From: Polaribacter sp.
GTDB lineage: Bacteria > Bacteroidota > Bacteroidia > Flavobacteriales > Flavobacteriaceae
Direction: 5' to 3'
NCBI GenBank assembly: GCA_018608545.1
Contig: JABAZI010000075.1
Location: 1-33,843, forward strand
DNA length: 33,843 bases
Numbering within the stretch: position 1 is the stretch's first letter; every line of letters starts with the position of its first letter. Both the position numbers and the translations under genes were made by a program. Under the pieces are notes generated by a model, which saw only the letters and a program-made list of their open reading frames with translations, did no database searches and was not told the DNA's origin. Positions 1 through 33,843 of this stretch are shown here, piece by piece.

Positions 1-841
1 CTACATTAGATATGGTATGATGTGGGCTTCTAAAAGGCCGTTGATATAATAAGCCATCATTTTTAGTTTTCCCAACCACAGAATGGATTTTTGTAGTCTC
101 CAATGCTTCATGTAAAGTCATTGGAGGTAAAATAGATGGAAGTCTTTTTGCTAACATGGTTTTTCCAGATCCAGGAGGACCAATTAAAATAATATTGTGT
201 CCGCCAGCAGCTGCAATTTCCATACACCGTTTGATAGATTCTTGCCCTTTTACATCAGAAAAATCAAATTCTGGAAACTCAATATTTTTATAAAACTCAG
301 CCCTTGTATCTACGATGGTAGGAGCAATTTTTTGATTGCCATTAAAATGATCGATCACCTCTAAAATACTCTCAACTCCTAGCACCTCTATATCAGATAC
401 AATCGCAGCTTCTTTAGCGTTTTCTTTTGGTAAGATTAAATAGTTAAAACCTTCTTCTCTGGCTTTTATAGCCATGGGCAAAGCACCCATTATGGGCTGT
501 AAACTTCCGTCCAAAGAAAGTTCTCCCATGATCACATATTGGTGTATGTTTGCTGATTTTATTTGATTGGATGCGGCCAGGATTCCTATGGCTATCGTTA
601 AATCATAGGCAGCCCCTTCTTTTCTAATATCGGCGGGTGCCATATTGATAATAATCTTTTTCCCAGGAAGTTTGAAGTTATTGTTGTTGAGCGCAGCTGA
701 AATTCTGTAGGAACTTTCTCGAACAGCGTTATCTGGTAATCCTACTAAATGATAACCGATTCCTTTGTCAATATTTACTTCTACGGTAATTGTAGTGGCT
801 TCAATACCGAAAACGGCAGAACCATGGACTTTAACAAGCAT
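1..841 (-). CDS. comM: YifB/ComM family Mg-chelatase-like AAA ATPase, C-terminal part beyond window
   Basis: Start is the ATG at 841 (MLVKVHGSAVFGIEATTITVE); 280 codons are visible and the frame is still open at base 1, so roughly the C-terminal half is missing. This is why the ORF track omits it. The N-terminal Lon-protease-like (ChlI-type) domain carries GLPDNAVRESSYRI, IINMAPADIRKEG and GELSLDGSLQP. The AAA module begins with VKGQESIKRCMEIAAAGGHN and a Walker A GPPGSGKTMLAKRLP near residue 219, followed by the family's RPFRSPHHTIS. ComM-type proteins are hexameric helicases that promote branch migration during natural transformation in Vibrio and Haemophilus; the role in Bacteroidota is inferred. 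It lies 47 nt after ppc on the same strand, and its start codon sits inside an inverted repeat (see 839-875). Confidence 0.93.
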   Translation of the reverse strand, partial: MLVKVHGSAVFGIEATTITVEVNIDKGIGYHLVGLPDNAVRESSYRISAALNNNNFKLPGKKIIINMAPADIRKEGAAYDLTIAIGILAASNQIKSANIHQYVIMGELSLDGSLQPIMGALPMAIKAREEGFNYLILPKENAKEAAIVSDIEVLGVESILEVIDHFNGNQKIAPTIVDTRAEFYKNIEFPEFDFSDVKGQESIKRCMEIAAAGGHNIILIGPPGSGKTMLAKRLPSILPPMTLHEALETTKIHSVVGKTKNDGLLYQRPFRSPHHTISNV

Positions 842-875
842 TCTTTTTTCTTTAAAAATAAAGAAAAAAAGAATG
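839..875 (-). promoter_or_regulatory. Inverted repeat containing the comM start codon
   Basis: Between the ppc stop and comM, the minus strand reads CATTC-T7-CTTT, a short A/T loop, then AAAG-A6-GAATG. The arms pair over about 15-16 bp with one bulged base. The final ATG of the right arm is the comM initiation codon, and the purine-rich stretch before it would be the ribosome landing zone, so a folded transcript would bury both. No U-run follows, so it is not a standard terminator. The repeat is seen directly; translational control is inferred, and AU-rich pairing may be weak. Confidence 0.5.
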
Positions 876-888
876 CAATTAATTTTTT

Positions 889-3468
889 TTAGGCAGAATT
901 TCTACTTGCGTTGATATTCCCAAATAAAGAACGCATGACCATTTTTTCATACACTTCAATTTCTTGTTGGCTTCCCTCAGATTTTTGAAGTTCTTGAATT
1001 TTCTTTAAAGCAAACTGCTGAATTGTTAACAGAGGCAATACGATATCTTCTCTAACTTCGATAGATGCTTTTCCTACAGGGAAATTCTCCATCAATTCGC
1101 TGTGCCCAGTAAGTTTTAAAAGGAGTCTTTTGGTAGTTTGATATTCTGTATAAATCAATTTCCAAAATTCTCCAAATTCTGGGTCTTCAGCCATGTAAGA
1201 AGTCAATCCAAAGAAAGATTTTGTCAAACTCATCATGCTGTTTTCTAAGAGTGTTTTGAAGAAGTCTGAGGAGTTGTAAAACTCAATAACTTCGTCAAAT
1301 CTGTTTGCATCTTCATATTTTTTGAGGGCAGTTCCAACACCAAAGAAACCAGGAACATTTTGTTTTAATTGACTCCAACTTCCTACAAAAGGAATGGCTC
1401 TCAAAGCAGAAAAATCTAGGGTCTCAGAATTAGAACGCTTACTAGGTCTGCTCCCAATATTAGTTTTAGCATAGTATTTTAACGTACTCATTTTTTCTAA
1501 ATACGGCAAAAACTGAGGATGATTTTTAAAATTAACGTAGGTTTGATAGCTTGTATCCGCCATGTCATTGATCAGTTCTCTGTGGGTATCATTTAGTTGA
1601 TCTTTTGTAAACACATCATTTTTAATCCCAGAGCTTAATAATTGTTCTAAGTTATATTGAGAGGAATTTAAGGTACCAAAATTAGAGCTAATTGTTTGTC
1701 CTTGAATCGTTAATTGAATTTCTTTATCTTCTATTGTTGGTCCCAATGAAGCATAAAATTGATGTGTTTTTCCTCCTCCACGTGCAGGGGGTCCTCCACG
1801 TCCATCAAAGAAAATTACTTCAATGTCATATTCTTTTGAAATTCTTGTCAATGCTTCTTTTGCTTTAAAAATACCCCAATTTGCCATTAAATACCCACCA
1901 TCTTTTGTTCCATCAGAAAACCCAAGCATGATCGTTTGTTTGTTTTTTCTTTTAGAGACATGGTGTCTGTAGGTCTTGTTAGAATATAAGGTACGCATTA
2001 CTTCCTCTGAATTCTCTAAATCTTCTACGGTTTCAAAAAGCGGAATCACATCTACTGGTAATTCATTTTCAAAACCACATAAATTTAACATTGCGAAAGT
2101 TTCCATCACATTCAAAGCAGTTTGATTGTTACTAATAATGTAACGATTTGCTCCGCGTTCACCATTTCTATGCTGAATTTCTTTTAAAGCATAAATGGAT
2201 TCGATGGTTTTAACAGATGTTTCATCCGTTAAGATGTTGGTGTCAATTTCACCTTTTACAACCGATAAAATATCAATTTGTTCTTTTTCAGAAAGCGTTA
2301 AATAATTTTTTGGAAAGGTAGTGTCTCCAATTTTGTGTAAGTCTTCAACAATTTGCGTAAATGCTTTGTGATGAACCCGACTATCTTGTCTAATGTCTAA
2401 AGTAGCAAAGTGGAATCCAAAAATTCTAACTTTATTGATCACATCGTTTAGTTCTTCAACAAACAATGATTGGTGTTCATTTACAATAATTTCTCTTGCA
2501 GCATATAATTCTTCTAGAAGGATGTTTTGAGAGAAATTCACTTTAGCATAACTCCTAACCACATGCTTGTAAAGTCTTTTTTCTACTTTGGATAAAATAT
2601 TTTGAACACCATCAAAAGTAAAACGTCTTTTTAAACGTCTAATATCCCTGTAGTAACTTCTTAAAATGGTTTGACGCAATCTTTCTGCAACATTTAAGGT
2701 TATTTTTGTCGTTACAAAAGGATTTCCATCTCTATCTCCTCCGGGCCAAAAGCCTAGATCTATGATTTCGTTTTCGATAGGTTCTCCATCGTAAACATGT
2801 TGTTGAATATAATTATAGATTTTAGGAACAGAGTGGTAAAATACATGCTCTAAATACCAAATTAAGCTAACTGCTTCATCAAAAGGGGAAGGCTTTTCTT
2901 TTTTGTAGAAAGGAGTTTTCCCAAGTTGCGCTAGTAATTTTTTTATTAATAACAAATCATCATCTTGAATTGCTTTGTCTAAATCTGTAATAATTCCTAA
3001 AACACTTCCTGGATAAAATTGAGTGGGATGAGCAGTTAATACAATACGCACCTTGAAGTCCTCCAAATAAGCTTTTAATTTGTCTTTTTTATCACTAAGA
3101 AATGCCGATTCTTTGGAGTTTCTCAATGTACCAAATCCATTCATGTTATTTACCACGGGAAACGCTGCATCTTCAACAGCATCAAATAAAACAACCTGAC
3201 GTTCTATGAATTGAATAAAAAGAAAAAGCAAGTCTATTTTTTCCTTTTCAGTTGGATTGTCTTGGTATTTTTCAAAAAAATGATCAACAATTTCTGTTGG
3301 ATTTTTTTCTAGTTGAAATCCTTTTTTACAGACCTTATGTAAAAGAGGCAACAAAACTCCAGTATTGTCTATCGTGTCAAAAGGAAGGGTGGTAAAAATA
3401 CTGTTGTATATTTGATATTTAGACAGTACGTTTTCATTAAATCTTTCTAACTTAGGTAAGTTGTTCAT
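889..3468 (-). CDS. ppc: Phosphoenolpyruvate carboxylase
   Basis: Makes oxaloacetate from phosphoenolpyruvate and bicarbonate, refilling the TCA cycle. I place the start at the ATG at 3468 (MNNLPKLERFNENVL), giving 859 residues; the ORF-track start adds 14 hydrophobic residues unlike the family. Signatures with this numbering: VLTAHPTQ (catalytic His about 147), FWPGGDRDGNPFVT (about 240), GFSDGTKDGGYLMANWG (about 518) and the GRGG loop FFDGRGGPPARGGG (about 553). The length is slightly below the usual 880-960. The C-terminus is GNINASRNSA rather than the RNTG seen in E. coli and plant enzymes; the arginine and asparagine are kept. It stands alone, 175 nt after tilS and just before comM, with no neighbouring pathway gene. 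Allosteric control cannot be read from the sequence. Confidence 0.97.
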   Translation of the reverse strand: MNNLPKLERFNENVLSKYQIYNSIFTTLPFDTIDNTGVLLPLLHKVCKKGFQLEKNPTEIVDHFFEKYQDNPTEKEKIDLLFLFIQFIERQVVLFDAVEDAAFPVVNNMNGFGTLRNSKESAFLSDKKDKLKAYLEDFKVRIVLTAHPTQFYPGSVLGIITDLDKAIQDDDLLLIKKLLAQLGKTPFYKKEKPSPFDEAVSLIWYLEHVFYHSVPKIYNYIQQHVYDGEPIENEIIDLGFWPGGDRDGNPFVTTKITLNVAERLRQTILRSYYRDIRRLKRRFTFDGVQNILSKVEKRLYKHVVRSYAKVNFSQNILLEELYAAREIIVNEHQSLFVEELNDVINKVRIFGFHFATLDIRQDSRVHHKAFTQIVEDLHKIGDTTFPKNYLTLSEKEQIDILSVVKGEIDTNILTDETSVKTIESIYALKEIQHRNGERGANRYIISNNQTALNVMETFAMLNLCGFENELPVDVIPLFETVEDLENSEEVMRTLYSNKTYRHHVSKRKNKQTIMLGFSDGTKDGGYLMANWGIFKAKEALTRISKEYDIEVIFFDGRGGPPARGGGKTHQFYASLGPTIEDKEIQLTIQGQTISSNFGTLNSSQYNLEQLLSSGIKNDVFTKDQLNDTHRELINDMADTSYQTYVNFKNHPQFLPYLEKMSTLKYYAKTNIGSRPSKRSNSETLDFSALRAIPFVGSWSQLKQNVPGFFGVGTALKKYEDANRFDEVIEFYNSSDFFKTLLENSMMSLTKSFFGLTSYMAEDPEFGEFWKLIYTEYQTTKRLLLKLTGHSELMENFPVGKASIEVREDIVLPLLTIQQFALKKIQELQKSEGSQQEIEVYEKMVMRSLFGNINASRNSA

Positions 3469-3643
3469 TTTTGGTATAATTTTACGGAATAAAATTACAA
3501 AAAACAGCAATCATTGAACCTACCTTTTTGTCAATAATCACTTGTTTTTTTACGAAAACGATATAAATTCCGAGATTCTAGTGCTTAAATGTTTAATTTG
3601 TATCAGTCTAAGTGAGTTTTGTTTTGTTTCAAACGGAAGAATT

Positions 3644-4954
3644 TTAGAATAAAGATATTTTGATCAAAGAAGTTGTTTGTTCAGTAACCTGAAAACGCGA
3701 ATCTTGGCGATGATTTATAATTAAAATAACACGATCATCATTATTACAAAGTAACCAAGTAGTTTGTTTTTCTATAAGCGAAAATTTTTCATCTTTAAAA
3801 TACTTACTAAGTTTCTTTTTTCCTTTCATTCCAGTAGGATAAAAGAAATCTCCTTTTTCCCATTTTCTGAGTTTTAATGGGAACAAGATTTTTTCTTTGT
3901 CAATAAAAACCGTTTTTCTGTTTTCTTCCGACTTTTGTTGAGTAGCTTCTATTTTTAAGTGAATTGGAGTGGTTATTTCTTGTTGCTGTTCCGTAATAAA
4001 AATTGTTTTGACATCCTTTGAAACACTGTTTTTAAACAAGAACAAATACGCCCTATCTTTTAATAGTGTATTTGTTTTAGAAAATACTTGTTTGCCAGAC
4101 TGAGCGGTAAGTAGGGTATACACATTGTCCCATTCGGTAAAGTTATATTGTTTTAAAAGTTGATATAAATATGCTTTTGGATTCGATAATTTTTCTAATT
4201 TTTTAATGCTAATTTTAATAGCATCTTCTTCTACGGTAACAATGTTTGATTTAATATTTTCAATTCGATCCTCAATAATTTCTTGACTTTCTCTTAAGTT
4301 ATTGGTCGTCTTTGCAAAGGTGTCGACTAAACTAGGATTTATTTCTTTCAAATAAGGAACAACTTGATGTCTAATTTTATTTCGAATGTATTTTGTTGTT
4401 GCATTGCTTTTGTCTTCCCTCCATTCAATGGCGTATTCTTTTATAAACGTTGAAATTTCTTTTTGAGAAAAGGGTAAAAGTGGACGCACAATATTTCCAT
4501 TAATTTGAGGGATTCCAGTAAGCCCATCTAACCCAGTTCCACGAGTTAAATTAATTAAAAAAGTTTCTATGTTGTCATCTGCATGATGCGCTGTTAATAC
4601 ATAATCAAATGAATTTTGTTCAACCAGTTCTGAAAACCAATGATACCGTAAGTTTCTTGCAGTGATTTGAGTAGATTGCTTATTCTCTTGGGCGATTTCT
4701 TTGGTTTTAAATTGTTTGGTATATACTCGAGCATTTAATTTTTCACCTAATTTTTTTACAAATTCTTCGTCTAAATCACTCTCTTTTCCTCGTAAATTAA
4801 AGTTGCAGTGTGCCAATGAAATCGCAAACCCTAATTTTGAAAGTAAGGTCGTTAAAGCTACAGAATCAATACCCCCAGAAATTGCAACTAAAAGCTTTTT
4901 ATCCTTTAAAAAAGGAAGGTTTTGTTGAATATAATTTGAGAATTTTTGTAGCAT
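3644..4954 (-). CDS. tilS: tRNA(Ile)-lysidine synthase
   Basis: Uses ATP and lysine to convert C34 of the tRNA-Ile CAU anticodon to lysidine, changing both its charging and its decoding from AUG to AUA. This is normally essential. The 436 residues fit the longer TilS form. The N-terminal PP-loop is AISGGIDSVALTTL (SGGIDS 26-31), followed by the family-typical LAHCNFNLRGKESDLDEEFV, NLRYHWF, LTAHHADDNIETFLINLTRGTGLDGLTGIP and WREDKSNATTKYIRNKIRHQVVPYL. A C-terminal TilS domain follows (WEKGDFFYPTGMKGKKKLSKYFKDEK). It starts 21 nt after the small unknown ORF and is probably co-transcribed with pabB. Confidence 0.97.
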   Translation of the reverse strand: MLQKFSNYIQQNLPFLKDKKLLVAISGGIDSVALTTLLSKLGFAISLAHCNFNLRGKESDLDEEFVKKLGEKLNARVYTKQFKTKEIAQENKQSTQITARNLRYHWFSELVEQNSFDYVLTAHHADDNIETFLINLTRGTGLDGLTGIPQINGNIVRPLLPFSQKEISTFIKEYAIEWREDKSNATTKYIRNKIRHQVVPYLKEINPSLVDTFAKTTNNLRESQEIIEDRIENIKSNIVTVEEDAIKISIKKLEKLSNPKAYLYQLLKQYNFTEWDNVYTLLTAQSGKQVFSKTNTLLKDRAYLFLFKNSVSKDVKTIFITEQQQEITTPIHLKIEATQQKSEENRKTVFIDKEKILFPLKLRKWEKGDFFYPTGMKGKKKLSKYFKDEKFSLIEKQTTWLLCNNDDRVILIINHRQDSRFQVTEQTTSLIKISLF

Positions 4955-4975
4955 TATTTATCAAAAATACGTAAA

Positions 4976-5218
4976 TTAAACTTGAGATTTTAACCAAATA
5001 CGAATCTCTTTTCTCAGAGAAACCTCTGGCTTTGGTAGAGGAATTGTTGTACCATATTGTTTGCTCCTGTTGAATTTCGAAAAAGTGATTTTTAGTTGTT
5101 TCCATTCTTTTGGATTGACTTCTAAAAACTTGGCAAACATATTCTGTTCAGTTGGTTTCTCTTCTAATTGATTTAAGGTTTTTTTAAAAAGCTCCTCTTG
5201 ATGTAACATCATCTTCAT
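4976..5218 (-). CDS. Unknown 80-residue protein between pabB and tilS
   Basis: I do not recognise a characterised family. The product is 80 residues, charged and probably helical, without a signal peptide, membrane segment or cysteine: MKMMLHQEELFKKTLNQLEE at the N-terminus and SLRKEIRIWLKSQV at the end. Support for it being real: it is on the same strand as pabB and tilS, its start overlaps the pabB stop by 35 nt (26 nt if the MLHQEEL start at 5209 is used), which suggests translational coupling, and it fills the gap almost exactly. The overlapping 68-residue track ORF at 4899-5105 is a shadow. A link to folate synthesis or tRNA modification would be guesswork. Confidence 0.7.
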   Translation of the reverse strand: MKMMLHQEELFKKTLNQLEEKPTEQNMFAKFLEVNPKEWKQLKITFSKFNRSKQYGTTIPLPKPEVSLRKEIRIWLKSQV

Positions 5219-6518
5219 TATTTTGGTTTAATAAAACATATTTCATTGCTTTTGCTTTCAGTAAGCATTCCTCATATTCTTTATCCGGAATAGATTTAGC
5301 GGTAATAGCACCTCCAACGGAGTAAGAAACATACTTTTTTGATGCATTGTACAAAATGCTTCTAATGATCACATTAAAATTAAAATCATTCTCGGGGGTA
5401 AAGTAACCAACAGTTCCAGAATATAAGCCCCGTTTAGATTCCTCAAATTTTTCTATAATTTTCATGGCCGCAACTTTTGGAGCACCAGTCATGCTTCCCA
5501 TTGGGAATGTCTCTCTAATTACATCTACAGGATGTGTATTTTCTTTTACTTCGGAAACTACGGTAGAAATTAATTGATGTACTTGTTTAAACGAATATAC
5601 TTTACACAACTCTTCTACTTTGACACTTCCTTTTTTAGCTGTTTTAGAGAGGTCATTCCTAACCAAATCTACAATCATTACATTTTCTGCACGTTCTTTT
5701 TCATTTTGCATTAAATTCGCTGCTAGTTGTGTGTCATCAAGTTTACTTTGGACTCTTTTAGCGGTTCCTTTTATAGGTTGAGAAATTATTTTTAAACCTT
5801 CCTTTTTAATGTATCGTTCTGGAGAGGCACACAACGCGATTTTGTTATCCAATTTTAAAAAAGAAGCAAAAGGTGGCGCTGATATTTCATTGAGATGCCT
5901 GTATACTTCAACCGGGTTTATGGTGGTGTTTTCTGCATAGAATTCTTGGCAAAAATTAACTTCATAGATATCTCCTCTTTGAATATGAGCTAAAATTTCA
6001 TCTATTTTAGAATGGTATTCTTTTTGAGGTATTCTAAGTTTTATATTGATGTCTGAATTTATTTTTTCAATTTTTGGAGCTTTCACTTTTTTGATTTCTT
6101 CAAAATCACTTTCAATCTCATCATCGATCATTTTTAAATAGTGAAACTCAATAGCTTCCTTTTTGACGAAAATAAGTTTTTTAGGCTGAAAGAAATATAA
6201 GTCAGCAAAATTTAAACCATCAAAATTAGACGAGGAAAGCTGTTCAACGTCATTTTTAACATCATACGTTAGGTATCCGAAAATATAATCTTTAGTAAGA
6301 GTTTGATATTCTTTTAGCTTTTCAAAAGCATTGTAATAATCGGTCTTTATAGATGTAAATTCATCTGCAGCCAACGCACAATCGAAGCTATTATATTGTT
6401 GGTTATGATTGTTCGAATCTAACCAAATGAGAGTTTCAAACTGCTGAGACCAATTCAGTAAATTCGATTTGAATTCACTAATATCAACTGTTTTAAAGAT
6501 TCGAATTGTTCTTTGCAT
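5184..6518 (-). CDS. pabB: Aminodeoxychorismate synthase component I
   Basis: Chorismate-utilising enzyme that aminates chorismate to 4-amino-4-deoxychorismate for p-aminobenzoate and folate. The start is taken as the ATG at 6518 (MQRTIRIFKTVDIS, 444 residues). The longer track ORF begins upstream and would translate the lpd terminator, so its first 35 residues are rejected. PIKGTAKR (Lys about 250) has the lysine characteristic of PabB, where anthranilate synthase TrpE has PIAGT; this decides the assignment. Other landmarks are GDIYEVNFCQEF, FASFLKLD, CASPERYIK, MIVDLVRNDL, FPMGSMTGAPKVAAMKIIE and YSGTVGY. The glutaminase (PabA) and lyase (PabC) are not in the window. It overlaps the start of the 80-residue ORF downstream. 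Confidence 0.94.
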   Translation of the reverse strand: MQRTIRIFKTVDISEFKSNLLNWSQQFETLIWLDSNNHNQQYNSFDCALAADEFTSIKTDYYNAFEKLKEYQTLTKDYIFGYLTYDVKNDVEQLSSSNFDGLNFADLYFFQPKKLIFVKKEAIEFHYLKMIDDEIESDFEEIKKVKAPKIEKINSDINIKLRIPQKEYHSKIDEILAHIQRGDIYEVNFCQEFYAENTTINPVEVYRHLNEISAPPFASFLKLDNKIALCASPERYIKKEGLKIISQPIKGTAKRVQSKLDDTQLAANLMQNEKERAENVMIVDLVRNDLSKTAKKGSVKVEELCKVYSFKQVHQLISTVVSEVKENTHPVDVIRETFPMGSMTGAPKVAAMKIIEKFEESKRGLYSGTVGYFTPENDFNFNVIIRSILYNASKKYVSYSVGGAITAKSIPDKEYEECLLKAKAMKYVLLNQNNEDDVTSRGAF

Positions 6519-6551
6519 ATCTTTTGTAAAAATACGAATTATACCCACAAA

Positions 6552-6576
6552 AAAAGCAACCAATTTGGTTGCTTTT
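6552..6576 (-). terminator. Rho-independent terminator of lpd
   Basis: Perfect 11-bp stem, AAAAGCAACCA / TGGTTGCTTTT, with a 3-nt loop. On the minus strand it lies about 20 nt after the lpd stop and runs into a T-tract (complement of the A-run from 6549). It separates lpd from pabB and shows that the upstream part of the long pabB ORF is not coding. Confidence 0.85.
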
Positions 6577-6595
6577 GAGAATAAATATAATGTAT

Positions 6596-7996
6596 TTATG
6601 CGTTTAATGGTTTTCCATCCCAAGCAGCTTTTGCAGCCTCTTTAACAGCTTCAGAGTAGGTTGGGTGCCCATGACAAATTCTTGCTAAATCTTCAGCAGA
6701 AGCTCTGAATTCCATCGCAACAGCAGCCTCCATAATTAAATCTGCAACTCGTGCTCCAACCATGTGAACTCCTAAAATTTCGTCCGTATTTTTGTCAGCT
6801 AAAACTTTTACAAAACCATCAATATCTCCACTTGCACGAGATCTTCCTAGAGCTCTCATAGAAAACTTACCAGCTTTGTATTCAATTTTTTCAGTCTTTA
6901 ATTCGTCTTCAGTTTTACCAACTGCAGCAGCTTCTGGCCAAGTGTAAACAATACCAGGAATTAAATTATAATTAATATGTGGCTTTTCACCAGCTAAATA
7001 TTCAGCAACAACGACTCCTTCTTCCTCTGCTTTGTGAGCTAACATTGCGCCTTTTACAACATCGCCAATTGCATATATATTTGAGATATTTGTTTGTAAA
7101 TGGTCGTTTACAGAAACTTGACCACGTTCATTTACATCGACACCAATTTTTTCTAAACCTAAGCCTTTTGTGTAGGCTTTTCTTCCTACAGAAACCAGAC
7201 AATAATCCCCGGAGAATTTAATTTCTCTATTTTTTTTATCAGTAGCTTTCACAACTACGGCATCTCCATTTCTTTGAACAGAAGTAACTTTATGACTGGT
7301 TGCAAACTTGATTCCTTGTTTTTTGAATACTTTTTGCAATTCTTTAGAAACATCAGTATCCATTCCTGGAACAATTTTGTCCATATATTCGATTACCGTA
7401 ACTTCTGCTCCTAAACGCTTGTATACCGAACCTAGTTCTAAGCCAATAACACCGCCTCCAATTACGAGTAAGTGTTTGGGCACCTCAGGAAGTTTTAAGG
7501 CTTCAGTAGAAGTGATTACACGTTCTTTATCTATGGAAATAAAAGGGAGTGTTGAAGGTTTTGACCCTGTTGCAATAATGATATTTATTCCTTCAATAAC
7601 TTCTTCTGAACCATCACTTTTAGACACTTTTACATGGGTAGCATCTTTAAAAGAACCGATACCTTCAAAAACATCAATCTTGTTTTTATCCATTAGATAT
7701 TTAATACCACCTGTTGTAGTTTCTACAACCTTCGCTTTTCTTTCCACCATTTTACCAAAATCGAAAGAAGGCTGTTTCACTGAAATTCCATGCTCTTCAA
7801 AATGATGTACAGCATCGTAGTAGTGGTGTGAAGAATCTAGTAACGCTTTGGATGGAATACAACCAACATTTAAACAGGTTCCCCCTAAAGTTGAATATTT
7901 TTCAACAAGCGCTACTTTTTTTCCTAATTGGGATGCTCTAACTGCAGAGATATATCCTCCAGGACCAGAACCAATTACAATAATATCATATTTCAT
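6596..7996 (-). CDS. lpdA: Dihydrolipoyl dehydrogenase (E3)
   Basis: FAD disulfide oxidoreductase that reoxidises dihydrolipoamide in 2-oxoacid dehydrogenase complexes and the glycine cleavage system, passing electrons to NAD. 466 residues, full length. FAD site GSGPGGYISAVRASQLG (9-25); redox disulfide GGTCLNVGCIPSK (Cys41, Cys46); NAD site GGGVIGLELGSVYKRLGAEVTVIE; second FAD motif NIYAIGDVVKGAMLAHKAEEEG; C-terminal dimer-interface catalytic pair HGHPTYSEAVKEA (His444, Glu449). It is monocistronic, between its own terminator and a -7 element at 8054-8061. No E1 or E2 gene is adjacent, so it may serve several complexes. Confidence 0.97.
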   Translation of the reverse strand: MKYDIIVIGSGPGGYISAVRASQLGKKVALVEKYSTLGGTCLNVGCIPSKALLDSSHHYYDAVHHFEEHGISVKQPSFDFGKMVERKAKVVETTTGGIKYLMDKNKIDVFEGIGSFKDATHVKVSKSDGSEEVIEGINIIIATGSKPSTLPFISIDKERVITSTEALKLPEVPKHLLVIGGGVIGLELGSVYKRLGAEVTVIEYMDKIVPGMDTDVSKELQKVFKKQGIKFATSHKVTSVQRNGDAVVVKATDKKNREIKFSGDYCLVSVGRKAYTKGLGLEKIGVDVNERGQVSVNDHLQTNISNIYAIGDVVKGAMLAHKAEEEGVVVAEYLAGEKPHINYNLIPGIVYTWPEAAAVGKTEDELKTEKIEYKAGKFSMRALGRSRASGDIDGFVKVLADKNTDEILGVHMVGARVADLIMEAAVAMEFRASAEDLARICHGHPTYSEAVKEAAKAAWDGKPLNA

Positions 7997-8053
7997 GAGT
8001 GTCTTTTTTTTTATAATACAGAACCGTTAAGGTTGTTTTTTTGTAACAGATCA

Positions 8054-8061
8054 CAAAAATA
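8054..8061 (-). promoter_or_regulatory. Probable lpd promoter, -7 element
   Basis: The minus strand reads TATTTTTG, a perfect TAnnTTTG Bacteroidota -7 element, 58 nt before the lpd ATG. At the -33 position there is TTT rather than TTG with an 18-nt spacer. Only the -7 half is a full match. Confidence 0.5.
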
Positions 8062-8094
8062 GGGATATTTTAATAAAATAAAGGGAGAATTTAG

Positions 8095-8102
8095 TAGTTT
8101 TA
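8095..8102 (+). promoter_or_regulatory. Possible promoter of the haem-binding protein gene
   Basis: TAGTTTTA matches TAnnTTTG at 7 of 8 positions and lies 17 nt before the ATG at 8120, a usual distance for a short flavobacterial leader. No convincing TTG lies at -33. Weak support. Confidence 0.3.
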
Positions 8103-8119
8103 CTTTTAAAATATAGACA

Positions 8120-8593
8120 ATGAGCATTCTAAAAAAAATAGGGATTTTTTTGGTATTAATCCTACTTATCTCTCAATTCTTTGCCCCTGAAAAAAATGAA
8201 GGAAATATCGATTCTGTATCGACTTTTATTGCAGAAACTAATCCACCAGAAGAGGTCATGAAAATTTTACAAACGAGTTGTTATGACTGCCACTCAAGTA
8301 AAACAACATACCCTTGGTATAATAATATTACTCCAATAAACTATTGGTTAGCCCATCATGTTAAAGAAGGGAAACAACATTTAAACTTCTCTAAATGGAA
8401 CGAATATTCCATAAAAAAGAAAGCTCATAAGATCGATGAATTATATGAAGAAGTTGAAGAGGGTGAAATGCCGTTAAAATCGTATACATGGACCCATTCT
8501 GAAGCCAACCTTACAGCACAACAAATCAATGCTGTTGTAAATTGGGGTGAAAAAGTGCAGGCAGATTATTTGCAACAAATCAATTTAAAATAA
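8120..8593 (+). CDS. Membrane-anchored haem-binding domain protein
   Basis: 157 residues. An N-terminal hydrophobic segment (about residues 6-22, KIGIFLVLILLISQFFA) acts as signal anchor or signal peptide and places the rest in the periplasm. A single c-type haem motif CYDCH (Cys54, Cys57, His58) is followed by TTYPWYNNITPINYWLAHHVKEGKQHLNFSKW, the pattern of the Bacteroidota haem_bd family (PF14376, from memory). His78-His79 or His87 could supply the distal ligand. The redox partner is unknown; such proteins are often annotated cytochrome c. Its stop abuts the first codon of the glycosyltransferase, so the two are likely one transcript, though a functional tie is not evident. Confidence 0.85.
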   Translation: MSILKKIGIFLVLILLISQFFAPEKNEGNIDSVSTFIAETNPPEEVMKILQTSCYDCHSSKTTYPWYNNITPINYWLAHHVKEGKQHLNFSKWNEYSIKKKAHKIDELYEEVEEGEMPLKSYTWTHSEANLTAQQINAVVNWGEKVQADYLQQINLK

Positions 8594-9841
8594 TTGACAC
8601 AACAACAAGTTTTAATTATTGGATCCGTTTGGGTCGAACCCAATTCTTCTGCTGCAGGAAAGAGAATGTTACAGTTGATTACTCAATTTTCAGAAAGAGG
8701 GTATGAAGTAACTTTTGTCTCTGCGGCACAAAAAAGTGAGAAAGCCGTTGATCTAATTTCCATGGGGGTTCATGAATCTTTTATTGAATTAAATAATATT
8801 TCTTTTGATCATTTTATAAAGAAATTACAACCACAAATTGTGCTCTTTGATCGTTTTATAATGGAAGAGCAATTTGGTTGGCGGGTGGCAGAATATTGCC
8901 CCAAAGCAATTAGAATTTTAGATACTGAAGATTTACATTGTTTAAGAAAAACAAGAGAAATATGTCTAAAAAATAATATTGATTTTTCTCAAGAAGAGCT
9001 TCTCAAACAAGATATTTCTAAACGAGAAATAGCGGCAATTTTAAGATGTGATTTATCGTTGATTATTTCTGTTTTTGAGATTGAAATATTAAAGAACATC
9101 TTTAAAATAGAGGAATCTATTTTAATGTATTTGCCTTTTCTATTTGATGAAATTGATATACATCAGCAACAAAGATGGAAATATTTTGAAAAAAGAGAGC
9201 ACTTTATTTTTATTGGAAATTTTATGCACAAGCCGAATGTCGACGCTGTACTCTCTTTAAAAAATGAGATTTGGAGCAAGATAAGAAAAGGGCTTCCAAA
9301 GGTAGAAATTCATGTGTACGGTGCTTATATGAATCAGCAAATAGAGCAACTTCACAATGAAAAGGAAGGTTTTATCATTAAAGGTTTTGTGGAGGATGCA
9401 GCTCAAGTCGTTGGAAATGCCAAAGTAGTTTTAGCGCCTTTAAGTTTTGGTGCAGGAATTAAAGGGAAACTTACAGAAGCAATGCTTTGTGGAACTCCAA
9501 GTATTACGACTTCAATTGGAGCAGAAGGAATGTATGATGAATTTCCTTGGAATGGTTTTATCGAAGATAATTTTGCCGATTTTGCCATAAAGGCAAAAGA
9601 ATTATACCTTAATAAACCCGTTTGGAAACAGGCCCAATTAAATGGCGTAACCATTATTAATAGCATCTATAATAAAGAAAAAAACGGAAAATTGTTTTTC
9701 AATAAAATTCATCAAATTGAACAAAACATCGAGAAACATCGAGTTTCTAATTTTCTAGGAAGTTTATTGCAATATAAAACCCTTCAAGCCTCTAAGTACA
9801 TGAGTAAATGGATTGAACAAAAGAATCGTCTTATTCATTAA
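8594..9841 (+). CDS. Glycosyltransferase, GT4-like, probable TTG start
   Basis: 415 residues if translation begins at the TTG at 8594, directly after the TAA of the upstream gene. The TTG start is favoured because the conserved N-terminal strand VLIIGSVWVEPNSSAAGKRM lies between it and the first ATG (codon 25), which would delete the donor-side fold. The C-terminal GT-B half has FIFIGNFMHKPNVDAVL, EIHVYGAY, GFIIKGFVEDAAQVV and the retaining GT4 signature FGAGIKGKLTEAMLCGTPSITTSIGAEGM (about 284-312), with Glu and Gly-Thr-Pro in the usual places. It probably builds surface polysaccharide or a glycolipid; substrate cannot be assigned. No sugar cluster surrounds it. Confidence 0.85.
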   Translation: MTQQQVLIIGSVWVEPNSSAAGKRMLQLITQFSERGYEVTFVSAAQKSEKAVDLISMGVHESFIELNNISFDHFIKKLQPQIVLFDRFIMEEQFGWRVAEYCPKAIRILDTEDLHCLRKTREICLKNNIDFSQEELLKQDISKREIAAILRCDLSLIISVFEIEILKNIFKIEESILMYLPFLFDEIDIHQQQRWKYFEKREHFIFIGNFMHKPNVDAVLSLKNEIWSKIRKGLPKVEIHVYGAYMNQQIEQLHNEKEGFIIKGFVEDAAQVVGNAKVVLAPLSFGAGIKGKLTEAMLCGTPSITTSIGAEGMYDEFPWNGFIEDNFADFAIKAKELYLNKPVWKQAQLNGVTIINSIYNKEKNGKLFFNKIHQIEQNIEKHRVSNFLGSLLQYKTLQASKYMSKWIEQKNRLIH

Positions 9842-9893
9842 ATTGCGTTTAAATAAAGCCATCTGTTTTTTATCATGAATCGTTTTTTTGAGT

Positions 9894-10403
9894 TTATAAA
9901 GAAAGCTTTACTCCAAAAAAACCGCTAATTAAAAACTCCTTTTTACTATTGTATAGTGTCTTTAGGTCTTTTCTTTGAGTTATTTGTTGTGAGCCGATAA
10001 GTTGTATCCAGTTGTTAATTGTGTAACTCAATTCACCGGTCATACTATAACTTAAGAAAGACCTATTCTTTCTGTAAATATTTCCAATATCAATAAATGC
10101 AGTAGCTCCAATGTTACGATAAATTGTATTCACATGATACGATCCTCCAATTGCATAACGTTGAAAATTTCCCCCTGTTAAATCTGCATATTCAATTGAG
10201 GGGTATACTGCAATGTAATTGTTTTTTAACTTGATAACAGGGATTTCTACTTTCGTTAGTATATTTAATGTTATTGCGCTATTATTTTTACCATCTCCTA
10301 TAAATAATAGTCTGGCATCTTGCTGTAAAGAAAGTTCTATATTTTGACTGTAGTTAAAAAAAGGGGATAGGATACAACTACAGATTAATAATATTTTTTT
10401 CAT
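9894..10403 (-). CDS. Small secreted beta-barrel-like protein, unknown role
   Basis: 169 residues with a cleavable signal peptide (MKKILLICSCILSPFFNYSQ, cleavage expected after NYSQ). The mature part alternates hydrophobic and polar residues in short strands (ITLNILTKVEIPVIKLKNNYIAVYPSIEY, RYAIGGSYHV, TGELSYTI, FLISGFFGVKLSL) and ends in a strand with a terminal Leu, which fits a small outer-membrane barrel of about 8 strands. No enzyme motif is visible. It is a solitary leftward gene, convergent with the glycosyltransferase gene (52-nt gap). I cannot name a family. Confidence 0.7.
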   Translation of the reverse strand: MKKILLICSCILSPFFNYSQNIELSLQQDARLLFIGDGKNNSAITLNILTKVEIPVIKLKNNYIAVYPSIEYADLTGGNFQRYAIGGSYHVNTIYRNIGATAFIDIGNIYRKNRSFLSYSMTGELSYTINNWIQLIGSQQITQRKDLKTLYNSKKEFLISGFFGVKLSL

Positions 10404-10581
10404 AAAACGGTGTTTTTAAAAAATATTAATAAAATGCTCGTATCTTAAGATAAGGGTTTTAAAGTAAAAAAAACCTTTTTCATCGAATAAAGTTCTTTTT
10501 AAGACGGTTTATTCACATGGGTTGACTCTTTTGAAAAGAGTAATTAAAAAAAGTATTTGTTGTTATATTTGAAATAGTTTT

Positions 10582-12597
10582 CTAGATGAGACCTGCTCTT
10601 CTTAACAAAGCATCAGGTTTTGGTTCTTTTCCTCTAAATCGCTTGTATAGCTCCATCGGTTTTTCTGTACCCCCCATAGAAAGTATATGTTCTTTAAATT
10701 TAGTGGCGACCTCTTTGTTAAAAATTCCTTTTTCTAAAAAGTACTCAAAAGCATCAGCATCTAACACCTCTGCCCATTTATACGAATAATATCCTGCTGC
10801 ATATCCTCCTTGAAAAATATGAGAAAAAGCAGTACTCATACAATTTTCGGGAATATCAGGATATAGTTTTGTGTGGGTAAAAGCATTGTTTTCAAATGCT
10901 TTGATTGTTTCTATTTCTTCAGGGTTTGTGCCATGCCATTTCATGTCTAAAAGTCCAAAACTTAACTGTCTTAAAGTCTGCATTCCTTCATGAAAACTTG
11001 CAGATTCTTTGATTTTTTCTATGTATTTCATTGGAAGAGCTTCACCCGTTTTGTAATGTTTGGCAAAAAGTTCTAATGCTTCTTTTTCATAACACCAATT
11101 TTCTAAAATTTGACTTGGTAACTCAACAAAATCCCAAGATACAGAGGTTCCAGATAAACTACTGTAGTTTGTGTTTGCTAACATTCCGTGAAGTGCGTGG
11201 CCAAACTCATGAAATAAGGTAGTCACTTCGTTAAAGGTTAATAAAGAGGGCGTTGTTTTTGTTGGTTTTGTAAAATTGCAAACAATAGAAACTTGCGGAC
11301 GCTCATTTATACCATCTTTAATTTGTTGCGATTTATAAGAAGTCATCCATGCTCCATTTCTTTTCCCTTTTCTAGGATGAAAATCTGCATAAAAAACCGA
11401 TATAAAATCACCTTTCGTATTAGTTACCTGATATGTTTTTACATCTTCATGATATTTGTCAATATTGAATACTTGTTCAAATTGAAGGTCGTATAATTTT
11501 TTTACAATCATAAAAACACCCTCAATTACATTTTCTAATTTAAAATAGGGCTTTAATATTTCTTGATCTAAATCAAATAATTCTTTTTTTAATTTTTCTG
11601 AATAGTAGGCGCCATCCCATTTTTGAAGCAGGTCAATTTTACCTATTTTTTTTGCATAATTTTCTAATTCTTCAAATTCCTTTTCTGCAGCAGGTTTTGC
11701 TTTTTTTAGCAAGGTATTCGAAAATTCAATTACATTTTCGGGAGTTTCTGCCATTCGTTCTTCTAAAACAAAATGAGCATGTGATTTATATCCTAACAAA
11801 TTGGCTCTTTGATAGCGAAGTTTTACAATATCTAGGACATTTTTTTCATTATTAAAATCATTGTTTTGAAATGCTTTTTTTCCTGCAGCAATGGCCATTT
11901 TTTTTCTTAATTCTCTGCTGTCTGCATAAGTTAAAAATGGAATGTAGCTGGGGTAGTCTAAAGTGAAAATCCAACCCTTTTTTTCTTTCTCTTTCGCCAA
12001 CTGGTGTGCTGCCTCTTTTACTGATTCTGGCAGGCCTGCAACTTCTATTTCTTTGGTTAAATGCATTTCGAAAGCATTTGTTTCAGACAATACATTTTCG
12101 CCAAATTTTAGAGATAATTTAGACAGTTGAGCGTCAATTTTCCGCAATTCGGTTTTCCCCGTTTCATTTAAATTCGCTCCGTTTCTTGCAAAACTTTTGT
12201 ATCGTTTATTCAACAACATTTCTTGTTCAGGAGTTAAATCTAGATTTTTTTTATCATCAAAAACTGATTTTACTCTTTTGAATAAATAGTCATTCAAAGT
12301 AATGTCATTGCTAAATTCACTCAATAAAGGTGAAACCTCTTGTGCTATTCTTTGAAGTTCGTCATCTGTTTCAGCAGCATTTAAATTAAAAAAAATACTG
12401 GTAATTCGATCTAATTTTTTTCCAGAAAAATCGAGGGCTACAATTGTATTATCAAAAGTCGATTTGTCCGAATTTAGTGCAATGATATTGATTTCTTCTT
12501 TGGCAATTTCAATTCCTTTTTTGATGGCAGGTTCGAAGTCTGTATTAGAAATTTTAGAAAAAGGCGGGGTGTTAAAATCTTGTAAAAGTGGATTCAT
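10582..12597 (-). CDS. M3 family metallopeptidase (Dcp / oligopeptidase A type)
   Basis: 671 residues, full length for thimet-type oligopeptidases. The zinc site is LFHEFGHALHGMLA (HEFGH 463-467), with the downstream glutamate in DFVELPSQILENW. Other family marks are MKWHGTNPEEIE, CMSTAFSHIFQGGYAAGYYSYKWAEVLDADAFEYF and the C-terminal KRFRGKEPKPDALLRRAGLI, as in Dcp and PrlC. No signal peptide is present, so it is expected to act in the cytoplasm, degrading short peptides released by other proteases. Dipeptidyl carboxypeptidase and oligopeptidase A activity cannot be told apart from the sequence. It follows purE by 40 nt, so it could be read from the purK promoter. Confidence 0.93.
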   Translation of the reverse strand: MNPLLQDFNTPPFSKISNTDFEPAIKKGIEIAKEEINIIALNSDKSTFDNTIVALDFSGKKLDRITSIFFNLNAAETDDELQRIAQEVSPLLSEFSNDITLNDYLFKRVKSVFDDKKNLDLTPEQEMLLNKRYKSFARNGANLNETGKTELRKIDAQLSKLSLKFGENVLSETNAFEMHLTKEIEVAGLPESVKEAAHQLAKEKEKKGWIFTLDYPSYIPFLTYADSRELRKKMAIAAGKKAFQNNDFNNEKNVLDIVKLRYQRANLLGYKSHAHFVLEERMAETPENVIEFSNTLLKKAKPAAEKEFEELENYAKKIGKIDLLQKWDGAYYSEKLKKELFDLDQEILKPYFKLENVIEGVFMIVKKLYDLQFEQVFNIDKYHEDVKTYQVTNTKGDFISVFYADFHPRKGKRNGAWMTSYKSQQIKDGINERPQVSIVCNFTKPTKTTPSLLTFNEVTTLFHEFGHALHGMLANTNYSSLSGTSVSWDFVELPSQILENWCYEKEALELFAKHYKTGEALPMKYIEKIKESASFHEGMQTLRQLSFGLLDMKWHGTNPEEIETIKAFENNAFTHTKLYPDIPENCMSTAFSHIFQGGYAAGYYSYKWAEVLDADAFEYFLEKGIFNKEVATKFKEHILSMGGTEKPMELYKRFRGKEPKPDALLRRAGLI

Positions 12598-12637
12598 GTT
12601 TTCAATGAATTGTTGTGAAAATTAGTCGTTGATTCTA

Positions 12638-13117
12638 TTATTTCCTAATTCTTTTAGATGCTTTTTCAACTTTCAGTTTTAAACCATCCTTATAGGCAAT
12701 AACTTTATCAAGAACACATTTGTCTGAAGCACCAATAATCTGTGCGGCTAAAATTCCAGCATTTTTCGCACCATTTAGTGCAACTGTAGCGACAGGTACA
12801 CCACCTGGCATTTGTAAAATTGATAAAATTGAATCCCAGCCATCTATAGAGTTGCTACTTTTAACAGGAACTCCTATTATAGGGAGAGGGCTCATTGAAG
12901 CCACCATTCCTGGTAAATGTGCCGCACCACCTGCCCCTGCAATAATTGCTTTTATTCCTCTATTGTGTGCGTTTAAGGCATAATCAAAGAGTTTTTCAGG
13001 AGTTCTGTGAGCTGAGACAATATCTACTTCTATTTGAATGTCAAAACTTTCTAAAATGTCTATTGCTTCTTGCATGATTGGAAGATCAGAATCACTTCCC
13101 ATTATTATTCCTACCAT
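12638..13117 (-). CDS. purE: 5-(carboxyamino)imidazole ribonucleotide mutase
   Basis: Moves the carboxyl group of N5-CAIR to give CAIR in purine synthesis (class I PurE). 159 residues. GSDSDLPIMQEA (7-18), VSAHRTPEKLFDYA with the conserved His, AGAGGAAHLPGMVAS and LPIIGVPVKSSNSIDGWDSILSILQMPGGVPVATVA are all family hallmarks. PurK directly upstream (2-nt gap) makes the substrate, which supports the class I, N5-CAIR-dependent reaction rather than direct carboxylation. The tail KLKVEKASKRIRK is basic. Confidence 0.97.
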   Translation of the reverse strand: MVGIIMGSDSDLPIMQEAIDILESFDIQIEVDIVSAHRTPEKLFDYALNAHNRGIKAIIAGAGGAAHLPGMVASMSPLPIIGVPVKSSNSIDGWDSILSILQMPGGVPVATVALNGAKNAGILAAQIIGASDKCVLDKVIAYKDGLKLKVEKASKRIRK

Positions 13118-13119
13118 AA

Positions 13120-14277
13120 TTATTTGCTTATAACTCTAATTGTTTCTTTTACTTTTTGCGCTATTTTCCTTGCGACGTCGATGTCAGAATTTACGATGGT
13201 AACATGTCCCATTTTCCTAAACGGACGTGTTTCTTTTTTTCCATAAATATGAGGTGTAACTCCCTCTATCTTTATGATTTTTTCTATGTTTTGATAAATC
13301 ACTTGACCAGAAAAGCCTTCTTCACCAACCAAATTCACCATAATTCCTGCAACTTTACTCGTGGTGCTTCCTAGAGGAAGATTTAAAACACTTCGTAAAT
13401 GTTGTTCAAATTGATTCGTATAACTAGCTTCAATAGAATAATGTCCTGAATTATGAGGTCGAGGAGCAACTTCATTCACTAAGATTTCATCCTCTTTAGT
13501 TTGAAACATTTCAACAGCTAACAAGCCTATAAAATCTAGGTCATTGACTACTTTTAGGGCAACTTCTCTCGCTTTTTTTGCAATCTTTGAGTCGATTCTT
13601 GCTGGGCAAATTACATATTCTACTTGGTTGGCTTCGGGGTGAAATTCCATCTCAACAACAGGATATGTTTTAGTTTCTCCATCTTCATTTCTAGCAACAA
13701 TTACTGCCAATTCATTTTTAAAAGGAATCAATTCTTCAGTAATACATTCTTCATTTGGTAGACTGTTTAAATCTTCAATATTTCTAACAACTTTAACTCC
13801 ATTACCGTCATATCCAAAACGTGCCGCTTTCCAAACAAAAGGAAACGTGATGCTCTTGTTTTCATAGGATTGTTTTAGTTCTTTAAAATACTCAAAATGA
13901 TGAAAAGCAGCTGTAGGAATTTGATGATTTAGATAAAATTTTTTTTGTATTGCTTTACTTTGAATGATTCTTAAATCTTTTGGTTTTGGAAAGATTTTCA
14001 AACCTTCCGCTTCTAATCTATCTAAGGCATCAAGATTTATATTTTCAATTTCAATAGTTAACAGATCTACTTTTTTTCCGAAGTTATATACTGCATCGAA
14101 ATCTAGTAAGTTGCCAACTACAAATTCATTGCAAATAGCTGCACAAGGAGCATTTTTATTACTTTCTAAAACAGCAGTATGAATGTCGAATTTTTGAGTT
14201 TCTGCCAAAAGCATTCTTCCTAATTGACCGCCTCCAAGGATACCTAGTTTAAAATCTGAAGAAAAATAATTTTTCAC
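13120..14277 (-). CDS. purK: 5-(carboxyamino)imidazole ribonucleotide synthase
   Basis: ATP-grasp ligase making N5-CAIR from AIR, bicarbonate and ATP. 385 residues. N-terminal dinucleotide-like fold LGILGGGQLGRMLLAE (11-26); ATP-grasp parts FPFVWKAARFGYDGNGVKVV, EELIPFKNELAVIVARN, LLAVEMFQTKEDEILVNEVAPRPHNSGHYSIEA and NQFEQHLRSVLNLPLG; C-terminal HIYGKKETRPFRKMGHVTI. First gene of a purK-purE unit with its own -7 element at 14300-14307. Confidence 0.97.
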   Translation of the reverse strand: MKNYFSSDFKLGILGGGQLGRMLLAETQKFDIHTAVLESNKNAPCAAICNEFVVGNLLDFDAVYNFGKKVDLLTIEIENINLDALDRLEAEGLKIFPKPKDLRIIQSKAIQKKFYLNHQIPTAAFHHFEYFKELKQSYENKSITFPFVWKAARFGYDGNGVKVVRNIEDLNSLPNEECITEELIPFKNELAVIVARNEDGETKTYPVVEMEFHPEANQVEYVICPARIDSKIAKKAREVALKVVNDLDFIGLLAVEMFQTKEDEILVNEVAPRPHNSGHYSIEASYTNQFEQHLRSVLNLPLGSTTSKVAGIMVNLVGEEGFSGQVIYQNIEKIIKIEGVTPHIYGKKETRPFRKMGHVTIVNSDIDVARKIAQKVKETIRVISK

Positions 14278-14299
14278 GTTCTGTAATGTTGTCTTTCGA

Positions 14300-14307
14300 C
14301 AAAAATA
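14300..14307 (-). promoter_or_regulatory. Probable purK-purE promoter, -7 element
   Basis: The minus strand reads TATTTTTG (perfect TAnnTTTG), 22 nt before the purK ATG in the 53-nt gap after the Rieske-like gene. No TTG is visible at the -33 distance. No PurR-type operator is evident. Confidence 0.45.
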
Positions 14308-14330
14308 AGCAACTTAAATTATGTATGCTA

Positions 14331-14756
14331 TTAAAAATTAGTGATTCGAAGTACTGTGCCATTTTTTTTAACACTGTATTCTATTGCTGGACAAATAAAA
14401 CCTTTTGTTTGTGGAGCTCCTCCAATACCTTTTCCTACACCGTATTCACTCAGGTCACATTGGCATTTTAAAACGATACCTCTTTCAAAAGTCATTGGTG
14501 TATCGCAATCATTCACAGGACATAATTTATCGTAAGCAACAAATTCATTGCCATTCACATTCATTAGAAGGATTCCTTTAGATCCTCCAGGAAGTTCTGC
14601 AAATCCTCCAGGAACAAGAGCATTTAATAACTGTGGATTGTTTAAGTCTGTAATGTAATTTAAGGGTAAAGATTGGATGCAATTATTTAAATCATCATTT
14701 TTAGAGCAATTTAAAAAACATAAAAAGGTACATAAAAAAAGTGTTTTTATATTCAT
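14331..14756 (-). CDS. Rieske-fold-like lipoprotein lacking the His ligands
   Basis: 141 residues. A short signal sequence ends in CFLNCSKNDD; Cys17 followed by S-K-N-D-D resembles Bacteroidota surface lipoproteins, although FLNC is an imperfect lipobox. The mature part follows the layout of Rieske domains: hydrophobic strands with FVAYDKLCPVNDCDTPM where a Rieske has C-x-H, then LKCQCDLSEYGVGKG where it has C-x-x-H, then GGAPQTKGFICPAIEYSVKKNGTVLRI like the closing strands. Neither expected histidine is present (CPV and CQCD), so a normal [2Fe-2S] cluster with two His ligands is unlikely; the cysteines may form disulfides or bind a metal otherwise. It lies before purK but has no metabolic link to it. 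Confidence 0.72.
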   Translation of the reverse strand: MNIKTLFLCTFLCFLNCSKNDDLNNCIQSLPLNYITDLNNPQLLNALVPGGFAELPGGSKGILLMNVNGNEFVAYDKLCPVNDCDTPMTFERGIVLKCQCDLSEYGVGKGIGGAPQTKGFICPAIEYSVKKNGTVLRITNF

Positions 14757-14804
14757 AATGATCTATCAGTGATAAAATAACAATGGCAATTTACAAATAT
14801 TTTG

Positions 14805-14812
14805 TACATTTG
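14805..14812 (+). promoter_or_regulatory. Probable greA promoter, -7 element
   Basis: TACATTTG is a perfect TAnnTTTG. Transcription would start near 14818-14820, about 126 nt before the greA start and right at the foot of the leader hairpin. The -33 position has ATG instead of TTG with a 19-nt spacer. Confidence 0.5.
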
Positions 14813-14818
14813 TATAAC

Positions 14819-14850
14819 AATCTCATTCCTCTTTAGGTAATGAGATTTTT
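14819..14850 (+). promoter_or_regulatory. Hairpin with U-run in the greA leader, attenuator-like
   Basis: AATCTCATT and AATGAGATT pair perfectly over 9 bp. The stem can be extended inward by CCT/AGG past one bulged T, and it is followed at once by TTTTT. It sits about 96 nt before the greA start codon and immediately downstream of the predicted -7 element, so it would end a roughly 30-nt leader RNA or act as an attenuator. Structure is seen directly; function is inferred. Confidence 0.55.
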
Positions 14851-14945
14851 AAATTTAAACGCATCCATAAGGGAGTGTTTTAGATAAACAGCTATAATTT
14901 TAGTTATCTTATTAATTAAAGTTGATAAATTTTAAACGAAATCAG

Positions 14946-15419
14946 ATGAGTGATATATCTTATTATACTCCAGAAGGATTAAAAAAATTGAAAGATGAAT
15001 TGGTACAACTTGAGCAAATTGAGCGTCCAAGGGTAACACAAGAAATTGCAGATGCTCGTGACAAAGGTGATTTAAGTGAGAATGCAGAATATCATGCAGC
15101 AAAAGAAGAACAATCGCACCTAGAATTTAAAATTGCTAAATTAAAAAATGTCATTTCAAATGCGAGAATTATTGATGAATCCCAGTTAGATACCTCTAAA
15201 ATTTTGATTCATTCCATAGTAAAAATTAAGAACACAACTAATGGAATGGAGTTTTCTTATACGTTAGTAGCAGATTCTGAAACAGATGTTAGAAACGGAA
15301 AACTATCTGTAAACTCTCCTATTGGAAAGGGTTTATTAGGGAAAAGTGTAGGAGATATTGCAGAAATTAACGTTCCTAATGGAATTATGAAATTTGAGGT
15401 TATCACTATTTCTAGATAA
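14946..15419 (+). CDS. greA: Transcription elongation factor GreA
   Basis: Rescues backtracked RNA polymerase by stimulating cleavage of the transcript's 3' end. I use the ATG at 14946 (MSDISYYTPEGLKKLKDELV, 157 residues); the track start at 14922 adds eight residues unlike the family. The N-terminal coiled coil bears the catalytic tip ADARDKGDLSENAEYHAAKEEQ (the D-L-S-E-N-A-E motif with both acidic residues). The C-terminal FKBP-like domain has YTLVADSETD, LSVNSPIGKGLLGKSVGDIAEINVPNG. A leader with a hairpin precedes it. The HIT gene follows after 64 nt. Confidence 0.97.
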   Translation: MSDISYYTPEGLKKLKDELVQLEQIERPRVTQEIADARDKGDLSENAEYHAAKEEQSHLEFKIAKLKNVISNARIIDESQLDTSKILIHSIVKIKNTTNGMEFSYTLVADSETDVRNGKLSVNSPIGKGLLGKSVGDIAEINVPNGIMKFEVITISR

Positions 15420-15483
15420 TAAAGCAGCCATCTTCTGTCTTCTCCAACCTCTTTAATCTATGATTTAATAAACGGCTACTACT

Positions 15484-15897
15484 ATGAGTGTATTTACAAA
15501 AATAATTAATGGAGAAATTCCTTGTTATAAGATTGCAGAAGATGATCATTTTATTGCATTTTTAGATATTAATCCGAATGCAAAAGGACATACTTTGGTG
15601 GTCCCAAAAAAAGAAGAAAATAAAATTTTCGATTTATCTAAAGAGGCATATAAAGATTTAATGGATTTTTCATATAGGGTTGCAAAAGCGCTTGAAAAAG
15701 CAGTTCCCAACAATAGAATCGGAATGAGTGTTATTGGTTTAGAAGTTCCTCATGTGCATGTACATTTAATTCCTTTAAATTCAATGGTAGACATACAGTT
15801 TACACAAAAAGTTACATTGACCAATGAAGAGTTTATTTCTTTGGCCAATGGAATTGCCAGTAAATTTGAATACATGACTTTCAATAAGGATTATTAG
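15484..15897 (+). CDS. HIT family (Hint-like) nucleotide hydrolase
   Basis: 137 residues, one HIT domain. SVFTKIINGEIPCYKIAEDDHFIAFLDINPNAKGHTLVVPKKE is the typical N-terminal half, and the triad VPHVHVHLIPL (His90, His92, His94) carries the nucleophile. Hint proteins hydrolyse AMP-linked phosphoramidates; the native substrate is uncertain. The CxxC zinc pair found in some HIT proteins is absent; Cys14 is alone. It follows greA on the same strand and converges on the sensor kinase gene with only 5 nt between the stops. Confidence 0.93.
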   Translation: MSVFTKIINGEIPCYKIAEDDHFIAFLDINPNAKGHTLVVPKKEENKIFDLSKEAYKDLMDFSYRVAKALEKAVPNNRIGMSVIGLEVPHVHVHLIPLNSMVDIQFTQKVTLTNEEFISLANGIASKFEYMTFNKDY

Positions 15898-15902
15898 CCA
15901 AT

Positions 15903-17054
15903 TTATGCCTTATCTAATAAAATTTCAAAAGTAGTTCCTTTATTAATTTCAGATTTTTGCACAACTATTTTTCCTTTATGATAATCTTGAACAATTCGTT
16001 TAGATAGTGATAGACCGAGACCCCACCCTCGCTTTTTTGTTGTAAACCCGGGTTTAAAAATTAACTTGTAAAGTTTTTTGGGGATTCCCTTTCCCGAATC
16101 AGAAATCGTTATTTTTATCTTTTTAGAAGTAGTTTCTATTTTTACTGTTAGTGCTCCTTTGCCAGACATTGCGTCAATGGAATTTTTGATCATATTTTCT
16201 ATTACCCAACTGTATAATTCAGAATTTAGATGGGTGTTGATCTCATTTTGAGAAGCAATAAAAGAGAAAGAAATTTGTTTAGAACTTCTTGATTTTAAAT
16301 AGTCGAAAGCTTGTTTTGTAATGGGGACGATGTTTTCTTTTTTTAATTCTGGGATGGATCCAATTTTAGAAAAACGATTTGCAATTGTATTTAATCTAGA
16401 GACATCTTTTTCTATTTCTTCGAGATATTGGTGTTCTATTTTTTCCATTTTTAAAATTGCGATCCACCCCAAAAGAGAAGATAAAGGGGTGCCAATTTGG
16501 TGGGCAGTTTCCTTTGCCATTCCTGTCCAAAGCTTATTGGTTTCAGCAATTTTAGTAGAATTGTAGAACATATAAATAACCCCCAGAAAAAGGAATAAAA
16601 CTAAAATTAGCGCAATCGGATAGTAGGTAAGTTTATTTAGTAAGTCTGAGTTTCGATAATAAATAAATTGTTTATTTTCTCCTTTGTAAACGACTTTAAT
16701 GGGCTTGTTTTCAGCCTTCATTTTAGTCAATTGCTTCTCTAGATATTCAGGATTCAAGGACTTTACAGGGTCTAGGTTTTGAGTATCGCTGATCATTCCA
16801 TTTTCATCTACGAGAATCATGGGAATGTTTTTATTATTCTGTATTATTTTTAACAGGATATTATAATCTGCATTTAAATCTGATTGGTTTGCAATTTCTT
16901 TTTGTGCAGCGGCTAAGATTTCTATTTTAATGCGTTCTTCCTGTTTAAACTTTTGAAAGAAGATATACGTATTCCATAAAATTGAGGAGACAATTATTGA
17001 GGAAATTAAGACAGCAATGCGTTTAAATAAAATATTGTTTGTTAAAATTTTCAT
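15903..17054 (-). CDS. Orphan membrane sensor histidine kinase
   Basis: The start is taken at the ATG at 17054 (MKILTNNILFKRIAVLI, 383 residues). Two membrane segments (RIAVLISSIIVSSILWNTYIFF near 12-33 and YPIALILVLFLFLGVIYMFY near 145-164) flank a periplasmic sensor of about 110 residues with no recognised ligand motif. The kinase core has the H box AKETAHQIGTPLSSLLGW (phospho-accepting His185), N box ENMIKNSIDAMSGKG, G1 DSGKGIP and G2 GWGLGLSLSKRIV, with all ATP-binding parts intact. No HAMP or receiver domain, and no response regulator gene in the window, so its partner is encoded elsewhere. Confidence 0.93.
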   Translation of the reverse strand: MKILTNNILFKRIAVLISSIIVSSILWNTYIFFQKFKQEERIKIEILAAAQKEIANQSDLNADYNILLKIIQNNKNIPMILVDENGMISDTQNLDPVKSLNPEYLEKQLTKMKAENKPIKVVYKGENKQFIYYRNSDLLNKLTYYPIALILVLFLFLGVIYMFYNSTKIAETNKLWTGMAKETAHQIGTPLSSLLGWIAILKMEKIEHQYLEEIEKDVSRLNTIANRFSKIGSIPELKKENIVPITKQAFDYLKSRSSKQISFSFIASQNEINTHLNSELYSWVIENMIKNSIDAMSGKGALTVKIETTSKKIKITISDSGKGIPKKLYKLIFKPGFTTKKRGWGLGLSLSKRIVQDYHKGKIVVQKSEINKGTTFEILLDKA

Positions 17055-17131
17055 TAGAACAAATATAAAGTTTTCCACTATATAACCTTTTTAAAGATTA
17101 GATAGTATATTTACCTATCAAACTTTTACAA

Positions 17132-17992
17132 ATGCTATCTATAAATCCACAAGAGATTTCAACTAAAAAACTCCATAGTTATTTGTTAGGGGCAGTTGCC
17201 CCTAGGCCAATTGCTTTTGCTAGTACTGTTGATAGGGATGGAAATCCTAATTTATCTCCTTTTAGTTTTTTTAATGTTTTCGGAGCCAATCCTCCAATAC
17301 TAATTTTTTCTCCTGCAAGAAGAGTAAAAAATAATACGACAAAGCACACCTTAGACAATGCACTAGCCACCAAACAAGTTGTTATAAATGTAGTAAATTA
17401 TGCTATTGTACAGCAAATGTCTTTGAGTAGTTCAGACTATCCTCAGGGGGTTAATGAATTTGAAAAAGCAGGGTTTACCATGCTCCCTTCTGAAAAAATA
17501 CAACCGTTTAGGGTTGCAGAATCTCCTGTGCAATTTGAGTGTAAAGTAAACGATGTTATCTTTACAGGAGAGAAAGGTGGAGCAGGAAACTTAATCGTTT
17601 GTGAAGTCCTAAAAATTCATATTTCTGATCAAGTTCTAGCGGATGACGGAAGCATAGATCAGCACAAAATTGATTTGGTTGCAAGAGCAGGAGGAAGTTT
17701 TTACACCAGAGCTCGAGATGGTTTTTTTGAAATTCCAAAACCAATTACTACTATAGGGATTGGAGTTGATGCACTTCCAATAGAAATCAAGAATAGTAAA
17801 GTTTTAACGGGTAATAATTTAGGATTGTTAGGGAATATAGCGCAATTACCAACTCAAGAGGCTGTTAATAACTTTGGGAAAGAACATCCCAAATTTATTG
17901 GACTAGAAACCACAAAAAAACATACATTTGTTCAAGAGTATTTAAAAAATAATGATGTGGAAAGTGCTTGGAAAGTGCTTTTATTAAATTAA
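17132..17992 (+). CDS. Flavin reductase-like (FMN-binding split barrel) protein
   Basis: 286 residues. The flavin_reduct domain begins at about residue 17 with YLLGAVAPRPIAFASTVDRDGNPNLSPFSFFNVFGANPPILIFSP, typical of the flavoredoxin-like branch (P-R-P-I-A and N-L-S-P-F-S-x-F). SSSDYPQGVNEFEKAGFTMLPSEKI and ESPVQFECKVNDVIF complete the fold. The C-terminal third (YTRARDGFFEIPKPITTIGIGVDALP onward) is an extension common in the flavobacterial version. It probably binds FMN and takes part in flavin reduction or electron transfer; partner unknown. Divergent from the sensor kinase across 77 nt, and 5 nt upstream of the DUF3127 gene, so the two are co-transcribed. Confidence 0.88.
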   Translation: MLSINPQEISTKKLHSYLLGAVAPRPIAFASTVDRDGNPNLSPFSFFNVFGANPPILIFSPARRVKNNTTKHTLDNALATKQVVINVVNYAIVQQMSLSSSDYPQGVNEFEKAGFTMLPSEKIQPFRVAESPVQFECKVNDVIFTGEKGGAGNLIVCEVLKIHISDQVLADDGSIDQHKIDLVARAGGSFYTRARDGFFEIPKPITTIGIGVDALPIEIKNSKVLTGNNLGLLGNIAQLPTQEAVNNFGKEHPKFIGLETTKKHTFVQEYLKNNDVESAWKVLLLN

Positions 17993-17997
17993 AAATT

Positions 17998-18366
17998 ATG
18001 GAAGTTATTGGTAAAATAAAAATCATTGGAGACGTTCAAACTTTTGGGGCTAACGGATTTCAAAAAAGAGAATTAGTAGTTACAACAGATGATCAATATC
18101 CACAAATGATCATGATAGAATTTGTTCAGGACAAATGTGATTTGTTAAACAATTATTCAGTAGGTCAAGATGTAAAAGTTTCAATCAATCTAAGAGGTAG
18201 AGAATGGATCAATCCTCAAGGAGAAGCTAAATATTTTAATTCCATTCAAGGATGGAGAATAGAAAACTTGTCTCAAACTAGCTCAAATAATAATGTGCCT
18301 CCAGTAGATCAATTTGAACCAGCGTCAAATGTTTCTAATGAAGAGCCAGACGATTTACCCTTCTAA
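17998..18366 (+). CDS. DUF3127 protein with SSB-like acidic C-terminal tip
   Basis: 122 residues from the ATG at 17998 (MEVIGKIKIIGDVQTFG); the track start at 17968 lies inside the previous gene. The first 95 or so residues match DUF3127 (PF11325, from memory): GANGFQKRELVVTTDDQYPQMIMIEFVQDKCDLLNNYSVGQDVKVSINLRGREW and YFNSIQGWRIE, a beta-rich pattern reminiscent of OB folds. A Q/S/N-rich linker leads to the last residues NEEPDDLPF, which look like the C-terminal interaction tip of single-stranded DNA-binding protein. A nucleic-acid role is therefore likely but unproven. It shares a transcript with the flavin reductase-like gene and is followed by a strong terminator. Confidence 0.88.
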   Translation: MEVIGKIKIIGDVQTFGANGFQKRELVVTTDDQYPQMIMIEFVQDKCDLLNNYSVGQDVKVSINLRGREWINPQGEAKYFNSIQGWRIENLSQTSSNNNVPPVDQFEPASNVSNEEPDDLPF

Positions 18367-18391
18367 ATAGCATTTCGTTCAAAATGAAGAG

Positions 18392-18439
18392 TTCAAACAA
18401 AAAGAGTGCAAAATAATTTTGCACTCTTTTTGTTTTGAA
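18392..18439. terminator. Bidirectional terminator between DUF3127 and DUF1456 genes
   Basis: Perfect 16-bp stem CAAAAAGAGTGCAAAA / TTTTGCACTCTTTTTG with a TAA loop, extendable by 6 bp (TTCAAA / TTTGAA) past one bulged T. The arms' own A and T runs give a U-tract on either strand, so it can serve both convergent transcripts. Confidence 0.85.
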
Positions 18440-18475
18440 TAGATCTAAAACTTTAAAAAAACAGCAGTATATAAC

Positions 18476-18721
18476 TTACTTTTTCTCACTCTTTTTAGGC
18501 ATTGGACCTCTTAAATGTATGACCAATCCGTTTAAAAAATTACGTAAAATTTGATCACCACATTCTATGTATTTTGGATGTTCTTCGCTTCTGAATAAAG
18601 CGCCTAATTCTCCTTTACTCACTTTAAAATCAACCAAAGCACAAATTTCTACAATATCAGTATCACGTAATTTGTGAGCTACTCGTAATTTTTTTAAAAT
18701 ATCATTATTTGTTAATCCCAT
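18476..18721 (-). CDS. Single-repeat DUF1456 (YehS-like) protein
   Basis: 81 residues. MGLTNNDILKKLRVAHKLRDTDIVEICALVDFKVSKGELGALFRSEEHPKYIECGDQILRNFLNGLVIHLRG matches one repeat of DUF1456. The E. coli relative YehS has about 156 residues with two such repeats, so this is a half-length, one-repeat form ending in a basic tail (MPKKSEKK). No catalytic motif is known for the family and the role is unknown. It lies 20 nt downstream of the VTT-domain gene on the same strand and is probably co-transcribed with it. Confidence 0.85.
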   Translation of the reverse strand: MGLTNNDILKKLRVAHKLRDTDIVEICALVDFKVSKGELGALFRSEEHPKYIECGDQILRNFLNGLVIHLRGPMPKKSEKK

Positions 18722-18741
18722 ACATCAAATATAATTATTTA

Positions 18742-19365
18742 TTAGTCTACCACTTGAAAAATAGCCAATCCATAGAGTGCAAATCTAACAAAACGAAATA
18801 ATCCAAATAAAACCACACTTTTAAATGGATATTTGATCATACCTGCGGCCATACACGAAATTGAAAAAGGGAGTGGTAATAATGCTCCTACGATAATTAA
18901 AATCCCACCCCATTTTTTTGAGTTTTTTAAATGTTTTTCCATTTTAATCTCTAAATAATTTTTAACAGCTTTTATTTTTAAAGATTTTTCTCCAATAAAG
19001 TAAGAAGAGAGTCCTCCAAGATAAGAGAGTGTGGTAAGTATCGTTAAATTTAAAATTGGTTCTGTGGTTTTTTTAGTCCAAGCAATAAATATTTCTGGAG
19101 GAATTAACCCTAGTAAAGTTTCTGACACAAAGAAAAATGAAAAAAGACCCAGTTTAGAAAATGTTTCTGTAATCGATTCTAAAAGTTCATTGATATTAAA
19201 AACATATTTATTAACTAAAAAAAGGAGAATTAAGATACATGAAACGGGGATAAAAGTTTTTTTAACACTCTCCCAAATAAACATGTAAAAACCTGTCCTT
19301 GAATAGTATATATGCATTAATTTAGCAATCTCTTTTTTTGTTTTTAGTCTTTTTTTTCTAGGCAT
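18742..19365 (-). CDS. VTT-domain (DedA/YqaA-like) membrane protein
   Basis: 207 residues. A basic N-terminus (MPRKKRLKTKKE) is followed by a hydrophobic segment TFIPVSCILILLFLVNKYVF, then a VTT-type core: SFFFVSETLLGLIPPEIFIAW (re-entrant loop with the acidic E-T-L-L-G-L-I-P-P-E), LTTLSYLGGLSSYFIGEKSL, and WGGILIIVGALLPLPFSISCMAAGMIKYPF with the G-x-x-x-P-L-P turn, ending in a last helix. The layout is that of DedA/SNARE-associated proteins, some of which translocate lipid carriers or phospholipids; the substrate here is unknown. Homologues in this group are, as I recall, sometimes mislabelled short-chain dehydrogenase; no Rossmann motif is present. Confidence 0.85.
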   Translation of the reverse strand: MPRKKRLKTKKEIAKLMHIYYSRTGFYMFIWESVKKTFIPVSCILILLFLVNKYVFNINELLESITETFSKLGLFSFFFVSETLLGLIPPEIFIAWTKKTTEPILNLTILTTLSYLGGLSSYFIGEKSLKIKAVKNYLEIKMEKHLKNSKKWGGILIIVGALLPLPFSISCMAAGMIKYPFKSVVLFGLFRFVRFALYGLAIFQVVD

Positions 19366-19388
19366 TTTAGTCTTTTAAACTACAATTA

Positions 19389-19420
19389 CAAAAATAAGAA
19401 CTTAATTTTTATAAAATCAA
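19389..19420 (-). promoter_or_regulatory. Promoter of the VTT-domain/DUF1456 pair
   Basis: On the minus strand TTG (19418-19420) is followed after 21 nt by TATTTTTG (19389-19396), both halves of the Bacteroidota promoter in allowed spacing, 23 nt before the ATG. A weaker rightward element, TACTTTCG at 19457-19464 (7 of 8), may serve aat from the same 115-nt gap. Confidence 0.6.
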
Positions 19421-19480
19421 ATAATAGTTAAGATTAATATTTTTTTACCAATTTAGTACTTTCGCAGTAAAATATATCAA

Positions 19481-20107
19481 ATGATTTGGCTTAAGGATAC
19501 AATTGAATTTCCTTCCTATGAATCTACCTCCAACGACGGCATCATTGCTTTAGGAGGAGATTTGAGTGAAGAACGGTTAATTCACGCATATAATAACGGA
19601 ATTTTTCCCTGGTATTCTGAGGGAGATCCAATTGTTTGGTATTGTCCACACAAAAGAATGGTCTTATTCCCAGAGGCTATAAAAGTATCAAAATCCATGC
19701 AAAAGATCATGAACAACAACAACTATACAATCACTGAAAACAAGGCTTTTAGTGAGGTGATTTACAATTGCAAAACAATCGACAGAAAAGATGGTTTTGG
19801 AACTTGGATTACGGGAGAAATGGAGCAGGCTTATATTAATTTACACCAAAAAGGACTCGCAAAATCAATAGAAATTTGGCTTGGAAACGAATTGGTTGGC
19901 GGTTTATATGGTTTAGAAATAAATAATATATTCTGTGGAGAAAGTATGTTTAGCAAAGTTTCTAATACTTCAAAATTAGCATTCATACATCTGGCTAAGA
20001 ATAAAGAATATACATTAATAGATTGCCAAATATACAATCAACACTTGGAGCGTTTGGGAGCAAAGGAAATAGATAGAAGTACTTTTTTACAAATCTTAAA
20101 AAGTTAA
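19481..20107 (+). CDS. aat: Leucyl/phenylalanyl-tRNA--protein transferase
   Basis: Adds Leu or Phe from aminoacyl-tRNA to proteins with N-terminal Lys or Arg, marking them for ClpS/ClpAP in the bacterial N-degron pathway. 208 residues, slightly shorter than the E. coli 234. Family sequence is clear throughout: GIIALGGDLSEERLIHAYNNGIFPWYSEGDPIVWYCPHKRMVLFP, FGTWITGEMEQAYINLHQKGLAKSIEIWLGNELVGGLYGLEINNIFCGESMFSKVSNTSKLAFIHL and LIDCQIYNQHLERLGAKEIDRSTFL. Monocistronic; no clpS or clpA nearby. Confidence 0.96.
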   Translation: MIWLKDTIEFPSYESTSNDGIIALGGDLSEERLIHAYNNGIFPWYSEGDPIVWYCPHKRMVLFPEAIKVSKSMQKIMNNNNYTITENKAFSEVIYNCKTIDRKDGFGTWITGEMEQAYINLHQKGLAKSIEIWLGNELVGGLYGLEINNIFCGESMFSKVSNTSKLAFIHLAKNKEYTLIDCQIYNQHLERLGAKEIDRSTFLQILKS

Positions 20108-20164
20108 TTTTTGACAGCTATTTTATGGCATGATAGTTGCTTTTTTCTATTTAAAAAAGAGAAT

Positions 20165-20700
20165 ATGAAAAAAAAATCATTTTAATTTTATTTTTTTTCA
20201 CAAGTCTGATTTCTTTTTCACAGGAGAAATTTGGAGCACCTTATTTTACAGCAGCTGCCAACCTTACTTTTGCAGTCAACGAAAACTATACCTTAGACCC
20301 AGATGATGGAGAGTCTCTTTTAATACCTTCTGCAATCTTTCTTAGAATGGGTTTTGGCTATGAGTTTAAAAAAAGAATCGCTTTGAGTCTAAACGGTGGG
20401 TTTGATTATCACTGGAATCGTGCATTGAGTTCATTTCCAACATACAGTAGTGTAAAATATATTATTACCGAAAATCAAGGAGATCAATTTTTTACAGAAT
20501 TTAGTTATGGAAAAATGTGGAGGCCTTCTAGAAGGTTTTCTGACGGGAGCTATTATCGTCTTGGTCTGGGTACTCAAATAAAAGGATTGGGGAGATGGAA
20601 TACTATTATTCGATTAGATTTTCATAGAAAAGGGATTATTGGCTTCGACAAGAACAAAATAGAGAGTGTTTCTCTAGGAATAGAATTTTCTTTCTTTTAA
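20165..20700 (+). CDS. Outer-membrane barrel-like protein, reading frame broken at an A9 tract
   Basis: The track ORF (20347-20700) is only the tail of a longer frame. That frame is open from just after the TAA at 20152 and encodes KKIILILFFFTSLISFSQEKFGAPYF: an obvious signal peptide that runs into APYFTAAANLTFAVNENYTLDPDDGESLL and then the track protein. The only ATG upstream, at 20165, is followed by exactly nine A's and stops after six codons (Met Lys Lys Lys Ser Phe stop). With one more A it would read MKKKIILILFFF in frame and give about 178 residues. The C-terminus SLGIEFSFF ends in an aromatic, as outer-membrane barrels do. So either the gene has lost one A, the assembly miscounted, or slippage restores the frame. 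Confidence 0.72.
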
Positions 20701-22376
20701 AAATCTGAAGCGATCGTAAAACACATCGTTTTATTTGTAGATGGATGTAAAAATTCAATATATTCTGCATGTAAATGCAATCTATTTTCTTTTTTTCCGT
20801 ACAAATCATCTCCAAAAATAGGAGTATTTAACCCATCTTTATGTGCAGCATGGATTCTTAATTGATGGGTTCTTCCTGTAACTGGATAAAAATAAACACG
20901 GCTTTTACCATTTTCTTTTTTAACGAGCTCCCAATTGGTTTCAGTTTTTTTACCATATTTAAAGTCTACGAGTTGTCTGGGTCTGTCCTCTAAATCAACT
21001 CGTAATGGAAGTTTAATAGTTCCTCTATTTTGTGTTAAATATCCGTCTAATACAGCTACATACCTTTTTTTAACGGTTCTGTTAATAAACTGACTTTGTA
21101 AAGTTGCATTTGCTTCTTTCGTTTTGGTAAGTACTAGAATTCCAGAAGTAGACATGTCTAATCGATGAACAATTAATGGGCCAGTAGCTGATGGATATTT
21201 CTTTTTGATTCGAGTATACACAGAGTCGGTAATATTTTTTCCAGGAACAGATAAAAATTCAGCGGGTTTGTTGACAACAATTAAAACAGCATCTTCATAA
21301 ACAATTTCTAAATCTTGTTTTTCTGACAAGTTTTTTAGTAATAAATTAGGATCCATTTGAATGCCTTGTAGCATATGAGTTAAAATAGGCTTACATCTGC
21401 CTTGGCAGGCAGGATAAAAATTCTCATGCCTTCTTATGGCTGAATTTGGTGAAATTCCCCACCAAAATTCTGCCAAACAAATAGGTGTTAAATTAGTTAA
21501 AAAAGCATATTGTAATAATTTAGGAGCCGAACATTCACCAGAACCAGCAGGTGGTTTTATACTAGGATTATTAAAAATGTCCAATAAGTTTTTTTGTTTT
21601 TTGTCTTTATTTAAGAATGCGTATTTGCTAAAAAGTGTTTGTTGTAGGTAATTAGATTTTTCTTTTCGTTGTTTCTTTAAGGATGCAATTTCTTCTTTAT
21701 AAACAGCAATTTTTTCTTCCTCTTTTTTAATTTTTTTCTGGTAATATTCTTGAAGCTCTCTATAATAAAATTGATCATTAAAACTTTCTTGGACTAGCTT
21801 TTTATCAAGGGAACTAATGGCTGAATTAGTTAACGTAGAAAAACTATTTTTCTTTCTAACTTTTCTGTCAAATTTACGGAGGGTTAATTTTTTTCTCTCA
21901 AGAGTTAAATCAGTAGTTATCTCTTTTGATATTTTTTGAATCGATTTCTTCAAGGACACATACGTTATATCTTGCTTTATAGAAGTTAATCGTTTGTTTA
22001 GTTTGTTTATTTCTTTCTCTCCCTTTAGGTAGAAACTGCCATCGGTCCTCATATTAAAAACAGGAGGAACAAATTTTTCAGGCAAACTATTGTCAGCTAG
22101 CTTCCCAGAAAACGCAGCGAGATAGCCAATTTTATTTTCATTATTTTTCACAACTAATACACCAAACATCTTCCCTATTGGTGGGTTTTCAGATTTTTTG
22201 TTTAGTCCAAAATCATGAATGAAATCAGATTGTGTTTTTAAATATTTTTGTAATTCTTTTGCCGCAATTTTAGCCAAATGATGTGGCTCATAATAAAAAG
22301 GAAATGTAAATTTTTCTGGAAGTGGTATTTCTGAAATATCTTCTTTAAAATTTTGGAAATAATTCAATAGGTACAA
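20697..22376 (-). CDS. RluA-family pseudouridine synthase with a 350-residue N-terminal extension
   Basis: 559 residues. The C-terminal 200 form the catalytic domain: LEIVYEDAVLIVVNKPAEFLSVPGK, motif II IVHRLDMSTSGILVLTKTKEA with catalytic Asp407, VKKRYVAVLDGYL, and GRTHQLRIHAAH followed by FGDDLYG. It isomerises uridine in rRNA or tRNA; the target is not predictable. The first 350 residues are not an S4 domain. They contain a charged coiled coil (about 205-250) and a distinctive block PPAGSGECSAPKLLQYAF, ICLAEFWWG, YPACQGRCKPIL with four cysteines (282, 300, 324, 328). The stop codon overlaps that of the convergent barrel gene. It is 8 nt downstream of the Sua5-like gene, so both RNA-modification enzymes are one transcript. 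Confidence 0.92.
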   Translation of the reverse strand: MYLLNYFQNFKEDISEIPLPEKFTFPFYYEPHHLAKIAAKELQKYLKTQSDFIHDFGLNKKSENPPIGKMFGVLVVKNNENKIGYLAAFSGKLADNSLPEKFVPPVFNMRTDGSFYLKGEKEINKLNKRLTSIKQDITYVSLKKSIQKISKEITTDLTLERKKLTLRKFDRKVRKKNSFSTLTNSAISSLDKKLVQESFNDQFYYRELQEYYQKKIKKEEEKIAVYKEEIASLKKQRKEKSNYLQQTLFSKYAFLNKDKKQKNLLDIFNNPSIKPPAGSGECSAPKLLQYAFLTNLTPICLAEFWWGISPNSAIRRHENFYPACQGRCKPILTHMLQGIQMDPNLLLKNLSEKQDLEIVYEDAVLIVVNKPAEFLSVPGKNITDSVYTRIKKKYPSATGPLIVHRLDMSTSGILVLTKTKEANATLQSQFINRTVKKRYVAVLDGYLTQNRGTIKLPLRVDLEDRPRQLVDFKYGKKTETNWELVKKENGKSRVYFYPVTGRTHQLRIHAAHKDGLNTPIFGDDLYGKKENRLHLHAEYIEFLHPSTNKTMCFTIASDF

Positions 22377-22384
22377 GTATGAAG

Positions 22385-23344
22385 TTAAATGCTAAAAGTG
22401 GCGCGTTGTAATCGATCGTTTATAGATTTCCCTAGGCCAATGTCCGGAAGTCTTTCTGCAATAATTACATCTAATTTTTTACAATCTAATTCATGTAAAG
22501 AATCATATAGTTTTGACGCTGCCTCATGCATGGAGCCTTTTTTTGATAAAATTATTTCTGTCAAAGAAGGATCATGTAAAGAATCTTTAAAAACAAGAAG
22601 CCCAATTTTCTTACCCAATTGAGATTTAACCATACTAGCAATATCTTCTACAAGAAAAGTTTTAGTAGCAGGGGCGTAATGCCTCGCTAACATGCCTGGA
22701 GCATTTGGGCTATGTTCTTTTTTGTTTTTGATAGAAACCTTACCAACAACAGCTTCAATGTCTTCTATTGCTAGGGCTCCCAATCTGTATATTATTGGCT
22801 GGTTGTTTTCAAAACCAATAATGGTAGATTCTATTCCATTTGTACAAGAGCCGCCTTCTAAAACTTGTTGAATATCATTTTTAAAATACCGTTCTACGTG
22901 TATTGGTTTTGTGGGACTAATACACCCAAAAGGGTTTGCGCTTGGAGCCGCCAAAGGAAAGGGTAATTGCTTTAATAGTTTTAAAGTTACCGGGTGATTT
23001 GGCACACGAACTGCAACCGTGTCTTTTCCTGCGGTAATTATATCCGGAATGATATCATTTTTTTTTAAGACCAACGTCATAGATCCAGGCCAGAAAGCAT
23101 CCGCTAATAATTTGGCTTTTTCAGGAATGTGACTTACGATGGTTTTTAAAACTTCCCCACCAGAAATATGAACAATTAATGGATTAAAAAAAGGTCTTTT
23201 TTTAGTTGAAAAAATACGCGTAACAGCTTTTTCACTATAGATATTACCCGCTAAGCCATATACAGTTTCTGTTGGTATGGCAACTAATTCTTCATTGGTT
23301 AGCAGCGTTATTGCTTTTTGTATGTCTTTTGAAACAATGCTCAT
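22385..23344 (-). CDS. L-threonylcarbamoyladenylate synthase (Sua5 type)
   Basis: Makes threonylcarbamoyl-AMP from threonine, bicarbonate and ATP for the t6A37 modification of ANN-decoding tRNAs. 319 residues, the long Sua5 layout: a YrdC/TsaC domain (LVAIPTETVYGLAGN, IFSTKKRPFFNPLIVHI, WPGSMTLVLKK, VAVRVPNHP, PLAAPSANPFGCISPT, ESTIIGF) plus a C-terminal Sua5 domain from about residue 210. The linker has SPNAPGMLARHYAPAT, the HYAP motif known to close the active site in Sua5. Downstream of polA on the same strand (36 nt) and immediately upstream of the pseudouridine synthase. Confidence 0.95.
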   Translation of the reverse strand: MSIVSKDIQKAITLLTNEELVAIPTETVYGLAGNIYSEKAVTRIFSTKKRPFFNPLIVHISGGEVLKTIVSHIPEKAKLLADAFWPGSMTLVLKKNDIIPDIITAGKDTVAVRVPNHPVTLKLLKQLPFPLAAPSANPFGCISPTKPIHVERYFKNDIQQVLEGGSCTNGIESTIIGFENNQPIIYRLGALAIEDIEAVVGKVSIKNKKEHSPNAPGMLARHYAPATKTFLVEDIASMVKSQLGKKIGLLVFKDSLHDPSLTEIILSKKGSMHEAASKLYDSLHELDCKKLDVIIAERLPDIGLGKSINDRLQRATFSI

Positions 23345-23380
23345 AATTTGGTTGCAAAATTACGTATAAAATTCAATTTT

Positions 23381-26230
23381 TTAATGCGCTTCTAGCCAAT
23401 TTTCTCCGGTACCAACTTCTACATCTAGAGGAACTATCATTTTAAAGGCATTTTCCATTTCATATTTTATAATTGGTTTTATGATGTCTAATTCATCTTT
23501 GTGAGCGTCAAAAACCAATTCATCATGAACTTGTAATAACATTTTAGAGGTAAATCCTTCTTTTTCAAATCTGTTATGAATGTGAATCATAGCCAGTTTA
23601 ATGATGTCTGCTGCAGAACCTTGAATTGGTGCGTTTACAGCATTTCTTTCTGCGCCATTTCTTACCATAGCATTCCTAGAATTGATATCTTTTAAATACC
23701 TGCGTCTTTTTAAAACAGTTTCTACATATCCGTGTTCTCTCGCAAAATCTACTTGAGCAGCCATAAAAGCTTTTAATTTTGGATACGTTTCATAATACGT
23801 ATCAATCAATTCTTTGGCTTCGCTTCTTGTTAAATCTGTCTGATTACTTAAGCCAAAAGCAGAAACTCCATAAATAATACCAAAGTTGACTGTTTTTGCA
23901 TTGCTTCTTTGCTCTCGGGTAACTTCATCTATCGGTACATTAAAAACTCTTGCAGCAGTCGCGGCATGTATATCTTCTCCATTTTTAAATGCAGTGATCA
24001 TATTTTCCTCGTTGCTTAAAGCAGCGATGATGCGCAATTCAATTTGACTATAATCTGCAGCTAACAACACATGATTTTCATCTCTTGGGATAAATGATTT
24101 GCGAACTGCTTGACCGCGTTTTGTTCTGATGGGGATGTTTTGTAGATTTGGGTTGTTAGAACTTAACCTTCCAGTCGCAGCAACTGCTTGCATATATTGG
24201 GTATGGATTCTTCCAGTTTTTGAATTCACTTCATTTGGTAATGCATCTACGTAGGTACTTTGTAATTTTTTATATTGTCTAAATTCTTGAATATCTCTAA
24301 TAATTTGATGGTCTTTCGCCAAGTAAGAAAGAACTTCTTCAGCAGTAGAGTATTGCCCTGTTTTTGTTTTTTTTGGTTTGGCCACCAATTGCATTTTTTC
24401 AAATAAAACAATTCCTAATTGTTTTGGTGATGCAATGTTAAATTCTTCACCAGCTTGGTCGTAAATTTCTTTTTCAAGTCTATTGATATCTACTGTTAAA
24501 GTAACAGATAGTTTCTTTAAGAAGTGAATATCAATATTTATACCTTCAATTTCCATCGCTGTTAATACTGAAACTAGAGGTAATTCGACCTCATTAAATA
24601 ATCTAGTAACGTTACCACTCTCTAATTCCTTAGTAAAATGTTCTTTTAATTGCAATGTAATATCTGCATCTTCAACAGCATATTCTGTCTGATCCGCAAT
24701 AGGAACAACCCTCATAGAGAGTTGATTTTTCCCTTTTTTACCAATCAATTCTGTGATAGAAACAGGCTGGTAGTTTAAATAGGTTTCTGCCAGTATATCC
24801 ATATTATGGCGCATGTCAGGATTGATAAGATAGTGCGCAATCATGGTGTCAAATAACGTTCCTTTTACAGCTACGTTATAATTAGACAATACTTTTATAT
24901 CATATTTTAAATTATGCCCAATTTTTTCAATATCACTCTCAAAAAATGGACGAAATTCATTTAAAATTGAAGCAGTTTCTTCTTGGTTTTCTGGAAATGA
25001 AACATAATACCCTTTTCCTACTTCGTAAGAAAAAGCGATTCCAATCAATTCAACTTCTAATGCTTTTAAACCGGTTGTTTCTGTATCAAAACAAACAGAA
25101 TGTTGTTGCATTAACTTCTTTAAGAATAATTTTCTTGATAGCGGAGAATCGATGTGTTGATAAAAATGCTTGGTATTTTTAATGGTCTTGAACCCTGATG
25201 CTACTTCTGCCCCTGAAAGGACTCCAGTTCCTGGTGTTGCAAACAAATCAAATTGGCCATCGGTATGATTCTCTGTACTTTTTTTTGCTGCTTTTGGGTT
25301 TTTTTCAGTTGAATTTTCAGAAGTATTTGTTTTAGAAGAGTCAACATCTAAAGTAAAAGTACGCGTAAAGTTTACCAATAAGTTTCTGAATTCTAATTCG
25401 TTAAAAAGCTCAGTTACTTTTTCTAAATCGGGTTGGTTTAATTCAAAATCCTTTGCATGAAAAGAGACAGGAACATCCAGCATGATGGTTGCTAGTTTCT
25501 TAGAAAGTAACCCTAAGTCTTTCGCTCCTTCCACTTTTTCTTTCATTTTCCCTTTTAGCTCATGTGTATTGGCTAACAAGTTTTCCATAGAGCCATAAGT
25601 TGCTAAAAATTTTTTTGCAGTTTTTTCTCCAACTCCAGGCAATCCTGGAATGTTATCTGCAGAATCCCCCATCATTCCTAAAAAATCAATTACTTGTTCT
25701 GGAGTTTCTACACCAAATTTCTCTTGTATTTCTGGGACCCCCCAAATATCATAACCACCCCCAAAACGAGGTTTGTACATGAAAATATTTTCAGATACTA
25801 ATTGTGCAAAATCTTTATCCGGTGTTACCATAAAAGTTTTATATCCTTCTTTTTCTGCTTGTTTGGATAGTGTTCCGATAACATCATCAGCTTCAAAACC
25901 TTCCTTTACCATTATTGGGATATGCATGGCCTTAAGAATTTCCTGAATATATGGAACTGCAATTTTAATTGCTTCTGGAGTTTCGTCTCTATTGGCTTTA
26001 TAGGCTTCAAACATTTCAACTCTATCAACGCTTCCGCCTTTGTCAAAACAAACCGCTAAATGATCTGGTCTTTCCCGTTTTATAACATCTAAAAGTGAGT
26101 TCATAAAACCCATAATAGCAGAGGTATCTAAACCTTTAGAATTAATTCTCGGATTTTTTATGAATGCGTAATATCCTCTAAAAATTAATGCAAAAGCATC
26201 TACTAAAAAAACTCTTTTTTGATCTGACAT
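23381..26230 (-). CDS. polA: DNA polymerase I
   Basis: Fills repair gaps and removes Okazaki primers. 949 residues with all three domains. The 5' nuclease (about 1-300) has FLVDAFALIFRGYYAF, CFDKGGSVDR, EGFEADDVIGTL, VTPDKDFAQLV and GMMGDSADNIPGLPGVGEKTAKKFL. A Ser/Asn/Lys-rich linker follows. The 3'-5' exonuclease keeps its acidic residues: CFDTETTGL (about 377), GHNLKYDIKVL, YAVEDADITLQL, so proofreading should work, unlike in many polymerases I such as Taq. The polymerase has motif A LLAADYSQIELRI (about 717), motif B RSNAKTVNFGIIYG (about 770) and motif C LQVHDELVFD (about 895). Divergent from the metallophosphoesterase gene. Confidence 0.98.
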   Translation of the reverse strand: MSDQKRVFLVDAFALIFRGYYAFIKNPRINSKGLDTSAIMGFMNSLLDVIKRERPDHLAVCFDKGGSVDRVEMFEAYKANRDETPEAIKIAVPYIQEILKAMHIPIMVKEGFEADDVIGTLSKQAEKEGYKTFMVTPDKDFAQLVSENIFMYKPRFGGGYDIWGVPEIQEKFGVETPEQVIDFLGMMGDSADNIPGLPGVGEKTAKKFLATYGSMENLLANTHELKGKMKEKVEGAKDLGLLSKKLATIMLDVPVSFHAKDFELNQPDLEKVTELFNELEFRNLLVNFTRTFTLDVDSSKTNTSENSTEKNPKAAKKSTENHTDGQFDLFATPGTGVLSGAEVASGFKTIKNTKHFYQHIDSPLSRKLFLKKLMQQHSVCFDTETTGLKALEVELIGIAFSYEVGKGYYVSFPENQEETASILNEFRPFFESDIEKIGHNLKYDIKVLSNYNVAVKGTLFDTMIAHYLINPDMRHNMDILAETYLNYQPVSITELIGKKGKNQLSMRVVPIADQTEYAVEDADITLQLKEHFTKELESGNVTRLFNEVELPLVSVLTAMEIEGINIDIHFLKKLSVTLTVDINRLEKEIYDQAGEEFNIASPKQLGIVLFEKMQLVAKPKKTKTGQYSTAEEVLSYLAKDHQIIRDIQEFRQYKKLQSTYVDALPNEVNSKTGRIHTQYMQAVAATGRLSSNNPNLQNIPIRTKRGQAVRKSFIPRDENHVLLAADYSQIELRIIAALSNEENMITAFKNGEDIHAATAARVFNVPIDEVTREQRSNAKTVNFGIIYGVSAFGLSNQTDLTRSEAKELIDTYYETYPKLKAFMAAQVDFAREHGYVETVLKRRRYLKDINSRNAMVRNGAERNAVNAPIQGSAADIIKLAMIHIHNRFEKEGFTSKMLLQVHDELVFDAHKDELDIIKPIIKYEMENAFKMIVPLDVEVGTGENWLEAH

Positions 26231-26306
26231 ACCTCTTTATTGAAAACTTTTTTTGATAATATAATTCATTGAAACAAAAAATAAATGAACTGTTTCAGAC
26301 AGATCA

Positions 26307-26314
26307 GAAAGGTA
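26307..26314 (-). promoter_or_regulatory. Possible polA promoter, -7 element
   Basis: The minus strand reads TACCTTTC, 7 of 8 to TAnnTTTG, 76 nt before the polA start. No TTG at the right distance. It lies just beside the palindrome cluster at 26321-26358. Confidence 0.3.
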
Positions 26315-26320
26315 CAAAAC

Positions 26321-26358
26321 TTTAACAGAGTGTTAAAATTCATTCGTGTTTTAACACT
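26321..26358. promoter_or_regulatory. Overlapping inverted repeats between polA and the metallophosphoesterase gene
   Basis: Two nested symmetries: TTTAACA-GAG-TGTTAAA (26321-26337, 7-bp arms) and AGTGTTAAAA-N10-TTTTAACACT (26329-26338 and 26349-26358, 10-bp arms). The core TTTAACA thus occurs three times in 38 bp, directly next to the -7 box at 26359. It looks like an operator array for a dimeric regulator; no regulator can be named. Confidence 0.5.
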
Positions 26359-26366
26359 TATATTTG
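26359..26366 (+). promoter_or_regulatory. Promoter -7 element of the metallophosphoesterase gene
   Basis: TATATTTG, a perfect TAnnTTTG, 24 nt before the ATG. No TTG occupies -33; that position falls in the palindromes, which could indicate activator dependence or occlusion by a repressor. Confidence 0.55.
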
Positions 26367-26389
26367 TTCAGCTTTTCAAAACGTAATTT

Positions 26390-27613
26390 ATGTCTCGTTG
26401 GATATTCACTTTTTTCATTTTAATTGTTTTAATAATAGCTTTAGAAATATATACATTTCAGGCATTTAAGACAGTTTCTAAAAGTAAACTAGTTCGTTTT
26501 TCTTTTTTAGCGATGAGTATTGCAGTGTATGTGTACTTTTTTTTCATTACTTTTTCTTACAATAGAAGTGAAGGACAAACACCCCAATTTCAAATGGCAA
26601 TGGGCATATTGCTAACAGTTTCTATTCCTAAGTTAGTCATTATTTTACTCCTTTTTGGCGAAGATATTTACAGGTTAATTCTAAAACTGATTTCTACTTT
26701 TTCTATGGGAGAAATAAAGCCTTTAGCTACCCGAAGAAAATTTATTTCACAATTAGCTATTGCTATAGCCGCAATTCCATTCGCTTCTTTTATCTACGGA
26801 ATCATTCAAGGAAAGTACAACTACAAAGTAATAAAGTATCGTTTATCTTTTGATGATTTACCAGAAGCATTTGATGGATATACAATTACACAAATTTCTG
26901 ATATTCATGCAGGGAGTTTTACAAACAAAGAAAAAATACAATATGGAGTTGATTTAATTAACGATCAAAAATCGGACCTCCTACTTTTTACAGGAGACAT
27001 TGTTAATAATAAGGCTGATGAAATGGACGAATGGATCCCTGTTTTTGATAAGCTGGAGGCAAAAGAAGGAAAGTTTTCGATTCTTGGAAATCATGATTAT
27101 GGAGATTATATGGACTGGAAAGAACCTGAAGATAAAGTTCATAATTTTGAAGAGGTGAAAAATATTCATCAAAAAATAGGTTTTGATTTATTATTGGATG
27201 AACATCGATATTTAGAAAAAGACGGACAAAAGATCGCTCTCATAGGGGTAGAGAATTGGGGGAAAGGATTCAATCAATCTGGAGATTTAAAAAAAGCATC
27301 AAAAGAAGTACAGCAAGAAGATTTTAAAATTTTAATGTCGCATGACCCAAGTCATTGGGAATACAAAGTTAAAAAAGATGATTTTAATTATCAATTAACC
27401 CTGAGTGGACATACTCATGGTTTACAAGTGGGAATAGAAATTCCTGGTTGGTTTAAATGGAGCCCATCTAAGTATGTTTACAAGCAATGGGCTGGTTTGT
27501 ATAAAGAGTTTGGAAGATATATAAATGTAAATCGTGGTTTTGGCTACCATGCTTTTCCGGGGCGAGTTGGAATTTGGCCTGAAATAACAGTGATTGAATT
27601 GAAAAAATCCTGA
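26390..27613 (+). CDS. Polytopic metallophosphoesterase (YkuE-like) with an internal twin-arginine motif
   Basis: 407 residues. Three hydrophobic segments (about 4-26, 36-56, 69-90) precede a loop with ATRRKFIS (113-120) and a fourth segment QLAIAIAAIPFASFIYGII (121-139). Then comes a calcineurin-like phosphoesterase domain with the full two-metal set: SDIHAG (Asp171, His173), TGDIVNN (Asp203), LGNHDYGDY (Asn234, His235), MSHDP (His318) and LSGHTHGLQVG (His341, His343). Similar proteins (B. subtilis YkuE and relatives) act outside the cytoplasmic membrane and can be Tat substrates; UDP-diacylglucosamine and lipid pyrophosphates are substrates elsewhere in the superfamily, but none is assigned here. 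Confidence 0.9.
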   Translation: MSRWIFTFFILIVLIIALEIYTFQAFKTVSKSKLVRFSFLAMSIAVYVYFFFITFSYNRSEGQTPQFQMAMGILLTVSIPKLVIILLLFGEDIYRLILKLISTFSMGEIKPLATRRKFISQLAIAIAAIPFASFIYGIIQGKYNYKVIKYRLSFDDLPEAFDGYTITQISDIHAGSFTNKEKIQYGVDLINDQKSDLLLFTGDIVNNKADEMDEWIPVFDKLEAKEGKFSILGNHDYGDYMDWKEPEDKVHNFEEVKNIHQKIGFDLLLDEHRYLEKDGQKIALIGVENWGKGFNQSGDLKKASKEVQQEDFKILMSHDPSHWEYKVKKDDFNYQLTLSGHTHGLQVGIEIPGWFKWSPSKYVYKQWAGLYKEFGRYINVNRGFGYHAFPGRVGIWPEITVIELKKS

Positions 27614-27640
27614 TAATCAGCACATTTAAATACTTTTAAT

Positions 27641-27648
27641 TATATTTG
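27641..27648 (+). promoter_or_regulatory. Promoter -7 element of the thioredoxin-fold gene
   Basis: TATATTTG, perfect TAnnTTTG, 53 nt before the ATG at 27701. No TTG at -33. It gives the thioredoxin-like gene its own transcript, separate from the metallophosphoesterase gene ending at 27613. Confidence 0.45.
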
Positions 27649-27700
27649 TCCTTTAACAAATGATTAGTAATACGTTTTTACCCTTAAAAAACTCTATATT

Positions 27701-27994
27701 ATGGCAAAATTTGGTGAATTAATTGGTGTAGTAAAGCCTGTTTTAATTGATTTTTATTCTGATTGGAATGATGCAGAAAACACAGAAGATACCCTCAGAG
27801 ATGTTGCTGCCGCTTTGGGTGACAGAGCGAAAGTAATTAAAATTGATATAGAAAAAAATGAAACCTTAGCAGAAGCTCTTCGTGTAAAAGGGAATCCTAC
27901 CTTTATGATTTATAAAAACGGAGAAATGAAATGGCGCCAAACAGGAGTTCAAGATGCCAATACATTAATTGGTTTGGTTCAACAATACGTTTGA
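27701..27994 (+). CDS. Thioredoxin-fold protein without the active-site cysteines
   Basis: 97 residues, cytoplasmic. The fold is recognisable: VLIDFYSDW (14-22), VIKIDIEKNETLAEALRVKGNPTFMIYKNGEMKWRQTG with the cis-proline Pro66, and a closing helix. Where thioredoxins have WCGPC this protein has WNDAE (22-26), and there is no cysteine anywhere, so it cannot do thiol-disulfide exchange. It may act as a binding or scaffold protein. Similar proteins are, as I recall, common in Flavobacteriaceae. Convergent with the deacetylase gene. Confidence 0.88.
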   Translation: MAKFGELIGVVKPVLIDFYSDWNDAENTEDTLRDVAAALGDRAKVIKIDIEKNETLAEALRVKGNPTFMIYKNGEMKWRQTGVQDANTLIGLVQQYV

Positions 27995-28079
27995 TCTAAG
28001 CACCCTTTTTTTACTTTCATTGTCTTATTATTAACTACTTAAACAGTTGTATGTTGTCTTAATTTTGATGTCAAAATAA

Positions 28080-28724
28080 TCAATTGATTTTAGAAAAAGA
28101 GAATCCTTTATCGGAGAATATTTGTAAAACTTTTGGGAGTACATATTTAATTTTATCAGCAGCTTTAACACTGTCATGAAAAACAATAATACTTCCTTTT
28201 TTTGTGTTTTTTAAAACATTTTGCAAACACTTTTCTTTGCTAACAGAAGTATCAAAATCTCCTGATAAAACATCCCACATGATAATCTTACTCCCATTTT
28301 TGAGAAGCTGTTTGGCTTGAGAATTTTTAATTTTTCCATAAGGAGGTCTAAATAATTTTGTGTTACCAATTTTTTGATCTAATTCAGAAATGATATTCTC
28401 ACACGTTAAAACATTTTTTAGGTATTCTTGGTTATCAGTTTTCCAACCATGTAAGTGATTTTGTGTATGATTTCCGATTGCATGCCCTTCGGAAATAATC
28501 TTACGAAAGATTTCAGATTGATTTATAATGTTTTTTCCAATACAAAAGAACGTTGCTTTCGCATTAAATTTTTTGAGTTCAGAGATTACAAATTCGGTGA
28601 TTTCCGGGGTAGGTCCGTCATCGAAAGTGATGAAAATTTCATTCTTATTAGAAGACAAACGCCAGGTGTATTTTGAGAAAAATCTCATTATAAAACCAGG
28701 AGTTTTTGTAAAATAGCTTTTCAT
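28080..28724 (-). CDS. NodB-type polysaccharide deacetylase
   Basis: 214 residues, carbohydrate esterase family 4. Motif 1 FITFDDGPTPEIT (Asp35 base, Asp36 metal), motif 2 GHAIGNHTQNHLH (His86 and His90 metal), motif 3 RPPYGKIKNS (126-135), motif 4 region MWDVLSGDFD and motif 5 IIVFHDS (His183). All catalytic parts are present, so it should be an active Zn-dependent deacetylase. The likely substrate is peptidoglycan or another N-acetylated glycan. There is no clear cleavable signal peptide; the N-terminus (YFTKTPGFIMRFFSKYTW) is only mildly hydrophobic, so location is uncertain. It lies 7 nt downstream of the DUF2723 gene on the same strand. Confidence 0.92.
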   Translation of the reverse strand: MKSYFTKTPGFIMRFFSKYTWRLSSNKNEIFITFDDGPTPEITEFVISELKKFNAKATFFCIGKNIINQSEIFRKIISEGHAIGNHTQNHLHGWKTDNQEYLKNVLTCENIISELDQKIGNTKLFRPPYGKIKNSQAKQLLKNGSKIIMWDVLSGDFDTSVSKEKCLQNVLKNTKKGSIIVFHDSVKAADKIKYVLPKVLQIFSDKGFSFSKIN

Positions 28725-28731
28725 TTAAAAC

Positions 28732-31700
28732 CTACTGTTCGTCCGGAATAAGATGGTCAAACATTTTTACGAGAGTCATAAATTCCTCTTTTAAAGCGTC
28801 TATATATTCTTTATCAACATCTGATGTTTCAGCCTGACTGATTAAATTCTTATACATATACAAGGTGGTATCAATCTCGTCAAAAATTAGTGCCGTATTG
28901 TCCATAGAAAAAGAGCTTAACCAAATCAATTTTTCTTTAAATATAGTTAAAAGGACGTTGGAGGTTTCTCTTGCTTTTTTAGAATCACCCAAGCGGTAAT
29001 ATGCTTCGGGATACCCTAGTGATAAACTATAATGATCAAAGTCTTTAATAGGCATTTTTTCTAGCGATAAATCCAAAATTTCTAACGCTTTTAAAAGATC
29101 ACCTTTATTGCTGAAAGCTTCAGACAAACGAAATAAATTATTACGCATGGAAATAGAATTTCTTTTGGTTTGTTCGTCTAGATAAATTTCCCCATCATTG
29201 ATGTTTCTCCAATCCCATTTTTGAATATTAGCATACATTTTATCGGTGTCAATACGTCCCATGTCAAACATGCTTTTCCCTTCAATTGGTGTTTTAATCG
29301 GAACCAATTTATAGGCCAAACCATCTAATTGCAAATAATCTTTTAACCAAATATATTCTTCGTCTGCATTTGCACCACCTGTAAAGTAAATAGGCCTTTC
29401 CCAGTTATTATTGGCTAGAATATCTAGCATTAGAATTCTGTTTTTTAATAGCGCTTTATCATCTATAGTGATGTCGATGAAGGGTACAATCTTATCTGCA
29501 TCTTTTTGTGCGACAATTCCGTTTTCTAATACTTTTTGTTTGTTTACAGGAATTCGTATTCTATTGGTTGGATAAAATTTTTCTTTTGAATTGTTTTCTG
29601 TTTCAACGTAGGTAACATCACTATCAGAGGCAATCCAACGTAGGAGGTTTTTAATGGTCATTACAGAATCTTTAAAACGAGGATGTTCTAGAGAATAAGC
29701 AACATCTAAAGTTCCGTATTTATACTGATCGTGTTGTAATTGTGATGGAATAGGTGCCGCATCATAGGTGGCACGTTTCATTTGGTCTATATACCAATCC
29801 GTAGCAAAAAGAGAAGTATTTACTAATTTAACATCTGTTCTTATTCCTTCTACTTCTTGCATGTACCACAGCGGGAATGTGTCATTATCTCCAATGGTAA
29901 ACATGATGGCATTTTCATCACAACTCTCTAGATAGGCTTGTGCATTTAAATGAGTTGTATATCGGTTTGAACGATCGTGATCATCCCAGTTTTGAGAGGC
30001 CATTAATGTAGGTACTGCTAAAAAAGCAATCATAGAGACTGCAATTGCAACTATTTTTTGATTCGCAAAATTTTTCAAGTATTCATAGAGCGCAAGAACT
30101 CCAAAGCCAATCCAAATAGCAAAAATATAAAAACTACCTACAACAGCATAATCTCGCTCTCTGGGTTCAAAAGGCTTGGGGTTGGTATAAAATATAATTG
30201 CAAACCCTGTAAAAGCGAAGAATAATAACAATGTAAAGAAGTTTTCTTTATCCCATTTTACCTGGTATAACAATCCAATGATCCCTAATATCAAGGGTAA
30301 AAAGTAGTACGTATTCCTTCCTTTGTTTTCCAGAACTTGTGAGGGAAGCTTTTTCTGAGAGCCAAGTCTTGCTTCGTCAATAGCATTAATTCCGCTGATC
30401 CAATTTCCATTAAAAATATCTAAATTCCCTTGAATATCATTTTGACGGCCTACAAAGTTCCACATAAAATAACGACCGTACATGTAGCCAAACTGAAAAC
30501 TCATCATAAATTGTATGTTCTCCTTAAATGTTGGTCTTCGGGTGCTATTTTGCGGAATTCCAGCGATAGATTTATACATTTTTTCTGAAGCAGGATTTAC
30601 CATCCTTGGAATAACCCCTTTGTGTTTATCAGACCAATTTGGGACCACATTTTTGTAAGTATTTACAATTTCATATTTTCCATTTCTCTTTTCATATTTG
30701 GGTTTGTCGTCTTTGTAAGGACGCTTTTCATCTTGCTGTCTTTTGTAGGAATTTGAATAGTAGGTATGATAAAAAACATTGGCATCTCCATATTGTTCGC
30801 GTTCGTAATACGCTAATAACTCTCGAGCACTTGAGGGATTATTTTCATTAATTGTTGTATTTGCGTTGGCTCTAATTGGGAGCATCATCCAAGAAGAAAA
30901 ACCGATCATTATAAATAAAACGGAGAGGATCAATGTATTCATAAGGACCTTGTTTTTTTTACGAGTAAAATTGAGTCCAACATAGAATAAAGCAATCAAG
31001 ATAATTGCAGCTATGATACTTCCTGAATTGTAGGGCATTCCAATAGAATTGATAAAAAATAATTCTGAAACACTAAAAAACTTTAATGTAAAAGGGAATA
31101 AAAATTTAAAAACAAACATTAAAACTACGACAGAAACCACAGTGGCTACTGCGGTAGTTTTCGCATTGATATTCTTATATGTTTTGAAGAAATATAATAA
31201 TACAATCGCAGGAATTACCAGTAGAGAAAGGATGTGAACACCAAATGATAAACCTACTACAAAACTTATTAAAATCAACCATTTGTGACCTCTTGGGGTA
31301 TGTATTTCACTTTCCCATTTTAAACCTAGCCAGAATAACAATGCCATTAAAAAAGAGGACATGGCGTACACTTCACCTTCTACAGCACTGAACCAAAAAC
31401 TATCAGAAAAAGTATATGCCAAAGAACCTACAATGCTACTTCCTAATATTGCAATGTATTTTCCTTCAGAAATACCCCCTCTTTTTAACGCTAATTTTTT
31501 TGTCAAATTAGTAAGGGTCCAGAACATACATAAAATGGTAAATGCACTTGCTAAGGCAGACATGAAATTAACCATTTTAGCAATTTCATTTACATTTGAG
31601 GTAAACATTGCAAAAAAAGCTCCCAACATTTGAAATAATGGTGCTCCTGGTGGGTGACCAACTTCAAGCTTAACAGAAGTGGAAATATATTCTCCACAAT

Positions 31701-31809
31701 CCCAAGCACTTACAGTTGGTTCTAGTGTTAGAGAGTACGTTATTAAAGCAATGGCGAATACAATCCATCCTAAGATGATATTCCATTTTTTAAAATTTTC
31801 TGAAGTCAT
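28732..31809 (-). CDS. DUF2723 polytopic membrane protein (GT-C/TMEM260-like)
   Basis: 1025 residues. Family signature LTLEPTVSAWDCGEYISTSVKLEVGHPPGAPLFQ (about 28-60) sits after the first membrane helix; the acidic pair in W-D-C-G-E is where GT-C enzymes place catalytic acid residues. About 12 or more hydrophobic helices fill residues 10-310 and 510-620. A large soluble segment (about 620-900) contains SCDENAIMFTIGDNDTFPLWYMQEVEGIRTDVKLVNTSLFATDWYIDQM, which is strongly conserved in the family. The end is helical and TPR-like (GDLLKALEILDLSLEKM, YYRLGDSKKARE). Human TMEM260, which carries this domain, is reported as a protein O-mannosyltransferase; a lipid-linked-sugar transferase role here is inferred. 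First gene of a pair with the deacetylase. Confidence 0.9.
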   Translation of the reverse strand: MTSENFKKWNIILGWIVFAIALITYSLTLEPTVSAWDCGEYISTSVKLEVGHPPGAPLFQMLGAFFAMFTSNVNEIAKMVNFMSALASAFTILCMFWTLTNLTKKLALKRGGISEGKYIAILGSSIVGSLAYTFSDSFWFSAVEGEVYAMSSFLMALLFWLGLKWESEIHTPRGHKWLILISFVVGLSFGVHILSLLVIPAIVLLYFFKTYKNINAKTTAVATVVSVVVLMFVFKFLFPFTLKFFSVSELFFINSIGMPYNSGSIIAAIILIALFYVGLNFTRKKNKVLMNTLILSVLFIMIGFSSWMMLPIRANANTTINENNPSSARELLAYYEREQYGDANVFYHTYYSNSYKRQQDEKRPYKDDKPKYEKRNGKYEIVNTYKNVVPNWSDKHKGVIPRMVNPASEKMYKSIAGIPQNSTRRPTFKENIQFMMSFQFGYMYGRYFMWNFVGRQNDIQGNLDIFNGNWISGINAIDEARLGSQKKLPSQVLENKGRNTYYFLPLILGIIGLLYQVKWDKENFFTLLLFFAFTGFAIIFYTNPKPFEPRERDYAVVGSFYIFAIWIGFGVLALYEYLKNFANQKIVAIAVSMIAFLAVPTLMASQNWDDHDRSNRYTTHLNAQAYLESCDENAIMFTIGDNDTFPLWYMQEVEGIRTDVKLVNTSLFATDWYIDQMKRATYDAAPIPSQLQHDQYKYGTLDVAYSLEHPRFKDSVMTIKNLLRWIASDSDVTYVETENNSKEKFYPTNRIRIPVNKQKVLENGIVAQKDADKIVPFIDITIDDKALLKNRILMLDILANNNWERPIYFTGGANADEEYIWLKDYLQLDGLAYKLVPIKTPIEGKSMFDMGRIDTDKMYANIQKWDWRNINDGEIYLDEQTKRNSISMRNNLFRLSEAFSNKGDLLKALEILDLSLEKMPIKDFDHYSLSLGYPEAYYRLGDSKKARETSNVLLTIFKEKLIWLSSFSMDNTALIFDEIDTTLYMYKNLISQAETSDVDKEYIDALKEEFMTLVKMFDHLIPDEQ

Positions 31810-31932
31810 AGTTGTTCAATAATATTACAGCGAATTTACTAATAAATATGAATTAAAACAGTTGTAATTTAGATTTATCAAATAGAGATCCCTCATAAAA
31901 GTTTGTTAAAATCAAAATTTCATAAAAAATGT

Positions 31933-31962
31933 TTGTGAAATTAAAACTTTGGGTTAAATTTG
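31933..31962 (+). promoter_or_regulatory. tRNA-Gln promoter, full Bacteroidota consensus
   Basis: TTG (31933-31935), 19-nt spacer, TAAATTTG (31955-31962): both elements match the Bacteroidota primary sigma consensus. Transcription would begin near 31969, about 11 nt before the mature tRNA. Confidence 0.8.
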
Positions 31963-31979
31963 CACCCTCATTAACAGAT

Positions 31980-32051
31980 TGGCCTATGGTGTAATTGGTA
32001 ACACACCGGTTTTTGGTACCGACATTCAAGGTTCGAGTCCTTGTAGGCCAA
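31980..32051 (+). tRNA. tRNA-Gln (anticodon UUG)
   Basis: Folds as a complete cloverleaf. Acceptor stem TGGCCTA / TAGGCCA with the U1-A72 pair usual in tRNA-Gln; D stem GTGT/ACAC around AATTGGTA; anticodon TTG at 32013-32015; T arm CAAGG-TTCGAGT-CCTTG; discriminator A. CCA is not encoded. The outermost pair of the anticodon stem is C-A (32006 with 32022), the only mismatch. Single tRNA gene, between the DUF2723 and thrC genes. Confidence 0.96.
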
Positions 32052-32054
32052 CAA

Positions 32055-32090
32055 AAAAGTCCTAATAAATTTTTATTTATTAGGACTTTT
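32055..32090. terminator. Bidirectional terminator shared by tRNA-Gln and thrC
   Basis: Perfect 16-bp stem AAAAGTCCTAATAAAT / ATTTATTAGGACTTTT with a TTTT loop. It begins 4 nt after the tRNA and lies 27 nt after the thrC stop on the other strand; flanking A and T runs supply a U-tract in each direction. Confidence 0.85.
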
Positions 32091-32116
32091 ACTTTTTCTA
32101 AATAGGATGTCTTTTT

Positions 32117-33400
32117 TTAATTCATTAAAAAATCTTTCAAGTCTTGATAGCTTGATGCTTTTGTAGCAATTTTTTTATGATTCATAATTCCTCTAATTTG
32201 TTCTGGTATTTCAACGCTGACAGGGAGTGTGTCTTCAACAACATCCAAAAATTTAACGGGATGTGCTGTTTCAAGAAAAACCCCAAATTCGTTTTCTTTT
32301 AATCCGTATTTTTTCAAGCCTAAATATCCAACAGCCCCGTGTGGGTCAGAAACATAACCAGAACTGCTGTGAATTTTTTTCATTGCGCTTCTAGTTTCAT
32401 CATCAGTGAAACTATAGGAAGAAAACGCTCTTCTAAGAGCTTCAATGTCGTTGTTAAATAATTCTTGTATTCTAATAAAATTACTAGGGTTACCAACATC
32501 CATTGCGTTTGAAATCGTAGCTTTTGAGGGCTTGGGATTGTAAACACCGTTTACAAGGTAGTTGGGAACAGTATCATTTATGTTGGTGGAGGCTACAAAA
32601 TGCTTGATTGGTAAACCTAATTTTTGCGCCATAATTCCTGCACAAATATTTCCAAAATTACCACTAGGAACTGAAAATACCAGTTCTTTTTGAGTCTTGT
32701 GGAGTGCTTTATAGGCAAAGAAAAAGTAAAACATTTGTGGTAACCAACGTGCAACATTTATAGAGTTTGCTGAAGTGAGTGTTTTGGTAATTTCTTTGTC
32801 TAAAAAAGCTGTTTTCACCATTTCTTGACAGTCATCGAAAACACCATCTACTTCCAAAGCTTTGATGTTCTGACCTAAAGTAGTTAATTGTTTTTCTTGA
32901 ATATCACTTACTTTTCCTGAAGGATATAAAATAACAACATTAACTCCTTTTGTTCCTAAAAAACCATTTGCAACAGCTCCTCCTGTATCTCCGGAAGTTG
33001 CCACCAATACGGTAACCTCATCGTCATTATCTTTGTTAAAATACTCCAAACACTGAGCCATAAATTTTGCTCCAACATCTTTAAATGCCATCGTTGGTCC
33101 GTGGAACAATTCCAGAGAAGCGATGTTGTCATCAACTTTTACTGTTGGGAAATCAAATGAAACTGTTTTTGCGATAATCTCTTTTAATTTCTCTTCAGGA
33201 ATCTCATCACCTACAAATTGTTTGATTACTTCAAAAGCGATTTCATGATTTGTATACTCAGAAATATGATCAATAAAATGTTTGGAGAGTGGAGCAATAT
33301 TTTCTGGAAAATAAAGACCTCTGTCTGGTGCAATCCCATTTACAACTGCATTCTTAAAAGTTGTTTTTGGAGAATTATGAAGTAAACTGTAATAGTTCAT
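32117..33400 (-). CDS. thrC: Threonine synthase
   Basis: PLP enzyme converting O-phosphohomoserine to threonine, the last step of the pathway. 427 residues, the long E. coli-like class. N-terminal GIAPDRGLYFPENI; PLP lysine in LELFHGPTMAFKDVGAKFMAQ (Lys107); phosphate and cofactor binding VLVATSGDTGGAVANGF; SVPSGNFGNICAGIMAQKLGLPIKHFVASTN, MDVGNPSNFIRI and SDPHGAVGYLGLKKY. It follows thrB by 8 nt, so the two form a thr operon whose first gene (thrA expected) is outside the window. No leader-peptide attenuator can be judged because the operon start is not included. Confidence 0.97.
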   Translation of the reverse strand: MNYYSLLHNSPKTTFKNAVVNGIAPDRGLYFPENIAPLSKHFIDHISEYTNHEIAFEVIKQFVGDEIPEEKLKEIIAKTVSFDFPTVKVDDNIASLELFHGPTMAFKDVGAKFMAQCLEYFNKDNDDEVTVLVATSGDTGGAVANGFLGTKGVNVVILYPSGKVSDIQEKQLTTLGQNIKALEVDGVFDDCQEMVKTAFLDKEITKTLTSANSINVARWLPQMFYFFFAYKALHKTQKELVFSVPSGNFGNICAGIMAQKLGLPIKHFVASTNINDTVPNYLVNGVYNPKPSKATISNAMDVGNPSNFIRIQELFNNDIEALRRAFSSYSFTDDETRSAMKKIHSSSGYVSDPHGAVGYLGLKKYGLKENEFGVFLETAHPVKFLDVVEDTLPVSVEIPEQIRGIMNHKKIATKASSYQDLKDFLMN

Positions 33401-33408
33401 GTGTTTTT

Positions 33409-33843
33409 TTATTTAGGTGTCTCAGTAGACACTATTTTTATACCCTCTTGATTTATTTTAGAAATAAACAGTTCAAAATCAATCCCTGTATCTCTATAAC
33501 TTTCTTCAATGTTTTTATAAACAGCTTCAGCAACTGCATCCCCTTTACAAAGTGCAAAAATCGTTGGCCCAGATCCGCTAATTCCAGCTCCTAGTGCTCC
33601 AGCTTTTAAAGCACTGTCTTTTACGTTGTCAAAGAACGGAATTAATTTTTTTCTTGCTGGTTCTACAATAATATCTACCAAAGAATTACTAATAAGATGA
33701 TAGTTGTTTGAATATAAACCGCTAATTAAGCCTCCTACATTTGCCCATTGCGTAACTGCATCTTTTAACTCAATTTTTTTAGGTAAAACAGCTCTAGCAT
33801 CTTTTGTTTTTACCTCTATTTGTGGATGAATTGCAACAACTCT
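33409..33843 (-). CDS. thrB: Homoserine kinase, N-terminal part beyond window
   Basis: GHMP-family kinase phosphorylating homoserine for ThrC. 144 codons are visible and the frame is open to the last base of the window (RVVAIHPQIEVKTKDARAVLP...), so the start lies outside. The track start at 33681 is an internal TTG leucine codon (SNSLVDIIVEPARKK). Evidence: the inter-domain strand VVAIHP, ARAVLP, WANVGGLISGLY, SNSLVDIIVEPARKKLIPFF and the third GHMP motif GALGAGISGSGPTIFALCKG. The N-terminal ATP-binding PxxxGLGSS motif is in the missing part. Confidence 0.95.
   Translation of the reverse strand, partial: RVVAIHPQIEVKTKDARAVLPKKIELKDAVTQWANVGGLISGLYSNNYHLISNSLVDIIVEPARKKLIPFFDNVKDSALKAGALGAGISGSGPTIFALCKGDAVAEAVYKNIEESYRDTGIDFELFISKINQEGIKIVSTETPK

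Follow-up and report, generated by a model that had tools for sequence, protein, structure and literature searches.

The window analysed here, a stretch of 33,843 nucleotides, comes from a 2.3 Mb draft genome that is Polaribacter-like, two relatives from named genomes being Polaribacter species. Between aat and a gene for an RluA-type pseudouridylate synthase lies an open frame for a predicted secreted barrel protein (hereafter the barrel gene), the features of which are collected in Table 1.

The locus and its reading frames

The barrel frame reads KKIILILFFFTSLISFSQEKF...FSFF and is open from 20155 to 20697, bounded by TAA at 20152-20154 upstream and by its own TAA downstream; it carries KKIILILFFFTSLISFSQ followed by 158 further residues. 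Searches of Pfam, NCBIfam, PHROGs and the PDB returned no sequence match to the protein. The protein is probably an outer-membrane barrel, as suggested by a signal peptide (recognized by eye), by hydrophobic stretches in an alternating pattern and by the C-terminal phenylalanine of the closing FSFF.

Table 1. Coordinates of the barrel gene, its start region and its neighbours in the window
Feature	Position	Strand	Remarks
aat, leucyl/phenylalanyl-tRNA protein transferase	19481-20107	+	PF03588; conserved neighbour
Possible remnant of the relatives' GGAATAGTTTTTG-like box, here GATAGTTGC	20132-20140	+	Altered; putative promoter role
ATG	20165-20167	+	Marks the ancestral start, today in a different frame from the barrel; in-frame start in 102 of 103 other readable orthologs
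A9 tract	20168-20176	+	Exactly nine, read from the sequence
TAA closing the ATG frame after six codons	20183-20185	+	Sequence
Barrel-protein reading frame	20170-20700	+	Matched by orthologs in 105 further genomes of the genus
Signal peptide	20170-20223	+
Mature part	to 20697	+
Stop codon of the barrel frame	20698-20700	+
T8 run within the signal-peptide codons	20191-20198	+	Sequence
RluA-type pseudouridylate synthase	20697-22376	-	PF00849; conserved neighbour

No ATG, GTG or TTG occurs in the barrel frame before an ATG at 20347. The ATG at 20165 opens a different frame, which translates as MKKKSF and then stops. Relative to this ATG the barrel lies in the -1 frame, so that one extra A in the tract, or a -1 ribosomal shift, would join the two and yield MKKKIILILFFF. 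An earlier sequence-only reading of this DNA had described most of this arrangement, and we found it as described in regard to the A9 tract, the stop after six codons, the intact signal peptide and barrel frame lacking a start one frame over, the restoration of the frame by ten A's and the T8 run shortly downstream. Its statement that the ATG is the only one did not hold, there being two others a little upstream. The ATG at 20125 is in the barrel frame but meets a stop after two codons, and the ATG at 20130, in the third frame, runs for 12 codons before a stop; neither is usable as a start for the barrel. The 12-codon frame (20130-20168, MIVAFFYLKKRI) ends in a TGA that overlaps the ATG at 20165 as ATGA, probably by chance.

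Translation of the barrel could in principle begin at the internal ATG at 20347 or at a rare codon, either ATC or ATT (20176-20181); both of these codons are starts in translation table 11 and are in frame with the barrel. The product of a rare start would be without the lysines of the signal peptide, and no ortholog needs such a start, whereas initiation at the internal ATG would remove the signal peptide together with some 40 residues of the mature part; we consider either course exceedingly improbable.

Orthologs, constraint and other broken copies

A genus search located the barrel gene in 106 of 166 genomes, the window genome included; the 60 genomes with no match include some that are incomplete. 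Both aat and the RluA-type gene were found on the fetched stretch in seven cases (L003, L004, L010, L011, L023, L032 and L033), indicating that the copies there are true orthologs. Most other ortholog stretches tested showed neither neighbour, which suggests that the gene is also located elsewhere in the genus, and no plasmid or viral relatives were found that would point to mobile carriage.

We read the start regions of the 105 copies in other genomes, 103 of which had a readable 5' end. All but one of these have an in-frame start at the matching place, usually as MKK- and in six instances as GTG or TTG, from which it follows that the ATG at 20165 marks the ancestral start position. The tract behind the start, on the other hand, ranges from 0 to 9 A's across the orthologs; it numbers three and six in the two closest relatives (L032 and L033) and reaches nine, in frame, in two other copies (L034 and L121). 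Across these copies a long A-tract is thus not a conserved feature of the barrel gene.

Apart from its start, the gene in the window gives little sign of decay. Over a 47-copy tree, the window branch ranked 25 of 47, mid-range, in its ratio of changes at codon positions 1 and 2 to those at position 3. Against this, N99I and G173E alter two of 19 near-invariant residues, a state matched by only one of 94 intact copies. Upstream of most orthologs, about 37-40 bases before the start (L012, L013, L017, L024, L025 and others), a GGAATAGTTTTTG box is conserved, which we take to resemble the Bacteroidetes -7 element TAnnTTTG; in the window genome this box is altered. Together, the constraint signal, the changed residues and the altered box suggest a gene that stayed functional through almost its entire history, with any decay only now starting. 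Since the remainder of the gene looks constrained, the lesion at the start would be young, leaky or not real. But for N99I, G173E and the altered box the gene looks functional, and this would also fit an artefact or continuing expression.

Outside the window genome, 98 copies were free of lesions (one of these cut at a contig end) and seven of the 105 were broken, one at the start tract and six elsewhere. The former, in G062 (L040, contig C5, about 159190-159204), has ATG followed by A6 where its sisters L038 and L039 have A7, the rest of the gene being intact; by this comparison it is a second, independent slip of the same kind and in the same place. Among the others, G015 has a stop at codon 19, G125 has two stops, G151 has an internal frameshift, and G070 and G046 hold remnants only. 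The copy in G167 (L141, contig C51) has T4 where a relative has T5, resulting in a frameshift inside the signal peptide. This genome, in which another small secreted gene (contig C20, L191) is without an ATG, GTG or TTG start where one is expected, is possibly affected by consensus errors or by decay. The variety of lesions in the seven copies, along with the 60 genomes without a match, shows that the barrel gene is dispensable, and it looks frequently lost in the genus.

Start-tract slips thus number two in 104 readable copies (the window genome and G062), a frequency compatible with ordinary decay at what would be the softest spot of the gene. As a control family we used a second small secreted protein that likewise matches no family, encoded in the window at 9894-10403 on the minus strand (MKKILLICSCILSPFFNYSQ...) and present, sometimes in multiple copies, in 32 of the 166 genus genomes. 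No A-tract start slip was seen in about 25 copies of this family, a sample too small to differ from the rate in the barrel gene.

The A9 count in the draft genome

The main rival to a null allele is an artefact at this one site, that is, a consensus error or a strain mixture, most cells carrying an in-frame tract that the draft miscounts. The state of the assembly (92 contigs, 90.7% complete), the intact and constrained remainder of the gene and the predominance of intact orthologs would all fit such an error. Against it, ATG followed by A9 occurs at ten sites in the window genome, all of which were read and each of which has exactly nine A's: five of them begin genes in frame, four either are internal or lack an ORF, and the barrel gene is the sole start that is out of frame. 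In 246 kb of the genome, 15 starts with ATG and at least six A's were in frame, with the barrel gene again the only one out of frame, and no other homopolymer joining broken frames was detected. Genome-wide, runs of A10 and A9 numbered 31 and 255, respectively, resembling the counts in finished genomes of the genus such as G034 (58 and 353) and G047 (29 and 268). The lack of further homopolymer breaks and the normal A10 and A9 counts give no sign of a systematic assembly fault, and the two altered near-invariant residues likewise tell against a simple miscount. We consider an error or mixture at the single site rather unlikely.

A ceiling on homopolymer length imposed by the assembler was also considered, given that runs of at least ten were missing from the 246 kb (chance about 0.04), and was rejected on the normal genome-wide numbers of A10 and A9. 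A search for a genome-wide set of out-of-frame A-tract starts left the barrel gene on its own among all ATG-A9 sites and the 30 loci with ATG and at least eight A's that were fetched for reading from 55 listed, some of the other 25 having already been read as A9 sites.

Slippage, switching and the nature of the allele

Homopolymer phase-variable outer-membrane proteins occur in Neisseria and Helicobacter. The barrel gene shares with these genes a homopolymer near the 5' end, a probable outer-membrane product and an observed out-of-frame state, and differs from them in that its tract is short and unconserved and that it is known here from one assembly. A phase-variable (contingency) gene, in which slipping is reversible, the tract is kept for switching and the assembly caught the off state, would be consistent with the ideal position of the tract directly after the ATG, with a probable surface protein as product, with the independent off state in G062 at the same place and with the overrepresentation of 5' poly(A) tracts in bacteria (PMC2831843). 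The tract, however, is not conserved, having three and six A's in the closest relatives, L032 and L033, and 0-9 across the genus, which argues against a maintained switch; no set of similar off tracts exists in the window genome, and other copies were broken by plain stops and internal frameshifts, as in simple decay. On balance we regard this explanation as quite improbable.

The A9 tract is long enough to slip and its target frame is one extra A away, RNA polymerase being known to add A's on runs of nine in bacteria (PMC5009743). In AT-rich insect endosymbionts, slippage at long poly(A) runs corrects 12-50% of transcripts (PMC5009743), slippage on an A11 in tssM of C. rodentium gives 20-25% (PMC4256274), and indels in repeats of 3-8 bases, including an A8, have been bypassed in the laboratory (PMC3812077). 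The barrel gene resembles tssM (PMC4256274) and the endosymbiont genes (PMC5009743) in being a frameshifted gene with a long A-tract in which additional A's in the mRNA could repair the frame. For those genes products or cDNAs were measured, whereas the barrel gene is known here from its sequence; its A9 is also shorter than the A11 of tssM and is sited at the start codon (PMC4256274). Programmed slippage, in which A9 would have evolved as a recoding site holding the protein at a fixed level through slippage of RNA polymerase or the ribosome, is consistent with the slippage-prone tract, with a barrel frame that a single added A or a -1 shift would reach and with no long-term loss of constraint. 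No relative has the out-of-frame A9 arrangement, however, downstream RNA structure was not significant (z -0.88) and two invariant residues were changed, making a programmed site very improbable.

The closest precedent for the whole situation, by analogy, is the pair of 5' poly(A) alleles in inlA of Listeria monocytogenes, of which A6 is off and A7 is on (PMC2831843). In both cases a surface-protein gene has its A-tract close to the 5' end, a single slip leaves a short peptide (8 residues in inlA and 6 in the barrel gene), and off alleles arose independently (PMC2831843). For inlA, A6/A7 variation occurs between strains within a single species and reversion has been measured, whereas the barrel allele is known from one genome and its relatives are other species (PMC2831843).

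Our preferred explanation, held with moderate confidence, is a recent out-of-frame allele, probably leaky, of a dispensable accessory secreted gene of Polaribacter, made by slippage and needing no dedicated switch. Replication slippage in the A-tract after the ATG would have left nine A's, and ordinary translation would then end after six residues. The remainder of the gene is not measurably decayed, so the event would be young. RNA polymerase slipping on A9, or ribosomes slipping by -1 on the AAA codons, would probably supply a minor amount of full-length protein, and published poly(A) slippage rates make some such product likely; by analogy, the allele is probably best called off-but-leaky. 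Among the three options offered by the sequence-only reading, a fresh null allele fits best, an evolved switch is disfavoured by the unconserved tract, and a homopolymer error of the systematic kind is disfavoured by the 246 kb and by the A10 and A9 counts.

As matters stand, this is an ordinary lesion in an accessory gene, ordinary in kind. Among homologs the repeat is out of frame in the window genome and G062 and in frame in 102 copies, these states being spread over different species. That the start tract slips repeatedly and reversibly in nature, with on and off cells in populations at a marine flavobacterial contingency locus that possibly acts against phages or grazers, is in our estimation improbable; if the tract did vary within populations, it would offer a simple model for contingency switching in Polaribacter. 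The allele, if real, would be a clean natural case, from a free-living marine flavobacterium, of a frameshift in a 5' poly(A) tract. In that event it would also serve as a warning that gene callers start the barrel gene wrongly at the internal ATG at 20347 or drop it.
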